This document shows, piece after piece, positions 1 through 64,000 of a DNA stretch of 64,000 bases (its first letter is position 1; the number at the start of each line of letters is the position of its first letter). The stretch is from Natronococcus occultus SP4 (GTDB lineage Archaea; Halobacteriota; Halobacteria; Halobacteriales; Natrialbaceae): NCBI RefSeq assembly GCF_000328685.1, contig NC_019974.1:2781001-2845000 (forward strand). Reading direction: 5' to 3'. Under the pieces are notes generated by a model. The model saw only the letters and a program-made list of their open reading frames with translations, had not been told where the DNA came from and did no database searches. Made by a program: the position numbers and the translations under genes.

Positions 1-1
1 C

Positions 2-2446
2 GGCGCCGCCGACGTCCTCGGAATCGTCCGGACGGGGATCGCTGCGGCCGGCGTGATCGTCGCCGTGACCCTCTCGAGCGTCGTCCGGATGACGATCCGG
101 GACCGCGCGCGGACGATCCGCGTGGTGCGAGCGACGGGCGCCTCGCCGCGACGGGTTCGACTCGCGTTCGCGGCGCGGGCCGGCGCGATCGCGACCGTCG
201 GCGGCGTCCTCGGCTACGCGATCGGCACGATCGTCACCAACGCGGCCGTCACCGCGGCCGTCGTTGTCGGGCTGCCGACGACCCTGTCGGTCGCCGTGAC
301 GCCCGAGATCCTCCGGCTCGTCGTCGCGATGCTCGCCGCGGTCGGGCTCGTCGGGGTCGCGACGGGGTACGTCACGGCCCGAGCCGCGACGGCGAAACCC
401 CCCGCTCGGGTCGGACGCGAGGAGTCCGGCGGGAGCGAGGACGGACCGCGCGGACGAGTGCGCCGGGTCGGCGCCGGCGTCCGCCGCCGTCTCGGACCCT
501 CGGTGCTGGCCCCGCGGACGATCCTCCCCGCGACGGCGACGCTGTCGACGTTCGCGGTGATCGTCCTGCTGGTCGCCTCGCTCGGGACCGTCGGCGCCTC
601 GCTCGGGACGGCCGGGACGGCGATCGCCGAGCCCGACGCCGCCCACCCCGCCGACAGCCGGGTCTCGGCCGACTACGCCGAGAGCCTCGAGCAGCGGGGG
701 ATCCCAGCGAGCCCGGAGATCCTGCTGTTCGCGAGCCACGACGAGGAGCCCTACCTCGTTCGGGGCGCCGACTACGGGGCGTTCGCGAGCGTCTCCGACC
801 CGCGTCTCGTCGAGGGAACCGAGCCGACGGCCGACGAGGACGCCGTCGTTGGGGTCGAGCTGGCCGACGCCCTCGGGGTCGGGCCCGGCGACGAGCTGGT
901 CGTCGGCGGGAGCACCGACGCGGCGGTCGGGATGGTGACCGTCGTTGGCACCGTCGAGACGGGCGGGTTCGCGGACCACCAGCTGCTGGTCTCGCTACCG
1001 ACCGCGCGTCACCTCTCGGCGCTCGAGGGCGACGACGTGAACCAGATCCGCACGGCCGCCGCACCCGCCGAGGACGCCGACGGCGAGGCGGTGACGGTGG
1101 TCGACGTCGACGGGCCGGCTCACGTCGCTCCCGGCGAGTCGGTCACCGCCGAGGCGACCGTCTGGAACCCCACCGCCGAGGACGTCGAGCGGACTCTCGA
1201 GGCGCAACTCGGGGACGACGAGGCGAGCCGAACCGTCGAGATCGAGCCCTACGAACACCGCACCGTCGCGTTCGAGCTGGCGACGTCCGTGGCCGACGAG
1301 TACGAGCTGACGGTCGGCGACGTGACGAGCTCGGTCGTCGTCGCGGACGCGGCGCCGCTTGAGTCGCCCGCGCTGCCGGCGTCCGGCCCCCCGGGGGCGT
1401 CGCTGTCGGTTCCCGTCGAGACGATCGACGGCGAGCCGGTTTCGAACGCGACGGTGCGGGTCGGGAACCGAACCGCAGAGACAGGCGCCGACGGCGTCGC
1501 GGGAATCGAGCTCCCGGCCGACCCCGGGACGTACGAGGCGACGGTTCGGGCCGGAGAGCGCGAGCACACCGCGTCGATCCGCGTCGCTCGAGACGCCGAC
1601 CGCGACCCCGCGACGTCGGTATCGATCAGCCCGTCCTCGCCGTCGGTCCACGCCCAGCCGACCGCGGCGGTCGAGCTCGTGAACCCGTGGAACCGGTCCG
1701 TCGAGAGCCCGATCGAGCTCGCGGGCGCCGAGGCGAGCGAGCGGACGACGGTCGCTCTCGAGCCCGGCGAGACGACAACGCGGACGACGACGCTCTCCCG
1801 TCAGCCTCCGGGAAACCACTCCGTCGCCGTCGCCACCGGGGACCGAACCCTGGCGACGACCGAGTACGAGGTCGTTGGGGACGACCGCGTGGTGAGCGCG
1901 CTGGCCGCCAGCGGCCACCATCGGGCCGACGGCGGAATCGAGACGGCGATCGAGTACGCCGTCGGCAACCTCCAGGTCCTGCTGGGAGCGCTGACGGCGC
2001 TCGCGGCGGTGACCGTCGTCGGCGCGACCAGCGCCGTCCTCGCGCGAGCGATTCGCGCCCGCCGTCGGACCCTCGCGATCTACCGGGCCACCGGCGCGTC
2101 GCCGCGGCGTCTTCTCGGGATCGTGCTGGGCGACGCCGCCAGGATCGGGGTCGTCGCCTCGGCCGCCGCGGTCGGGGTCGCCGTCGGCGTCCTCGAGCTC
2201 CTGGCCGTGACCGGGCGGCTGACGGCCTTTGGGATCTCGCTTGCCCCCCGGCCGACGGCGACGGTCGCGCTCGCCGTCTTCGGCGGCGGGCTCGTGTTGA
2301 CCCTCGTCGCGGCGCTGGTCGCGACCCTGCCGATACTCCAGCGACCGCCCGCCTCGTTGCTGGCCGCGTCCTCGGCCCGAATAGCGACCGATCGTCGCGA
2401 ACGTTCGGCACCCGGTTCGGAGCCCGAACACGACCAAACTGATTGA
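2..2446 (+). CDS. ABC transporter permease, FtsX/MacB type (5' end outside window)
   Basis: The frame is open from the first bases, so the true start lies upstream; 814 codons are visible. Two FtsX-like membrane blocks frame a long extracytoplasmic part. The first has a segment near the start, the cytoplasmic motif RATGASPRRV and further hydrophobic segments; the last ~180 residues hold four hydrophobic segments and a second copy of the motif, YRATGASPRRLL. The external part (roughly residues 215-660) begins like a MacB periplasmic core and continues with CARDB- and Ig-like beta-rich segments, the second resembling carboxypeptidase-regulatory repeats. The family is powered by a LolD/MacB-type ATPase, and a matching ATPase lies at 3894-4571, separated by a secreted protease. 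Substrate unknown. Family confidence is high; pairing with that ATPase is inferred from position. Confidence 0.88.
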   Translation, partial: GAADVLGIVRTGIAAAGVIVAVTLSSVVRMTIRDRARTIRVVRATGASPRRVRLAFAARAGAIATVGGVLGYAIGTIVTNAAVTAAVVVGLPTTLSVAVTPEILRLVVAMLAAVGLVGVATGYVTARAATAKPPARVGREESGGSEDGPRGRVRRVGAGVRRRLGPSVLAPRTILPATATLSTFAVIVLLVASLGTVGASLGTAGTAIAEPDAAHPADSRVSADYAESLEQRGIPASPEILLFASHDEEPYLVRGADYGAFASVSDPRLVEGTEPTADEDAVVGVELADALGVGPGDELVVGGSTDAAVGMVTVVGTVETGGFADHQLLVSLPTARHLSALEGDDVNQIRTAAAPAEDADGEAVTVVDVDGPAHVAPGESVTAEATVWNPTAEDVERTLEAQLGDDEASRTVEIEPYEHRTVAFELATSVADEYELTVGDVTSSVVVADAAPLESPALPASGPPGASLSVPVETIDGEPVSNATVRVGNRTAETGADGVAGIELPADPGTYEATVRAGEREHTASIRVARDADRDPATSVSISPSSPSVHAQPTAAVELVNPWNRSVESPIELAGAEASERTTVALEPGETTTRTTTLSRQPPGNHSVAVATGDRTLATTEYEVVGDDRVVSALAASGHHRADGGIETAIEYAVGNLQVLLGALTALAAVTVVGATSAVLARAIRARRRTLAIYRATGASPRRLLGIVLGDAARIGVVASAAAVGVAVGVLELLAVTGRLTAFGISLAPRPTATVALAVFGGGLVLTLVAALVATLPILQRPPASLLAASSARIATDRRERSAPGSEPEHDQTD

Positions 2447-2481
2447 TCCTCGAAAACTATATTCAATACCCGAAGTTCTGA

Positions 2482-2493
2482 GAAAGAATTAAC
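2482..2493 (+). promoter_or_regulatory. Promoter of the subtilase gene (BRE/TATA)
   Basis: GAAAGAATTAAC places a purine-rich BRE and a TATA-like box centred about 29 nt before the ATG at 2519. This is typical spacing for a leaderless haloarchaeal transcript and suggests the protease has its own promoter rather than depending only on read-through from the permease gene. Confidence 0.5.
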
Positions 2494-2518
2494 TACACAT
2501 TCGTCGGATCGGACGACT

Positions 2519-3844
2519 ATGTCACGCAACGGCAGATCGCGGAGGGACGTGTTACGGCTGCTAGGGACCGCGGGTGCGAGCCTCTCGTTCGTCGGGCTCG
2601 CCTCGGCGAGCGACGGACGGGCGCGGTACGTCGCTCAAACCTCCAACCCCATGAGGATCGAACGCGCGGGGTTCGAGGTGCTGTCGGAGCTGGCCGACGG
2701 CGATGTCGCGCTGGTCGCTGGTCCCGAGGACGCAACTGACGACCTTGCCGCCGTCTCCGGCGTCTCGACGGCGGTTCCGGACTTCGAGGTCAAACTCGAG
2801 GGGCCCGCGCCCGCCGAGGCAGACGTCGAACCGGCCGTCGTCGACGTCGATCCGGACGACGTCTACGAGGAGTTGCTCTGGGACAAGCAGCTCCAGAAGG
2901 TCCGGGAGGCCCACGAGTACGCCACCGGAGCGGGCCGGACCGTCGCCATCCTCGATACCGGCGTCGACGAGGACCATCCCGATCTGAACGTCGACGGAGA
3001 CCACAGCGTTGTGATCACCGACGGAGAGCCGGTTCAGGAGGTCGGCGACTCGGGGTTCCACGGGACACACGTGGCGGGAACCGCCGCGGGAACGGGTGAC
3101 GTCGCGATGGTCGGAACCGCGCCGGACGCGACGATCGTCTCGGTCCGGATCCTCGGCCCCGACACGGGTACGTGGGGTGACATCCTCGCAGGAATGGCGT
3201 ACGCCGCCGAGATCGGCGCCGACGCTGCGAACATGAGTATCGGGACGGTGCCCATCCCGCCCCAGGCACACGCCGAGGGCTACAACCAGCTGATGCAGTC
3301 GGTCGCGAACACCGTTACGCGTGACGGGACCCTGTTAGTCGGCAGCGCTGGGAACGACGACGCGAACCTCCAGCAGGGCGGCTTCTTCACACTTCCAAAC
3401 AGCCTCTCCGGCGTGTTCTCGATCAGCGCGACGACGCCGACCGATCTGAAGACCCACTACTCGAACTACGGCACCAACGAGATCGGCGTTGGCGCACCCG
3501 GCGGCGGGTATGAGACCGAAGAACGGACGTTCGAGGACGAGGACGTCGAGTACCCGTGGCCGCTGAACGGGGTGTTCTCGACGGTTCCGGACACGGGCCT
3601 CCTTCCCGATCCGTACCCGGACACGACGATCGCCGGCGAGGCCTATGGGTGGGCGATGGGCACCTCGATGGCGGCCCCACAGGTGTCCGGACTCGCCGCG
3701 CTGGTCCGCGAGCGCGACCCGACGACGAACGCTCGCCAGGTCGAGAGCGCGATCGCTCACGGCGCCGAGGGAACGAACGGTCGCAGCAACCCCGACCTCG
3801 CCGCGGGGCGAATCAACGCGTTGCGGACCGTCGAGGACCTGTAG
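2519..3844 (+). CDS. Secreted subtilisin-like serine protease (S8, halolysin-like)
   Basis: 441 residues. The N-terminus has a twin-arginine signal (SRRDVLRLLG followed by a hydrophobic stretch ending near ASA), so export by Tat is expected. An inhibitor/propeptide-like region follows up to about residue 115. The S8 catalytic triad is complete: Asp in AILDTGVDEDHPD, His in GFHGTHVAGT and Ser in GTSMAAPQVSG; the oxyanion Asn is in SAGNDD. The length fits a compact halolysin-type enzyme with little C-terminal extension. It sits between an FtsX-type permease and an ABC ATPase on the same strand, which is unusual and may mean that the transporter and the extracellular protease act together, or simply an insertion into the operon. 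Confidence 0.93.
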   Translation: MSRNGRSRRDVLRLLGTAGASLSFVGLASASDGRARYVAQTSNPMRIERAGFEVLSELADGDVALVAGPEDATDDLAAVSGVSTAVPDFEVKLEGPAPAEADVEPAVVDVDPDDVYEELLWDKQLQKVREAHEYATGAGRTVAILDTGVDEDHPDLNVDGDHSVVITDGEPVQEVGDSGFHGTHVAGTAAGTGDVAMVGTAPDATIVSVRILGPDTGTWGDILAGMAYAAEIGADAANMSIGTVPIPPQAHAEGYNQLMQSVANTVTRDGTLLVGSAGNDDANLQQGGFFTLPNSLSGVFSISATTPTDLKTHYSNYGTNEIGVGAPGGGYETEERTFEDEDVEYPWPLNGVFSTVPDTGLLPDPYPDTTIAGEAYGWAMGTSMAAPQVSGLAALVRERDPTTNARQVESAIAHGAEGTNGRSNPDLAAGRINALRTVEDL

Positions 3845-3893
3845 CGACCCGGGACGATCGGTTATTTGTGATCCCGCCGCCAATCGGTCGGCC

Positions 3894-4571
3894 GTGTCCC
3901 CCGCAGACCCCGTCCTGAAGGCGGTCGACGTCGCCGTTCGCCGTGGCGGCCAACAGATCCTCGCGGACCTCTCGCTGTCGATCCCGAGCGGGTCCCGGAC
4001 GCTCGTCCGCGGCCCCAGCGGCGCCGGGAAGTCGACGCTGTTCGCGGTGCTTGGACTGCTCGAGCCGCCCGACAGCGGCCGGGTCGTCGTCGATGGCACC
4101 GACGCCAGCGAGCTCCCGGAGCGGCGGCGAGCCCGGCTCCGCCGGGACGCGATCGGCTTCGTCTTCCAGGACTTCCAGCTGGTTCCGGACCTGACCGCCC
4201 GCGAGAACGCCCTGTTGCCCCAGAGCCACGGCGGCGACCGCGACGAGGACTGGATCGACGAACTGTTCGACGTCCTCGGGGTCGTCGACCGCGCGGATCG
4301 GTACCCGGCGACGCTCAGCGGCGGCGAGAAACAGCGGGTCGCGATCGCCCGCGCGCTCGCCAACCGGCCCGACGTGGTGCTCGCCGACGAGCCGACCGGA
4401 CAGCTCGATCCCGAGACGACCGACCGCGTCGCGGAGCTACTAGTCGACGTCCAGACCTCGGCTGACACGGCGCTCGTGACGATCAGTCACGATCCGTCGC
4501 TCGAAGGGCTGTTCGATCGCACCGCGACGTTGCGGGACGGACACCTGATCGAGACGACCGACACCAGTTGA
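3894..4571 (+). CDS. ABC transporter ATP-binding protein, LolD/MacB type
   Basis: About 225 residues from a GTG at 3894; the frame is open further upstream, but that part overlaps the protease gene and lacks homologous character. Walker A is GPSGAGKST, the Q-loop region is FVFQDFQLVPDLTARENALL, the signature is LSGGEKQRVAIARAL, Walker B is VVLADEPTG and the switch His is in TISHDPSLEG. This short single-domain form is typical of ATPases that drive FtsX-type permeases (lipoprotein or signal transport rather than import). It starts about 50 bp after the protease stop and likely works with the permease at the window start. Confidence 0.92.
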   Translation: MSPADPVLKAVDVAVRRGGQQILADLSLSIPSGSRTLVRGPSGAGKSTLFAVLGLLEPPDSGRVVVDGTDASELPERRRARLRRDAIGFVFQDFQLVPDLTARENALLPQSHGGDRDEDWIDELFDVLGVVDRADRYPATLSGGEKQRVAIARALANRPDVVLADEPTGQLDPETTDRVAELLVDVQTSADTALVTISHDPSLEGLFDRTATLRDGHLIETTDTS

Positions 4572-4593
4572 GACGGATCGCCGTCCGCGGCCG

Positions 4594-4626
4594 ATTCCAA
4601 ACTATGTTGGAATGGGAAATTTATTC
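4594..4626 (+). promoter_or_regulatory. Palindrome abutting a promoter-like element
   Basis: ATTCCAA (4594-4600) and TTGGAAT (4607-4613) form a perfect inverted repeat with a 6-nt spacer, followed at once by GGGAAATTTATTC, which reads as BRE plus TATA. Transcription would begin near 4650, about 175 nt before the next plausible gene start (4824), which has its own TATA box. It could be a regulated second promoter giving a long leader, or the promoter of a small RNA. Confidence 0.4.
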
Positions 4627-4792
4627 CCCGCCTGCCTGGGATAGTACGCGGACTTCCAGTTTGAACCTGGACCCACCGCACACGGTTGGCCGTTCTCCGA
4701 CGGCCACTCGTGGACATCACCCCCTTTGCCGTTCCTCCCTCTGAACCTCGATACCGACACTCGTGGGTCTCGTACACACGCTTCAAACAACA

Positions 4793-4799
4793 TTTATAT
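4793..4799 (+). promoter_or_regulatory. TATA box for the small HTH gene
   Basis: TTTATAT centred about 28 nt before the ATG at 4824 predicts a leaderless transcript. This decides the start of the small winged-helix gene against longer in-frame extensions, which would begin upstream of the promoter. Confidence 0.6.
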
Positions 4800-4823
4800 G
4801 CAGTGCCGTTGCCGTCTCCGTTG

Positions 4824-5057
4824 ATGTCCACGAGCGAACAGAAACTAGCGGTTTCGGAGGAGCTAGCGATACCGGAGGAGCTGGGCTCGTCACAGGCCAA
4901 GCTCGTCTACCTGGCATTGCTAGAACTGGGGGACGCGACTGCAACCGAACTCCAGCAGCTGCTGGGGCTATCGAAGCTGACACTACTACCGATTCTCTCG
5001 GAACTGGTCGCCGACGGGCTCGCCGACTACGAGCAGGGGACGTATGTCAGCAGGTGA
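4824..5057 (+). CDS. Small winged-helix (MarR/TrmB-like) DNA-binding protein
   Basis: 77 residues, starting at the ATG placed 28 nt after a TATA box. The central part (LVYLALLELGDATATELQ, then a recognition-helix-like LLGLSKLTLLPILSELVADG) matches the helix-turn-helix and wing of MarR/TrmB-type archaeal regulators, but no effector or dimerisation domain follows. The gene overlaps the next by 14 bp (start 5044), so the two are probably translated together. Such one-domain HTH proteins are common in haloarchaea; target genes are unknown. HTH character fairly sure, exact family not. Confidence 0.75.
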   Translation: MSTSEQKLAVSEELAIPEELGSSQAKLVYLALLELGDATATELQQLLGLSKLTLLPILSELVADGLADYEQGTYVSR

Positions 5058-5631
5058 GCGATCGCCGGTTCCGACCGGAAACGCCGACCTCGAGGACGCC
5101 CTCCGGGTCGACTGCTACGTCCGCCCGTCGGTTCCGACGGCCGTCGAGGACGTAATCGAAACCGTCGCCGACCGTCTCGAGGAGCTGTGTCGCGACGGCA
5201 GTATCGAGGAGTACCGGATCGTTCGGTGGCCGCCGGCGGGAGCCGCCGCGCCTGCGGCCGACACGAGTGAGTCGTCCCGCGAGCGGCTGGTCGACTCTTT
5301 CGAGCGCTGGGCCGAGGACGCGACGTCCTCGCTCGAGCCGGCGTTCCGGCGCCGAACGGTCCCGCCGTCGCCGCTCCGTCCGGACGGCGACGACCTCGAG
5401 CGGGTTCGGGTTCCGCTGGTCGCGCTGGCGCTGTACGAAGCCGGCGACGGGGACGACTCCGCCGAGGAGACGACGCTTCGGGGCGTCGTGCCCCACACGG
5501 ACCGAACGGCGACGGGCGCCGATCGGACGTACACCGTCGAGGAGTGGCTCGCGACCGCCGAGCACGTCGACGCGGCGGCCGACGGCACGGCTCGGAGCGA
5601 GCAGGCCCCGCTCCCAGAGGGTGGCCGATGA
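5044..5631 (+). CDS. Conserved haloarchaeal protein, coupled to the small HTH gene
   Basis: 195 acidic residues, no membrane segment or signal peptide. I do not recognise a defined family. The N-terminal 60 residues (with VDCYVRPSVPTAVEDVIETV) look alpha/beta; the C-terminal part has a predicted strand-rich segment ending with DRTYTVEEWLATAEH. The start overlaps the end of the HTH gene and the stop overlaps the next start (ATGA at 5628), so it lies inside a translationally coupled run from 4824 to 7168. A regulatory or accessory role to the HTH protein is inferred only from this overlap. Confidence 0.7.
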   Translation: MSAGERSPVPTGNADLEDALRVDCYVRPSVPTAVEDVIETVADRLEELCRDGSIEEYRIVRWPPAGAAAPAADTSESSRERLVDSFERWAEDATSSLEPAFRRRTVPPSPLRPDGDDLERVRVPLVALALYEAGDGDDSAEETTLRGVVPHTDRTATGADRTYTVEEWLATAEHVDAAADGTARSEQAPLPEGGR

Positions 5632-6794
5632 CGTCCTCGGACCGTGTCGCGGTCATCGGCGCCTCGATGACCCAGTTCGGGCAACGCGAGGCGTGGATCC
5701 AGGAACTGCTCGCCGAGGCCGGACTCGACTGTCTCGAGGACGCGGGCGTCGACGCCGGCGAGGTCGAGCACCTGTACGTCTCGAACATGACCAGCGGCGA
5801 GTTCGAGGGGATGACGGGTGTGATGAACGCGCTGGCCCACGACATCGGCGCGTTGCCGGCCTACACCCAGCGCGTCGACCAGACGAGTTCCAGCGGCGGT
5901 GCGGGGATCTTCGCGGCCTGGCAGTCGATCGCCAGCGGAGCCAGCGAGATGACGCTACTCGTGGGTGGGGAGAAGATGACCCACACGACGACCGGCGAGT
6001 CGACCGACATCATCGCGTCGATCACCCACCCCGTCGAGTACAAGACCGGCGTTACGCTGCCGTCGTTCGCAGGTCTCACGGCGCGCCATTACCTCGAGCG
6101 CTTCGACGCACCCCGCGAGAGCCTCGCGAAAGTGGCGTCGAAGAACCACAAGAACGGCGTCGACAACCCTCACGCGCAGTTCCAGAAGGAGGTCGACGAG
6201 GAGACGATCCTGGAGTCGCCGATCATCGCCGACCCGCTGCGGCTGTACGACTTCTGTCCGGTCACCGACGGCTCGGCGGCGATGCTGTTCTGTCCGGAGT
6301 CGGTCGCAAAGGAGTACACCGATGAGTACGCGATCGTTTCCGGCGTCGACGGGGCGACGGACACCCACGTGGTCCACGAGCGCGAGGACCCGACCACCAT
6401 GCGCGGCGTCGTCGAGAGCGGGAAGGGCGCCTACGAGATGAGCGGCTACGGACCCGACGATATCGACGTCGCGGAGCTCCACGACATGTTCACGATCCTG
6501 GAGTTCCTCCAGATGGAGGGGCTCGGGTTCGCGGAGAAAGGGGAAGCCTGGGAGCTCGTCGAGGAGGGGTACACCGAGCGCGATACCGGCGAACTGCCGA
6601 TCAACACCTCCGGTGGGCTCAAGTCGAAAGGCCACCCGCTTGGGGCAAGCGGCGTCGCCCAGGGCGTCGAGATCTACGAACAGCTCGTCGGCGAGGCCGG
6701 CCCGCGGCAGGTCGACGCGGACGTCGGGCTCTGCTGTAACGTCGGCGGCTTCGGCAACTGCGTGATCACGACCATTATGGAGGCTGCACGATGA
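5628..6794 (+). CDS. Thiolase-like protein (acetyl-CoA acetyltransferase family, Ser in place of nucleophilic Cys)
   Basis: 388 residues, full thiolase length, starting in an ATGA overlap. The fold signatures are present: N-terminal RVAVIGASMTQFGQ, C-terminal GGLKSKGHPLGASG with the catalytic His, and CCNVGGFGNC with the C-terminal Cys. At the position of the acyl-accepting Cys (usually ACASG) the sequence reads TSSSGGAG, so the nucleophile seems to be Ser. Archaeal thiolases of this branch work with a DUF35 protein (encoded next) and sometimes HMG-CoA synthase as a channelling complex. With Ser the enzyme may be non-condensing, use another chemistry, or play a structural role. Family certain, reaction uncertain. 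Confidence 0.9.
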   Translation: MTSSDRVAVIGASMTQFGQREAWIQELLAEAGLDCLEDAGVDAGEVEHLYVSNMTSGEFEGMTGVMNALAHDIGALPAYTQRVDQTSSSGGAGIFAAWQSIASGASEMTLLVGGEKMTHTTTGESTDIIASITHPVEYKTGVTLPSFAGLTARHYLERFDAPRESLAKVASKNHKNGVDNPHAQFQKEVDEETILESPIIADPLRLYDFCPVTDGSAAMLFCPESVAKEYTDEYAIVSGVDGATDTHVVHEREDPTTMRGVVESGKGAYEMSGYGPDDIDVAELHDMFTILEFLQMEGLGFAEKGEAWELVEEGYTERDTGELPINTSGGLKSKGHPLGASGVAQGVEIYEQLVGEAGPRQVDADVGLCCNVGGFGNCVITTIMEAAR

Positions 6795-7168
6795 CGATGG
6801 AGGCGACCCGCTACGCGGACGGCACGATCAGCTACCCCGGCCACCCGCGCAGCCGAGCGGGCGCGGAACCGGTCGGAACGATCGACCTCAGCGAGCACAC
6901 CGCCGAAGTGGTTACCTGGACGACCAGCACGGCGACTCCGCCAGGGATTCGGGAACCGAACCACCTCGCGATCGTCGAGTTCGACGTCAGCGAGGACGTC
7001 GATGACGGCGAGACGTCGGTCCGAGCACTCGTCCAGCTCGCAGACGGTGAGGCCGAGACGGGCGACGAGGTCGAACCCGTCTACACCGAGGAGCTGCGCG
7101 AGCCCGGCGCGGGCATCAGAGAGCCCGACAGCCAGGACTGGGACGGCTACCGGTTCGAACCGGTCTGA
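6791..7168 (+). CDS. DUF35 OB-fold protein, thiolase partner
   Basis: 125 residues beginning in a 4-bp ATGA overlap with the thiolase-like gene. The part from about residue 28 (PVGTIDLSEHTAEVVTWTTS, then LAIVEFDV and ALVQLADGEAETGDEVEPV) fits the DUF35 OB-fold that binds acyl-CoA or bridges thiolase and HMG-CoA synthase. The rubredoxin-like zinc ribbon that usually precedes this domain is missing: no Cys pair is present. A free-standing zinc-ribbon protein starts 100 bp downstream (7269), which could be coincidence. Role as thiolase accessory is known for the family; the partner is inferred from adjacency. Confidence 0.85.
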   Translation: MTMEATRYADGTISYPGHPRSRAGAEPVGTIDLSEHTAEVVTWTTSTATPPGIREPNHLAIVEFDVSEDVDDGETSVRALVQLADGEAETGDEVEPVYTEELREPGAGIREPDSQDWDGYRFEPV

Positions 7169-7268
7169 AGAACCGTCCTCGGCGTCGAATACCCTCGACA
7201 CGCGCGCGGATCGCTTCCCCCACGGACGCCGGCAGAACGCCTTTCCCGACTCGTCCCGACGTCTGCGT

Positions 7269-7460
7269 GTGCGAGGTACGTACCGGTGTTCGTCCTGTGG
7301 CGCTCAGTTCAAAGCGACCCGGAGACAGTGTGGCGTCTGTGGCACGAGCGGCGTCGAGACGACCCGCGACACGTGCCGGGGCTGTGGAACGACGTTCGAG
7401 GACTCCTCGTCCCAGCGGTGTCCGCGCTGTGGCTCCGACGACGCCGAGCGCGTCGCCTAG
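7269..7460 (+). CDS. Small double zinc-ribbon protein
   Basis: 63 residues from a GTG at 7269. Eight cysteines form two zinc knuckle pairs: CSSCGAQ with CGVCG, and CRGCGTTF with CPRCGSDD, so two zinc ribbons are likely. Haloarchaea encode many such small zinc proteins, mostly of unknown role; nucleic-acid binding or protein scaffolding is possible. It follows the DUF35 gene, which lacks its usual zinc ribbon. The stop codon overlaps the stop of the opposing DUF389 gene in a shared CTAG at 7457-7460. The start is uncertain because the frame stays open upstream. Confidence 0.72.
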   Translation: MRGTYRCSSCGAQFKATRRQCGVCGTSGVETTRDTCRGCGTTFEDSSSQRCPRCGSDDAERVA

Positions 7461-8818
7461 GTGTCGGCGTCGGACTGGCCGATGCCAGGGTCCTCCTCTA
7501 AGTACGCGTCGTTGCCGCCGGTGGCGACGAACCGGACCTGGACGGCGGTGTCGCCGGTCGTCTGTTCGTTGATCCGCTCGTCGAGCCTGTCGATGACCTC
7601 CTGGTCGTAGCTGTCGGGCGGCCCGCCGACCTCGATGATGACCGCGTCGATCTGCTGGGTCGCGTCGAGCGAGCTGTCGATCGGGAACCCGCCTTCCTGA
7701 ACCTGGACGTCGACCCCGAGCAGGTAGGTGTCCTCGTACTCCGCGAGGACGTCCTCGGACTCCGTGGTTGCGGTTTCCTCGAAGGCCGACATCTGGTACG
7801 AGGAGTAGGTGACTCCGGTCAGAAACAGCGAGAGGACGAGGATGACGGCGAGGAACACGGCGGCCTGTTTGAACACGCGTCGCTGCGCGATCGAGATCCC
7901 GAACCCGCTGTCGGGACGGTAGCCGATGTACCACAGCGTGACGAGCCCGGCGAGGTTGACCCCGAGGAGGTTGACCAGGACGAGTACGGTCGAGCCGAGC
8001 GCGGCGGCGGGTAGCCCCCAGGCCAGGGCGATCCCGGCGGCGGCCATCGGCGGGACCAGCGCGGCGGCGATCATCACGCCGACGATCGCCACGGAGAACC
8101 CGGTCGCGAGGCTGAGGATTCCCGCGGCGCCGGCGCCGATGGCGACGGGTAACAGGAGCAGCTCCGGAGCGATCCGTTCGGCGATCTCGTCGATCTGGGT
8201 GATCTCGGCCCCGGGCGGAACGAGAAACATCGACTGGAAGAGCCACGCGACGATCGCCGCGATGGCGATGCCGCCAAAGACGCCGGTAAACTGGAAGCGA
8301 AGCCCCCGGAAGAACAGATCGCGGTCGTTGACGACGGTGCCGATCGACGCGCTCAGGGCCGGGCCGATCAGCGGCGCGATCACCATCGAGCCGACGACGA
8401 CGGCCGGCGAGTCCAGCAGGAGGCCGACCGTCGCGACGATGGCGCTGATCAGCGTCATCGCGAAGAAGACGCTGAACGTCGGCGTCAGCTCCTCGGCTCG
8501 AGTCATCAGCTCCTGTCTGGAGATCTCCTCGTCCTTGACCGACTCCGTTCGGTACTCCTGCTGGAGTTCGTTGAAATCCCTCGAGATGACCGTCTCGGCG
8601 TCGGTGACGACGGTGTAGGATTCGTGTTCGATCCCGACGTCCTGCAGGGAGTCGAGAATCGACTCGACCGCGTTCGTCGGCATCGGAAACGAAACGACCG
8701 AATCGTACTCCCGGTTGCTGTTCTCTTTGGTGACGACGTACTCGATACCCTCCTCGTCGAGGACCTCGAGGACGGCCTCCCGCTTGCCCACCGGGACCGT
8801 GACCTGAATGTGTCGCAT
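7457..8818 (-). CDS. DUF389 (TIGR00341-like) membrane protein
   Basis: 453 residues from the ATG giving MRHIQVTVP; a longer frame exists but adds nothing family-like. The first ~100 residues form an ACT-like cytosolic part (IQVTVPVGKREAVLEVLDE). Then comes the DUF389 membrane core with about six segments and the conserved VVVGSMVIAPLIGP; a soluble C-terminal domain of ~130 residues follows (VQVRFVATGG near the end). Members are widespread in haloarchaea and actinobacteria; the transport role is not established. It converges with the zinc-ribbon gene. Confidence 0.9.
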   Translation of the reverse strand: MRHIQVTVPVGKREAVLEVLDEEGIEYVVTKENSNREYDSVVSFPMPTNAVESILDSLQDVGIEHESYTVVTDAETVISRDFNELQQEYRTESVKDEEISRQELMTRAEELTPTFSVFFAMTLISAIVATVGLLLDSPAVVVGSMVIAPLIGPALSASIGTVVNDRDLFFRGLRFQFTGVFGGIAIAAIVAWLFQSMFLVPPGAEITQIDEIAERIAPELLLLPVAIGAGAAGILSLATGFSVAIVGVMIAAALVPPMAAAGIALAWGLPAAALGSTVLVLVNLLGVNLAGLVTLWYIGYRPDSGFGISIAQRRVFKQAAVFLAVILVLSLFLTGVTYSSYQMSAFEETATTESEDVLAEYEDTYLLGVDVQVQEGGFPIDSSLDATQQIDAVIIEVGGPPDSYDQEVIDRLDERINEQTTGDTAVQVRFVATGGNDAYLEEDPGIGQSDADT

Positions 8819-8939
8819 TGTTTCGAACACGACGCAAAGCGGCAAAGGTCCCCGGTTGGAACGTGCGTGGGGGAGTCGTCGGTCGGGGCAGCTGCGGCCG
8901 GCGACTGACCGTCACCGCGATCACCCCGCCCTGCCGTCC

Positions 8940-10553
8940 TCAACAGCCCCACTCAGCCGTCGGGACGACGATTGTTATCGGATCGGCCCCGCCCGACGCG
9001 TAGACCGCGTTCTCGCTCGCTCGCGCCTCCGCCAGCGTCGCCCCGTCGACGTCGATCGGATCGTCGGGGTACTGCTGGGCGCCGACGGTTTGCCAGGACG
9101 ACTGTATCGCGGTCGGACACCGCACCTCGCCGCCGTGAAGCCACTCGTAGGTCGCCTGCGGCGAGACGCCAGCGCCGTGGTAGTTGCTCGCGACGCGGGT
9201 GAGGTGGTCGTCGCTCGTCCACTCCGACTCGAGGGTTGCCGACGCGAACTCGGTGGCGGCGAACTCCTCGCTCGTCGTCGTCCCCTGGTAGGCAAGCGCC
9301 TCGAGCCCGGCGAACGCGAGCGGTAGCGACGCCAGCGCACAGCAACACAGCAGAACGGGCACCCAGACGGCGACGGCTCGCCGTCGCGACGGTGCGACCG
9401 TCCTCGCGAGCGCGACGATCGCCAGTCCCGCACAGACGACGGCCGCGAGGTGGACGAACGTCTGTCCCCGGCGGGCGAACAGCGCGTAGACCGGATCGAC
9501 CCCGGCGGTGACGGCGAACCCGACCCACGCTATCGGCGCGACGAACAGTCCGAGGACGACGGCGCGATCACCGTCACGACCGACGCCGAGCGGGAGCCCC
9601 CAGCTCGCGAGCGCCGCGAGGACGACCAGTGGTACGACGAAGGCGAGCAGCCGGCGCGGCGTCGCCGCGGTGCCAGGGAAGAGTCCGATCGCCGCGTTCG
9701 CCGCGAGGATCGCGAACCCCGACAGCAGGATCGCGCCGACGAGCAGTCGGATCGGGCGATCGCGGGCGTCGGCGAGCCACGCCGCGCCGACGATCGCGAC
9801 GACGACCCAGGCGACGAACAGTCCCGGGTTCGCCGCCAGCTCGTCGCTGAATGGCGGCCGCGTCACCCCGTAGTACCCCAGCACGTACAGCCAGAACGGG
9901 ACGAGAAAGAGTAGTCCGAACCCCAGGGTCGGTCGGTAGCGACGGACGGTGACGACGGCGACGACCGTCGTCGCGGTCAGCGCCGCGATGAACGTGCTCA
10001 GGTGGTGCGTGACCGGGAGGACGACGAGTATCGTCCCGAGCACGACCCCCCATCGGAACCGCCCGCTCCGACAGAACCGCGCGGTGGCGATTGCAACGAT
10101 CGGGACGAACAGCAGTCCGAGCACCTCGTAGCTGACGGTTACCGTCCGTCGGAGGTAGACCCCCTCGAGTGCGAGGGTGAGGCCGGCTGCGAGCGCCGCG
10201 AGCGCGACGACACCGCCAGCCCGGCTATCGGCGAGTCGGCCGACGAACCCGACCGCCAGCGCGGCCGGAACCGCGCCGACGACCGCGATCGTGGGCTGGG
10301 CAAGCCACAGCGGGGCGACGTCCGTGATCGCCGCGATCGCGGTCAGCAGGGTCGGGAACACGTACCCGTGTGGCCCGATCGATTCGAGCGGGAGCGCCCC
10401 CAGCGCGAGGGCGTCTCGGGCACGAGCGGCGAAGACGAACCCGTCGGGGTTGAACGGGTACGGCGTCCAGAGCAGCGGCGCCAGCCGGACCGCGATCGCC
10501 GTCGCGAGGACGATCACCGCTGCCTTGCCGAGTCGGCGATGGTGACGCCCCAT
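8940..10553 (-). CDS. Polytopic membrane protein, GT-C glycosyltransferase-like
   Basis: 537 residues from the ATG giving MGRHHRRLGK; the open frame upstream is basic and not protein-like. About eleven hydrophobic segments are visible, then a C-terminal extracytoplasmic domain of ~100 residues with several Trp and one conserved-looking Cys at the end (PTAEWGC). The first loop after TM1 carries acidic residues (PYPFNPDGFVFAARARD), reminiscent of the Asp-containing first loop of GT-C enzymes that use lipid-linked sugars. Related haloarchaeal proteins are often annotated only as hypothetical or as phosphate symporters. Function is therefore a guess; membrane topology is clear. Confidence 0.75.
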   Translation of the reverse strand: MGRHHRRLGKAAVIVLATAIAVRLAPLLWTPYPFNPDGFVFAARARDALALGALPLESIGPHGYVFPTLLTAIAAITDVAPLWLAQPTIAVVGAVPAALAVGFVGRLADSRAGGVVALAALAAGLTLALEGVYLRRTVTVSYEVLGLLFVPIVAIATARFCRSGRFRWGVVLGTILVVLPVTHHLSTFIAALTATTVVAVVTVRRYRPTLGFGLLFLVPFWLYVLGYYGVTRPPFSDELAANPGLFVAWVVVAIVGAAWLADARDRPIRLLVGAILLSGFAILAANAAIGLFPGTAATPRRLLAFVVPLVVLAALASWGLPLGVGRDGDRAVVLGLFVAPIAWVGFAVTAGVDPVYALFARRGQTFVHLAAVVCAGLAIVALARTVAPSRRRAVAVWVPVLLCCCALASLPLAFAGLEALAYQGTTTSEEFAATEFASATLESEWTSDDHLTRVASNYHGAGVSPQATYEWLHGGEVRCPTAIQSSWQTVGAQQYPDDPIDVDGATLAEARASENAVYASGGADPITIVVPTAEWGC

Positions 10554-10714
10554 TACCGTCTCGTGTGGGTTGCGGCGATAAGTTAACCATTCCGACTTTC
10601 GGCGTCGACGCTCGATCGGTGACGACCAAGTAGGTGTCGAATACCGGCGTATGATGGCCTGAAGGTTCAATTTCCGTGAGAAGAGCGTTTTACCGGGTAG
10701 CGCGTGTCGTCGGT

Positions 10715-11167
10715 ATGAACCGACGTACACTCCTGGGGGTGGCGACCGGGGTCGGAACCGCGACGCTTGCCGGCTGTCTCGGCACACTTTCGGAGGCTAC
10801 GGAGTCGAACGGAGCCGACGACCGAAGCGATCGATCCGACGATCACGCGGCTGCCGAGAGCGGGGAAACTGGCGACGGGACGGACGGCGTCGACGTGATC
10901 GTCCGCAACGACGGGTCGGAACCCCGAACGGTGGACGTCTCGATCCGCCGGAACGGCGAGGACGTCCTCGATCGCACCGAGACGATTCCTGACGCGGACG
11001 TCCTCGAGGTGACGCTGCACGAGGCCGGTTCCTACGAGGTGAGTGTCGAGACGGACGCGGGACGAACCGAGGCTGCGGTCACGAAGCCGACCGACTGCGA
11101 GGACGCCCGTACCGAGATCACACTGACGGACCACGGCGTCGAATCGACGAACGCGAGCGTGTGCTGA
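10715..11167 (+). CDS. Predicted lipoprotein, haloarchaeal
   Basis: 150 residues. The N-terminus MNRRTLLGVATGVG runs into a lipobox-like LAGC at residues 20-23, so lipid attachment after Tat or Sec export is likely. An acidic linker rich in D, S and E follows, then a ~90-residue beta-rich domain (VDVIVRNDGSEPRTVDVSIR) that resembles a small Ig-like/CARDB fold, with two cysteines near the end. A TATA-like TTTTACC lies about 25 nt before the chosen ATG, which supports it over the GTG 39 nt earlier. No function can be assigned. Confidence 0.78.
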   Translation: MNRRTLLGVATGVGTATLAGCLGTLSEATESNGADDRSDRSDDHAAAESGETGDGTDGVDVIVRNDGSEPRTVDVSIRRNGEDVLDRTETIPDADVLEVTLHEAGSYEVSVETDAGRTEAAVTKPTDCEDARTEITLTDHGVESTNASVC

Positions 11168-11584
11168 GATCGAGGCGCCAAACGCGCGGGGTCTCGCGTT
11201 AGTCGCCCATTTGATGCTTCGCGTTAAAATCTGACATTTTATTAAGTTTACTAATCGCAGTATTTTGTCTATCTAGAAATACTATAAACTGGCGACATCC
11301 ACCTACATGATTGTTCCACCGATAACAACGTATATATCGGATATAGTTGAAGAGGAAGGCCAAGAGTAGCAGAGATAGATTCACTTTTTAACCCGGCGTG
11401 CGGAGAGAACTGAAGATCCTTTTGTGAAAATCACAATATAGGGAAGTTCTACCGGCAAAGCGACGAGGGAAAATCATCTCCGTGAGAAGAGATGTTCCGG
11501 CTCGAGACGGGAGCAGACGAACGGTGTAGGACGTCCCTTCTGCGATCCGAACCTGTTGTTACACACATACTTTTGTAAAAATCT

Positions 11585-11616
11585 TGTCTATATATGACCA
11601 TATAGGAAAATATAGG
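11585..11616 (+). repeat. AT-rich direct repeat, copy 1 (contains dyad CTATAT..ATATAG)
   Basis: 32 bp beginning TGTCTATATAT and ending AATATAGG. It matches the copy at 12046-12077 at 28 of 32 positions by eye. Inside it CTATAT and ATATAG form an inverted repeat with a 6-nt centre, so it could be a protein-binding site. Confidence 0.6.
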
Positions 11617-12045
11617 CCAGTATACTCGAAGAAAACCAGTCGCAATATCCACGAAACAGCCCGGACTACGTCTCATTCCGGTCTCTCATATTTCTCGGTG
11701 TGTGCGGTCCTGACTCCGACAGGTGATATTTTAAGACATAGTCTACATAGTAAATTATATTCTCCTCCGGGGGACAACAGAAGTGGCCGTATGAGTGATC
11801 GGTCCTTCGAAATCGGCTTTTCACAGCGGTATTCCGTCCGAGACAACGGGGTCGCGAAAACATCCGGACGGTTCTTCGCAGCGAGTTCGTGTTTCGAACG
11901 CGACTGTCTCGTGCTCGGGTAACGAGCCCACCCCCGGGAACTCGTCTCATCGCCACCCGACGATCGGTCCGATCGCTCTCCACAGCGACCGTCGTTCTTC
12001 GGAAAGGCGGTTTCCGCGTTCGTCGGTTTCGGAATAGCTCGCCCG

Positions 12046-12077
12046 TGTCTATATATTACTATATAGCAAGATATAGG
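12046..12077 (+). repeat. AT-rich direct repeat, copy 2 (dyad CTATATATTACTATATAG)
   Basis: Second copy of the 32-bp repeat. Here the dyad is longer, CTATATA and TATATAG around TTAC. It lies about 95-125 nt upstream of the HAD gene start (12170), a position where a regulator of the HAD/MgtC pair could bind. The four differences from copy 1 fall at the dyad centre and two flanking bases. Confidence 0.6.
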
Positions 12078-12169
12078 TGTAGCGAACGGCCATATACCGG
12101 CTCGATGAACGCACGTACGCACGAAGATCGCAGTCCGGCGCGAGAGGAGCGACCGGAAGGCCGGTCCTG

Positions 12170-12637
12170 ATGACCGACCGTTCGCTCGAAGCCGCCGTCG
12201 TTGACCTCGACGGAACCATCTACCGCGGTAACCGACTCCGTGCGGCCGTCGAGGCCTTCGACGACGGTCCCGACCCGCAGTTCTATGCAACTAACCCGGA
12301 TCGAACCTGTCCGACCGACACCGGAGAGATACCCGATACGGCGGCGACAGTCGGTGCTATCGAAGGGGCAACCGGCCGCGAGTTTGACGCCGTTCTCGGA
12401 AAACCGTCACCGCTCGCGGTCGAGGTCGCAGTTCGTCGCCTCGAAACGAAGCCGGAACGGTGTCTTATCGTCGGCGATCGCCTGGAGACCGACGTCGAGA
12501 TGGGGCACACAGCCGGAATGACGACCGCGCTCGTCCTCTCGGGGGTCACCGACCGCACCGCTGTTTCGACGGCGCCGATCGAACCGGACTCCGTCCTCGA
12601 ATCGCTGAGAGATATCGACTCCATACTCCGCTCATGA
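12170..12637 (+). CDS. NagD-type HAD phosphatase with the cap domain deleted
   Basis: 155 residues against about 260 for haloarchaeal NagD/HAD-IIA phosphatases. Motif I is intact (VVDLDGTIYRGN), and so are the region before motif III (FYATNPDRTCPT), the Lys of motif III (AVLGKPSP) and motif IV (IVGDRLETDVEMG). What is missing is a block of about 100 residues between residue 25 and 35: motif II with its Ser/Thr (usually in FLTNN/FVSNN) and the entire C2 cap. The frame is kept, and the stop overlaps the next start (ATGA at 12634). It is either a minimal remnant kept for coupled translation or a young pseudogene; phosphatase activity is doubtful. Confidence 0.82.
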   Translation: MTDRSLEAAVVDLDGTIYRGNRLRAAVEAFDDGPDPQFYATNPDRTCPTDTGEIPDTAATVGAIEGATGREFDAVLGKPSPLAVEVAVRRLETKPERCLIVGDRLETDVEMGHTAGMTTALVLSGVTDRTAVSTAPIEPDSVLESLRDIDSILRS

Positions 12638-13878
12638 TCGGCTTCGACTTACTCGTCCATCTGGAAGAGGACGTCGCGAAGATCGTCGTTGCGACGCTGC
12701 TCGGGATGTTTCTCGGGCTCGAACGCGAGTGGTCACAGAAGTCTGCCGGCATCCGGACGTTCGCGCTGATCAGCCTTCTGGCGGCCGTCTTTACGATCGT
12801 TGACCACGACGGGCTGTTGCTCGTCGGCGGTGTCCTGATCATCGCTCACGCCGTGTTGTTAGCCGTCCAGAGCTTCATCGAGGACGACATCGACGGGCTC
12901 TCGCTCACGACGTCGGTGTCGATGCTCGTGGCCTACAGTATCGGTGCGCTCGTCGCCAACGGGTTCCTGATCGAATCGGTGACGGTGGCGGTGCTGTCGT
13001 CGCTGTTGCTCGTCCTGAAACGAGAACTCCACGAGTTCGCGTGGGGGCTCTCGCGGGAGGAGATGCGAAGCGCCGTCGAGTTCGTCATCCTGGCGTTCGT
13101 CATCTACCCGCTGTTGCCCAACGAGACGATCGATCCCTGGGGAGCCGTTCAGCCGCGGCTGATCTGGTCGCTCGTGATCGCGATTAGCGCGATCGGTTTC
13201 GTCAACTACGTGCTCGTCAAGAAGTACCAGGGTCGAGGAATCGCAGTTACCGGCTTTTTCGGTGGTCTCGTCAACTCGACGGCGGTCGTCGCCGAGATGG
13301 GAAAACGCGCGACCAACCAGTCGGGACTGCTCGGTTTAGCCGTGGGGGCGATCCTGCTCGCCAACGCTGCAATGGCGGTTCGAAACGCCGTCATCGTGGT
13401 CGCGTTCGTTCCGGAAGCCGCGCTCGTCGTCGGTGCTCCGCTCGGTGCGATCGCGATCGCGGGCGTCTCGATCGCGATCTGGCAGAGCGACTGGCGAACG
13501 GAGTTCGAGGCGGATCTCAACTCACCGTTCAGTCTCCGGAACGCGCTCACTTTCGGCGCGCTGTTTCTCGGTGTCCTGTTGGTTTCTGTCGGTGCCGAGG
13601 AACTGTTCGGTACTACGGGCTTTCTCGCGACGACGTTCCTCGCCGGGTTGGTCTCGAGCGGGACGGCGACGACGACAGCGGTAACGCTCGTCAGCACGGG
13701 ACAGATCACCCAGAACGCGGCCGTTTCGGGCGTCGTGGCGGGGACAGCGGCCAGTATCCTGGTCAAGACGGTGTTCGCCGCGAGCATCTCCCGAGAACTC
13801 GTCCGGCCCGTGCTGTTCTGGAACCTCGTGTTGATCGGTGTCGGAATCGTCTTCGGTGCCCCCGTGTTGTTACTGTAA
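12634..13878 (+). CDS. MgtC/DUF4010 family membrane protein
   Basis: 414 residues, start in the ATGA overlap with the HAD gene. The N-terminal MgtC-like domain has VVATLLGMFLGLEREW and SAGIRTFALISLLAAVF, the hallmark of the family; the rest is a DUF4010 domain with GFFGGLVNSTAVVAEMGKR and SSGTATTTAVTLVSTGQ. About twelve hydrophobic segments. The length is normal for the two-domain archaeal/bacterial form. Members are linked to magnesium or osmotic stress, but the transported solute is not known. Coupling with a HAD phosphatase suggests a shared role, although the HAD partner is damaged here. Confidence 0.9.
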   Translation: MIGFDLLVHLEEDVAKIVVATLLGMFLGLEREWSQKSAGIRTFALISLLAAVFTIVDHDGLLLVGGVLIIAHAVLLAVQSFIEDDIDGLSLTTSVSMLVAYSIGALVANGFLIESVTVAVLSSLLLVLKRELHEFAWGLSREEMRSAVEFVILAFVIYPLLPNETIDPWGAVQPRLIWSLVIAISAIGFVNYVLVKKYQGRGIAVTGFFGGLVNSTAVVAEMGKRATNQSGLLGLAVGAILLANAAMAVRNAVIVVAFVPEAALVVGAPLGAIAIAGVSIAIWQSDWRTEFEADLNSPFSLRNALTFGALFLGVLLVSVGAEELFGTTGFLATTFLAGLVSSGTATTTAVTLVSTGQITQNAAVSGVVAGTAASILVKTVFAASISRELVRPVLFWNLVLIGVGIVFGAPVLLL

Positions 13879-14225
13879 TCTCCCCGTCGATCGCCGAGAT
13901 GTGTGACGTCCTCGGCAGCGTTTTGCCGACAGCCGCGATACGTCAGAGCGACACTGCTCTTCGGACGCGACGAGGACGATCCCACGCCCGGACTCGAGTG
14001 AGACCGGGACGGACCCTGGCGCGATCACGCCGAACGGTCGGAGCGACGGACCGTCGAGTACGGCGGTGAGACGTACGTTTGCCGCCGAACGACCGCAAGC
14101 GACGAAACGTGGCAGATCGCGGGCGGTACGCCAGGGGCGGACGCCGACGGAGCGTCACGCTTCGTCGGAGAGTTCGACGCGAACGTCTCCGACGTCGATC
14201 TCTCGACCGACGGCCCGACGACGAG
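13879..14225. other. Gene-free stretch with broken coding traces
   Basis: No intact gene. From about 14000 one plus-strand frame reads protein-like text (VEYGGETYVCRRTTASDE, then FVGEFDANVSDVDLSTDG) before a stop at 14233, and the frame that continues the phosphonate-binding-like segment starts nearby. It may be the damaged front of the phnD relic, or another dead gene. I do not recognise this part. Confidence 0.4.
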
Positions 14226-14379
14226 GACGAACTGATCGCTCCGGACACGCTGTTGTTCGCGATGACGCCGACGGAGGAGCCGGCCGCCGACGAAAGAATG
14301 TCGACCCCCTCATCGAGAACATCGAGGAGGAAACCGGTCGAGACGTCGGGAACGACCTGGTCGAGAACTACGCGGCACA
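14226..14379 (+). pseudogene. phnD: Remnant of phosphonate-binding protein PhnD
   Basis: In one frame the sequence reads PDTLLFAMTPTEEPAADERM, then after a frame change at about 14298 it continues VDPLIENIEEETGRDV and LVENYAA. Together these fit the start of the mature domain of phosphate/phosphonate-binding proteins, where a TP.E motif is followed by a PL..YLE.ETG block and DYAAVVEA. At least one frameshift is needed, and the remaining ~200 residues are missing. The next frame switches straight into PhnE. Identification is by pattern only. Confidence 0.6.
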
Positions 14380-14667
14380 GTCGAGGCGATCCGAGCGGTG
14401 GGTGGCTCACCGCTCGATGTCGTTGTCTACGGAATCGTTCCCCAGATCAAGCCGGCGTTCGTCGGCGTCGCGACCTACCGCTGGGACATCAACGTCCGCG
14501 AAGCGACGGTGATCGGCTTCGTCGGCGCGGGCGGAATCGGGGTCTCCCTCGATACATCGATCAACTTCTTCCAGTGGTCGAACGTGTTACCCATCCTCAT
14601 CGCGATCCTCGGAATCGTGATCGTCAGCGAGGTGGCCTCGGTGTACCTACGGAAGAAAGTGAGCTGA
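14380..14667 (+). pseudogene. phnE: C-terminal fragment of phosphonate ABC permease PhnE
   Basis: About 95 codons. The fragment opens with the inner-membrane EAA-type motif (VEAIRAVGGSPLDVVVYGI) and runs through two membrane segments (EATVIGFVGAGGIGVSLDTS, then VLPILIAILGIVIVSEVAS) to a normal-looking end, YLRKKVS. The N-terminal two thirds and any start codon are missing. The junction with the PhnD remnant falls on GTCGAGGCGATCCGAGC, which encodes VEAIRA/S in both families, so the deletion could have arisen by recombination between short identical stretches. PhnC is absent. Confidence 0.85.
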
Positions 14668-15035
14668 CTGGTACCGGAAAACATCTCTCTGTACATATAT
14701 ACTATAACAGTCTATATGATACGTGTGCTTCCATACGTCGATGCTGTTCGGATATTTCTATCGATTCGATAGTACAGCGGATAGAGAGCTCAAGAGAGAC
14801 GATAATGGGGCCACTCCTACTACCGGGACTCTCCGAACGTCGGTTTTCGGTCCGCGTTCGCTCTTCGCCGAATCTTCGGTGCTATAACGTGCTGTACGGG
14901 CTCTTCCGATACGGAGTGATCTCAGATCCCGCAGTACCAGAGGAGATATCATTATACTAGGACTTTCGGATAATCATCAAAATACTACTGTTTCTCGAAG
15001 ACAGTCTCGCCTCGAGTCGGAAAGCGACGACCGAG
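14668..15035. other. AT-rich gap, no gene seen
   Basis: Between the PhnE fragment and the phosphodiesterase gene. It has AT-rich dyads (CATATA...TATATG around 14695-14718) but no frame with coding character. Nothing else recognised. Confidence 0.4.
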
Positions 15036-15977
15036 CTAGCTCTGCAGTCCACCCCAGCGAACGATCTCGGAGTAATCGAGAAACAGGCCGTCGACGCCGG
15101 CCTCGATCAACTGTTCGACCTCGTACCAGGTGTTGATCGTCCAGACGTTGACCGGCAGGTCACGAGCGTGGGCTTCGGCGACGATGTCGATCTCCTCGTA
15201 GGCGTCCTCGTCGAAAAACGGCGTCCCGTAGATCATCTCGAGGGGCGGGTTGACGCCCTCGGTATCGTACTCGTCTGTTACGTCGAGTCCTTCCTGGATC
15301 GAGTCGTAGAGCAGGTACGCCGCGGGCAGATCGGGATCGATGTCGCGGATCGTCGCGAGTGCCCCCTCCCAGAACGTCGAATACAGGAGCTCGTTCTCGT
15401 AGCTGGTCGAGATATCGACGACAGTCTCGAGCCACTTCCAGTCCTCGCGTTCGGATTCCGGATCGTCGACGCGACCGAACTGGACGTCCGGCGATCCGTC
15501 CTTGATATCGATGTTAACGCCGACGTTTGGCGGGATCGCCTCCATGGCCTCGGACAGCGTCGGCACGGTCTGGCCGCTCTCGAGGACTTCGGCGCTGAAG
15601 ACCTCGCTGGCGGGCGTCTCGTACAGCACGCCCTCGGTGTCGGTCAGATCGCCGAGTTCCGTGTCGTGGAAGACGGCGATTTCACCGTCGCAGGTCGGAA
15701 AGACGTCGAGTTCGATCCAGTCCGCGCCGCGGCGATCGGCCGCGTCGTCGGAACCGCCCTGAACCGCTTGTTCGAACGCAGCAACGGTATTTTCCGGATA
15801 GATGTCGGCGAACCCTCGGTGAGCGATCACCGTCGCTCGATCCTTCCGCTCGCTCTCGCTCTCGGACCGATCCGAGGACGTTGCGCCTGCGGCCCCGGAC
15901 GCGACAGTCGCTCCGACGGTCACCGCGCCCGTTCCGGCCAGAAACCGCCGCCTCAACATACTCGGTTTCTCTTGCAT
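15036..15977 (-). CDS. Secreted glycerophosphodiester phosphodiesterase (GDPD)
   Basis: 313 residues. Tat-type signal LRRRFLAGTGAVTVGATVAS, so the enzyme is expected outside the membrane. The catalytic GDPD motifs are present: VIAHRGFADIYPENT (general acid/base His and substrate Arg), WIELDVFPTCDGEIAVFHD (metal-binding Glu, Asp and second catalytic His) and VNIDIKDG. The C-terminus keeps VNVWTINTW and GLFLDY. It hydrolyses glycerophosphodiesters to glycerol 3-phosphate and an alcohol. An AT-rich TATA box 28 nt upstream supports the ATG at 15977; a second ATG six codons later is also possible. The gene lies beside a dead phosphonate transporter, so the area may be an eroded phosphorus-scavenging locus. 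Confidence 0.92.
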   Translation of the reverse strand: MQEKPSMLRRRFLAGTGAVTVGATVASGAAGATSSDRSESESERKDRATVIAHRGFADIYPENTVAAFEQAVQGGSDDAADRRGADWIELDVFPTCDGEIAVFHDTELGDLTDTEGVLYETPASEVFSAEVLESGQTVPTLSEAMEAIPPNVGVNIDIKDGSPDVQFGRVDDPESEREDWKWLETVVDISTSYENELLYSTFWEGALATIRDIDPDLPAAYLLYDSIQEGLDVTDEYDTEGVNPPLEMIYGTPFFDEDAYEEIDIVAEAHARDLPVNVWTINTWYEVEQLIEAGVDGLFLDYSEIVRWGGLQS

Positions 15978-16000
15978 GCCTTCATCTATACCACAGTATT

Positions 16001-16012
16001 AATTATAATAAT
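16001..16012 (-). promoter_or_regulatory. TATA box of the GDPD gene
   Basis: On the minus strand the sequence reads ATTATTATAATT, centred about 28 nt before the ATG at 15977. The spacing implies a leaderless transcript. Confidence 0.5.
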
Positions 16013-16223
16013 TTTGGAAGAGTATCGTACATGCAAGATTATCTACAGTTTAATCTATTGAATTACGTACTGCCAACGTTGACTCTACGCGATTCCGATC
16101 GCTATGAGTGCTGGAGGGGGAACCGCACCGACGCGTCTCCCAACACAGTTTGGAATGAGCGTTTTTACGATCCCATGCGTATCCGTAGTTGGCAGGACGC
16201 CACACCCCACAAACCACCTACCA

Positions 16224-16245
16224 CCCACCCACCCACCCACCACCC
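16224..16245 (-). repeat. G-tract array 1 (potential G-quadruplex on minus strand)
   Basis: The plus strand has five CCC runs separated mostly by single A (CCCACCCACCCACCC, then CCACCC). The minus strand therefore carries GGGTGGTGGGTGGGTGGG-like tracts with 1-nt loops, the most stable class of G-quadruplex motif. It lies downstream of the minus-strand gene ending at 16413 and upstream of the GDPD promoter, so a transcript reading through would contain it. Confidence 0.7.
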
Positions 16246-16299
16246 ATCACCCACTGACGGCTACCCCTGCCATTCGAACGACTACACCACCGTCGTTCA

Positions 16300-16322
16300 C
16301 CCGCACCCACCCACCCACCCCC
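16300..16322 (-). repeat. G-tract array 2 (potential G-quadruplex on minus strand)
   Basis: A second array 55 bp away with five C-runs: CCC, CCC, CCC, CCC and CCCCC. On the minus strand this is GGGGGTGGGTGGGTGGG followed by TGCGGG. Between the two arrays lies more CCAC/CCCA-biased sequence, so the whole block 16200-16322 is a low-complexity C-rich tract. Confidence 0.7.
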
Positions 16323-16412
16323 TACGCGACGACATTGCTCCCGCGTCGCGTACACCCCTGTCGTCTGCCGGAGTCGCGTTCCCCCAACGCGATTCCTGCT
16401 CCGTTCCCCCTT

Positions 16413-16814
16413 TCACTCGGACGGATCGACCGATAGCGAAGCCGCCAGGATCGCCGTCTGTACCGTTCGAAGATCCGTCCCTCGCACGGTCGCCGCCGCG
16501 CGAAACCGCTCGCGGACCTGCGCGGCACGATCGGGCGTTGCGGCGAGCCGAACGAGTTCGAACGCGTCCGGCTCGAGCCCGGCAGCCGCGTCGAAGTCGG
16601 CCGCGTCGTACAGCGCGGGAAACTCGTCGAGGACGTCCGCGAGAAGCTCGTCGGTCGCTTCGGCGCCGGGATCGCCCGCGGGAACCGTCCCCGTCGACTC
16701 CGCGAAGTAGTCCTCGAGGTCGACGACGCCGGCCGCCTCGTAGGCGGCTTCCGAAAGCGCGTCGGCGACCGGCGGGCTGACGTAGACGCCGAGGAGAGAG
16801 AACTGGTCGGTCAT
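16413..16814 (-). CDS. Conserved haloarchaeal protein of unknown function
   Basis: 133 residues, acidic, no signal or membrane segment, mostly helical by composition (SEAAYEAAGV, ELLADVLDEFPALYDAADF, VRERFRAAATVRG). I do not recognise a family. The start ATG gives MTDQFSLLGVYVSPPVADAL. It precedes a C-rich tract with G-quadruplex potential in its 3' flank and is followed upstream by the CBS-domain gene on the same strand, with about 50 bp between them. Confidence 0.7.
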   Translation of the reverse strand: MTDQFSLLGVYVSPPVADALSEAAYEAAGVVDLEDYFAESTGTVPAGDPGAEATDELLADVLDEFPALYDAADFDAAAGLEPDAFELVRLAATPDRAAQVRERFRAAATVRGTDLRTVQTAILAASLSVDPSE

Positions 16815-16865
16815 AGGCGCCGGTTCGGTTTCCAGCCAACAATAACTACCGCCTCTCGCCGTCCG

Positions 16866-17243
16866 TCAGGAGAGCTGGGCCGTCACGTCGGTCGTGGAGA
16901 TCATCCCGACGTAGTCATCGCCGTCGACGACCGGGAGGTGGGTAATCCCGAGGCTGGTCATCATGGCGGCGATCTCCTCGAGATACAGCTCCGGCGGGAC
17001 GGTCTCGACGGACTCGGTCATCACCGACTCGACGTCGGCCGTCGTCGGATCGGTGCCCTCTGCGGCGGCCGCGACCAGATCGGTACTGGTCACGATCGAG
17101 GGCGGATCCGTCCGAACGACGAGCGCCTTGATGTCGTTGTCGCGCATCGTCGTCGCCGCCTCGGTCAGCGTCGCGTCCTTCGAGATCGTCTCCAGCGGAG
17201 TCGACATTACCTCCCGAACCTGTGTCCCGTTATCAGTGTCCAT
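16866..17243 (-). CDS. CBS-domain pair protein
   Basis: 125 residues made almost only of two CBS motifs (Bateman module). First repeat: VREVMSTPLETISKDATL to KALVVRTDPPSIVTSTDLV; second: VESVMTESVETVPPELYL to THLPVVDGDDYVGMISTTDV. Such modules bind adenine nucleotides and act as energy or ionic-strength sensors, often on a partner enzyme or channel; the partner is not evident here. The length is complete for the stand-alone haloarchaeal type. Confidence 0.92.
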   Translation of the reverse strand: MDTDNGTQVREVMSTPLETISKDATLTEAATTMRDNDIKALVVRTDPPSIVTSTDLVAAAAEGTDPTTADVESVMTESVETVPPELYLEEIAAMMTSLGITHLPVVDGDDYVGMISTTDVTAQLS

Positions 17244-17297
17244 ACTTCCAGTACACGCTAGGCTACTATTGATGTTATGCCCGGTGCCGTTCTTGCG

Positions 17298-17828
17298 CTA
17301 CTCGCGCTCGAGGACGACGACGACGAGCAAAACGAGCGTACCCCCGACGACCGTCGCCGTCGTGACGGGTTCGGCAAACAGGGCGGCGCCGAGCGCGACT
17401 GTGACCGGGGGCTCGACGGTGCTGATGATCCCTGCACGGCTCGCGCCGACGTACTTCACCACGGCGAAGAGAGTGACGACCGGGAGCGCCGTCGCGAGGA
17501 CGGCGATCCACAGCAAGATCAGCCAGGCCGAGGGCGCCGTCGGGATCGCGAGCTCGCCGGTCAGAGACCCGACCGTGACGAAAGCGATACCGGCGGCGGG
17601 CAACACGTGGGCGGTGAGCACCAGCGGCTCGACCCTGACCAGCAGCGCCCAGACCGCGACCGCCGCGAGCAGGAACCGAAAGGCGAGCACGGTCGGGATC
17701 GAGAGCGCGGCCTGCTGAGCGCAGAGGCCGAAGATCCCGAGCGTCCCGAACCCGACGGCCGACACGACGACCAGGAGGATCCCGATCCGATCGCGGGTCG
17801 GCGCCGGCCACCCGTAACCGACGTCCAT
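17298..17828 (-). CDS. EamA/DMT-family transporter lacking its central part
   Basis: 176 residues, about six hydrophobic segments, against ~285 residues and ten segments for the family. The N-terminus has the normal first repeat start (GILLVVVSAVGFGTLGIFG, then FRFLLAAVAVWALLV), and the C-terminus the normal second repeat end (KYVGASRAGIISTVEPPVTV and ALFAEPVTTATVVGGTLV). The junction after about residue 95 skips the end of the first repeat and the beginning of the second, in frame. It may be a dead transporter or a short form able to dimerise. It is one of three genes with internal deletions between 12 and 18 kb. Confidence 0.82.
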   Translation of the reverse strand: MDVGYGWPAPTRDRIGILLVVVSAVGFGTLGIFGLCAQQAALSIPTVLAFRFLLAAVAVWALLVRVEPLVLTAHVLPAAGIAFVTVGSLTGELAIPTAPSAWLILLWIAVLATALPVVTLFAVVKYVGASRAGIISTVEPPVTVALGAALFAEPVTTATVVGGTLVLLVVVVLERE

Positions 17829-17913
17829 ACTCGCCCCCTCTCGCGAGCATAGTATGGTGGGTGCTATCGTATCTCACGGCCCGGAACGGAAGAGCGTCGC
17901 GCCCGAGAACGGC

Positions 17914-18072
17914 TCAGTGCCGGAGCGACGGCGACTCGTGGCGCCCGTCGCTCCCGGTGAGCTCGGTCGAACTCAGACAGTGGACACAGCCCTCGAGAGT
18001 GCCGTCGTTATCGCCGAAAACGCGGACGAACGTCGCCGAGATCGGGGTGTCGCAGTTGTGGCAGGTTGGCAT
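17914..18072 (-). CDS. Small zinc-ribbon protein, 52 aa
   Basis: Too short for most gene finders. The minus strand from the ATG at 18072 reads MPTCHNCDTPISATFVRVFG, then DNDGTLEGCVHCLSS, ending at a TGA at 17914. Two Cys-x2-Cys pairs (CHNC and CVHC) about 24 residues apart form one zinc ribbon. The length and the FVRVF segment resemble a known class of ~50-residue haloarchaeal zinc proteins of unknown role. Upstream, AATAATGATG may serve as promoter. No neighbour suggests a function. Confidence 0.75.
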   Translation of the reverse strand: MPTCHNCDTPISATFVRVFGDNDGTLEGCVHCLSSTELTGSDGRHESPSLRH

Positions 18073-18284
18073 CGTAGATCACGTTGTATGCTACCAAACA
18101 TCATTATTCCTGTTAACTGGATCGCCGCGGATGTCGAACGATCGGTCCGAAGAGCGTCGATACGGGCGGCACGCACCGCGTGGCGGTCACCGGATCCGAG
18201 CGAGGACTTCCGCTCGCGAGACGCAACACGGGAGCGATCCCCTCCCAGACGTTCTCGCCGTGTGGACGATTCGGTCTTCAGGGA

Positions 18285-18494
18285 CTACGAGTCCGGGTCC
18301 TCGCGCACCCCGCGGATCTCGTTTCGAAGCTTGGCCGCCCCGACACCGACGACGAGTCCGATCCCGAACCCGGGGAGGAAGTCACTCGGCTCGCCGAGGA
18401 CGGCGAGGAACGCGCCCATCGCGAGCGGCGGGAGCAGGAGAAGCCCCAGCATCTCCACGGCGAACACGTCCATGCTCTTTCTCGGGCCGTTCAT
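18285..18494 (-). CDS. Small membrane protein
   Basis: 69 residues from the ATG giving MNGPRKSMDVF (a start seven codons later is equally possible). Two hydrophobic segments: MLGLLLLPPLAMGAFLAVLG and FLPGFGIGLVVGVGAAKL, then an acidic tail. No known family. It lies between the zinc-ribbon and cupin genes on the same strand with gaps too large for an obvious operon. Confidence 0.6.
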   Translation of the reverse strand: MNGPRKSMDVFAVEMLGLLLLPPLAMGAFLAVLGEPSDFLPGFGIGLVVGVGAAKLRNEIRGVREDPDS

Positions 18495-18584
18495 ACGTTG
18501 GCTACTCGTTCGAAAATGATAGTTCTTCACGAACGGTGGTTCAGGGACGAGCCGCTCGGCGGGTCGTTCGACGCGCTCGCGGGT

Positions 18585-18932
18585 TTACTCATCGAACGTC
18601 TCCTCGACGAAGACGGTCAGTTCGTCGTCCTCGCCGTCGGTCCAGGCGTCGTGGCCGGGCGGGATCAGCGCGACGTCGCCCGCCTGCAGCGTCTCGCGGG
18701 CGTCGTCGGTCTCGACGGTGAGTCGGCCGGTGACCACATAGAGGCGGTGCGGACTCGGACAGCGCTCCGTCCCCAGATCGGGGGCGTTGTCCCGCGAGAA
18801 CCGCCATCCGGGCTCGACCGTCGATCGCCAGAACGTCCGTTCGTCGACCGTGACGCGTTCGGAACGACCGTTGTCGAACGCGACCGTCTCGTCGGGCGAG
18901 TCGAACGACCGTACCGCCAGTTCGCTGATCAT
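18585..18932 (-). CDS. Cupin-domain protein
   Basis: 115 residues from the ATG giving MISELAVRSF; a start five codons earlier is possible. The small beta-barrel is typical: SPHRLYVVTGRLTVETDD (cupin motif 1 region, although only one His is visible), GDVALIPPGHDAWTDGEDD (motif 2 with a His) and ELTVFVEE. Metal ligands are fewer than in metalloenzymes, so a binding or regulatory role is as likely as catalysis. Ligand unknown. Confidence 0.85.
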   Translation of the reverse strand: MISELAVRSFDSPDETVAFDNGRSERVTVDERTFWRSTVEPGWRFSRDNAPDLGTERCPSPHRLYVVTGRLTVETDDARETLQAGDVALIPPGHDAWTDGEDDELTVFVEETFDE

Positions 18933-19026
18933 GTTCTGTGCTACCACGCCAGTCCTCGTAACCGTTTCCGGGACGAAGCGAGCGCTCCGAGGCGAACGGT
19001 GTCGAAAGAACCGGCGGACGGCGATC

Positions 19027-19380
19027 CTACCCGTCGCCGTTGATCGAGACGTCCGAGACCGTCACTGAGACGTCCTCGATCGTGAGATCGATCGAGCTGA
19101 TCTCGTAGGTGCGGTCGTCGAAGTCGACGGTCACGCCGTCGGTCTGGACGCCGACCGAGTCGATATCGTACGTCCGCTCGTCGATCTCGTAGCTGGGCAG
19201 CCCGTCGGCCTCGAGCTCGAGGCCGTCGACGGTCACGTGTTCGTCCTCGATGGAGGCGTCGATGCTGCCGACCTGATGGACGTCGTCGGCTCCGCCGGCG
19301 GCGACCGCTCCCGCCGAGAGCAGGGAGACGGCGAGAACGACCGCGAGACCGAGCGCGCCGAACCGCGTCATCGTTCGCAT
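19027..19380 (-). CDS. Secreted haloarchaeal protein with Sec signal
   Basis: 117 residues from the ATG giving MRTMTRFGALGLAVVLAVSL. The signal peptide ends near AVAAGGA; no lipobox. The mature part is ~85 residues of short acidic beta strands (SIDASIEDEHVTVDGLELEA, then TYDIDSVGVQTDGVTVDFDD) with a repeated pattern of E-x-D/E-R-T-Y-[DE]-I, suggesting two or three copies of a short strand-turn unit. No family recognised; probably a surface or exported protein. Confidence 0.72.
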   Translation of the reverse strand: MRTMTRFGALGLAVVLAVSLLSAGAVAAGGADDVHQVGSIDASIEDEHVTVDGLELEADGLPSYEIDERTYDIDSVGVQTDGVTVDFDDRTYEISSIDLTIEDVSVTVSDVSINGDG

Positions 19381-19558
19381 GCTGTGAGAGCAAACGGGGA
19401 CGAACGCAATGAATGTGTCCATCGGCGACCCCTCAGATTCCGGAGCACGGAACGGTCGCGGTACGATCGACCGCCGCCAGCGGCTTCGACGGCAGTCGGC
19501 GTTCGATCCCGTCGGTCGAGCAGTCAGGTATTTCCACCGACCGCCACGAGAGTGGTGT

Positions 19559-20344
19559 ATGGACGACGGCAAACAGGCCACGTTCGGCTCCGAAGGGGAG
19601 CTTCGAACCGACGAGGAGGCGGACGCGACCGAGGACGCGGGACCGGAGCACAACGACTTCGGCGAGGAGCGCGGCGAGAACGAGACCAAGGCGGGCGCGA
19701 ACCGGTACGACGTCTCGAGCCTGCTCCAGAAGGCGGTGCGACGCTCGGACGAGGAGGTCGCGGCGTGGGCCGCCTGGGAGCTGGTGCGGTCGGGGTTCGC
19801 CTGGAACTTCTGGGATCGGATCAACCTCTACGTCGTCGAGGACCTCCGGGCCGGCCACGAGGTCGCGCTGCTGATCGCTCGCTACGAGGAGCTGGCCCGC
19901 GAGCGCTGGTCGGAGACCTCCTGGGAGGGACGGCTCTGTGCGGTCCACGCCGCGCTGGCGGCCGCCCGGGCGCCCTCGAGCCGCGAGGCTTCCCACGCCG
20001 ACGACTACTTCGGCGAGCTCTCGGCCGAGCGTGTGGCCGCCCGCGAGGACGGACGGGAGCCGCGGTACGACCACCCCGTCGACGAGCTCGAGCCCGGCGG
20101 GCGCTACGACGTCGCGTTCGACCAGCACACCTACGAGGGGACGGCCCTCGGCCGGGACGGGCGCTTCTTCCGGACCCACGGCGCCCGCGTCGGTCCCGAG
20201 GGCGAGCCGGAGCTGAGCCGCCAGTGGCGCCTGCAGAGCATGCGCCTCGAGGACCGGGAGTACACCGACGAGGAACTGGCCCGCGCGGTCGAACCCGTCG
20301 ACCCCGACGAACGGTGGCGGGCCGACGACGCCGACGAGGAGTAA
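19559..20344 (+). CDS. Stand-alone MgsA/RarA C-terminal-type domain protein
   Basis: 261 residues from the ATG at 19559. After an acidic 45-residue tail comes NRYDVSSLLQKAVRRSDEEV and AAWELVRSGFAWNFWDRINL followed by LYVVEDLRAGHEVALLI. This pattern (Y-D-x-S, x-KA-R-SD, A-WEL, R-x-x-x-V-E-D-G-like) matches the tetramerising C-terminal domain of MgsA/RarA replication-recovery ATPases. The AAA+ module is absent: there is no Walker motif. The C-terminal ~120 residues (DRLYDHPVDEL-like and FRTHGARVGPE) are not part of that family. It could act as a decoy or partner of clamp-related factors. The domain match is by eye. Confidence 0.65.
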   Translation: MDDGKQATFGSEGELRTDEEADATEDAGPEHNDFGEERGENETKAGANRYDVSSLLQKAVRRSDEEVAAWAAWELVRSGFAWNFWDRINLYVVEDLRAGHEVALLIARYEELARERWSETSWEGRLCAVHAALAAARAPSSREASHADDYFGELSAERVAAREDGREPRYDHPVDELEPGGRYDVAFDQHTYEGTALGRDGRFFRTHGARVGPEGEPELSRQWRLQSMRLEDREYTDEELARAVEPVDPDERWRADDADEE

Positions 20345-20524
20345 CCCGTCTCCCGGCGGCGATGGCGAGTTGAGAACCCCCGCTCGACCCGAACTCGCGC
20401 CGGTTCGGTTCCGATCTTTCAGCTTTGGATCCGGTATTCCTTTGATCGTCGAATCCTTAGCGAAGTACTTACTGATTACTGGTCACGGAAGACGGTAAGG
20501 TTGTTTGGTCTGGATAATAAGTAG

Positions 20525-20544
20525 GCTTATACGTGATCTCACGT
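20525..20544 (+). promoter_or_regulatory. TATA box overlapped by perfect palindrome ACGTGATCTCACGT (narK operon)
   Basis: GCTTATAC (20525-20532) is the likely TATA box, and directly on it starts the 14-bp perfect palindrome at 20531-20544. The expected transcription start is near 20555, a few bases before the leader ORF at 20562. A repressor bound here would block the promoter. A half-site-like CACGTGAG follows at 20559-20566. Confidence 0.6.
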
Positions 20545-20561
20545 CCAGATATCGTAGACAC

Positions 20562-20666
20562 GTGAGTCCGAACGTCACTATCGAGCCGGATTCGGAGTCC
20601 GATTGTGCGATTGAGACCGTCGAAACCGGACGACCGGTCGTCGGAGCGGGAGGTGTGCGGCCGTGA
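20562..20666 (+). CDS. 34-codon leader ORF translationally coupled to narK
   Basis: From a GTG a few nucleotides after the predicted transcription start, the frame reads [20 protein letters not shown] and then [14 protein letters not shown] before a TGA at 20664-20666. That stop shares GTGA with the GTG start of narK (20663). The peptide is acidic, as haloarchaeal proteins are, and has one Cys. It may be a real microprotein or a leader peptide whose translation controls narK. Evidence is position, composition and overlap only. Confidence 0.5.
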
Positions 20667-21985
20667 TCGACGGCAAGTGGAAGAACCTCCTGCTGGCGAC
20701 GGCGATGTTCAACCTGGGGTTCGTCATCTGGTTCTCGTTCGCGCCGTTTACCGGCGGGATCGCCGACGAGTTCGGCCTCTCGGTCGCCCAGCTGGGACTC
20801 GTCTCGAGCGCGGCCGTGATCGCCGTGCCGGCCGGGCGGATCCTGATCGGCCCGCTGACCGACAGGTACGGCGCGCCCGTCACCGCCAGCGCGACGCTTC
20901 TCGTCGTCGGCACGTTCTCGATCATCAGCGCGTTCGCGACGACCTACGAGGTCTTTACCGCCTCGCGGGTGATCGCCTCGCTGGCGGGCATCACGTTCGT
21001 CATCGGCATTCAACACGTCGCCGAGTGGTTCGAGGAGGAGAACCTCGGGCTGGCCGAGGGGATCTTCGCCGGCATCGGCAACGCCGGCGCGGGACTGGGG
21101 GCGTACTTCACCCTCCCCCGGATCTTCGGCGAGGGGTACGCTGGGCCGCTGTTCGCGACGAACTGGCGCGCCGCGTTCTTCTACACCGGCGTCCTCGCGG
21201 TCGTCCTCGGCGTCGTCTACTACCGGTTCGGCGACGCTGCCAAGAGCGAGGCCAAGCGGCAGGCGACCAAGGAACAGGCCAGCTTCCGACAGTTCCTCTA
21301 CGTCGGCACGCGCCACGGTGCGGTCGTCCTCGCGGCCGCCTACGTGATGACGTTCGGCCTCGAGGTCGCGATGAACGGCTGGCTCGGAACCTACTACCGC
21401 GAGGGGTTCGGCCAGGGCGATATCGTCATCGCGGCCACGTTCGCGTCGACGTTCTCGATCGCGGCCGGCTTGCTCCGGCCGATCGGCGGCTACGCCAGCG
21501 ACGTCGCGGCTCGCAGAGAGCGGGACTTCCTGCCGTGGTTCGAGGGGCGTTACCGCGAGCAGTGGACGTTCGCGACGCTCGCGTTCGTCGTCGTGGCACT
21601 GGTTGGCATGACCGTCGCCGGACTGACGGGGAACATCTATCTCGCGGTCGCCGCGGGCTTCGTCGTCGGCGTCAGCTGTGCGTTCTCCGAGGGCGCGATC
21701 TTCGCGCAGGTGCCGGCGATGTTCCCGAACAGCTCCGGGAGCGTCGCCGGCGTCGTCGGCGGGATCGGGACGATCGGTGGCACCGTCTACCCGCTCGTGT
21801 TCGCGGCGCCGTTCCTCCCGAACCTCCACCTCGGCTACGCCGTCGTCGCAGTCACGATGCTTCCGATCCTCGCGCTCGCCGCGTGGGTGTTCCAGCCCGC
21901 GGTCGCCGAGCGAGCGACCGAGGACGGCTGGCTCGTCAGCGGCGAGGCGCCCGCGGACGGAGCGGTCGCCCCGAGCGACGACTAG
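20663..21985 (+). CDS. narK: NarK-type nitrate/nitrite transporter (MFS)
   Basis: 440 residues with twelve predicted membrane segments. The two nitrate-signature loops of the NNP family are recognisable: [18 protein letters not shown] in TM5 and [19 protein letters not shown] in TM11. The MFS motif between TM2 and TM3 reads [15 protein letters not shown]. Length is normal for an assimilatory NarK. It moves nitrate in and/or nitrite out across the cell membrane. The nitrate reductase gene nasA lies 1.3 kb beyond on the other strand, with an Lrp regulator between them, which fits nitrate assimilation. Confidence 0.92.
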
Positions 21986-22184
21986 GGGTCCATCGTGGCG
22001 TTCAGGCGCTTTCGTCGTGGAAGACGAGGACGGCAGTCGGAACCCGAAAGGCGACCAGCGCGGCGAGGAGGGGGCGACGAATCCGGACGTACGGGAGATC
22101 GGCTCGAGCGGAGAAGCGATACTGGCTCGTCGTTCACACTCGACCGCAACCGACGTAACGACGCGGCCCGTCAGTAAACGGCGT

Positions 22185-22700
22185 ATGCGAGATCCAAGCG
22201 CGGACGAGCCGTCCGTGGACCACCCGGCGGCGGAGATCCAGGTCGTCGTCGTGGACCCGGATGACGTCGTCGAGGCGTTCGAACGAAACTACGCCGAGGA
22301 GAACTTCCGGCGAACGCACGTGCTTCGGCTCGTGCCACCGTTCGAGGAGGAACAGCGCGCGGAGCCGTACGTCGAGGACGGTCCGAAGCGGTATCCACCG
22401 GACCGGGATCCGGAACCGATCCACCTCGATCCCGCGACGTTCGTTCGCAACGAGGCCGGGGTCCACCCCAACGAGACGCACCTGACGGTCCCGACGCGGG
22501 AGCAGGCCCGATCGGCGGCCCACGACGATCACGGTGAGGACGCAAGCGAAGCCCTCGTCGACGAGTACCACGAGGAGGCCCTCGAGGAGTGGGAACGACG
22601 GGTGCGTAACTCGCTGGTCGACGCGGTCCGGATCCACTTCGATCACGGAACCGCCGACGAGATCTGGACCGAAGCCCGGTACGAGGCGGCCGAGGAGTGA
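22185..22700 (+). CDS. Acidic haloarchaeal protein of unknown function
   Basis: 171 residues, very acidic with many His and Arg, no signal or membrane segment. The N-terminus reads MRDPSADEPSVDHP, followed by strand-helix text (IQVVVVDPDDVVEAFERNY) and a long C-terminal helix (EALEEWERRVRNSLVDAVRI). The frame is open far upstream into narK, but only this part has haloarchaeal composition. Similar proteins are common in haloarchaea; none is characterised to my knowledge. It is placed between narK and the Lrp gene, which may be accidental. Confidence 0.68.
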   Translation: MRDPSADEPSVDHPAAEIQVVVVDPDDVVEAFERNYAEENFRRTHVLRLVPPFEEEQRAEPYVEDGPKRYPPDRDPEPIHLDPATFVRNEAGVHPNETHLTVPTREQARSAAHDDHGEDASEALVDEYHEEALEEWERRVRNSLVDAVRIHFDHGTADEIWTEARYEAAEE

Positions 22701-22738
22701 GCGGTCGTCGGGGCCGTCGCCGCTCGCGCGGCCGACGA

Positions 22739-23203
22739 TCAGCTCCCGCCGTCGGTTTCGAGTTCGAACTGCTCGTTCTCGGCGACGGCGTTGAGAACGA
22801 TACTGGTGTTGGACCGGTTGATGTCAGGGTCCGTGACCAGCGCCTTGATCTGATCGTTCATGTCGTCGGTGTCTTTGAACTTCCCGATCGCGATCACGTC
22901 GTAGTCGCCGGTGACTTCGTAGACAGACAGCATCTGGCGGTGGTCCCGCAGGGTCTCGGTGATCTCGCCGAGCGCGTCGCCCTCGACCTTGAGCTGCATC
23001 ACGGCGGTCACGTCGTAGCCGGCGGCGTCGTAGTCGACGATCGGCGTGTAGCCGCGGATGACCCCTTCGTCCTCGAGATCGGAGAGGTGATTCGAGACGG
23101 TCGTCACGGAGACGTCGAGCTCCTCGGCGAGACTCCGAAGACTTGCCCGTCCGTTACCCAACAGTGCGTTCACCAGGTCTCTGTCTAGGTGTTCGTACGT
23201 CAC
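22739..23203 (-). CDS. lrp: Lrp/AsnC-type transcriptional regulator (nitrogen-linked)
   Basis: 154 residues. The N-terminal HTH ([20 protein letters not shown], then [16 protein letters not shown]) is followed by the RAM/AsnC ligand-binding domain ([39 protein letters not shown]). Full length for the family. In many haloarchaea the closest homologue sits beside glnA and takes part in nitrogen regulation; here it lies between narK and nasA, pointing to the same role. It transcribes away from nasA's tail, with about 100 bp to that gene's end. Confidence 0.92.
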
Positions 23204-23301
23204 TGTGTAGACCGTCTCGCTTCCGGTACTATGAAGTTACGAATGTCAAATTATTCGCCGGGGTATTGCGAAAGGAAAGTCTCTTCTCGCTGGCCCGTTC
23301 G

Positions 23302-25410
23302 TCAGGCGCTCGCCGAGGCGAGCGCCTCGACGTCCCGGTCGCGGGGCGGGGCGAGCCGAACCGCGCACTGCTTGAAGTGGGGCTCTTTCGAGCGAGGGTC
23401 GACCGCGGAGAGGGTCAGCTCGTTGACCGCGGGGTGGTGGATCGGGAGCCAGACGACGCCGTCCGGGATCGACTCGTCGGCCTCGATCCGCACGGTGATC
23501 GACGCCCGTCGCGAGGCGACCCGTGCGTACCTGCCGTCCGGACCGCTCTCGAGGACGTCCCCGACGGCGACGGCCGTCGCGGGGCTGAGCCGGGCGGTCG
23601 GCGGCCCGTCCTCGATCGTCCGAACGCCGGTGTTGTAGGCGTCGGGTCGGCGCGCAGTCGTCAGCGTGAACGGATAGTCGTCGTCGGTCGGCTCGGGCAG
23701 CGGCGCCGCCTGACCGTCCGAAAAACGGGCGCGATCGGACGGGGTCGGGAACGACCACGCCGCCGGGTCGTCGCCGGCGCCGTCCGTCGCGTCCTCGTAG
23801 TACCGGTACCCGCCCGCGGCGTCGGGCTCCGGCGCCGGCCACCGCACCGCCAGCTCGGCGTCGAGGCGGTCGTAGGAGAGCCCCGAGAGGTCGGCGGGGG
23901 TTCCCTCGGTCATCGCAGCGAGCTCTTCGAAGACCGGTTCTGGTTCGGGCGGATCGTCGAACAGCTCCGGTGCGAGCCGGTCGGCCAGCGAACCGATCAG
24001 CTCGAGGTCATTTCTGACGCCCGCAGGCGTCTCGGTCGCAGGCCGAACCCGCGAGACGGTGCGTTCCATGTTGGTCGTCGTCCCCGCGGACTCCCCCCAG
24101 GTGGTCGCCGGCAGGACGACGTCCGCGAGCTCGACGGTCTCACTGCGAAAGGCGTCCTGGACGACGAGGAAGGCGTCCGCGAGCGCCTCGCGGACGTGCG
24201 TCGCGTCGGGCATCCCCGCGACGGGGTTGGTCGCGACGGCGTAGACGGCCGCGACGTCGTCGCCGATCGCGTCGACGATCCCGACCGGTCCGGGCCCCGG
24301 CTCCGCGGGCAGCCGCGATTCCGGCACGCCCCAGGCCGCCGCGACGTCCTCGCGGGCCGCGGGGTCGTCGAACGGCCGGTGGCCGGGCCAGGTTCCTTTC
24401 GAGGAACACACTCGAGTCCCCATCGAGTTCGCCTGCCCGGTCAGCGAGAACGGACCCGATCCCGGACGGAGGTTCCCCGTCGCCAGACAGAGGTCGATCA
24501 ATGCGCCCGCGGCCGCGGTGCCGTCGACGCTCTGGTTGATCCCCATCCCCCAGTAGACGAGGCTCCGGCTCTCAAGGGCCGCGGCGAGTCGGTCGACGTC
24601 GGCCATCGAAACGCCAGCACGCTCGGCCGCGCGTTCGGCGTCCGGGAGCGACTCCCGGAGGCCGTCGAACCCCTCGGTCGCCTCGGCGACGAACGCCTCG
24701 TCGACCCGGTCGGTTTCGACGATCCGGGCCAGGACCGCGCGGGCCAGCGCGAGGTCGCCGCCGGGTTCGAGCGGAACGTGGCAGTCGGCGACCTCGGCGG
24801 TCTCGCTTTCGATCGGATCGACGACGAGCAGCTCCGACCCGTCCTCGTCGGCGGACTGGTTGATCCACCGGAAGAGGACGGGGTGGGCCGCGGCCGGGTT
24901 CGCCCCCCAGACGAGGTGGGTCTCGGCTTCCGGAACGTCGTCGTAGGTCGGCGGTGGCGCGTCGCTCCCGAAGGCGTCGTAGTAGGCGGTCACCGCCGAG
25001 GCCATACACAGCGTCGTGTTGGCGTCGTAGTACCGGGTGCCGATCCCGCCGCGGGCGAGTTTGCCGAGCGCGTAGGCCGCCTCGTTGGTCTGTTGGCCAC
25101 TACCCAGTACCGCGACGCCGTCGGGGCCGTCCTCGAGCGCGGTATCGAGCCCTTCCGCGGCCCGTTCGAGGGCGGTTTCCCAGGTCGTCGCCACCAGTTT
25201 CCCGTCCCGGCGAACGAGCGGTCGGGTCAGCCACTCGCCGTCGGGGTCGGCAGTCTCGCTGATCCCGCGCTGGCAGGCCAGTCCGCTCGAGACCGGGTGC
25301 GAGGCGTCGCCACGGACGCTCTCGAGGCCGTACCCTCGATCGACGGCTCGCTGGACGTGCCCGCAGCCGACCGCACACCGCATACAGGTCGTCGGGACGA
25401 AGTCGGTCAC
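23302..25410 (-). CDS. nasA: Assimilatory nitrate reductase, molybdopterin type
   Basis: 702 residues from a GTG at 25410, preceded by a G-rich stretch that may act as ribosome-binding site. The [4Fe-4S] motif is at the N-terminus: CMRCAVGC, then a Cys about 25 residues on in LACQRG. Molybdopterin-binding segments follow (YWGMGINQSVDGT, TGNLRPGSGPFSLTGQANSM), and the C-terminal molybdopterin dinucleotide-binding domain is present (DDYPFTLTTARRPDAYNTG and VWLPIHHPAVNELTL). No Tat signal, so a cytoplasmic, ferredoxin-dependent assimilatory enzyme is expected. A nitrite reductase gene is not in the window. Confidence 0.92.
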   Translation of the reverse strand: MTDFVPTTCMRCAVGCGHVQRAVDRGYGLESVRGDASHPVSSGLACQRGISETADPDGEWLTRPLVRRDGKLVATTWETALERAAEGLDTALEDGPDGVAVLGSGQQTNEAAYALGKLARGGIGTRYYDANTTLCMASAVTAYYDAFGSDAPPPTYDDVPEAETHLVWGANPAAAHPVLFRWINQSADEDGSELLVVDPIESETAEVADCHVPLEPGGDLALARAVLARIVETDRVDEAFVAEATEGFDGLRESLPDAERAAERAGVSMADVDRLAAALESRSLVYWGMGINQSVDGTAAAGALIDLCLATGNLRPGSGPFSLTGQANSMGTRVCSSKGTWPGHRPFDDPAAREDVAAAWGVPESRLPAEPGPGPVGIVDAIGDDVAAVYAVATNPVAGMPDATHVREALADAFLVVQDAFRSETVELADVVLPATTWGESAGTTTNMERTVSRVRPATETPAGVRNDLELIGSLADRLAPELFDDPPEPEPVFEELAAMTEGTPADLSGLSYDRLDAELAVRWPAPEPDAAGGYRYYEDATDGAGDDPAAWSFPTPSDRARFSDGQAAPLPEPTDDDYPFTLTTARRPDAYNTGVRTIEDGPPTARLSPATAVAVGDVLESGPDGRYARVASRRASITVRIEADESIPDGVVWLPIHHPAVNELTLSAVDPRSKEPHFKQCAVRLAPPRDRDVEALASASA

Positions 25411-26077
25411 CGTCGCTTCCCCCCACTGTTCAAACGTCTCGAATGTGGTTTACAAACGGTGGCCAAGACAACTTCTGGTGAACGGAATACGGACTTATCC
25501 ATGGGGAAGGGATACGTATGGAGGAACTAAACGCTAATCGTTTACAATTCGTTACTTCTCCCCTACGCTTTCGGGAAGGTCGAACATACCCCTACGGATA
25601 TGGAGAATATAAGGTCGTGATCTCTCGGGAGTTCTCGCTCGGAAACAGTCCCCGATGATATTGTATATCGCATATATTATTACCGGATTGTACAATAGAC
25701 ACTTATCTTGAAGATCGATAGTATACTGCCGAATGATCAGTACCTACTTCTCTTGAAACCCATTACGGGAATTTTATATTACCTAAATAGTATTTCTTAG
25801 TATATTCATTATAGTACGATCACAGAACCTGGCTTTCCGTCGGAAGCGAGGACGGGCCGTCGCGTCCCTGTGTCCCGTCGACTCGTCGCGCTCGATCCAC
25901 TCGAGCAGGACGAGAGCGTCCCGAACGCGACCAGGGTCGGACTCGTCGGCCGCCACCGGTCTCGCTCGTCTGTACTCAAACGCCAGGAGAGTGCGTCGTG
26001 AACGGAGTTTGCGCTGGTATCGGGTGGCGAAGGCGATCAACCGTACGTTTTTGTCGGTCTATGGGAAACGAGTGACC
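25411..26077. other. AT-rich 0.67-kb gap between divergent nasA and maeB
   Basis: No convincing gene. The middle (25600-25830) is strongly AT-rich, with dyads such as TGTATATCGCATATATTA and runs of TAT/ATA. A minus-strand frame around 25840-25990 gives acidic text (ARPVAADESDPGRVRDALVL) but has no good start. Promoters of both genes should lie at its ends. Confidence 0.45.
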
Positions 26078-28333
<2,256 letters not shown>

Positions 28334-28372
28334 CGAGCCCTCGTCGCACGTGTCGGCTCCGTACGCCGAAAC

Positions 28373-29329
28373 TCACGCGTTCGTGGATTCGTACAGCTCG
28401 AGTTGCTCGAGCAGTTCCGAATCGCGCGCAGCGACGACCGCTTCCGGGTCCTTGTCGTCCCAGTCGTAGACGCCCTGTCCGGTCTTCAACCCGAGATCGC
28501 CGGCTTCGACGAGTTCCGTGACGACCGGATTCGGATCGGTACCGCGATCGAGCGCTTCCATGAGGTACGACTCGATGGCGTAGTGGACGTCGATCCCGGA
28601 CTGGTCGACCTTCTCGAAGATCCCCATCGACGGCAGCCGAAAGCCGAACCCGGCCTTCACCGCTTTATCGATGTCTTCCGCGCTCGCGACACCGCGATCG
28701 AGCAACGAGAACGCCTCGTAGCACATCGCCATCTGGATTCGGTTGCCGATGTATCCGGGAACGTCCTTCTCGACGGTGATCGCCGTTTTCCCGAGACCGT
28801 CGAGAAACGCCGTGACGGCCGCCGCGAGATCGTCGTTCGTCCGCTCACCCTTGACGACCTCGACGAGCGGGACGATGTGGGGCGGGTTGAACCAGTGCGT
28901 GCCGAGAACCCGCTCGGGGGCGTCCGCCGCAGTCGCGATCTCCGTAATCGAGAGTCCCGACGTGTTCGACGCGAGCACCGTTTCGGGGCTCGTTAACTCC
29001 GATAGATCCTCGAACACCGTCCGCTTCACCTCGAGATCCTCGGTCACGGCCTCCACGACCAGATCGGCATCACCGACGACCGTCTCTAGCTCGGTCGAGT
29101 ACGTGACGGCGCTGGTCGCGCGATCGAACGCCGCGTGGTCTATGCGACCTTCGTCGCGCAGCAACCGGAGCGTCTCCCGGATACGCTCTCGACCGGTCTC
29201 GAGTCGTTCCTCGTTCGCGTCGTGTAGCCCGACGTCGTACCCTTCGCTCGCGAACGTGGCAGCGATGCCGTGTCCCATCGTACCGGCACCAACGACTGCG
29301 AGTCGCTCGGGATCGAAACGGTCCGTCAT
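28373..29329 (-). CDS. 3-hydroxyacyl-CoA dehydrogenase family protein
   Basis: 318 residues from the ATG giving MTDRFDPERL (another start three codons earlier). Rossmann motif AVVGAGTMGHGIAATFA; catalytic region LASNTSGLSITEIA and GTHWFNPPHIVPLVEVVKG with the active His; C-terminal domain with VPGYIGNRIQMAM. The segment GFGFRLPSMGIFEKVDQSG differs from the GHPMGP form of butyryl-type enzymes and is more like members acting on free hydroxy acids (for example gulonate 3-dehydrogenase or carnitine dehydrogenase), so a non-CoA substrate is possible. It lies at the edge of the sugar-acid island. Confidence 0.87.
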   Translation of the reverse strand: MTDRFDPERLAVVGAGTMGHGIAATFASEGYDVGLHDANEERLETGRERIRETLRLLRDEGRIDHAAFDRATSAVTYSTELETVVGDADLVVEAVTEDLEVKRTVFEDLSELTSPETVLASNTSGLSITEIATAADAPERVLGTHWFNPPHIVPLVEVVKGERTNDDLAAAVTAFLDGLGKTAITVEKDVPGYIGNRIQMAMCYEAFSLLDRGVASAEDIDKAVKAGFGFRLPSMGIFEKVDQSGIDVHYAIESYLMEALDRGTDPNPVVTELVEAGDLGLKTGQGVYDWDDKDPEAVVAARDSELLEQLELYESTNA

Positions 29330-29636
29330 TGTTTCCACCTCCTCGGAACGATACTTAAAATTCGTGATCTTCGCGGTCGGTCCGTTCTCTCCACACGGGG
29401 CTTAGGAGGTCACAGGTGAGGGTCGTCGGTACTGCGTACGGGGTACCCCGAGAAGTCCGAGCGATCAGCGTCGCACATACCCGACTTCCCTGTACGTGTG
29501 TCTGATATTTAAGGAGATAACCGATATATGATTTCGGAAGAAGAATTGCCGACCGAACGCTGCTTTCACGACGCTCGGTTGGAGGCGTTCGAGCCGGTGT
29601 CAGCGACGCGGGCTGTCACTTACGCGCCGCCCCTCG
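29330..29636. other. Gap, nothing recognised
   Basis: About 300 bp between two minus-strand genes. It includes an AT-rich patch (TTTAAGGAGATAACCGATATATG near 29507-29528) but no coding frame or clear dyad. It probably carries the promoter of the 3-hydroxyacyl-CoA dehydrogenase-type gene. Confidence 0.35.
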
Positions 29637-30938
29637 CTATTCCTGTGGGCCGTAGTCCGGACTGATATCCTCGCGGAGGCGGGCCTCCGCGGAGAGCTGG
29701 TGGGCGTGGGTGCCCTCGAGTTCGCAGATCTTCGCGGCCCAGGGGGCGATGCGGGCGGCGCCCTCCTCGGTCGCCTCCTGGTGGGTGAGGATCTTGAGGT
29801 AGGTGTTGACCGTGATGCCGCCGCTGTAGCGGGCGACCTCGAGGGTCGGCAGCGAGTGGTTGGTGCCGACGGCCTTGTCGCCGAAGACGACCGGCGAGTG
29901 ATCCCCGAGGAACAGTGAACCGTAGTTGTAGAGGTCGTCGACGACCGAACGGGGCTCGTCGATCATCACCTGCAGGTGCTCGATCGCGTAGTCGTTGACG
30001 ACCTCGAGGGCGTCCGACATGGTGTCGGCGACGACGACCTCGCCGTTTTCCTCCCAGCACTCGCGGGCGACGTCCTCGGTGCGCAGGTCGTTGGCCTGCT
30101 CGTCGAACGCCGCAACGGCGTCCTCGGCGACGTCGCGGTCGGTCGAGACGAGGATCGGCCGCGAGTTGGGGTCGTGCTCGGCCTGGGCGAGCAGGTCCGT
30201 CGCGACGAGCTCGGGGTCGGCGGTCTCGTCGGTCAGAATGAGTACCTCGCTGGGCCCGGCCAGGAAGTCGATGCCGACGTGGCCGAACACCTGGCGTTTC
30301 GCCTCCGTTGTGAAGACGTTGCCCGGCCCGGTGATCTTGGCGACCTCGGGAACGGTGTCGGTGCCGTAAGCCATCGCGCCGATCGCCTGGGCGCCGCCGA
30401 TGCTGTAGATCTCGTCGGCGCCCGACTGGTCCATCGCGTACAGCTGCGCCGGCTGGATGCTCCCGTCCTCCTGGGGCGGCGCGCAGGTGACGATCCGCTC
30501 GACGCCGGCGACGTCGGCCGGAACGATCGACATCGCGGGGGCAGCCACGAGCGGGTGGCGGCCGCCGGGGACGTACGTTCCCGCGGACTCGACGGGGACG
30601 ACCCGCTGACCGAGTGTGACGCCGTCCTCGAACTCCCGCTCAAAGCCCGAGACGTGTTCGCGCTGTTCCTCGTGGAACTCGCGAACGTTCGCGATCGTGT
30701 TGTCGATCGCCTCCCGCTCGGCGTCGGTCAGCTCCTCGGCCGCGGCCTCGATCTCGCGCTCGCTCACGCGGAACTCCTCGACCTCGACGCCGTCGAACCG
30801 CTCGGTAAACTCGTGGACTGCGTCGTCGCCGCGTTCCTTGACTTCCGAGAGGATGTCGTGTACCGAGTCCGTAACCTCCTGATCGATCTCGATCGAGGCG
30901 CTACCCGCCTCCTTGAGATACTCCACTGTATCGGACAT
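29637..30938 (-). CDS. HisD-like dehydrogenase, HpsN (sulfopropanediol dehydrogenase) type
   Basis: 433 residues, from the ATG giving MSDTVEYLKE. The histidinol dehydrogenase scaffold is intact: zinc ligands Gln and His in LLAQAEHDPNS, catalytic Glu-His in AIEHLQVM, Asp in VVFGDKAVGTNH and C-terminal His in THAHQLSAE. The text FGDKAVGTNHSLPT, VARYSGGITVNTYLK and LTHQ resembles HpsN-type relatives (GDK.xGTNH.LPT) more than biosynthetic HisD (GDY.SGTNH). This family oxidises a terminal alcohol to an acid in two NAD-dependent steps. With a divergent SDR gene and a sugar-acid operon nearby, a catabolic polyol oxidase is more likely than histidine synthesis. Substrate unproven. Confidence 0.85.
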   Translation of the reverse strand: MSDTVEYLKEAGSASIEIDQEVTDSVHDILSEVKERGDDAVHEFTERFDGVEVEEFRVSEREIEAAAEELTDAEREAIDNTIANVREFHEEQREHVSGFEREFEDGVTLGQRVVPVESAGTYVPGGRHPLVAAPAMSIVPADVAGVERIVTCAPPQEDGSIQPAQLYAMDQSGADEIYSIGGAQAIGAMAYGTDTVPEVAKITGPGNVFTTEAKRQVFGHVGIDFLAGPSEVLILTDETADPELVATDLLAQAEHDPNSRPILVSTDRDVAEDAVAAFDEQANDLRTEDVARECWEENGEVVVADTMSDALEVVNDYAIEHLQVMIDEPRSVVDDLYNYGSLFLGDHSPVVFGDKAVGTNHSLPTLEVARYSGGITVNTYLKILTHQEATEEGAARIAPWAAKICELEGTHAHQLSAEARLREDISPDYGPQE

Positions 30939-30956
30939 GCTATCGAGTCTGGATAA

Positions 30957-30978
30957 CACGATCGTGATATAAAAAACG
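30957..30978 (-). promoter_or_regulatory. TATA box and palindrome CACGATCGTG upstream of the HisD-like gene
   Basis: On the minus strand TTTTTTATATC (30966-30978) is the TATA box, and the 10-bp perfect palindrome CACGATCGTG (30957-30966) follows immediately. With ATA..TAT flanks it is nearly symmetrical over 18 bp. It sits where a repressor would block transcription of the gene starting at 30938; the divergent SDR promoter (GTTATTC near 31020) is about 50 bp away. Confidence 0.5.
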
Positions 30979-31051
30979 TGGGATACGGTCGCAGGACACG
31001 CTCGGCGCGAGGGGCCAGCAGTTATTCGCCTGGAGGCGCAACTCGAGGCCG

Positions 31052-31825
31052 ATGCACGACGAACGGACGATCATCGTCACCGGCGCAAGCGGTGGTATCG
31101 GGCGGGAGATCGCACTCACGCTGCTCGCCGAGGACGCGAACGTCGCGCTGGCGGCGCGGGGCGACGGAATCGAGGAGTCAGCGGCGATGGCCGACGCGGG
31201 CAACCGGGCGCTGCCCGTTCGAACCGACGTCACCGACGAGTCCTCGGTCGAGGAGCTGGTCGATCGGACGGCGGCCGAGTTCGGCGGAGTCGACGGCGTC
31301 GTGAACAACGCCGGGATCGCCGGCCCCACGGCACCGGTCGAGGACGTCGCGGCCGACGACTGGGATCGTACGATGGCGGTCAACGCACGGGGTCCGTTCC
31401 TGCTCGTGAAACACGCCGCGCCGTTGCTGGCCGAGAGCGACCGCGCGAGCGTCGTGAACATCTCCTCGATCAGCGGGAAGCGCCCGCTCGAGGATCGTAC
31501 TCCCTACGTGGCCTCGAAGATGGCGGTGATCGGACTCACCCGCACGCTCGCGTTCGAGCTGGGAGACGACGACGTGACGGTAAACGCCGTCTGTCCGGGC
31601 GCGACGTCGGGGCCCCGAATCGACGACGTGATAGAGAAACAGGCCGAGCGACGCGACCTCTCCTACGAGGAGGCCAAAGAGGTCGTGTTCACCGACGACG
31701 CGGCGCTGGGTGAGCTGGTCGAGCCCGAGGACGTCGCCGAAACCGTCTCGTTCCTGCTGGGTCCCGAAGCGCGACGGATCACGGGCCAGGATATCAACGT
31801 CGACGCGGGAACGGCCTGGTACTGA
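31052..31825 (+). CDS. Short-chain dehydrogenase/reductase (SDR, FabG-like)
   Basis: 257 residues with all classical SDR motifs: TGASGGIG cofactor loop, NNAGIAGP, catalytic Ser in NISSISGKR, YVASKMAV (Tyr-x3-Lys) and PGATSGPR. The C-terminal RITGQDINVDAGTAWY is typical of sugar or polyol SDRs. An acidic or hydrophobic residue after the first strand cannot settle NAD versus NADP by eye. It is divergent from the HisD-like gene with 113 bp between them, suggesting joint control; together they may oxidise and isomerise a polyol or sugar acid. Specific substrate unknown. Confidence 0.9.
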   Translation: MHDERTIIVTGASGGIGREIALTLLAEDANVALAARGDGIEESAAMADAGNRALPVRTDVTDESSVEELVDRTAAEFGGVDGVVNNAGIAGPTAPVEDVAADDWDRTMAVNARGPFLLVKHAAPLLAESDRASVVNISSISGKRPLEDRTPYVASKMAVIGLTRTLAFELGDDDVTVNAVCPGATSGPRIDDVIEKQAERRDLSYEEAKEVVFTDDAALGELVEPEDVAETVSFLLGPEARRITGQDINVDAGTAWY

Positions 31826-31838
31826 GCCGACGCGGCGC

Positions 31839-32417
31839 TCACGCCTCCGGCTCCGGCTGGTCTCGGTAGGCGTCCGACAGCGGTTCGATGTCCTCGAGCA
31901 GCTCGACCTGTTTCGTCAGCGAGCTGATCGCGTACCGATCGCCGTCCTCGCCGTAGTCGACGATGTAGTACGGCGTGTAAACGAGCTCGAGCTCGTCGAG
32001 CGACGTCTCGGGTCGCCTGACTGGGCGGTACTTCCGGTTGATGTACCCGAACAGCCAGTCGTCCCACTTTTCTTCGGCCTCGCGCTCGGCGACCGACACC
32101 GGGACGACCCGGCCGTCGGGAGCCGTTCGGGTCTCGATCTCGGGGATGGTGACGTCGACCTCCCCCGCTCGGCCGGTGGCGGCGTCGATCCCCGCGACGA
32201 ACCTGACGGTCTTCTCGCCGCGACCGATCCGATCGAAGACGACCGTCGTGTACGCGAGGTAGTCCGGATAGTACAGCGTGGTCACCCGCGGCTCGGTGTC
32301 CCCGCGTCCGAGCAGCGACTCGAGTTTCGAGCGGAGAAACGTCGTGAACGTCAGCCGATCGGTTCGTCCGGCGGCGTCGGACGGGTCGAGCCGCGGTTCG
32401 AAACACGGGAGTTCCAT
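31839..32417 (-). CDS. Uncharacterised haloarchaeal protein
   Basis: 192 residues, acidic, no signal or membrane segment. I do not recognise a family. Text such as TTLYYPDYLAYTTVVFDRIG, TVRFVAGIDAATGRAGEVDV and ELVYTPYYIVDYGEDGDRYA suggests a beta-rich fold with many aromatic residues. It converges with the SDR gene (13-bp gap) and is followed on the same strand by the SSS symporter gene. A link to transport or sugar metabolism is only positional. Confidence 0.7.
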   Translation of the reverse strand: MELPCFEPRLDPSDAAGRTDRLTFTTFLRSKLESLLGRGDTEPRVTTLYYPDYLAYTTVVFDRIGRGEKTVRFVAGIDAATGRAGEVDVTIPEIETRTAPDGRVVPVSVAEREAEEKWDDWLFGYINRKYRPVRRPETSLDELELVYTPYYIVDYGEDGDRYAISSLTKQVELLEDIEPLSDAYRDQPEPEA

Positions 32418-32502
32418 TACCGGTGACCAGCGGCGACGATCACTTAGCTGTTGGCGTCTCGCGGTCGCGTCCTCGAGAGTGGAGAGCAGCCGAGACCGCG
32501 AG

Positions 32503-34077
32503 TCAGTCGTCGCTCTCGACGCGACCCCCGTCGGAGAGCTCGGTGGTGCCCCGGAAGACCTCGTTGCGGTCCTCGACGGCCATCGGCTCGGTGAACTTAC
32601 TGCCGAGGTACGTCGAGACGCAGCTCACGATGAAGCCGATCCCGCTCGAGGCGTAGGGGTTCTCGCTGTAGGGGAAGAGGCTGAAGCCGGCGATCGAGTC
32701 GTACAGCCCCATCTGCGGGCCAAGGTGGATCACGGCGTACACCGCGAAGCCGGCGACGAAGCCGATTATCGCGGCCTTCTTCGAGGTGGATTCGTCGAGG
32801 CTGCCGACGAAGTAGGGGCCGCTGTAGGCGGAGATGATACCGCCGATCCCGATCCACATGAACACCGACAGGTACTGCGGCGGCGTCATCACGGCCGCGA
32901 CCGCGACGATGGTGACGACGACGGTCGCGACCCGGGAGATGAGCAGCGCGCGCTGGTTCACGGCGGGACTCGAGGGGTCACCGCCCTTCCAGGGAACGTA
33001 CGTCTTCCGGTAGAGGTCGTTCGCGAAGATCTGTGCGACCGAGATGATGAGTCCGTCGGCGGTGGAGATGATCGCGCTGAGGATCGCAACTCCGAGGAAG
33101 GCGGCGAAGACGGCTGGCAGCGTCTCGATGAACAGCACGGGGATGATCGCGTCGGGGTCGGCGATCTCGATCCCCTGGGCCGCGCCCAGCACGCCGCCGA
33201 GGAACATCAGCGGGAGCGTCATGCCCGCGACCGCGGCGACGATGAAGAACTTCTTCATGTACTGGGTGCCCTTGATCGCGAAGAACTTGTTGCCCAGGTG
33301 GGGCTGGGCGGTAAAGCCGATGTGGCCGACGAACAGCAGGAAGATCACCCACCAGTTGGCGAAGATCGGGTTCTCGGAGTCGGTGTGGGTGTCCCACTGC
33401 TGGCCCGCATCGAGATTCGCGTTGACTGCCGAGACGCCCCCGTCGAACCCCCAGCCGGTGAGAAACATCGCGAAGATCAGGATCGTGATTCCGACCATGA
33501 TCGCGCCCTGGACGGCGTCGGTGATGATGTCGGCGTGGCTGCCGCCGAGGGTCAGGTACAGCAACAGCATCCCGGCCGCGGCCCAGATCCCGACAGTGTA
33601 GTCGATCCCGAGGATCGTATCGAACATCCAGCCGGCGGCGACGATCTGGGACATGACGTAAAACAGCAAGAAGAGGGCGACGAGCGAGGCCATCAGTCGG
33701 ATCACGGGGCTCTTGAATCGGTCACCCAGGAAGTCCGGAATCGACTGCGAGCCGGCCTCGTCACCGACTTTCTTCGTGATGCGGGCGACGAGCATGATGC
33801 CGAGGTAGGCGCCGATCGGGTAGATCAGCGCGTAGTAGCCCGCCTTGAATCCCATATCGTATGCCATCCCCGGGATTCCCATGAACGTCGAGCCGCTGGC
33901 GACGGTCGCTGCGTACGCGAACCCGAGCGCGAGGAAGCCGAACCCGCCCCGAGCCGTCGCGTAGTCGTCCTGCGTTCCCGTTCGCTTCCATCCCCAGTAG
34001 CCCAGTCCGGCGATGACGACGAGGTAGAACGCCAGAAAGAGCCAGCCGTAGGTAACGACGGCATCGGTCGTCGGCAT
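32503..34077 (-). CDS. Sodium/solute symporter (SSS family)
   Basis: 524 residues, about thirteen membrane segments, normal for SSS. Family motifs: YATARGGFGFLALGFAYAAT with GSTFMGIPGMAY in TM1-TM2, and ILSAIISTADGLIISVAQIF (the conserved S-T-A-D-G-region around the sodium site). It imports an organic solute with sodium, as haloarchaea use sodium gradients. The gene begins in an ATGA overlap with the 43-residue membrane protein at 34077-34208 and lies beside an IclR regulator, so the substrate is probably controlled by that regulator. Confidence 0.92.
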   Translation of the reverse strand: MPTTDAVVTYGWLFLAFYLVVIAGLGYWGWKRTGTQDDYATARGGFGFLALGFAYAATVASGSTFMGIPGMAYDMGFKAGYYALIYPIGAYLGIMLVARITKKVGDEAGSQSIPDFLGDRFKSPVIRLMASLVALFLLFYVMSQIVAAGWMFDTILGIDYTVGIWAAAGMLLLYLTLGGSHADIITDAVQGAIMVGITILIFAMFLTGWGFDGGVSAVNANLDAGQQWDTHTDSENPIFANWWVIFLLFVGHIGFTAQPHLGNKFFAIKGTQYMKKFFIVAAVAGMTLPLMFLGGVLGAAQGIEIADPDAIIPVLFIETLPAVFAAFLGVAILSAIISTADGLIISVAQIFANDLYRKTYVPWKGGDPSSPAVNQRALLISRVATVVVTIVAVAAVMTPPQYLSVFMWIGIGGIISAYSGPYFVGSLDESTSKKAAIIGFVAGFAVYAVIHLGPQMGLYDSIAGFSLFPYSENPYASSGIGFIVSCVSTYLGSKFTEPMAVEDRNEVFRGTTELSDGGRVESDD

Positions 34078-34208
34078 CAGCGCTCACCCTCCGCCGTCGC
34101 CCGCTCCTCGCTGCGTTGCTCGATGAGGTCCTCGATCTTCAGGACCCATACCGCGACGATGAGGAAGTACAGTACTGTCGTCACTAGCAGCACCTGCATG
34201 ACGTTCAT
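34077..34208 (-). CDS. 43-aa single-pass membrane protein coupled to the SSS symporter
   Basis: From the ATG giving MNVMQVLLVTTVLYFLIVAV, one membrane segment and a charged cytoplasmic tail (KIEDLIEQRSEERATAEGER). The stop overlaps the ATG of the symporter (ATGA). Small accessory proteins of this kind are found upstream of SSS symporters in other prokaryotes and may help folding or regulate the carrier. The protein starts 28-30 codons after weaker in-frame alternatives, but the hydrophobic part fixes this start. Confidence 0.78.
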   Translation of the reverse strand: MNVMQVLLVTTVLYFLIVAVWVLKIEDLIEQRSEERATAEGER

Positions 34209-34289
34209 TGGTACTACAACACAGTGGCCGCTACCGGAGTGATAAGTATAACGATTTTCTGGCAACGAGCCGGTCGGAACGGGCGGACG

Positions 34290-35051
34290 CTACCGACTCG
34301 CCATGCTGAGCTCGATCGCGTTTGCCGCACCGGTGACGATCTCGGGGAGCTCCTGAGTGAACCGCTCGTCGCTGAGGCGGTTTTCCGGGCCGGAGACGAC
34401 GATCGACCCGAGCAGCTCCCCGTCGTCGACGACCGGACTCGCGACCGCGCGAAACCCGTCGAAGGTCTCCCCGTCGTTGAGCGCGTACCCTCGTTCGCGA
34501 ACCGTCTCGAGCTCCGCCAGCAACTCGTCGGGATCCGAGACAGTCGTCTCGGTTCGCTCCTCGAGTGGCGTCTCGGTAACGATCTCCCTGACCCGCTCCT
34601 CGGGGAGGTGTGCGAGGATCGCCTTTCCGGCGGCGATGTTGTGCAGCGGGACGCGCTTGCCGATCTCGCCGTAGGGCTGGACTGCCCGATCGCCCATCGC
34701 CTTCTCGAGGTAGACGCCCTTGCCGTACTCCTCGACCATCACCCAGGCGATCTCGCCGGTCTCCTCGGCCATCTGCTCGAGGGAGGGTCTGACGACGTCG
34801 GCCAGCACCATCCGACTTTTTGCCTGCACGCCGTAGTGAAGACACTTCAGGCCGACGCGGTAGCGCCCGCCTTCCTTGATGAGAAACTCGTGCTCGGCGA
34901 GCGTCGCGAGGTGGTCGTGGGCGGTACTTTTCGCGATATCGAGCTCCTCGGCGACTGCCGTCGCGCCGCCCCCGTCGAGCCGGTGGACCGCCTCGAGGAC
35001 GCCGAAGAGCGTCGAGGCCGATTTGACCGTCCGCGTTCGTTCGTCCGACAT
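34290..35051 (-). CDS. IclR-family transcriptional regulator (symporter side)
   Basis: 253 residues from the ATG giving MSDERTRTVKSA. The winged helix is VKSASTLFGVLEAVHRLDGG, TAVAEELDIAKSTAHDHLAT; the ligand domain shows LHNIAAGKAILAHLPEERV, YALNDGETFDGFRAVASPVV and SIVVSGPENRL, all standard IclR text. It lies directly upstream of the SSS gene pair on the same strand and is divergent from the second IclR gene over a 670-bp region holding three matching palindromes. It probably regulates the transporter and/or the dehydrogenases. Confidence 0.92.
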   Translation of the reverse strand: MSDERTRTVKSASTLFGVLEAVHRLDGGGATAVAEELDIAKSTAHDHLATLAEHEFLIKEGGRYRVGLKCLHYGVQAKSRMVLADVVRPSLEQMAEETGEIAWVMVEEYGKGVYLEKAMGDRAVQPYGEIGKRVPLHNIAAGKAILAHLPEERVREIVTETPLEERTETTVSDPDELLAELETVRERGYALNDGETFDGFRAVASPVVDDGELLGSIVVSGPENRLSDERFTQELPEIVTGAANAIELSMASR

Positions 35052-35144
35052 ACGAACGCCTTTGAGACTGGATACCATAAGTCGCCTGATCACTGCCGTA
35101 TCGGAACACCTATCCGCGATTGCCGAACGCGAGTTCGCGGTACG

Positions 35145-35157
35145 TCCGGAATATCGG
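35145..35157. promoter_or_regulatory. IclR-type operator candidate 1 (TCCGGAATATCGG)
   Basis: Copy of the CCGGAATAT(T)CGG motif, 94 bp before the start of the minus-strand iclR gene. One base shorter than the other two copies, which shifts the symmetry. Confidence 0.45.
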
Positions 35158-35513
35158 TGATGCGTCCGCCTCGTCGATGCCTTCCGTTCGGGGTTGCCGA
35201 ACGCGCTCCCGGATCCGCGATCGTTCACGATCGATCCATGAGGGGAAGTACTCACGAGGATCGGCTCCGGAAAATAGAAATCGACGCCACTATTTACATA
35301 GGTATGATCGTAATCCAAATCGCGTTCGCCGTCCCCGAACGGGTCGGAACCGGTCCGCATCCCAATTTGGGACGGACACACGTATAGCGGCTGGAGGTTC
35401 GCGATCGTCGATCGGATCACGGTGCGGTCGACGGGACCGAAACCGTCGCTACCGACGGAACGACTCGAGAACGCTCGAACGGTCGATCAGTGTCAGCAAT
35501 CGGCAAACATAGT

Positions 35514-35530
35514 ATCCGAATATTCCGGAT
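35514..35530. promoter_or_regulatory. IclR-type operator candidate 2 (ATCCGAATATTCCGGAT)
   Basis: Nearly perfect 17-bp palindrome around AATATT with ATCC/GGAT ends, in the middle of the gap between the divergent iclR genes. One extra base breaks the symmetry of the inner arms. Confidence 0.5.
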
Positions 35531-35648
35531 AGGTTCCAATACAACGGGGACGGATCCGACTCGATTCGTGTCAGTTAGCGGCGCTACTCGTCGAAAGCGG
35601 CTCAGAAGTCGCCTTTGGTGATACGTACCGGAGACTCGGTCAGCATCG

Positions 35649-35662
35649 TCCGGAATATTCGG
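35649..35662. promoter_or_regulatory. IclR-type operator candidate 3 (TCCGGAATATTCGG) and promoter of the plus-strand iclR
   Basis: The third copy ends 28 bp before the TATA box TTTATT (35691-35696), which itself is 28 nt before the ATG at 35722, predicting a leaderless transcript. The location just upstream of the core promoter fits an activator or autoregulator. Confidence 0.5.
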
Positions 35663-35721
35663 CGAGTTTGTTGGATCGAAAGGCAGTACGTTTATTGGCC
35701 CGAGCGCGCCAGAACAGCGTA

Positions 35722-36495
35722 ATGACAGCCGACGTGCCGCTAACGACTGCCGCGAGGACGTTCGAAATACTCGAGACGATCCGGGAGCGAGGTGGGGCGA
35801 GCGTGAGCGAGCTGACCGATCTGCACGATCTCCCGAAGAGTACGGTCCACGACTACGTGACCACGCTGACCCGACTGGGTTACCTGACGAACGACGACGG
35901 GGAGTACGATCTCAGCCTCGCGTTTCTCGCCCACGGGACCTACGCGCGAAACGCCATCGCCCACGCCGACCGCGTCGAGCCCGCGCTCGAGGAGCTCGCC
36001 GATGAGACGGGCGAGATCGTCTGGTACATCGTCGAGGAGGGCGGCCGAGGCGTCTACGCCGGGAAGGGGATCGGACGTGACGCGCTCCAGCCCTACGCCT
36101 CGATCGGGACCCGCAGCGCCCTCCACACCATCGCGGGCGGGAAGGCAATCCTCGCGGCGCTCCCGGACGACCGCGTCGACGAGATCGTCGCCGAGCACGG
36201 GCTCGAGCGCCACACCGAGCGAACGATCACGGCCCGCGACGAGCTCGAGGACGCCCGTGACCGGATCCGCGAGCGGGGGTACGCGCTCAACGACGGCGAG
36301 AACATCGACGGCTGGCGCGCCGTCGCGAGCCCGGTCGTCCTCGAGGAGGAGCTGTACGGCGCGATCGCGGTCGCCGGCCCGAAGAACCGGCTCCGCGGGG
36401 AGTACTTCGAGGAGAGGCTACCGGAGCTGACGGTGGGAACGGCAAACGAGGTGCAGCTCCGGCTTCGAAGCGAGTCGGGAACGGGGTTCCGCTAG
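35722..36495 (+). CDS. IclR-family transcriptional regulator (GntP side)
   Basis: 257 residues from the ATG giving MTADVPLTTAARTF. Winged helix: VSELTDLHDLPKSTVHDYVT; ligand domain: LHTIAGGKAILAALPDDRV, RERGYALNDGENIDGWRA and AIAVAGPKNRLRG. The two IclR proteins share layout and many residues, so they likely arose by duplication. The last codons (TTC CGC TAG) are already part of the first unit of the 24-bp tandem repeat that fills the space to the convergent gntP gene. It is a plausible regulator of GntP and the kinase operon. Confidence 0.92.
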   Translation: MTADVPLTTAARTFEILETIRERGGASVSELTDLHDLPKSTVHDYVTTLTRLGYLTNDDGEYDLSLAFLAHGTYARNAIAHADRVEPALEELADETGEIVWYIVEEGGRGVYAGKGIGRDALQPYASIGTRSALHTIAGGKAILAALPDDRVDEIVAEHGLERHTERTITARDELEDARDRIRERGYALNDGENIDGWRAVASPVVLEEELYGAIAVAGPKNRLRGEYFEERLPELTVGTANEVQLRLRSESGTGFR

Positions 36496-36863
36496 GTGAG
36501 CGGGACGACGTTCCGCTAGGTGAGCGGGACGACGTTCCGCTAGGTGAGCGGGACGACGTTCCGCTAGGTGAGCGGGACGACGTTCCGCTAGGTGAGCGGG
36601 ACGACGTTCCGCTAGGTGAGCGGGACGACGTTCCGCTAGGTGAGCGGGACGACGTTCCGCTAGGTGAGCGGGACGACGTTCCGCTAGGTGAGCGGGACGA
36701 CGTTCCGCTAGGTGAGCGGGACGACGTTCCGCTAGGTGAGCGGGACGACGTTCCGCTAGGTGAGCGGGACGACGTTCCGCTAGGTGAGCGGGACGACGTT
36801 CCGCTAAGTGAGCGGGACGACGTTCCGCTAGGTGAGCGGGACGACGTTCCGCTAAGTGAGCGG
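36487..36863. repeat. 24-bp tandem repeat, about 16 copies, over convergent stop codons
   Basis: Fifteen full 24-bp units and a 17-bp partial one follow without any spacer; the shared core is GCTAGGTGAGCGGGACGACG. Only two units differ (GCTAAGTGAG instead of GCTAGGTGAG, at 36799 and 36847). The first unit contains the TAG of the iclR gene and the last contains the stop of gntP read from the other strand. As 24 is divisible by 3, no frame changes along the array; on the minus strand it would encode an eight-residue repeat (HLAERRPA). It is a minisatellite, probably variable in copy number. Confidence 0.97.
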
Positions 36864-38219
36864 CATAACGATCGAGGCCACGAGCACGAGGAGTAGCCCG
36901 GAGACGGACATGATCGTCGCGACGGCAGAATACGTCTTGAACGTCTCGGCCTGCGTGATGCCCGCGATCTTGCTGACGGTCCAGAACCCGCTGTCGTTGT
37001 ACCACGGCGCGATCATCCCGCCGAAGCCGACAGCCATCATCATGTAGACGGGGTGTGCGTTGAGATCGCCGGTCAGCGGCGCCATCATGGCCGCGCCGGT
37101 GAGGATCGCGACGGTACCCGACCCCTGGGCGACGCGGATCACGGCGGCCACGAGCCAGCCGGCGAACAGCAGCGGCAGGCCGAACTCGACGAGGCCGTCG
37201 GCAATGTACTGGCCGACGCCGGCGATCTCGAGCATCGCGCCGAACGTCCCACCGGCCGCGGTAATCGCGATGATGTTCCCGCCCGATTTGATCGACTCGG
37301 TCAGCTCGTCGCTAAACAGCGAGCGATCCCCGTCCATCTCCATCCGGAAGAACGTGAACGCCGAAAGCATCGCGGCCGCGGTCAGCGCGAAGTTCGGATC
37401 GCCGAGAAACGCCGCGAGGTCAGCGACGAACGCGTCCTCCCCCAGGAGCGCGTCGGTGATCGTCGCGGACGCGATGAAGACGACCGGGACGGCGATCGGG
37501 AGCGAGGACTCGAACAGCCCCGGGAGCTGGTCGACCGGCGTCTCGGCTTTCTCCTTGAGGCTCTCCGGGGACGAGCCCATGGCTTCCCGGAGCGGGAAGT
37601 CCTCGCGACTGTGGAGAAAGCGCCCGTAGACGATCCCGCCGAGCAGCGACGTCGGCAGCGCGAGTCCGACCCCGACCAGGAGCGCGAGCCCGACGTCGAC
37701 GTCGAGTTCGGCGGACATCGCAAGCGGGCCCGGCGTCGGCGGCACGAGCATGTGCGTCGCCAGCGCCCCGGCACACAGCACCGAGATGTACAGCGAGAAC
37801 TTCACGCCCGTCCTGGCTTTCATCGACCGACCGAGCGGCGCGAGAAGGAAGAAGACGTTGTCGAAGAACACGGGGATCGACAGCACGTAGCTACTGCCCA
37901 TCAGCGCCCACTCGGACTGGTCCTCGCCGGTGAGCGAGCGGAAGGCGCGGACGATCCGCTCGGCCGCCCCGCTGTCCATCAGGGTCTTGCCGATGATCGC
38001 GGCCATCAGGATCGGGATCCCGATCGAGACCATCACGTCGCCGAAGGACTCGGCGACCTGCGCAGGGACCGCGTCGAACGCGATCTGTGGCGTCACGATC
38101 CCGATTGCCATCGCCGCGATGATCAGCCCGACGAACGCCGGCAGTTTCACCCACACTAACAGTACCACCGCGAGAACCAACCCGACGACGAACGGTATAA
38201 GCGGGTTTGAGAGTACCAT
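36852..38219 (-). CDS. GntP-family permease (gluconate/sugar-acid:H+ symporter)
   Basis: 455 residues with about twelve to fourteen hydrophobic segments. Family text: GIPILMAAIIGKTLMDSGAA, SIPVFFDNVFFLLAPLGRSM, THMLVPPTPGPLAMS and ITAAGGTFGAMLEIAGVGQY, then AQGSGTVAILTGAAMMAPL near the end. GntP members take up gluconate and other aldonates, in some bacteria C4 acids such as D-threonate or D-erythronate. Beside a DUF1537-PdxA operon this is the best candidate for the C4 acid importer. The C-terminus (VMPLT) ends within the 24-bp repeat array. Confidence 0.93.
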   Translation of the reverse strand: MVLSNPLIPFVVGLVLAVVLLVWVKLPAFVGLIIAAMAIGIVTPQIAFDAVPAQVAESFGDVMVSIGIPILMAAIIGKTLMDSGAAERIVRAFRSLTGEDQSEWALMGSSYVLSIPVFFDNVFFLLAPLGRSMKARTGVKFSLYISVLCAGALATHMLVPPTPGPLAMSAELDVDVGLALLVGVGLALPTSLLGGIVYGRFLHSREDFPLREAMGSSPESLKEKAETPVDQLPGLFESSLPIAVPVVFIASATITDALLGEDAFVADLAAFLGDPNFALTAAAMLSAFTFFRMEMDGDRSLFSDELTESIKSGGNIIAITAAGGTFGAMLEIAGVGQYIADGLVEFGLPLLFAGWLVAAVIRVAQGSGTVAILTGAAMMAPLTGDLNAHPVYMMMAVGFGGMIAPWYNDSGFWTVSKIAGITQAETFKTYSAVATIMSVSGLLLVLVASIVMPLT

Positions 38220-38344
38220 GCACGAGCAACATCAGATCACGGGTACTTATTGATTAACATAATAGACGGTACACGTGGGCGAAGAACGCAACGTCAGACG
38301 CCCGAACCGTAATTTACTTGCAGTGTTATGCTGTCTGTTGTCTT

Positions 38345-38782
38345 ATGACAGTCGTCGCCGCGGTCGACAGCGGAACGGGAGCGAGGACGGTCGCGGAAGC
38401 GGCCGCAACGCTCGCAGATCGGTCGGACGTCCCCCTGGACGTGCTCTCGGTCTACGAGGAGTCGGAGCACGAACATCTCGTCAACCAGGCGCTCGATACG
38501 GGCGGGTCGCTCTCCGACGAGGATCGACTGCGGATCGCCACCACGGCCGCGGAAAACGCCGCGGCCGACCTCGATCGGGAGTACGACGCCCTCGGGCGTC
38601 ACGGCAAGCCCACGGTGGAGATCCTCGAGCACGCGAGCGACGTCGACGCGGAATACATCGTCATCGGGGGCCGACAGCGGTCCCCGGTCGGCAAGGCGCT
38701 GTTCGGGAGCGTCACCCAGTCGGTGCTGCTGGAAGCCGATCGACCGGTGGTCGTCGTTCCCGAACCGCCCGAGGAGAGCTGA
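38345..38782 (+). CDS. Universal stress protein (UspA family)
   Basis: 145 residues from the ATG giving MTVVAAVDSGTGAR. One UspA domain with the ATP-binding loop G-x2-R-x9-G-S: VIGGRQRSPVGKALFGSVTQ. The normal length. It stands between the GntP gene and the end of the DUF2088 gene (10-bp convergent gap); a TATA-like TTTACTT about 30 nt before the start suggests its own promoter. Role in the island is unclear: such proteins bind nucleotides and often respond to carbon or energy stress. Confidence 0.9.
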   Translation: MTVVAAVDSGTGARTVAEAAATLADRSDVPLDVLSVYEESEHEHLVNQALDTGGSLSDEDRLRIATTAAENAAADLDREYDALGRHGKPTVEILEHASDVDAEYIVIGGRQRSPVGKALFGSVTQSVLLEADRPVVVVPEPPEES

Positions 38783-38792
38783 TCGGTCGGCG

Positions 38793-40112
38793 CTACTCGC
38801 GATCGTACGGATCGGGTGGAAGCTCGCCGTCCTCGAAGGACAGGGGCTCGAGCGGGCCGACGGTGACGTCCTCGCGGTCGGCGAGCTCCCGGGCGATGGG
38901 TTCGGAGACGACCAGCGCGTCGGGCTCCATCGTGCTCGGGATCCGGGCAGCCCGGAGTTTCTCGGGAGCGGCGATCCCGGTCGTCGAGCAGGCAACGATG
39001 AACGCCGTCGCGTCGTCGGGGACGACGAAGGGGAGCTTCGCGCGGTCCGTCTCGCCGCTCGTGACGATGTTGACGTACGTGTCCTCGAAGTCGATGTCGG
39101 CGACGTACTCTCGATGGACGAAGTCCGCGAGCCCGACGCCCAGGGCGTTCCCGTGGGACGGCTCGGTTAGCGAGCGGACGTACACCCGCGTGATCGACGG
39201 CGACTCGGGTTCGTCCTCGCCGTGGAACGAGTACCGCCCGAGGACGTTCGTGTCCATCCCGGTACCAGACTTGTCTTTCCCGGCCTCGTCGACGACGAGC
39301 AGGTCGAGGTCGTCGACGGGCAGCTGCGGGAAGTAGCCCCGGGCCTGCTCGAGCAGTTCGGGCTCGCGCTCGGGGATCTCGGCGGCGGGCACGCCCTCGA
39401 TGTGGGCCGCGCGGTCGGCCGCGTTCTCCAGCAGGGCGATCCCGCCGACGATCGGCGTCTCCTCGAACAGGATCGCCGCTCGATCCCGGATCACGTCCGC
39501 GAACTCGGTTGCGATCGCCGCGTTGTGCAGCGATTCGGCCCCGCGGTGTTTGCCGAGCCCGATGACCGCGATCTTCGAGAGTCCGCTCTCGACGGCGCCG
39601 TTGAAGTCGGTGTGGACCTTCACACGGTTCGCGAGCAGGACAGCGTCGGCCGCGAGGGCGTCCTTCGCTGCGTAGACCGGACGGCCGAGTTCGTCCTCGC
39701 CGACGGCCTCGACGGCCATCGAGGATCGGATCTCACAGCCCATCCGTTCGGGCGTGACGCCCAGCGCCTCGAGGGTCTCGCGCTGTCCTTCGGCGGTCGC
39801 GCCGCCGTGGCTCCCCATCGCGGGGATGATAAACGGCTCGAGGCCCCGATCCTGTAGCTCGGCGACGGCGGCGGAAAGCGTCGCGGGCATATCGTGGATC
39901 CCGCGGCTGCCGGCCGTGACGGCAACCTCGGCCCCTTCCGGGAGCGAGTCGAAGGCGTCGATGTCGTCCACCGCGGCCCCGGCTGCGGCCTCGATGTCGT
40001 CGACCGCCTCGAGCTCCCGTTCGCGGCGTGCGACGGCGAACCGGGGTAAGTCCTCGATTCCGTACTCGTTGGTCGCCCGCAGGACGTCGGCGTCGGGGAA
40101 CTCGAGGTTCAT
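38793..40112 (-). CDS. DUF2088 / lactate racemase (LarA)-like protein
   Basis: 439 residues from the ATG giving MNLEFPDADV (ATGA overlap with pdxA). The frame stays open far upstream through the PdxA gene, but that is another gene's shadow. The DUF2088 domain shows GSRGIHDM, IPAMGSHGGATAEGQ, NRVKVHTDFNGAVESGLSKI and IGLGKHRGAESLH. Compared with LarA, His in GSH, KVH and GKH and Lys in GLSK occupy positions resembling the nickel-pincer ligands. LarA homologues racemise or epimerise 2-hydroxy acids; a role in epimerising an aldonate or tetronate before phosphorylation is an inference from the operon. Catalysis unproven. Confidence 0.87.
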   Translation of the reverse strand: MNLEFPDADVLRATNEYGIEDLPRFAVARRERELEAVDDIEAAAGAAVDDIDAFDSLPEGAEVAVTAGSRGIHDMPATLSAAVAELQDRGLEPFIIPAMGSHGGATAEGQRETLEALGVTPERMGCEIRSSMAVEAVGEDELGRPVYAAKDALAADAVLLANRVKVHTDFNGAVESGLSKIAVIGLGKHRGAESLHNAAIATEFADVIRDRAAILFEETPIVGGIALLENAADRAAHIEGVPAAEIPEREPELLEQARGYFPQLPVDDLDLLVVDEAGKDKSGTGMDTNVLGRYSFHGEDEPESPSITRVYVRSLTEPSHGNALGVGLADFVHREYVADIDFEDTYVNIVTSGETDRAKLPFVVPDDATAFIVACSTTGIAAPEKLRAARIPSTMEPDALVVSEPIARELADREDVTVGPLEPLSFEDGELPPDPYDRE

Positions 40113-41149
40113 CCCGCATCCCCCGACGGAGCTCCGGCTCGCTCGCGCCGTCGCTCGGCCATCTCGGCGGCGACCTCGACCGCGTCGATCAGGCTCGCCT
40201 CGCTGGCGATCCCCTCGCCCGCGATGTCGAAGGCGGTGCCGTGGTCGACGCTCGTGCGGACGATCGGCAGCCCGATCGTGACGTTGACCCCGGAGACGGC
40301 GTCGCTGCTCGAGAACCCCAGCGTCTTGATGGGGATGTGGCCCTGGTCGTGGTACATCGAGACGACGCAGTCGTACTCCCCGCGGGCCGCCTGGACGTAG
40401 ACGGTGTCGGGCGATTCGGGACCGTGAACGTCGATCCCCTCCTCGGCGGCGTGCTCGACGGCGGGGCGGATCTCGGCGTCGTCCTCTTCGCCCAGCAGGC
40501 CGCCGTCGCTGGCGTGGGGGTTGAGCCCGGCGACGGCGATCGTCGGCTCTGCGATCCCCAGGTCGCGCAGTCCCTCGTCGGTAACCCGGATCGTCTCGAG
40601 GACGTTCTCGGTCGTCACCAGCTCGCAGGCCTCCCGCAGCGGAACGTGCGTGCTGACGTGGGTGACGACGAGGTCGTCCTCGACGAGCATCATCGAGTAG
40701 TTCTCGGTATCGGTGTAGTCGGCGAGCATCCCGGTGTGGCCGGCGTACTCGCTGCCGGCCAGGCGCGTGGCCTGCTTGTTGATCGGCGCGGTCGCGATCG
40801 CGTCGATCGTGCCCTCGACGGCGAGCTCGATCGCGCGCTCGACGTACGCCAGGCTCGCCGCGCCGTACTCCTCGCGGACGACGCCGTACTCGAGCTCGTC
40901 GACGGCGTCGAGATCGAGGACGGGGATCGCGTCCGCGGCGAACGTCGCGTCCGCGACGGTGTCGACGGGTTCGATCTCCAGGTCGGCGCCCGAGACGTCG
41001 ACGCCGGCGCGCATCACGCTGGCGTCGCCGACGACGATCGGGTCCGCGCGCTCGCACAGCGCCGGGTAGGCGGCAGCGACGATCTCGCTCCCGATACCGG
41101 CGGGGTCGCCCATCGTTACAGCGACGACTGGTCGCTCACTCTGGCTCAT
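40109..41149 (-). CDS. pdxA2: PdxA2-type 4-phospho-D-threonate/erythronate dehydrogenase
   Basis: 346 residues from the ATG giving MSQSERPVVAVTMG. PdxA family text: VAVTMGDPAGIGSEIVAAAY, ATAPINKQATRLAG, HTGMLADYT, AGLNPHASDGGLLGEE and SMYHDQGHIPIKTLGF with metal-binding His/Asp, and VRTSVDHGTAFDIAG. The DUF1537 kinase gene is its immediate upstream neighbour (14-bp overlap). PdxA proteins in such a context oxidatively decarboxylate 4-phospho-D-threonate or -erythronate to DHAP, CO2 and NADH; a vitamin B6 role is unlikely here, as haloarchaea use another pathway. Confidence 0.92.
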   Translation of the reverse strand: MSQSERPVVAVTMGDPAGIGSEIVAAAYPALCERADPIVVGDASVMRAGVDVSGADLEIEPVDTVADATFAADAIPVLDLDAVDELEYGVVREEYGAASLAYVERAIELAVEGTIDAIATAPINKQATRLAGSEYAGHTGMLADYTDTENYSMMLVEDDLVVTHVSTHVPLREACELVTTENVLETIRVTDEGLRDLGIAEPTIAVAGLNPHASDGGLLGEEDDAEIRPAVEHAAEEGIDVHGPESPDTVYVQAARGEYDCVVSMYHDQGHIPIKTLGFSSSDAVSGVNVTIGLPIVRTSVDHGTAFDIAGEGIASEASLIDAVEVAAEMAERRRERAGAPSGDAG

Positions 41150-42389
41150 TGTTCGGAGCAAGGAAGCTCAGACAGTTAACGATACTCCTCCGGTCGCCGA
41201 ACCCGCCCGCCTTCGTCACGATCGGCGTTCCCGCCGCCTGACCGTCCGCGAGGACGCCCTCGGGGATCCCGTCGACGACCGACTCGCCCGTGAGCTCGAT
41301 CGTGCTCGCGGAGAGTTCCTCGAGGACGGCCCGCGCGATCGCACCGCCCGTCAGGAGCAGGCCCGCGGGCGGGGCGTCCTCGGTCGCCGCCGCGGCCGCG
41401 ACGCCCAGCGCCCGCGCGACCCGCGGGCCGGGATCGACGCCCCGATCGGCCGCGGCCGTCCTCGCGCGCTCGACGTCCGCTCGCGACGTCGCACCCGTGA
41501 GGACGACCCGATCGCGGGTTCGACGCGCCTCCGCGAGCGCCGTCGCCGCCTCCCGTCCCGCGGCGTCGGGGTCGGCGACGGCCGCGGCGGGATCGAGTTC
41601 GACGAGGCGATCGTCGGGAACGGCCGCGAGCTGCTCGAGCGTGCGCTCGTTGACGCTGCCGACGATCCCGAGCGCGTCCGACCCCTCGTGGGTCGCTTTC
41701 GGGGGAGACCGCGACGAGTTCGGCACCGACACCGCGCTCGCCAGCCCGCCGCTGCCGACGTAGAGGACGTCGCGCTCGCAACGCCGAGCCCCGGCCGCGA
41801 TCGCGTCCAGGTGGCGGTCGTGGATCGCGTCGCAGACGACGATCCCCGGGTCGTGGTCCGCGAGCGCCGACGCGACCGCGTCGGCCCCCTCGAGGACGGT
41901 CTCCAAAGACAGAGTGGCAACGGCGTGCTCGGACGCGTCGAACAGCCCGCGGAGATCGGAGTCGGTTCCGTAGTCGGCGTCCTCGAGTGGCTGCCCGTCG
42001 ACGAGGTGGCGGCCACCGACCGTCACGCGACCGGTTCCGGGGAAGGCGGGTGCGACGACCGCCAGCTCCCGTCCGGTTGCCGCGAGCGCGGCGTCGACCT
42101 CCGCAGCGACGTTCCCTCGCAGCGTCGAATCGATCTTGTTGTAGACGATCTCGGGAACGGGATCGCGCTCGAGAACCGAGGAGACGGCCGCGGACGCGGC
42201 AGCGGGGTCGAGATCGCGACTGTCGAGATCGACCGCGAGGACGTCAGTGTCGGTCGCTGCGGATCGGTCGGCGGGCTCGGCGTCGGGATCTTCGACGACG
42301 ACCCGGACCGCGTTTCCGCGGGCGGCGAACCCGTGGCCGGTATCCATCGCACCCGTAAAGTCGTCGGCGAGGACGAGTACGCTGCTCAT
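41136..42389 (-). CDS. DUF1537 four-carbon acid sugar kinase (D-threonate/D-erythronate kinase-like)
   Basis: 417 residues, normal for the family. N-terminal domain: VLVLADDFTGAMDTGHGFAA, VYNKIDSTLRGNVAAEV and VVAPAFPGTGRVTVGGRHLV; C-terminal nucleotide-binding domain: VVLTGATSRADVERA, GLLLTGGAIARAV and TKAGGFGD. The enzyme phosphorylates D-threonate, D-erythronate or 3-oxo-tetronate at the 4-position. It is the first gene of the overlapping run kinase-pdxA2-DUF2088. The substrate within the C4 group cannot be read from the sequence. Confidence 0.92.
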   Translation of the reverse strand: MSSVLVLADDFTGAMDTGHGFAARGNAVRVVVEDPDAEPADRSAATDTDVLAVDLDSRDLDPAAASAAVSSVLERDPVPEIVYNKIDSTLRGNVAAEVDAALAATGRELAVVAPAFPGTGRVTVGGRHLVDGQPLEDADYGTDSDLRGLFDASEHAVATLSLETVLEGADAVASALADHDPGIVVCDAIHDRHLDAIAAGARRCERDVLYVGSGGLASAVSVPNSSRSPPKATHEGSDALGIVGSVNERTLEQLAAVPDDRLVELDPAAAVADPDAAGREAATALAEARRTRDRVVLTGATSRADVERARTAAADRGVDPGPRVARALGVAAAAATEDAPPAGLLLTGGAIARAVLEELSASTIELTGESVVDGIPEGVLADGQAAGTPIVTKAGGFGDRRSIVNCLSFLAPNNEPE

Positions 42390-42871
42390 GGCGACGTCTC
42401 TCGACTGCGTGTACAAAACGGTTCACCTCGTGTGCCACGGGAGTTCGGCGGACCGGAAGTGATATGAAGGTTTCTATACTATTTCCAGGTGGCTATTCCT
42501 AATAATGGAGTTATAGAACAATATTATCAAAACAAATCTGTTCTCGCCCGATGACGGCATTTCCGTCCTCTGACCGGAGCAGGACGCTGCAGATCGTCAG
42601 TAGAGAACAGGACGGGCAAGGAAATATAGTCGGTCTCGATGACCCACAACTCACCCATCCCGAACTCTCGAAACGACAGATACCGCCGCAACTGCCTAGA
42701 GCCGATCGGGCGGCGAGTGACTCGGTCACCCCCTTTACTGGGACAGACGAGATAGTGTTCTTACTAATCCACAATAGAAACCGATAGAAAAGTTCAACTT
42801 ATATTATATCACCGCGGGCCGAACCTGGACCGTCACGCCGGTGAGACCACGAGGCGTCACGACAGACGCTC
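42390..42871. other. AT-rich gap with no reliable gene
   Basis: 480 bp between the kinase and AOR genes. A 78-codon plus-strand frame (42551-42787) exists but uses AT-ending codons unlike the neighbours. AT-rich tracts at both ends (CTAATAATGGAG near 42499, TTATATTATATCACCG near 42799) may hold the kinase promoter and an AOR terminator. Nothing else recognised. Confidence 0.4.
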
Positions 42872-44587
42872 TCAGTCGTCCGCCGTCGCCAGCGGCTCGA
42901 TCGCCGAGGACGGGACCGTTCCGTCGTCGTTCCACCCGCGAGCCTCGTAGTACTCCGAAACGGCCGCCTCGATGTCGGGGAGATCGTAGGGCAGCCGGTC
43001 GTCGCCCCGGTCGAAGCCCCGGCTGTTGTTGAAGTGGCGCTCGAGTTCGACCGTTCGCGCGCCGATCTCGAGCAGCTCCTCGTGGTCGGCGTCGAACAGC
43101 GCCTCGAGGCGGTCGTCGGTGACGTAGTCGCTACCGAACGCACAGACGATCCCCGTATCCCGGAACGCGGCTTCGTTCTCGCCCTCGACGAGCGCCTCGG
43201 CCTTGCCGAGCGTCCCCTCGGGATCGATGCGGCCGCCGTACTCTGCGGACATTACACGGGACTCGTACATGTGGTCGCCGCCGCGGTTCGCGACGGCATA
43301 CGAGAGCCCCTGCCCGTTGAGAACGCGTCCGTCGTGTGCGGCTAGTTCCATCCCTTTGACGGCGTAGCTGTCGACGCCCAGCTCGTCGTGACAGCGCTCG
43401 ACGCCCTCGGCGAGCAGGTCGCCGATCCCCTCCCGGTAGGCGATCCGCTCGGTCACGTCGTGAGCGAGCTCGGCGTTGCCGAACTCGTCCTCGCTCGCGA
43501 GGTAGGCCGCGACGGTGACGCCCGCGGAGATGGTGTCCATCCCGAGGGTGTCACAGAGATCGTTGCTCTTCATGACGTCGACGATGTCGCCGACGCCCTG
43601 CAGGGAGCCAAACGAGTAGACCGTCTCGAACTCCGGCCCCTCCGTCTCGAGGCCGGTTTCCTCGTCTCGGGTCGGCAGCTTGCAGGCGTACGCGCAGGCC
43701 GAACAGGCTCCTTTCTCGTACTTTTTCTCCTCGACGGCGTCGCCGCCGATCGCGTCGGCGTGTTCGAACTCGTACTCCTCGAAGTACCGCGTCGGCAGCG
43801 AGAAGACCTCGTTGATCATCTCGGTGTTGCCGGTCGTCCCCTGTCGGCGCATCAGGTCCTCGGACTCGGCCGCCTCGCGGTGGATATCCATCTCCGGCGG
43901 GTTCGGAATTTCGATCGACGGGGCCGCGTCACCGTCGAACGTAATGCACTTGACGTTCTTCGCGCCCAGCACCGCGCCTAGCCCGCCGCGGCCGAACGCC
44001 CGGTGATCGTACGTCATCACCGAGGCGAACCGAACCTGATTCTCACCGGCGGGTCCGATGGCGACGCAGTGTTCGGGACCGAGGCCGTGGCGCTCTTCGA
44101 CGTAGTCGGAGGTCTCCGGGACCGTCGCGTCCTCGAGTTCCGGAACCGCCTCGAACTCGACGCGCAGGCGAGACGCCGTCTCGCTACCCGACGGGTCACA
44201 CTCGTCGCCCCCGTCGGTCACGTGGACGGCCAGCAGCTCGTCGCTCTCGCCGACGAGTTCGAGGACGCTGATCCCCGTGTCGACGAAGTTCCGGGAGAGG
44301 TAGCCGCCAGCGTTCGTCGAGACGAGGCCGTCGGTAAGCGGCGACAGCCCCGTCATGTTCATCCGACCGGTGAACGACATCCGTGACTGCTGTAAGGGCC
44401 CGGTCGAGAGGTAGAGCCGGTTCTCCGGTCCGAACGGATCCGCTTCGAACGGAATGCGGTCGTGAGCCAGCGCCGTCGCGACGGCCCGACCGCCGACGAG
44501 GTCCTCGAGATGGTCGTCGATACTCGTCTCGGTCGCGGTTCGCTCGCCGACGTCGATGGTCAGCAGTGGCCCTTTCGCACGAAGCAT
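42872..44587 (-). CDS. Tungsten-dependent aldehyde ferredoxin oxidoreductase (AOR family)
   Basis: 571 residues, from the ATG giving MLRAKGPLLTIDVG. N-terminal AOR domain: DLVGGRAVATALAHD, NRLYLSTGPL, FTGRMNMTGLSPLT, FGRGGLGAVLGAKNVKCITF. Iron-sulfur ligands: CSACAYAC and a fourth Cys in SNDLCDTLGMDT. C-terminal helical domains are complete (YAVKGMELAAHDGRVLNGQG). The family oxidises aldehydes to carboxylic acids with ferredoxin. Next to a sugar-acid operon, it may turn aldoses or aldehydes into the acids used by the kinase; substrate is unknown. Normal length. It diverges from a beta-propeller gene across a palindrome. Confidence 0.93.
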   Translation of the reverse strand: MLRAKGPLLTIDVGERTATETSIDDHLEDLVGGRAVATALAHDRIPFEADPFGPENRLYLSTGPLQQSRMSFTGRMNMTGLSPLTDGLVSTNAGGYLSRNFVDTGISVLELVGESDELLAVHVTDGGDECDPSGSETASRLRVEFEAVPELEDATVPETSDYVEERHGLGPEHCVAIGPAGENQVRFASVMTYDHRAFGRGGLGAVLGAKNVKCITFDGDAAPSIEIPNPPEMDIHREAAESEDLMRRQGTTGNTEMINEVFSLPTRYFEEYEFEHADAIGGDAVEEKKYEKGACSACAYACKLPTRDEETGLETEGPEFETVYSFGSLQGVGDIVDVMKSNDLCDTLGMDTISAGVTVAAYLASEDEFGNAELAHDVTERIAYREGIGDLLAEGVERCHDELGVDSYAVKGMELAAHDGRVLNGQGLSYAVANRGGDHMYESRVMSAEYGGRIDPEGTLGKAEALVEGENEAAFRDTGIVCAFGSDYVTDDRLEALFDADHEELLEIGARTVELERHFNNSRGFDRGDDRLPYDLPDIEAAVSEYYEARGWNDDGTVPSSAIEPLATADD

Positions 44588-44627
44588 AGGTGAGTAATCA
44601 CGAATGAGGGGCTTAAGGATTCGCCGG

Positions 44628-44644
44628 CGTTCCATGCTGGAACG
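44628..44644. promoter_or_regulatory. Palindrome CGTTCCA-TGC-TGGAACG between divergent promoters
   Basis: Perfect 7-bp arms with a 3-bp centre, lying between the TATA box of the AOR gene (CCTTAAGCC on the minus strand, near 44611-44617) and the TATA box CTTATATA of the plus-strand propeller gene (44651-44658). It is close enough to both core promoters to control them together. Confidence 0.55.
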
Positions 44645-44676
44645 GTCTTCCTTATATACGTCCTCAGAAGACTTTC

Positions 44677-45933
44677 ATGGTGGTGGAGGGCTCTGAGAGT
44701 ATGGAGTCGCTCAGCAGACGACAACTGCTCGGCGTGCTGGGCGCCAGCGCCGCGGGACTCGCCGGGGGTGGCTACTGGTACGTCCGTGGCTCCGACGCAG
44801 TGGACTGTCCGGAGTTCCTCGAGCCGGACCGGGAGTTCCGGGAATCGACGTCCGAGGCCTGGTCGGAGCCGATCGTCGACGACGGGACGGTCTTCGTCGG
44901 CGGCGGAGCGGGGATCGTACGGATGAGCTCCGGATCTCGAATGTTCCGGCTGCTCGCGCTCGAGCCCAGCGGGGAGCCGAAGTGGGTCGCCAGGCGCGAA
45001 CTCGCGGGCGGGATCGGACGTCCTCGACCGACCGACGACCGCGTGTTCGTATCGACCGGCGCGAACACGCTGCTCGCGTTCGATCGCGAGACCGGAGGAC
45101 TCGAGTGGGAGTTCGACGCGGGCGGCAACGTCGAGGGACACATGGGTGTCGTGACGCTCGTCCACGACGACACCGTCGTCGCTTCGGTCAACGATCCGAA
45201 TCACGACGAGCTCGAGGGATCGAACGCCGTCGTCGGCGTCTCGACGAACGAGGGCGAACTCCAGTGGACGACCGAACTCGACGCGTCGGTCTCGAACGGA
45301 CTCGCGTTGTTCGAAGGAACGGTCGTCGTTGCCACGCGGGCGGGAACGCTGGTGGGTGTCGACCCTGAGACGGGTGATCGACGGTGGGAGGGAGACCTCG
45401 AGGGTGGCGTCGACTGGACCGGCAGCCCGGTCTCGTTCGCCGGGAGCGGGTGGATCCCCCGGGAGGACGGAACGGTAGTCGGGTTCGATCCGGAGTCGGG
45501 AACGATCCGCGATCGCCTCGCCAGCGACCGGGGTGACGACGAACGCGAGAACGAGACCGACGGGTTCGTCCGGGCGATGCAGGGCTCCGACGACGCGTTG
45601 TACGTCGGCAACCTGGACGGCCGCGTGACCGCGTACGACGCCGACGGATCCGAACGCTGGCTGTACGAGGGTCTCGAGCGTATCGCCGCAATGAAAACGG
45701 ACGGCGACGCCGTCAGCGTACTCGACCAGCGCGGCGTCTACACTGAACTCGAGCCGGAAACTGGGGACGTGTCTCGAGCGTTCTTGCTCGTCGATGTCCG
45801 AGACGACGACCGGTGTGGCCACTTCCCCTCGGAGAGACGTTTCGGCGGGTTCGCAACGATACGGCACACGCTCGTGGTCACGGGCCGGGTTGCGTTCGGA
45901 GCGAAGACGTATCGACTCCCACCACCCGGATGA
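44677..45933 (+). CDS. PQQ-type beta-propeller protein, probably Tat-exported
   Basis: 418 residues. The TATA box CTTATATA, 26 nt upstream, supports the ATG at 44677; the ATG at 44701 (MESLSRRQLLGVLGAS) is a fair alternative with a cleaner Tat signal. The mature part consists of PQQ/YncE-like strands: ALEPSGEPKWVARREL, LLAFDRETGGLEWEFDAGGN, LVGVDPETGDRRWEGDLEGG, VTAYDADGSERWLYEGLERI. No catalytic residues; such propellers bind partners or cofactors at the cell surface. There is no PGF-type anchor, unlike the relatives near 58-63 kb. Confidence 0.87.
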   Translation: MVVEGSESMESLSRRQLLGVLGASAAGLAGGGYWYVRGSDAVDCPEFLEPDREFRESTSEAWSEPIVDDGTVFVGGGAGIVRMSSGSRMFRLLALEPSGEPKWVARRELAGGIGRPRPTDDRVFVSTGANTLLAFDRETGGLEWEFDAGGNVEGHMGVVTLVHDDTVVASVNDPNHDELEGSNAVVGVSTNEGELQWTTELDASVSNGLALFEGTVVVATRAGTLVGVDPETGDRRWEGDLEGGVDWTGSPVSFAGSGWIPREDGTVVGFDPESGTIRDRLASDRGDDERENETDGFVRAMQGSDDALYVGNLDGRVTAYDADGSERWLYEGLERIAAMKTDGDAVSVLDQRGVYTELEPETGDVSRAFLLVDVRDDDRCGHFPSERRFGGFATIRHTLVVTGRVAFGAKTYRLPPPG

Positions 45934-46075
45934 CCCCCTGGGACGCTGATATAGAAAGAGTTGAAATAGCTTATCTAAAGACAGTTAACTCAGGCTTACT
46001 TTCCGAACATTAGCTCTAGAGACATCAGAGGGCTGTTTTCGGACGGGGTGATAGTGCATGTCGATCGTCGGCTAA

Positions 46076-46098
46076 TTACTATATAATAACAGTACTGT
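46076..46098 (+). promoter_or_regulatory. AT-rich promoter with palindrome ACAGTACTGT
   Basis: TTACTATATAATAA (about 46076-46089) is the likely TATA region, and the 10-bp perfect palindrome ACAGTACTGT (46089-46098) follows. The gene begins at 46120, giving a very short leader. Confidence 0.45.
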
Positions 46099-46119
46099 CT
46101 TCCATACTGACTGGTATCG

Positions 46120-47457
46120 ATGACCGAGAGATCCAACGGCCGACGACGGTTTCTCGCTGCCTCCAGTGCAACGGCGCTTGCGGCCATCGCTGGGTGTATG
46201 GACCAGATGAACGCCGCGCTTCCGAACCGCGGAGACGGCAACGGTGACGACGGCAACGGCGACGACCCGACCGGTACCGGAACGGACACCGAGGACGGCG
46301 TCGAACCGCCCGAGCTCGCGGTCGAGACGGAGTACGACAGCCGCGAGGAGTACGGACAGCCCGGCGAGGGGCTCGAGGACTTCGAGGATATCGACGACTG
46401 GGATGTCGTCGACGGGTCGGCCGAACCCGACGAGGACGTGTACTTCGACGGCTCCCAGAGCCTCCGGCTAACGGCCGAGGACGGAGGAAACGCCGTCGTC
46501 GAAACGGAGCTCGAGACGACGGATATGAGCGAGCTCGATCTCTCGATGGCCGTCCGGACGTCGACGCCCGGCAACGTCGCGATCGAGATCCAGCTCCAGG
46601 ACATCTACGGCGGGTACGCCAGCCACCAGCTCCGGTCGGTCACGTACCGGACGTCCGACGTCGGGTGGTTCCGGACCTGCCCCGGCTTCTTCGAGCAGAG
46701 CTCGACGCCGCTCGAGCGCGACGCTATCGACACCGTCCAGATCATCGTCCACAACACCGGGGACGCGGAGGTCTGGGTCGACGACCTTCGCACCCACGAG
46801 AAACCCGATTCGGGATACGTGTTGCTCTGTTGGGACGACGGGTTCGACGATTTCTACGACGTTGCGAGCCCACTGCACGACGAGTACGGCGTCAACGCGG
46901 TTCAGGCCGCCGTTCGACAGTGGACCAGAGACCAGCGAGAGGGGATCATGACGATCGACCAGCTCAAGGAGCGTCAGGAGGCGGGCGACCAGATCGTCGC
47001 CCACGGAACCCACACCGAGTTCACGGATCTCAGCGACGAGGACCTCGAGGACGCCCTGACTACGGACAAAAACTGGGCCGTCCAGGAGGGACTCGAGGGC
47101 GGGCACTACCTCGTCTTCCCGCACAACGATTTCGACGATCGAGTGCTCGATATCGTTTCGGACTACTACTACGCGGGTGGATTCAACCAGGCCGGCGACG
47201 CCAACCTCACCGGCGTCACCGGCTTCGATCCGCTGGCGATGCCCCGGACGATCGGCCACGATCTCGACATTGCAAAGCGGTGTGTCGACCTCGCCGCGGC
47301 CCACCGCCAGTGTACGATCCTGAACTTCCACGCCTTCGACCAGGACAACACGGTGTCCGAAGCGGAGTACGAGAAACTCCTCGAGCACATCGACGACTCC
47401 GACGTGGAAGTAATCGATTTCGACGATCTCTGGACGATGCGCCGAGAGGGACACTGA
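46120..47457 (+). CDS. Polysaccharide deacetylase-like lipoprotein
   Basis: 445 residues. Tat-type start (NGRRRFLAASSATALAAIAG) with lipobox AAIAGC, then a low-complexity GDGNGDDGNGDD linker. Residues ~80-230 look like a carbohydrate-binding beta sandwich (YFDGSQSLRLTAEDGGNAVV, VRTSTPGNVAIEIQLQDIYG). The NodB deacetylase domain follows: VLLCWDDGFDDFYDVASPLH (Asp-Asp metal site) and DQIVAHGTHTEFTDL (His-x3-His-like). It would act outside the cell on acetylated glycans. Later motifs (LNFHAFDQD) are shortened, so activity is likely but not certain. Confidence 0.9.
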   Translation: MTERSNGRRRFLAASSATALAAIAGCMDQMNAALPNRGDGNGDDGNGDDPTGTGTDTEDGVEPPELAVETEYDSREEYGQPGEGLEDFEDIDDWDVVDGSAEPDEDVYFDGSQSLRLTAEDGGNAVVETELETTDMSELDLSMAVRTSTPGNVAIEIQLQDIYGGYASHQLRSVTYRTSDVGWFRTCPGFFEQSSTPLERDAIDTVQIIVHNTGDAEVWVDDLRTHEKPDSGYVLLCWDDGFDDFYDVASPLHDEYGVNAVQAAVRQWTRDQREGIMTIDQLKERQEAGDQIVAHGTHTEFTDLSDEDLEDALTTDKNWAVQEGLEGGHYLVFPHNDFDDRVLDIVSDYYYAGGFNQAGDANLTGVTGFDPLAMPRTIGHDLDIAKRCVDLAAAHRQCTILNFHAFDQDNTVSEAEYEKLLEHIDDSDVEVIDFDDLWTMRREGH

Positions 47458-47661
47458 GTGGCCGGCTCTCGGTGAGTGGCCGGCTCGATTCCCGCTGCCC
47501 GCTTTGCCGTCTGGCTCCCTCGTGGTCGGTGTGCAAACCGTTTCAGTTGTTACTATAGCTGCCGGGGGTGTGTTGATAGTTCTCAAAACACGGCTTCGCA
47601 AATGACTATTGGTGACGCAACTCAAAACAACACTTTATGCCTGCACCACCTTTATCTATCT

Positions 47662-47811
47662 ATGAGGACAGGTCCATATCTTCCTGGCACTCCCGACGTA
47701 GAGTCGTACGAACCGCTGTTGCGGCGCCAGACCGCGCTGCTCGCTTTCGTCATCGCGTTTACCCTTCTCGTCTCGACGGGTCTCGCGCTCGATGTCTACT
47801 TCGGCTACTAA
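47662..47811 (+). CDS. 49-aa single-pass membrane protein
   Basis: Small gene from the ATG giving MRTGPYLPGTPDVESYEPLL, with one membrane segment (TALLAFVIAFTLLVSTGLAL) and ending DVYFGY. CTTTATG about 26 nt upstream predicts a leaderless transcript, and CTTTATC is also close. No family recognised. It stands alone between the deacetylase gene and a convergent propeller gene. The clear promoter and hydrophobic core support it as a real gene. Confidence 0.65.
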   Translation: MRTGPYLPGTPDVESYEPLLRRQTALLAFVIAFTLLVSTGLALDVYFGY

Positions 47812-47931
47812 CGTTTGCGATCGACGACGCCGTCGCCCTGACGGCGGCGGACAACTCTCTCCCGCCCTTCTCTTTTGCCGAATTCGGCCTCGCTCTCCGG
47901 ACCGACTGTCGCTCCCGTAGCGACGCCGTCG

Positions 47932-49305
47932 TCACTCCTCGTCGTCGAGGATCGCCCCGAGATCGAAGTGGCCGTCGGGGCCGCCACAGTCCTCGCCGCG
48001 GGCCGGCTTCGCGGAGACGTCAAACGTGTACGCGCCCGTCCCGGAGTCGGCCGCGAAGGCGAACCCGCGGGCCTCGTTGTAGTAGGCCGACCAGCAGTAT
48101 GGATCGACGTCCTCGACCCCGTCGTTCGTGGCGTAGCGCTCGGTCGGGGTTGGGTTACAGGGATCGGTGATGTTGGCGACCCATGTCCCCTGGGTGTAGC
48201 CGCCGTCGACCAGCAGGACCTCGCCGCGGTCGTAGATCACGTCGTGGAAGTGGGTCGTCCAGACGCCCTGACCCTCACCCTGTTCGCGGGCGTCCGGTGA
48301 GCCCATGAACGCGATCGGCTTCGGGTCCTCGAGGCTTCCCTCGCCCCAGCCGATGTCGAAGACGTGTTTCCCGCCCGGGATCGTGTCGAACACCTCGTCG
48401 CCCATGATCGCGAGGTCGCGTTTCGGTTCGGGATGGATCTGGTGTGCCAGCTCGAATCCGGGCTCGCCGACGGCCTCGTAGTCGGGCTGGTCGTCGTAGT
48501 CGAAAAAGCCCAGCTGGGTCGGGTTCAGCGGATCCGAGATGTCGAACGTGGCGTAGCCGACGTTGTCTCCGAAGATGTACGCGGCGTGGAGGGCGTCGCG
48601 AGCGGTGTCGACCTCCATGTCGTGACAGTAGCCGTCCGGGCCGAACTGGGCCTCGACGGTCGGATTCCGGTGATCGCTGAAATCGACCCCGATGATCCCC
48701 GGGCCGTCCGGTCGTTTGTCGACCAGGTACAGCACCGTCTCCTCGGGATGGTCGGTGAGCTTGTGGACGCCCGTGTACGGCGTCTCGAGGGTGGCGACGA
48801 CCTCGGGTTCGGTCGGCGTCCCCTCCTCGCAGCCGAAGTCGACGACCTCGATCCCCTCGAGCCCGTCCGTGTCGGCGACGGGATCCTCGAGTGGCCCCTC
48901 GTCGTCGGCCTCGAGCGACCGGACATAAATCCCCTCACGGTGGGGATCGAACTTCACGTCGTTCGAGCGGGTCAGGTCGTTCGGCGGGCCGAGTTCGTGG
49001 ACGAGCTCCGGGTTCTCGAGGTTGGAGAGATCGTACAGCGAACTCATCACCTCCCCGTCCTCGGGGAAGCTACTGATCGCGCCCCACTTCCCGTCCGGAC
49101 TGACGTGGCCGAACGTGTAGGTGACATGGTCCGGATTCCCTCCCGGCGGGAGCGCCTGTCCGAGCTTCTCGAGTCGGCCGCGCGTTCGATCGCCGTCCCG
49201 GTTCTCCGTCCGATCGTCTGCCGACGCGCCCTGGGCGAACGCCGTCGTTGCGATGCCGGCGGCACCGAGACGGCGTACGAACGTTCGTCGTGGTGTGTCA
49301 ACCAT
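47932..49305 (-). CDS. Tat-exported LVIVD/beta-propeller-type protein
   Basis: 457 residues. Tat signal: TPRRTFVRRLGAAGIATTAF. The mature protein repeats strand units of the LVIVD/selenium-binding-like type, with partner phrases such as MSSLYDLSNLENPELVHEL, TFDISDPLNPTQLGFFDYDD and WVANITDPCNPTPTERYATN, and metal-binding-like histidines in VWTTHFHDVIYDRG and GYCHDMEV. Ends in LGAILDDEE without an anchor. Probably a surface or periplasm-like protein; ligand unknown. Confidence 0.85.
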   Translation of the reverse strand: MVDTPRRTFVRRLGAAGIATTAFAQGASADDRTENRDGDRTRGRLEKLGQALPPGGNPDHVTYTFGHVSPDGKWGAISSFPEDGEVMSSLYDLSNLENPELVHELGPPNDLTRSNDVKFDPHREGIYVRSLEADDEGPLEDPVADTDGLEGIEVVDFGCEEGTPTEPEVVATLETPYTGVHKLTDHPEETVLYLVDKRPDGPGIIGVDFSDHRNPTVEAQFGPDGYCHDMEVDTARDALHAAYIFGDNVGYATFDISDPLNPTQLGFFDYDDQPDYEAVGEPGFELAHQIHPEPKRDLAIMGDEVFDTIPGGKHVFDIGWGEGSLEDPKPIAFMGSPDAREQGEGQGVWTTHFHDVIYDRGEVLLVDGGYTQGTWVANITDPCNPTPTERYATNDGVEDVDPYCWSAYYNEARGFAFAADSGTGAYTFDVSAKPARGEDCGGPDGHFDLGAILDDEE

Positions 49306-49526
49306 TGGTCCGGTTCGTTGAACCGGACGGGAAGCTAGTAAATCGCGGCGTCTGATTTCATCTTGTGAAGGAAGCCAGAACAGTGATTGGGTAGTTGTAG
49401 TTAACTCATAGCGAACCGGGAACTATTGAAACGGCAGCTCTCGTCGAACGGATCCGGTCGCTCGTCAGCGGCGTATGACACGGACGGAGTGGATTCATAT
49501 GTTAACACAACCCATATAGAGAGGGG

Positions 49527-50999
49527 ATGAATCCCGGAGAGTTCGTCCGCGCAACGCAGCAGGACCGCACCCACGCCGAGTTCGCCCGCCGGGTGAACGA
49601 GCAGGCCAACGCGCTTCGCGAGGCGTTCGCTGCGGGCGCGTTCGAAGGCGAGTTCCGTCTCGGCCTCGAGCTCGAGGGGTACGCCGTCGATTCCGAAGGG
49701 CGGCTCGCAGCCGTTCCCGAGCCGGTGTTCGACGACGTTTGCGAGCGCGAGCTCGGCCGACACAACGCGGAGGTGAACACGCCCGCTTCGCGGTTCGATT
49801 CGACGGGACTCGACGCACAGGCGCAGGAACTCGCCGACCGCGTCGACGCGGTGGAGCGAGCGTGCAAACGCGAGGACGTGCGGTTCGTCGCCGACGGGAT
49901 GTGGACGATCCCGCCGTCGGAGGGCACTCGAGCCTACCTGGCCGCGGTCGATCGCGACGAGGACGGAGGCCGCGTTCCGACCAACCTCGCACCCAAGCCG
50001 CGCTACTACGCGCTCGACGCCGACATTACCGCCCACGGCCCGATCGAACTCGACGTCGCGGGCTGTCGACGGTCGTTCCCGACGATCCTCGTCGAGTCGC
50101 TCGCCACGTCGATGCAGGTCCACCTCCAGGTTCCGACGCCGCGCTTTCCGGACTGCTTTAACGTCGCGTTGCGCACGGCCGGCCCCGTCCTCGCCCTGGC
50201 GGCGAACGCACCGTTCCTGCCGCCGGGGCTGTACGACGACTCCGAAGTCGCCCTCGAGGGACCGGTCGAGCTCCGCGTCCCGGTGTTCGAGACGATGAAC
50301 GTCAACGATCCGGGCAAGGTCCGTTTCCCCCGTGACCTCGAAACGCCCGCCGACGCGATCGATCGGATCGTCGCGGACCGCCAGTGTATCCCCGTCCTGC
50401 GGGAGTGGGGCCACGAGGAGCCCCGCGAGGGGTTCGCCGACGACTACTGGGAGCTGTTGCACAAGCAGGGCACCTGCTGGCGCTGGATTCGTCCGATCCT
50501 CGGTCCCGACGGCCTCCGGCTCGAGTACCGCCCGCTCGCGGCCCAGCCTACTGTCGCGGACGTGGTCGGCTTCCAGGCGCTGGTCGTCGGGCTCGTCCAC
50601 GGCGCCGTCGCGACCGACCACCCCCTGGCGACGCTGCCCTGGCGGGCCGCCCGCGAGTCGTTCTACGCCGCCGTCGAGGACGGCCTTGAGGCCGACCTCG
50701 AGTGGGTTACCCGCGACGGCGCCCGGACCGACCACTCGGCCGAGATCTACGCGGATCTGTTCGAACTGGCTCGACGCGGACTCGCCGATCGCGGCTTCGA
50801 TCCCGCTCGCAGTGCCGCGTTGCTCGAGCCGATCGAAGCGCGCTGGGAGGCTCGAACGTCCCCGAGCACGTGGAAACGCCGCGAGGTTCGACGACGGCTC
50901 GAAGACGGGGCGGCCTTCGAGAGCGCAGTAGCGGGGATGCAGCGGGCGTACATCGGGCGGGTGACGGCCGACGAACCGTTTGCCGACTGGCTCGAGTGA
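49527..50999 (+). CDS. Glutamate-cysteine ligase-like (GCS2/ATP-grasp-type carboxylate-amine ligase) protein
   Basis: 490 residues. Text such as [39 protein letters not shown] and [18 protein letters not shown] matches the GCS2-type fold (Glu/Glu metal ligands in the LELE segment, Asn-Ala-Glu and HLQV). It is longer than the usual haloarchaeal GshA (about 360 residues), with an extra C-terminal helical part after residue 330. Gamma-glutamylcysteine is the main haloarchaeal thiol, but this longer paralogue may make another amide. Confident in fold, not in product. Confidence 0.8.
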
Positions 51000-51080
51000 G
51001 CGATCGTCCGCGGTTTCGCGACGGGAACCCGGAGTACTTACGTCTGGGGCGTTACTGTCCGGGTAACCGAAAGAGGCGCT

Positions 51081-51118
51081 GTCCTTGGCACAGTCGGGAC
51101 CAGTGTAACGCCAAGGAC
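51081..51118 (+). other. Inverted repeat (hairpin) before the RNase J gene
   Basis: GTCCTTGGC (51081-51089) and GCCAAGGAC (51110-51118) pair perfectly over 9 bp with a 20-nt loop. It lies about 95 nt before the RNase J start, inside the likely leader, and after the end of the ligase gene. As RNase J degrades RNA from the 5' end, a leader hairpin could protect or regulate its own message; it could also be the terminator of the upstream gene, though no T tract follows. Confidence 0.5.
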
Positions 51119-51211
51119 GTGAATTTTCACGTCACCGGCCGTTTCGCTCCCCAACCGCAGCCGTCCGGGCTTCGGGACTGTTCGACGGGACTGCTATGAT
51201 CGGGTCTACCA

Positions 51212-52555
51212 ATGGAAATCGAAATTGCAACGATTGGCGGATACGAGGAAGTCGGCCGACAGATGACCGCCGTTCGCGCCGGCGACGATATCGTGATCTT
51301 CGACATGGGACTGAACCTGTCGAAGGTCCTTATTCACGACAACCTCCGGACCGAGGGGATGCACAGTCTGGATCTGATCGACATGGGTGCGATCCCGGAC
51401 GATCGGGTCATGAGCGACCTCGAGGGCGACGTTCAGGCGATCGTCCCGAGCCACGGCCACCTGGACCACATCGGCGCCATCTCGAAGCTGGCCCACCGGT
51501 ACGACGCGCCGGTCGTCGCCACGCCGTTTACGTGTGAGCTGGTCCGGGAGGAGATCGAGGACGAACAGAAGTTCGGCTTCGACAACGATATCGTCGAGAT
51601 GGAGGCCGGCGGGACGATGTCGATCGGCGATCACGGCTGCGAGCTCGAGTTCGTCAACGTCACCCACTCGATCGTCCAGGCGATCAACCCCGTGCTTCAC
51701 ACGCCCGAGGGGGCGATCGTCTACGGGCTGGACAAGCGCATGGACCACACGCCGGTCATCGGCGATCCGATCGACATGGAGCGGTTCCGCGAGATCGGTC
51801 GCGAGGGCAACGGCGTACTCTGTTACATCGAAGACTGCACCAACGCGAACAAGAAGGGCCGCACTCCTAGCGAAAGCGTCGCCCGCGAACACCTCCGGGA
51901 CGTCCTCTACAGCATGGAGGAGTACGACGGCGGGATCATCGCCTCGACGTTCTCGAGTCACATCGCGCGGGTCAAATCCATCATCGAGTTCGCGCGGGAG
52001 ATCGGCCGACAGCCGATCCTGCTCGGGCGCTCGATGGAACAGTACTCCGGGACCGCAAAGCAGGTTGGCATCGACTTCCCGTCGGACGTCGAGATGGTCG
52101 GCTATCGGCAGTCGATCGACCAGACGCTGGAGCGGATCATGAACGACGGGAAGGGGAACTTCCTGCCGGTCGTCACCGGCCACCAGGGCGAGCCCCGCGC
52201 GCTGCTTACCCGGATGGCTCGCGGCGAGACCCCCTACGACCTCGAGGACGGTGACAAGGTCGTCTTCTCGGCCCGGATCATCCCGGAGCCGACCAACGAG
52301 GGCCAGCGTTACCAGGCCGAGAAGCTACTGGGCATGCAGGGCGCCCGCGTCTACGACGACGTTCACGTCTCGGGACACCTCCGCCAGGAGGGTCACTACG
52401 AGATGCTCGATGCTCTCCAGCCCCAGCACATCATCCCGGCCCACCAGGATCTGAGCGGGTTCTCGGGCTACGTCGACCTCTGTGAGAGCGAGGGCTACCA
52501 GATGGGGCGGGACCTGCACGTGACCCGCAACGGGAACATCATCCAACTGGTGTAA
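51212..52555 (+). CDS. rnj: RNase J (archaeal beta-CASP exoribonuclease)
   Basis: 447 residues, the normal short archaeal form without KH domains. Metallo-beta-lactamase motif [18 protein letters not shown], more metal ligands in [11 protein letters not shown] and [12 protein letters not shown], beta-CASP motif region [16 protein letters not shown], and C-terminal [16 protein letters not shown]. It degrades RNA 5' to 3' and processes it in the cytoplasm. Start chosen at the ATG giving [15 protein letters not shown], the usual archaeal beginning. Confidence 0.96.
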
Positions 52556-52714
52556 ATCGCTCCATTGCGTCGTGCAACTGCGGCCACCGGTTCGATCGGC
52601 GAACGCGATACCGGGTTCCTAACGGATCCTGGCGCCTGAACCGTGCGCTCGCCGGAGGGCGACGTCCTCGAGGACGATAACAAACGAGAAGTGCGTCCGA
52701 CCGAGTCGGTGGGT

Positions 52715-52981
52715 ATGGATCGCTCCGATCGCCGGGAGTCGTTCGAGAACCAGCCGCTGCTCGAGTCGAGACGCGAGCGGCTGGCTGCGTACCTCCGATT
52801 CAACCGCGATTCGATTCTCGTCGACGTCCTGCTGATAAGCGCCTGGATCCTGCTTGCATCGGGCGTCGCCCAGTGGTTCGGGCTGCCGCGGTGGTTCTTC
52901 TACACCGTCGTCTTCGTCGGAATCGTCGTCTACACTCAGACGACGTCGCCGTGGTCGCGGCCGTACCGAAGCCCGGACTGA
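52715..52981 (+). CDS. Small two-pass membrane protein
   Basis: 88 residues from the ATG giving MDRSDRRESFENQP (a longer start at 52643 is possible). Two hydrophobic segments: VDVLLISAWILLASGVAQWF and FFYTVVFVGIVVYTQTT. Charged N-terminal tail on the cytoplasmic side. Occurs in haloarchaea as unknown protein; converges with the next gene, with 4 bp between the stops. Function unknown. Confidence 0.68.
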   Translation: MDRSDRRESFENQPLLESRRERLAAYLRFNRDSILVDVLLISAWILLASGVAQWFGLPRWFFYTVVFVGIVVYTQTTSPWSRPYRSPD

Positions 52982-52985
52982 GTAG

Positions 52986-54230
52986 TCAGACGAACTGGAG
53001 CAGGGGGAGCAACAGGACGACGACCCAGAGAACGACGCCGGTTCTGACGTAGCCGTGTCTTGCCGAATCGAACCGCTCGGCGTGAGAGGCACCGACGGCA
53101 AGGAACCCGAGCGCAACCGCCGCCGAGAACCGGTGGACGAGGACGTCGACCGGCAGTCGCGTCACGCCGAGCAGCGTGTAATCGAGCAGGATCGCGACCG
53201 CAAACCCGATCGAGGCGGCCGAGAACGCCGTCGGGCGGTCGAGCCGCCGCGCGAAGAGGTACGTACAGACCGGGAGCCCGACGAGCAGCAGCGGGTAGAA
53301 GCCGGCCGCGACGATCCGCGGGTCGAACGACGAGAACACGCCCTCGAGAGCGATCGCGCCGAACCTGACGAAGAGATAGACCGCGATCAGCGAGACGGGC
53401 AGGGCGATCCCGTTGCGGACGCGCGGGGCCTGCCAGTACCGGACGACGCTCGCATGGTCGACCCGTCGCAACACCGACGCTCCCAGCAGGCCGACGATCG
53501 AGGCGGTGATCACCGCCGGATGGTCGGCGAGTTCGACGGCGGTAACCCAGCCGTCTGCGTCGGAGCTGCGGTCGTTGCCCATGTGAACGCGGGTGACGTC
53601 GTCGACGAACCAGCGGTCCATGAACTCCGCCTCGACGTACTGCTGGGACTGCTCGATGCTGTCGACGGTGTGTCTGAGGTGGAACCAGTCCCAGTGTTCC
53701 TGGTGGGCCTGGATCGCTGTCCAGTCCTCGCCGGCCGGCGACTCGTAGGCGCGGATGTGGTGGCGCGTGCCGAGGTAGGTACCGTCGTGGAGCTCGTAGC
53801 TCTCGTCGAGCCAGACGCCGTCGTCGGGGCTGGGTGTCGGCGAGACGTAGGTGTACCGAGTCGAGCCGTCAGCGTCACCCCAGGCGGTTACGGTTCCGAA
53901 GACGGCTTCGTCGTCCTCGGCGACGCCGACGTCTTCCTCCTCGTCGTCGGTTTCGTTCCAGTCACCCTCGCTTTGTTCGGTCAGGTGGAGCCGCGTCGCC
54001 TCGGTGTCGCCGTAGACGATCAGGTTGAGCGCGAGCGTCCGCTCCTCGAAGGCCGTCGCGCGGCTGGTGTAGGGCCACAGCGTTGCGGACTCGCCGTCGA
54101 GGGAAACGAAGGCTTCGGTCGGCTCGGGGTCGTCGCTCGCGGAGTCGAAGGCGACCGAACCGAGCCCCAGCGTCGCGAGAACGAGGACGAGAACGACAAG
54201 CGCCATCAACGGGCGACTGATCGCGGACAT
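52986..54230 (-). CDS. Membrane protein with extracytoplasmic domain
   Basis: 414 residues from the ATG giving MSAISRPLMALVVLVLVLAT; upstream frame is basic. One N-terminal membrane anchor or signal, then a ~200-residue acidic soluble domain (YTSRATAFEERTLALNLIVY, TVDSIEQSQQYVEAEFMDRW), then six or seven membrane segments in the C-terminal half. I do not recognise a family. In the extracytoplasmic part there are many Trp, Asp and His (HWDWFHLRHTVD), perhaps a binding pocket. Orientation and function unknown. Confidence 0.72.
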   Translation of the reverse strand: MSAISRPLMALVVLVLVLATLGLGSVAFDSASDDPEPTEAFVSLDGESATLWPYTSRATAFEERTLALNLIVYGDTEATRLHLTEQSEGDWNETDDEEEDVGVAEDDEAVFGTVTAWGDADGSTRYTYVSPTPSPDDGVWLDESYELHDGTYLGTRHHIRAYESPAGEDWTAIQAHQEHWDWFHLRHTVDSIEQSQQYVEAEFMDRWFVDDVTRVHMGNDRSSDADGWVTAVELADHPAVITASIVGLLGASVLRRVDHASVVRYWQAPRVRNGIALPVSLIAVYLFVRFGAIALEGVFSSFDPRIVAAGFYPLLLVGLPVCTYLFARRLDRPTAFSAASIGFAVAILLDYTLLGVTRLPVDVLVHRFSAAVALGFLAVGASHAERFDSARHGYVRTGVVLWVVVLLLPLLQFV

Positions 54231-54292
54231 TCGTTTTCGTACCAACCCGAGCGGGTACCTATCGGTATTTCGGTTCGTGGCGTGGACGCCGA

Positions 54293-54768
54293 TCAGTCGG
54301 CGAACGTGTCGATCACCGTTCCCGAGTCCGCACAGGCGCTGTCGTAGTAGCCGTCGTCCTCCGAGAGCGTTCCCCAGTCGAGCCAGCTGCCCTCGTAGTT
54401 CCGACACTCCCCCCAGCCGAGCTGTTCAATGACGAACCAGCCGACCGACCCCCGGACGGCGGTCGTACAGTAGCTGATCGTCTCCTCGCTGGGGTCGAGA
54501 CCGGCGTCCTCGAGCCACAGGCGCTCGAGCTCCGCGGGCGAGCGCAGCCGCGCGCCGTCGTCGACGAGGTTCTGCGTGAAGTCGACGTTGATCGCACCGG
54601 TGATGTGACCGTGGCGAGTGACACGATCGTCGTCGTCGTCCTTCCCGCGGTACTCCTCGGGAGTTCTGTTGTCGACGAGCTGGACGTCGGCGTCGTCCTC
54701 GTGGACTCGCTCCGCGACCCGTGCGCGCGTCGCGAGGACGTCCGTGTAACGAAGAAGAGTAGGGAAGA
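54293..54768 (-). pseudogene. 5'-truncated rhodanese (thiosulfate sulfurtransferase)
   Basis: Minus-strand text reads YTDVLATRARVAERVHEDDA, VQLVDNRTPEEYRGKDD, RHGHITGAINVDFTQNLVDD, TISYCTTAVRGSVGWFVIEQ, CRNYEGSWLDWG, ending at a TGA at 54293. This is only the C-terminal (catalytic) rhodanese domain with Cys in SYCTTAVRGS; the N-terminal domain of the two-domain enzyme and any ATG are missing. The truncation point lies about 20-60 bp from a hairpin typical of IS200/IS605 ends, which may mark the insertion that cut the gene. Confidence 0.72.
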
Positions 54769-54817
54769 ATCTGCGCGGTCGTGCGCGAACCGTCCCTAAC
54801 CGAGAAACTGTTATTAC

Positions 54818-54863
54818 AGAGATACAGGAGAAAGCCCACGACTTCAGTCGTGGGAGTAGTCAC
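54818..54863 (+). mobile_element. Relic of an IS200/IS605-type right end (hairpin, TTAC and TCAC flanks)
   Basis: AGCCCACGACTTCAGTCGTGGG carries a perfect 8-bp stem (CCCACGAC 54835-54842 / GTCGTGGG 54847-54854) with a TTCA loop, 6 bp before TCAC (54860-54863). On the other side, TTAC ends at 54817. These are the flanks and subterminal hairpin used by haloarchaeal IS200/IS605 and IS1341 (tnpB) elements. No transposase is left, so it is a solo end or a very short non-autonomous copy. Confidence 0.6.
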
Positions 54864-54911
54864 TATTCGATCATTAACTGGTCTGCTCGAGAGCCCAACG
54901 GGAGTAAAGGG

Positions 54912-54943
54912 GGCACTCACGAGTCCCTCGAAAGAGGGGTGCC
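54912..54943 (+). other. Compact RNA-like structure with GAAA tetraloop
   Basis: GGCAC (54912-54916) pairs with GTGCC (54939-54943); inside, CCCTC-GAAA-GAGGG forms a perfect stem with a GNRA tetraloop, and an 8-nt bulge TCACGAGT lies on the 5' side. On the plus strand this would be a stable two-stem RNA fold. It lies 30 nt beyond the 3' end of the convergent gamma-glutamyltransferase gene. No adjacent coding unit needs it; it could be a small-RNA part or a transcription-ending structure. Confidence 0.45.
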
Positions 54944-54971
54944 ACGACACCGGTTCGCCGGGCGCCCGCTG

Positions 54972-56744
54972 TCAGAACCCGATTGCCTGCCCGTCTCGAC
55001 GGGGTTCGGAGCCGCCGATCAGAACGCCGTCGTCAGTACGATAGATCAGCTGGGCGCCGCCGTAGTGGTTCGCGTCGGGTTCGAAGTACTCGTCCTCGGT
55101 GATCACGTCGTGGCCCCGCTCGCGCAGGTCATCGACGGTCGCCTGGGGGAGCCGCGAGGTCTCGAGGGTGACCTCGTGGTCCTCGAGGAACCGGAACCGC
55201 GGCGCGTCGATCGCCGCCTGGGGGTTGAGCCCGGAGTCGACGAGGTTCGTCACCACCTGGACGTGGCCCTGGGGCTGGGTGTCTCCGCCCATCACACCGA
55301 AGGACGCGCGGAACTCGCCGTCCTCGGCGAGCATGGCTGGGACCAGGGTGTGGAACGGACGCTTCTCCGGTTCGAGCGCGTTCGGATCATCCGGATCCAG
55401 ACTGAACGAGGAGCCGCGGTTCTGCAGCGGGAAGCCGCCGACGACGATCCCGCTCGCGAACGGCCAGAAGCCGCTGTTGATCAGCGAGACGGCGTTGCCG
55501 TCGCCGTCGACGACAGTCAGATAGACGGTGTCGCTGTGTCGATCCGCGCGGGGTTCGTACGTGCCGACGTTCGGGCCGATCTCGGCCGCGCGCTGGCGGC
55601 CGTACTCCGGCGAGAGCATCGTCTCGAGGGGAATATCGTACGCCTCGGGATCGGTGACGAACTCCTCGGTGTCGGCGAAGGCGATCTTCAGCGCCTCGAT
55701 CTGACGGTGGAGCCGCTCGGGATCGGTCGGATCGGCCGCGAGGTCGAACTCCTCGAGGACGTTCAGCGCCTGCAGGGCAGCGACGCCCTGGGTGTTCGGC
55801 GGATGCTCGAGGACCTCCATCCCGCGGTACTCGGCGCTGATGGGCTCGTCCCACGTGCTCTCGTGGTTCTCGAGGTCCGACAGCTCGAGGACGCCGCCGT
55901 GTTCCTGAACGGCGTCGACGATCTCGGCGCCGAACTCGCCGCCGTAGACTGTCTCGATCCCCTCGTCGGCGATGCGCTCGAGCGAGTCCGCGAAGTCGGG
56001 GTTGGTGAACAGCTGCTCCGGGCTCGGCGGCTCGCCGTCGATCAGGAACGTCTCGCGGAAGCTCTCGAACCCCTCGACGCGGGGTGCCGCGACCTCCCAC
56101 TGGGCGGCGACGTACTCCGTGACCGGAACGCCGTCACGGGCGTAGCCAATGGCGGGCTCGAGCAGGTCCTCGAACGGGAGCTTCCCGTAGCGCTCGGAGA
56201 GCTCGTAGAAGCCGTCGAGCGCGCCGGGAACGGTCACTGGGAGTCCGCCCTCCGTCGGGACGACGGGCTCGCCGTCCTCGGTCGCGTCGGTGCGGTCGCA
56301 GTAGGTGTCGATGTCGGCCGCCGCGGGCGCGCGACCGCTGCCGTTGAGCGCCCGGTACTCGCCGTCGAAGTGGGTGAGCGCGAACATATCGCCCAGGACG
56401 CTGGTCATGTGCGGTTCGACGAGGTTCAGCGTCACCGCCGTCGCGACCGCGGCGTCGGCGGCGTTGCCGCCCCTCTGGAGCGTTTGCGTCCCGACCTGGG
56501 CCGCGATCGGGTGGCTCGTCGCGACCATCCCGTTGGTCGCCATCGTGGCCGACCGACGGCCGATGAACTGCCAGGGGTAGTCGAACTCGGTTTCGGCACC
56601 GGCGCCGGCATCGCCGCCGACCGCCTCGGGATCAGTCGCCGTCTCGTGCCCGTCCGTCCTCGCGCCGACCCGTCCGGTAGCGATCGCACCCGTCGCTGCG
56701 GCCGTCAGTCCCACTCGCTTCATGAACGTGCGCCTGTCTGCCAT
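54972..56744 (-). CDS. ggt: Gamma-glutamyltransferase, Tat-exported
   Basis: 590 residues. Tat signal: DRRTFMKRVGLTAAATGAIA. The large-subunit part has MVATSHPIAAQVGTQTLQRG and GGNAADAAVATAVTLNLVEP; the autocleavage/nucleophile region is RHSDTVYLTVVDGDGNAVSL with Thr, and the small subunit carries LQNRGSSFSLDPDDPNALEP, RPFHTLVPAM and GVMGGDTQPQGHVQV. It would be active outside the cell and split gamma-glutamyl bonds, for example of gamma-glutamylcysteine. Upstream on the same strand lies only an AT-rich region. Complete length. Confidence 0.94.
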   Translation of the reverse strand: MADRRTFMKRVGLTAAATGAIATGRVGARTDGHETATDPEAVGGDAGAGAETEFDYPWQFIGRRSATMATNGMVATSHPIAAQVGTQTLQRGGNAADAAVATAVTLNLVEPHMTSVLGDMFALTHFDGEYRALNGSGRAPAAADIDTYCDRTDATEDGEPVVPTEGGLPVTVPGALDGFYELSERYGKLPFEDLLEPAIGYARDGVPVTEYVAAQWEVAAPRVEGFESFRETFLIDGEPPSPEQLFTNPDFADSLERIADEGIETVYGGEFGAEIVDAVQEHGGVLELSDLENHESTWDEPISAEYRGMEVLEHPPNTQGVAALQALNVLEEFDLAADPTDPERLHRQIEALKIAFADTEEFVTDPEAYDIPLETMLSPEYGRQRAAEIGPNVGTYEPRADRHSDTVYLTVVDGDGNAVSLINSGFWPFASGIVVGGFPLQNRGSSFSLDPDDPNALEPEKRPFHTLVPAMLAEDGEFRASFGVMGGDTQPQGHVQVVTNLVDSGLNPQAAIDAPRFRFLEDHEVTLETSRLPQATVDDLRERGHDVITEDEYFEPDANHYGGAQLIYRTDDGVLIGGSEPRRDGQAIGF

Positions 56745-56942
56745 GGCGACGGCTATTCGCGACGCAATACTGAAAATAAAGCATGAATTATCTACATTAT
56801 TATTACTGTGTGGCGGAATATAGGTCAGGGAAGCGAGGGCGAAAGACGAATCGGTGGGGTGGGATCGTGGAGTATCGCGAACGTCCGGTGTCGATCGAAG
56901 GAGAGGCGGGCGGATCGCCCGCGGCCGCGACCATGCGGGCGA

Positions 56943-57248
56943 TCAGGCCGGCGTGAGCCGACCGGTGCAGTTCCGACAGTACGTGTAGAAGGGATCGTTT
57001 TCGGTCTCACAGGTCGGACAGACGCCCGGCGCCGGCGGTTCGTAGTCGGGCGGTCCGTCGTGGGTCCGGCTCCAGTACTCCGCGCCGGTGGGGTGGTAGG
57101 CCCCGGCGGTGAATCCGTCGAGCGACTCGCTGCCGTCGTCGGCGTCCCGATCGCCGTCGTCGCTCTCGGTGTCGTGTTGACGGAACAGCAGCATGGCCCA
57201 CCACGCCCCGAGCAGGAGGGCCGCCACTGCGATGATAATGGTGTCCAT
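56943..57248 (-). CDS. Membrane-anchored zinc-ribbon protein
   Basis: 101 residues from the ATG giving MDTIIIAVAALLLGAWWAML. One N-terminal membrane segment, an acidic linker (DTESDDGDRDADDGSESL), then a C-terminal zinc ribbon: CPTCETEN and CRNC (two Cys pairs, 12 residues apart). The protein is likely anchored with the ribbon inside the cell. Family unknown. It diverges from the UspA gene, with the promoters facing away. Confidence 0.75.
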   Translation of the reverse strand: MDTIIIAVAALLLGAWWAMLLFRQHDTESDDGDRDADDGSESLDGFTAGAYHPTGAEYWSRTHDGPPDYEPPAPGVCPTCETENDPFYTYCRNCTGRLTPA

Positions 57249-57393
57249 GGTATGTTTGGGCGTACCATTCGAGAGCACTTAGCCTATTTTGCTCGGAATG
57301 TGACGGAACTTCCGCTGGCGAGACGGCGATTTCGACGCAGCTCGACAAAACAACGGGGGCAAGACTTTATCGAACGCCGACCGATCGGGAGAT

Positions 57394-57828
57394 ATGGCGA
57401 CCCACGTCCTGATTCCCGTCGACGACTCCGATCGATCGACGGCAGCGCTCGAGTTCGCGCTCGAGGAGTACCCGTCGGCACGACTGACCGCGTTGCACGT
57501 GCTCGATCCCGGCGATATCTACACCGCGACGGGGATCGAGACCGGACGGCTCTCGAACTACGAGCGGATCCGCGAGGAACACGAGAACCGGGCGGAGAAC
57601 CTGCTCGAAACCGTACGGAGACGGGCGTCCGAAGCGGGCGTCGACCTTGAGACCGATTCCGTCACCGGCGACGTCTCCGAGACGATCGTCGACTACGCCG
57701 AGAACAACGCCGTCGATCACGTCGTGATCGGCAGCCACGGACGGACCGGGGCGAGCCGGATTCTACTGGGCAGCGTGGCAGAGACCGTCGCCCGTCGGTC
57801 ACCGGTCCCGGTCACGATCGTTCGGTGA
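57394..57828 (+). CDS. Universal stress protein (UspA family)
   Basis: 144 residues, MATHVLIPVDDSDRSTAALE; nucleotide loop GSHGRTGASRILLGSVAETV matches the G-x2-G-x9-GS consensus, so ATP binding is expected. ACTTTATC, about 27 nt before the ATG, predicts a leaderless transcript. The second UspA in the window (the first is at 38345). It is divergent from the zinc-ribbon membrane gene; no operon is evident. Confidence 0.92.
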   Translation: MATHVLIPVDDSDRSTAALEFALEEYPSARLTALHVLDPGDIYTATGIETGRLSNYERIREEHENRAENLLETVRRRASEAGVDLETDSVTGDVSETIVDYAENNAVDHVVIGSHGRTGASRILLGSVAETVARRSPVPVTIVR

Positions 57829-57931
57829 GCGATCGGTTGGGATCGCGAGCACTGTTCTCCGCACACCGTTGTCGACACGAAAAACTCTATCCGGCGGATA
57901 ATAACGGCCGACAGAGCCGAACGCTCCTCGT

Positions 57932-59470
57932 ATGCCCCCACTGACGCGTCGACGACTGCTCGCCGCAACCGGTGGAACGCTCGCGATCGGCGGCGTCCTC
58001 GGCTCGTCCGGGTCGGTCGCGGCCGATAGAAGCGAATCGAGCGCCGAGCCCGGAGACGACTGGTCCTCGAGGCGAGGATCGCCCGGAAACAACGCCTACT
58101 TCCCGAACCGATCCGGTCCCGAAACACCCGTTGCCGTCGCCTGGGAGTACGACGCCGGCGGTCCGATCGCGGTCCAGGAGGGAGCCGTCTACCTGACGAC
58201 CGACGGGGCGATCCACGCGCTCGACGCGACCGACGGCTCGGTGGGCTGGCGGAGCGAGGACGTCGGTGCAAGCGGAACCCCCGCGGTCGCCGACGGCAGC
58301 GTCTACGTCGGTGGTGACGCGCTGGTCGCGCTCGACGCCGAGGACGGGACGGTCCGCTGGGAGCGCGAACTCGACGGCGACGACGTCGCGCCGCCGAACG
58401 TCGCGTCGGGGACGATCGTGACCTGCGTCGGTGCGACGGTGTCCGCGTTCGACACCGACGGCGAGGAGCAGTGGGCGTTCGAAGCCGAGGAGGAGCTGCT
58501 CCGAGCCAGCGAGACGGCCGTCGCCGACGGCGCCGTGTTCGCCTGCAGCGCCTCGCACGTGTTCGCCCGCGAGCTCGAGGACGGCAGCGAGCGCTGGACG
58601 AACGAGCGACCCGAGGACGCAGAGCGGTTCGTCCTCCACGATCCGATCGTCGCCGTCGATGGGTTCGTCGCTGTCGCCTTCGATGACGGCGAGGGGCCGT
58701 ACGCCGACGACGTCGTCCTGTACGATACCACGACCGGTGAGGAAGGTGAGCGCTACGGCGGCGCCACGCCGGCCACGATCGGCGAGGACCGCGTCTACAC
58801 GAACCCGACGTACGACGCCGCGGGGTACGACCGGGAGACGGGCGAGACGGTGTGGGAGCCCGACCAGGACATCAAACACGCCCAGCAGCCGGTCGTCGGT
58901 GCCGACAGGGTGTACGCGGGGATCAACGCCCTCGAAGAGATGTCGGGCGGCGACGGGGAGCACGGCCTCTACGCGTTCGATTCCGCCGGCGACGTGGCGT
59001 GGTCGGTGACGCCGGACGACGTCCTCGAGCTGAACGCGACGCTTGTCGAGGGGACCGTGTACGGGTGGGATACCGACCGTCTGCTCGCGGTTCGTTCGGA
59101 GGCGGATCTCGGGGAGCGCGAGGACGACGAGGACGACGAGACGGGTGAGGCTGACGACGAGGACGACGAGACGAGCGGAGACGGCGAGGCTGATGACGAA
59201 GAGGAGAACACCGAGACCGAAAGCGAGGAAACGGACGGAGACGAGCCGACGTCGACGGACGACGACGCGGAAGACGGCGGTGACGAGGAGCAAGACGACG
59301 GCGAAACCGGAGCCGACGACACGGCCGAGGGCGCGAACGGAGCCGACGGTGACGACGAGGCGGTGCCCGGGTTTACGACGGGAGCCGGAGTCGCCGGCGG
59401 CGTCCTCGGGCTCGAGTGGTTGCGTCGCCGTGCGAACGGCGACGGGGAGACGTTCGCCGATCCCGACTGA
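57932..59470 (+). CDS. PQQ-type beta-propeller surface protein with PGF-type anchor
   Basis: 512 residues. Tat-type start (TRRRLLAATGGTLAIGGVLG). Propeller strands: YFPNRSGPETPVAVAWEYDA, IHALDATDGSVGWRSEDVGA, LVALDAEDGTVRWERELDGD, VFARELEDGSERWTNERPED. Residues ~400-480 are a Asp/Glu/Thr-rich linker. The C-terminus is PGFTTGAGVAGGVLGLEWLR plus RRA, a PGF motif, membrane segment and basic end, as expected for archaeosortase-type (PGF-CTERM-like) sorting to the S-layer. The tail matches almost exactly that of the gene at 61463. Ligand unknown. Confidence 0.9.
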   Translation: MPPLTRRRLLAATGGTLAIGGVLGSSGSVAADRSESSAEPGDDWSSRRGSPGNNAYFPNRSGPETPVAVAWEYDAGGPIAVQEGAVYLTTDGAIHALDATDGSVGWRSEDVGASGTPAVADGSVYVGGDALVALDAEDGTVRWERELDGDDVAPPNVASGTIVTCVGATVSAFDTDGEEQWAFEAEEELLRASETAVADGAVFACSASHVFARELEDGSERWTNERPEDAERFVLHDPIVAVDGFVAVAFDDGEGPYADDVVLYDTTTGEEGERYGGATPATIGEDRVYTNPTYDAAGYDRETGETVWEPDQDIKHAQQPVVGADRVYAGINALEEMSGGDGEHGLYAFDSAGDVAWSVTPDDVLELNATLVEGTVYGWDTDRLLAVRSEADLGEREDDEDDETGEADDEDDETSGDGEADDEEENTETESEETDGDEPTSTDDDAEDGGDEEQDDGETGADDTAEGANGADGDDEAVPGFTTGAGVAGGVLGLEWLRRRANGDGETFADPD

Positions 59471-60287
59471 AACCCACTACCCGGTGTGACCACTGTGGCA
59501 CGCAGAGTTCGAGGAGGACGCCGTCACTCCTCACCCACAGAAAGTATTTATTGTCTGCTGATTCACAGTGAATCGGCAGACGGGTGTCACTGGTAGGGTG
59601 CCCGAACGCTGTGGCTGCAGGCTCGAGGGTCGTGGTGGGCTCGATCGAGTACGGGTTCCGACGGTGGCCGACGGGAATCTCCCGCGGCCGCTGCAGTCGG
59701 AACGCGGTTCCAGTTTCCGAAACCAGTTCGAACTAGCGGTGTATCAGCACAGGGACCGTTCCGATTCGACGCCGGTGGGTTACCGAACCTGTGTTCGTTC
59801 TTGATGGTATCCATCAGAAAACATTTATGGGAACGGTCCGCAGTCACGACCGGCCGACGGACACACACGACAGCCATAGTGCGCAATCTCCGGCTCGGCC
59901 ACACCCTTTTCAGCGACGCCAGTCCGCCACAGCGGAGACGCTAGCGATTCGGTATCCGCTCCGTGCGGTCTCGTCCAGTCCGGACGGTTAGGGCCGGAAC
60001 ACACAGTTAGCCAGAAAGTATTTGTTGCAGTACGCTTTAGTCTGAATCAGCCGGAGGGTCCCGTCGCTGACGCTTGCTCGTTCGCATGCAAACTCCGGCT
60101 ACTCCCCCCCACTCCCCCAACCCGCTTTCGGGTTTTCCGATTCGATACGTCGCCCAGTACGACGGCCGTCGGATCGCCGTTCGATCGGCGAACGCACCGC
60201 TCGACCGGGCGCGCTCCGAAACCACTCGCTTCTCGCCGACGGTCCGGCGTTGCCAAAAAATGCGCTGGAAACGACCCTTCGAGGACG
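59471..60287. other. 817-bp gene-free stretch with three promoter-like elements
   Basis: No frame looks like a haloarchaeal protein. CAGAAAGTATTTATTG (59538-59553), CAGAAAACATTTATGG (59815-59830) and CAGAAAGTATTTGTTG (60012-60027) all read as a GAAA-type BRE plus TATA box. After the first stands an almost perfect 23-bp palindrome (TGCTGATTCAC-A-GTGAATCGGCA, 59556-59578). The three elements are spaced 277 and 197 bp apart. They may drive small RNAs; a GTG-initiated 78-codon frame at 59568 is basic and not convincing. Confidence 0.5.
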
Positions 60288-61286
60288 CTACTGCTCGAGG
60301 ACGTCGCCCCGGATCGAGTACGTCCGGACGTTGCCACAGTCCTGTGCACCGAACGTGAGCGTCTCGGTAGCGCCACCCTCGAGGTCGATCTCGGTGCTTT
60401 CCTCCTGCTCGTCGCGGTCGCCCCGAATGCCGACCCAGACGAAGCCCGTGATCTCGTCGGGCGTCTCGTTGTACACCTCGAGTTCGACCTGACAGTTCTG
60501 GCCGTCGAAGGCGTGTGACTGGACCGAGAACACGTTGTCGGTGCCACCCTCCATGCTGACGTAGCCGTCGATCTCGTCGCCGTCGACGCGCTCGATGGGT
60601 TCGTAGCCGTGGAGTTCGAACCCGAAGTGGGTTGCCTCGGAACAGTCCGAGAGCACGGCGGTGAGCTCGTGGCTCGCGTCGTCGCCGTCGAGCTCGTAGT
60701 CGTTGTTCCGCGACTCCGCGAGGACGTCGTCGCCGTAGTAGACCACGAAGTCGTACTGGAGCTGGGCCGTCTCGCCGTCGGGCCGCGTGACCCTCGCGGT
60801 CAGCTCACAGCCGTCGCCGACCTCGAAGTCGGCGACCTCGAGCGGGCTGTCGTTGACGATCTCGTTCTCGTAGTCGTCCGGATCGAGTTCGTCCTCGCCG
60901 TCGTCCGCGTCGTCGTCCTCGTCCTCCGCTTCGTCCTCGTCGTCCGCATCGCTATCGTCGTCCTCGTCGTCGCTTTCGTCGTCAGCCTCCTCACCGTCGA
61001 ACTCGTCCTCGTCGGCCTCCTCGCCGTCGAACTCGTCGTCCTCGTCGTCGGTCTCGTTGCCGGCGTCGTCATCGCTTTCGTTGCCGGCCTCGTCGTCGGT
61101 CTCGTTGCCGGTGTCCGTATCGTCGTCCCCGTCGTCGGCCCCCGTCTCGTCGTCGGTTTCGTTTCCGTTCTCGTCAGCCGTTCCGTCGTCGGACGCGGTA
61201 CCGTCGTCGTCTCCGTTCTCGTCGCTGCAGCCGGCCACCACGGCTGCTGCACCCGTCGCACCAATTAGGAACTTTCTCCTGTCCAT
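60288..61286 (-). CDS. Acidic lipoprotein with long D/E/N/T-rich linker
   Basis: 332 residues. Tat-type signal MDRRKFLIGATGAAAVVAG with lipobox VVAGC at residues 17-20. Residues ~21-135 consist of low-complexity acidic repeats (variants of GNETDDE and EFDGEEADE), which will hold the domain away from the membrane. The C-terminal ~190 residues are a beta-rich domain with paired cysteines (GDGCELTARVTRPDGETAQL, LSDCSEATHFGFEL, GQNCQVELEVYNETPDEITG, AQDCGNVRTYSI). I do not recognise the domain. Surface protein, function unknown. Confidence 0.83.
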   Translation of the reverse strand: MDRRKFLIGATGAAAVVAGCSDENGDDDGTASDDGTADENGNETDDETGADDGDDDTDTGNETDDEAGNESDDDAGNETDDEDDEFDGEEADEDEFDGEEADDESDDEDDDSDADDEDEAEDEDDDADDGEDELDPDDYENEIVNDSPLEVADFEVGDGCELTARVTRPDGETAQLQYDFVVYYGDDVLAESRNNDYELDGDDASHELTAVLSDCSEATHFGFELHGYEPIERVDGDEIDGYVSMEGGTDNVFSVQSHAFDGQNCQVELEVYNETPDEITGFVWVGIRGDRDEQEESTEIDLEGGATETLTFGAQDCGNVRTYSIRGDVLEQ

Positions 61287-61462
61287 GAAAACAACATATT
61301 CTAATGAATAAAAAATATAACGGTAACTAGCTCAAAAAAGCGAATCGGCGCTCGCTCGGCACGATTTCGCGAGTGCTTCCGGTTGCTCTGGACGGGCGCT
61401 TGCGACGGTGTCGCGAACGACTCGCTTTCGCAACTGCGACGATCGCGTCGTTCGTCGCTCGA

Positions 61463-63088
61463 TCAGTCCTGCGATTCGGCGTCGACGCCGGCTCGACGGC
61501 GCAGCCACTCGAGCCCGAGGACGCCGCCCGCGATCCCGGCACCGGCCGTGAAGCCGGGCATCTCGTCGTCGGTCTCGTCACCGTCGCCCGTTCCGTCGGT
61601 GGCGGTGTCTGACTCGTCGGTTCCGTTCGCTGGTTCGGCGTCTCCGTCTGCGGGAGGATCCTCCCCGTCGCTTTCGCCGCCCGTCTCGTTTTCCGTCGTT
61701 TCGTCGTCGCCCGCGGTCTCGTTGACCTCCTCGCCGTCGAACTCGTCGTCGGTCTCGTTGCCGACGTCGTCGTCGCTTTCGTTGCCGTCGTCCGTGTTCT
61801 CGCCGCTTTCGTTGTCGTCGCCGGTCTCCCTCTCGTCGTCCCTGTCCTCGTCGCTTTCGTCGTCGTCAGCCTCACCGCCATCGCTCTCCGCCCGGAGCGC
61901 AACGAGCCCGTTCTCGCCGTTCGTGTAGAGCGTCTCCGCGGTGACGGCGAACCAGTCGGCCAGCGCGTCGCCGTCGACGATCGGGTGGGTAAGCTCCCAC
62001 CGTTCGGCGCCGTCCTCGAGTTCGAGCCCGAGTAGCGCTCGCTCGTTGTAGCCCGGGTAGTAGGGCATCAGAACCGTTTCCCCGACGATCGCGGGATCGC
62101 GCCACCCGCTCGTCCCGCCGATCTGCTCCCACCCTTCGTCGGTCTCGTAATCGGTAACTCGAAGCGCGTCGGGACTGGCCGCGATCCGAACCGACTCGGT
62201 CGCCGCCGTGGGGAGCACGCTCGGAGCCGTCCCGAGACGGTCGCCGGTCGCCGCGTCGAGGATCGGAAACTCGTCCTCCGGACTCCCGCTGACGAACACT
62301 CGCTGGGCGGTCGCCGCGACGCCGGCGAACGACAGCCCCTCGTACTCGCGTCGCCAGTGGGTCCAGGCGGTAGTCCCGTCTTCGGCGTCAAGCGCCGCGA
62401 TTCCCGCACCGTCCGCGATCGCGTACACGAGCCCGTTCGCGACGGCAACCGGTACCGATCCGAACGCGGCGTCCTCCGTGCCGGGCTCGGTCACGTCGTC
62501 GGCCGCCTCGAACTCGACCGATTCGAGCCCCCAGACCACCGTCCCGTCGTCGACGTCGTAGGCCAGCAGCTCCCCCGCGGCGACGACGTAGGCCGTCCCG
62601 TCGACGACGGTCGGGCTCGTGACGGTCTGTTCGTGCTCTCCCTCGTCGAACGGCTCGCTCCAGCGCACCTCGCCGGTGTCGGCCTCGAGGACGGACAGGC
62701 TCTCGCCACCGACGACCACCGCGTCGTCGGCAACCGCGGGCGTCCCGTCGGCGCCGACGTCCTCGCGTTCCCAGCGCGCCGAGCCGTCGGTCGCGTCGAG
62801 CGCGTGGACCCCACCGTCCGTCCGGAGGTAGACCGTTCCGTCGACGATGGCGGCTCGCCCGCCTCGATCGTACTCCCAGGCGACCGTCTCCGGCACGGGA
62901 AACGAGCCGTCGGCCGGAACGGACGCCGTGTTCCCCGGGGTCCCCCGGTACGAGGACCAGCCCGACTCTGCGGGTGCCACGTCCTCGTCGCCGGGTTCCG
63001 CGGCGCCGCGCTCGCTCGTTGCGAGGACGCTCCCGATCGACGTCGCTGCCCCTGTCGCCAGTACCGATCGCCGGCTCCAGCCCGACAT
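61463..63088 (-). CDS. PQQ-type beta-propeller surface protein with PGF-type anchor
   Basis: 541 residues. Tat signal: WSRRSVLATGAATSIGSVLA. Propeller strands: SFPVPETVAWEYDRGGRAAI, VHALDATDGSARWEREDVGA, LSVLEADTGEVRWSEPFDEG, IAALDAEDGTTAWTHWRREY. Then a D/E/N/T-rich linker with DDGNESDDDVGNETDD-like repeats, and the end PGFTAGAGIAGGVLGLEWLR plus RRA. It is a paralogue of the 57932 gene: the layout and the last ~30 residues are nearly the same. Surface protein, ligand unknown. Confidence 0.9.
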   Translation of the reverse strand: MSGWSRRSVLATGAATSIGSVLATSERGAAEPGDEDVAPAESGWSSYRGTPGNTASVPADGSFPVPETVAWEYDRGGRAAIVDGTVYLRTDGGVHALDATDGSARWEREDVGADGTPAVADDAVVVGGESLSVLEADTGEVRWSEPFDEGEHEQTVTSPTVVDGTAYVVAAGELLAYDVDDGTVVWGLESVEFEAADDVTEPGTEDAAFGSVPVAVANGLVYAIADGAGIAALDAEDGTTAWTHWRREYEGLSFAGVAATAQRVFVSGSPEDEFPILDAATGDRLGTAPSVLPTAATESVRIAASPDALRVTDYETDEGWEQIGGTSGWRDPAIVGETVLMPYYPGYNERALLGLELEDGAERWELTHPIVDGDALADWFAVTAETLYTNGENGLVALRAESDGGEADDDESDEDRDDERETGDDNESGENTDDGNESDDDVGNETDDEFDGEEVNETAGDDETTENETGGESDGEDPPADGDAEPANGTDESDTATDGTGDGDETDDEMPGFTAGAGIAGGVLGLEWLRRRAGVDAESQD

Positions 63089-63229
63089 CTCTGTCCCTGC
63101 TGTTCTCGGACACGTATATAGATCCCCTGTATACGGCTCCCACGAAGTCGATCCGAGCGCGAGAAGGCCGTGAGCGGGGATCGGAGAACGTCGTGTCGGT
63201 CGAGGACTCGGAACGACCTCCGGCCCGGC

Positions 63230-64000
63230 TCAGTCCTCGAGCTCCCGGAGCGCGACGAGCTGCCCCTCGTAGTCGACGTACATCGTCTCGTCGCTGATCG
63301 CGCGGATCTCGCCGACCGGTGCGGTGTTTCGCGAGAGGGTCCAGTTCTCGGTACCGTCGTGTTTGTCGAAGGCGACGAGCTCCTTGTGGTGTGGGACCTC
63401 GTTCGGGTCGCCGTTCGACCGCAGGTAGACGTAGACGGTGTCGCCACAGATGACGCCCTGGCCGTAGGTGAGCCGTCCGGAAACCTGCCAGCGTTCACCG
63501 CCGCCGTCGATCGAGCCGGCGGCGAACGCCTGTCCCGAGTCGGCGAGGTGGACGTCCGTGCCAACGGCCGGTTCGGCCGGCGACTCCATCGGTGCTGGGC
63601 CACGATATTCGCCGGTTTCCGGATCGTGAATCCCGCAGTCGACGGTCGTGTACCCCTCGACGAGGACGGCCTCGCTCGTCGCGAAGATCTCGTTGTCCCG
63701 TCGGCCCATGTACTGTCGCTGCTCGCGCCAGACCTCGTCGCCGGTTTCGGGGTCGAACGCGAGGAGGCCGCCCCGCGTTCCGGCGTAGACGACGCCGTTG
63801 GCCGCGGCCGTGCCCGTGGTGAACGCGTAGTCTTTCGGCCTGTTGGCGCCGAAGGAGGGGACGAACGCGGCCCCGTCCCGGCGCCACCTGACCGAGCCGT
63901 CCTCGATATCGAGAGCGTACAGGGAGCCGTCCGCGACGACGTAGACGCCGTCGTGGGCGACCGTATGGCTGCTCGTCCACTCTGTGGGCTCGAGGCTGCT
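63230..64000 (-). CDS. PQQ-type beta-propeller protein (5' end outside window)
   Basis: The frame is open to the window end (first residues read SSLEPTEWTSSHTVAHDGV), so the start lies beyond. Visible strands: YVVADGSLYALDIEDGSVRW, VVYAGTRGGLLAFDPETGDE, VVYVYLRSNGDPNEV-like text, ELVAFDKHDGTENWTLSRNT. It ends VDYEGQLVALRELED with neither acidic linker nor PGF anchor, unlike its neighbour. The third propeller of this cluster. Function unknown. Confidence 0.85.
   Translation of the reverse strand, partial: SSLEPTEWTSSHTVAHDGVYVVADGSLYALDIEDGSVRWRRDGAAFVPSFGANRPKDYAFTTGTAAANGVVYAGTRGGLLAFDPETGDEVWREQRQYMGRRDNEIFATSEAVLVEGYTTVDCGIHDPETGEYRGPAPMESPAEPAVGTDVHLADSGQAFAAGSIDGGGERWQVSGRLTYGQGVICGDTVYVYLRSNGDPNEVPHHKELVAFDKHDGTENWTLSRNTAPVGEIRAISDETMYVDYEGQLVALRELED

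Follow-up and report, generated by a model that had tools for sequence, protein, structure and literature searches.

The genes for an IclR-family regulator (iclR) and a GntP-family permease (gntP) of Natronococcus occultus SP4 converge on a 24-bp minisatellite of 16 units, which is likely to be a young, probably neutral intergenic repeat that arose at the junction of the two genes. The array begins inside the end of one gene and finishes inside the end of the other, and one of the relatives that share the convergent gene pair carries a diverged two-copy version of it. The features on which the analysis rests are listed below, with coordinates counted within the window, the whole 64-kb stretch of DNA analysed.

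35722–36495, plus strand: iclR, open reading frame with Pfam matches to IclR_C (2.9e-29) and HTH_IclR (4.7e-13)
36478–36485, plus strand: left flank GGAACGGG, a diverged partial copy of the unit end GGGACGAC, within the coding end of iclR
36486–36863, no strand assigned: 24-bp minisatellite, 16 units of GTTCCGCTAGGTGAGCGGGACGAC
36486–36506, no strand assigned: first-unit hairpin GTTCCGCT-AGGTG-AGCGGGAC, 8-bp stem with one G-T pair, recurring every 24 bp
36852–38219, minus strand: gntP, open reading frame with a Pfam match to GntP_permease (9.5e-92)

Structure of the array

Tandem Repeats Finder (TRF), applied to the window, returned the array as by far its strongest tandem repeat (36486–36863, period 24, 15.8 copies, 99% matches, score 742). 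Read in register, it consists of 15 full 24-mers from 36486, followed by a sixteenth unit that matches over 18 bp (36846–36863), after which the repeat is abandoned and the sequence runs into gntP. Both readings confirm the array of about 16 copies between convergent genes given in the preliminary description, including its right boundary; the left boundary lies at 36486 and not at 36487. The units had also been called nearly identical, which holds: units 1–13 and 15 are the same, giving 13 identical units in a row, and the only base position that varies inside the array is position 10, where G is replaced by A in units 14 and 16. Both variant units are at the gntP end, the iclR side being more uniform. 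A chance origin of these head-to-tail copies is excluded. The array is GC-rich, single and chromosomal, in an assembly comprising a chromosome of 4,013,216 bp and two smaller contigs.

The iclR stop codon (TAG, 36493–36495) falls within unit 1 and the gntP stop codon (36852–36854, CTA on the plus strand) within unit 16, as had been proposed, leaving units 2–15 as non-coding DNA between the two stops. All 16 units interrupt the two gene frames, one on each strand, with a stop codon (TAG or TAA on the plus strand, TAG on the minus strand), so that the translated array repeats VSGTTFR* in the plus frame and NVVPLT*R in the minus frame. The tetranucleotide CTAG, previously assigned to every unit, is present in 14 of the 16, units 14 and 16 reading CTAAG, while the accompanying claim of stops on both strands stands for all of them. 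These stops need no selective explanation, since they were copied in each unit from the ends of the two genes. A phase-variable coding repeat is rejected, because a 24-bp unit does not shift the frame and each copy closes the frames of both genes. Three other frames are open across the array and are unsupported as coding; a repeat-coded protein is likewise rejected, the 195-aa minus-strand open reading frame (HLAERRPA)n overlapping gntP in another frame without any support.

The junction in other Natronococcus genomes

Among eight other Natronococcus genomes, the convergent iclR/gntP pair is found only in N. amylolyticus and N. sp. A-GB7, in both cases without the array. The stop-to-stop gap is 39 bp in N. 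amylolyticus and 15 bp in N. sp. A-GB7, compared with 356 bp in N. occultus; subtraction of 14 × 24 bp from the latter leaves 20 bp, near the gaps of the relatives. The junction of N. sp. A-GB7 contains two imperfect copies, GGAACGAAGTTCTCCGGGTGAGCG at the iclR end and GAAACGACGTTCCCTAGGTGAGCG at the gntP end, which are identical at 19 of 24 positions with an offset of 23 bp, a match equalled by none of 2000 dinucleotide shuffles. Aligned as a whole with the tandem consensus, this junction scores 54 over 59 columns, compared with 27 for the best of 500 shuffles. No internal duplication is detectable in the junction of N. amylolyticus, where the best offset match was reached by 1384 of 2000 shuffles and unit-like sequence is confined to the gntP-side copy. 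Copy number thus varies between lineages, from 16 in N. occultus through two imperfect copies in N. sp. A-GB7 to none detectable in N. amylolyticus.

The two-copy state of N. sp. A-GB7, with one copy per gene end, supports the earlier proposal that the repeat arose from the DNA in which both genes ended, and expansion between two such copies leaves each outermost unit with the stop of the gene beside it. The 23-bp spacing in this species, compared with 24 bp in N. occultus, argues against a constraint on frame or spacing. That the two-copy state was ancestral is suggested by one relative, N. sp. A-GB7, N. amylolyticus having no detectable duplication.

In four other Natronococcus genomes gntP lies downstream of iclR in the same direction; a further genome has gntP without a matching iclR neighbour (G008), and only distant gntP paralogues were found in another (G003). 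Between the facing and same-direction arrangements gntP is only 72–75% identical, while iclR is 85–86% identical in three of the four same-direction genomes. This pattern suggests that gntP replacement or inversion may lie behind the two gene arrangements.

Age and distribution of the repeat

Compared with N. amylolyticus and N. sp. A-GB7, the flanking genes of N. occultus are 93% (gntP) and 87–88% (iclR) identical, falling at third codon positions to 81–83% for gntP and approximately 76–78% for iclR (overall approximately 75–83%). The presence of 13 identical units in a row beside third positions that have diverged to this extent indicates recent expansion or homogenisation. Recent expansion, as previously suggested from the near-identity of the units, also agrees with the absence of the array from relatives.

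The preliminary description had recommended a search for the unit in relatives, which recovered the array in none of them. With up to three mismatches allowed, the unit GTTCCGCTAGGTGAGCGGGACGAC was found neither elsewhere in its own genome nor in the eight other Natronococcus genomes. Outside the N. occultus genome, a search of 125 family genomes yielded nothing closer than isolated single sites with two mismatches, and these were no commoner than matches to control patterns. Exact matches were absent from GTDB contigs and from IMG/VR viral contigs, and blastn gave no match to the unit in plasmids. A mobile or dispersed repeat is rejected on the basis of these searches.

Tandem arrays and CTAG sites were also surveyed in sampled stretches of the N. 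occultus genome totalling 856 kb, including the window. The array at 36486–36863 is the highest-scoring tandem array in this sample, in which each of the other strong near-identical arrays is in an open frame and has a period divisible by three. Low-complexity repeats are also present in the window at 60889–61821; these are TCGTCG-rich, with most periods multiples of three, and probably encode an acidic segment, read from the minus strand.

Hairpins, CTAG sites and alternative explanations

The unit is a near-perfect palindrome and forms its hairpin on both strands; the arms can also pair with those of neighbouring units, so that either strand of the array can fold into a series of small hairpins or a single long one. 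The Rfam matches, to long microRNA-hairpin and ilvB-OMG models, were all below threshold and are an artefact of the long fold, and a known RNA family is rejected. A different palindrome, around GAATATTC, is the likely operator of IclR and occurs in two copies (35515–35529 and 35648–35663) in the region upstream of iclR that separates two divergent iclR genes; two copies are also present in N. amylolyticus (L048 2917 and 3062), with single matches upstream of iclR in others.

A row of hairpins between convergent genes might act as a bidirectional terminator or 3'-end protector, ending the iclR and gntP transcripts and blocking antisense read-through, with each unit adding a little. Every unit forms an 8-bp stem, a stable hairpin lies just behind the stop, the fold of the complete array is much stronger than those of shuffled sequences (z of -16.1 and -10.6 on the two strands), and no run of four T was found within the 1.1–1.4 kb examined after the stop of either gene. 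In Haloferax volcanii, 59% of transcripts ended in vivo at one inserted hairpin (PMC7237163), and the units resemble such hairpin-associated terminators in forming a hairpin able to act downstream of a gene; the N. occultus hairpins differ in being repeated 16 times in tandem, on both strands. This role is nevertheless unlikely. The array contains no run of three T on either strand, and thus no T-rich tract of the kind found in intrinsic terminators, and no terminator-like site was found at it, whereas the strong intergenic termination signal of Haloferax is a stretch of T, with 95% termination (PMC7237163). Two relatives with the convergent pair manage without the array. The unit hairpin is only mildly unusual, a stem of at least 8 bp arising in 4% of shuffled 24-mers, and the z-scores of the array fold follow from the repetition of this hairpin. 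A weak two-way terminator at the array is possible; the stronger proposal, that it is a functional bidirectional terminator with a strength tuned by hairpin copy number, stepwise duplication having built a T-tract-free insulator between convergent genes, is quite improbable.

The array might alternatively serve to bind proteins, its units being iterons of a replication origin, sites for a regulator or a cluster of CTAG methylation sites. Haloarchaeal genomes are generally poor in CTAG, which a common haloarchaeal orphan methylase recognises (PMC6471742), and the N. occultus SP4 chromosome has 1534 such sites, or 0.38 per kb (PMC5867850). The array holds 14 within 0.36 kb, compared with 0.44 per kb in the 856 kb sampled, and the next densest 380-bp stretch has five (L086 374, at the start of the chromosome). 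That five-site stretch, in a CTAG-poor genome, is close to cdc6 at C1:2624. The cluster in the array may cause it to be heavily methylated, but it arose because one CTAG was copied and needs no separate explanation. Iterons are rejected, as the array does not adjoin an orc1/cdc6 or rep gene and the nearest Cdc6_C match (C1:2939178) is approximately 120 kb away; an array of IclR operators is rejected because the likely operator is the GAATATTC palindrome at the iclR promoter. Together with the absence of the unit from the rest of the genome, this makes a protein-binding array extremely unlikely. It is also very unlikely that the copy number is an assembly artefact, the true number being far from 16. 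Short reads can mis-size 378 bp of near-identical repeats, but no inconsistency arises from the one-base differences of units 14 and 16 or from the unique flanks, the three-contig assembly spans the region, and complete invention is improbable given the two-copy precursor in N. sp. A-GB7.

Proposed origin and significance

Under the favoured explanation, that of a young minisatellite, iclR and gntP would have faced each other with their ends approximately 15–40 bp apart in a Natronococcus ancestor, which would have carried an imperfect tandem duplication of approximately 23–24 bp with one copy per gene end, the state now seen in N. sp. A-GB7. In the lineage of N. occultus, slippage or unequal recombination may then have raised the copy number from approximately two to 16 and homogenised the copies, a process perhaps helped by the hairpin-forming unit. 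The added copies would have fallen between both stops, extending the gap from approximately 20 to 356 bp. Copies placed between the two stop codons change neither protein, so that selection tolerates the expansion, and any effect on transcript ends would be secondary. The near-perfect palindromy of the unit and its place between genes lacking T tracts could reflect selection, and are counted against neutrality.

The array resembles prokaryotic intergenic minisatellites and variable-number tandem repeat (VNTR) loci in its head-to-tail near-identical copies, which are lineage-specific, non-coding and absent from relatives, and its 24-bp unit falls within their usual length of about 10–100 bp. 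It differs from them in that the unit holds the ends and stops of both convergent genes and that a relative shows the probable precursor, with two diverged copies. The tandem repeats of Borgs likewise begin inside gene ends (PMC9879509), but are A-enriched, numerous and extrachromosomal, in contrast to the one GC-rich chromosomal array of N. occultus. The predominant period of tandem repeats in Halobacteria is a multiple of three, repeats in coding frames being usual (PMC6749651); the array shares such a period but lies between two genes.

If the array is neutral, it would mainly be of use as a strain-typing marker. If it also ends transcripts, it would represent a case in which repeat expansion has produced an archaeal terminator that lacks T tracts. 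The iclR/gntP junction offers a clean natural example of the birth of a minisatellite, with the probable precursor and the expanded state present at the same junction in sister species.
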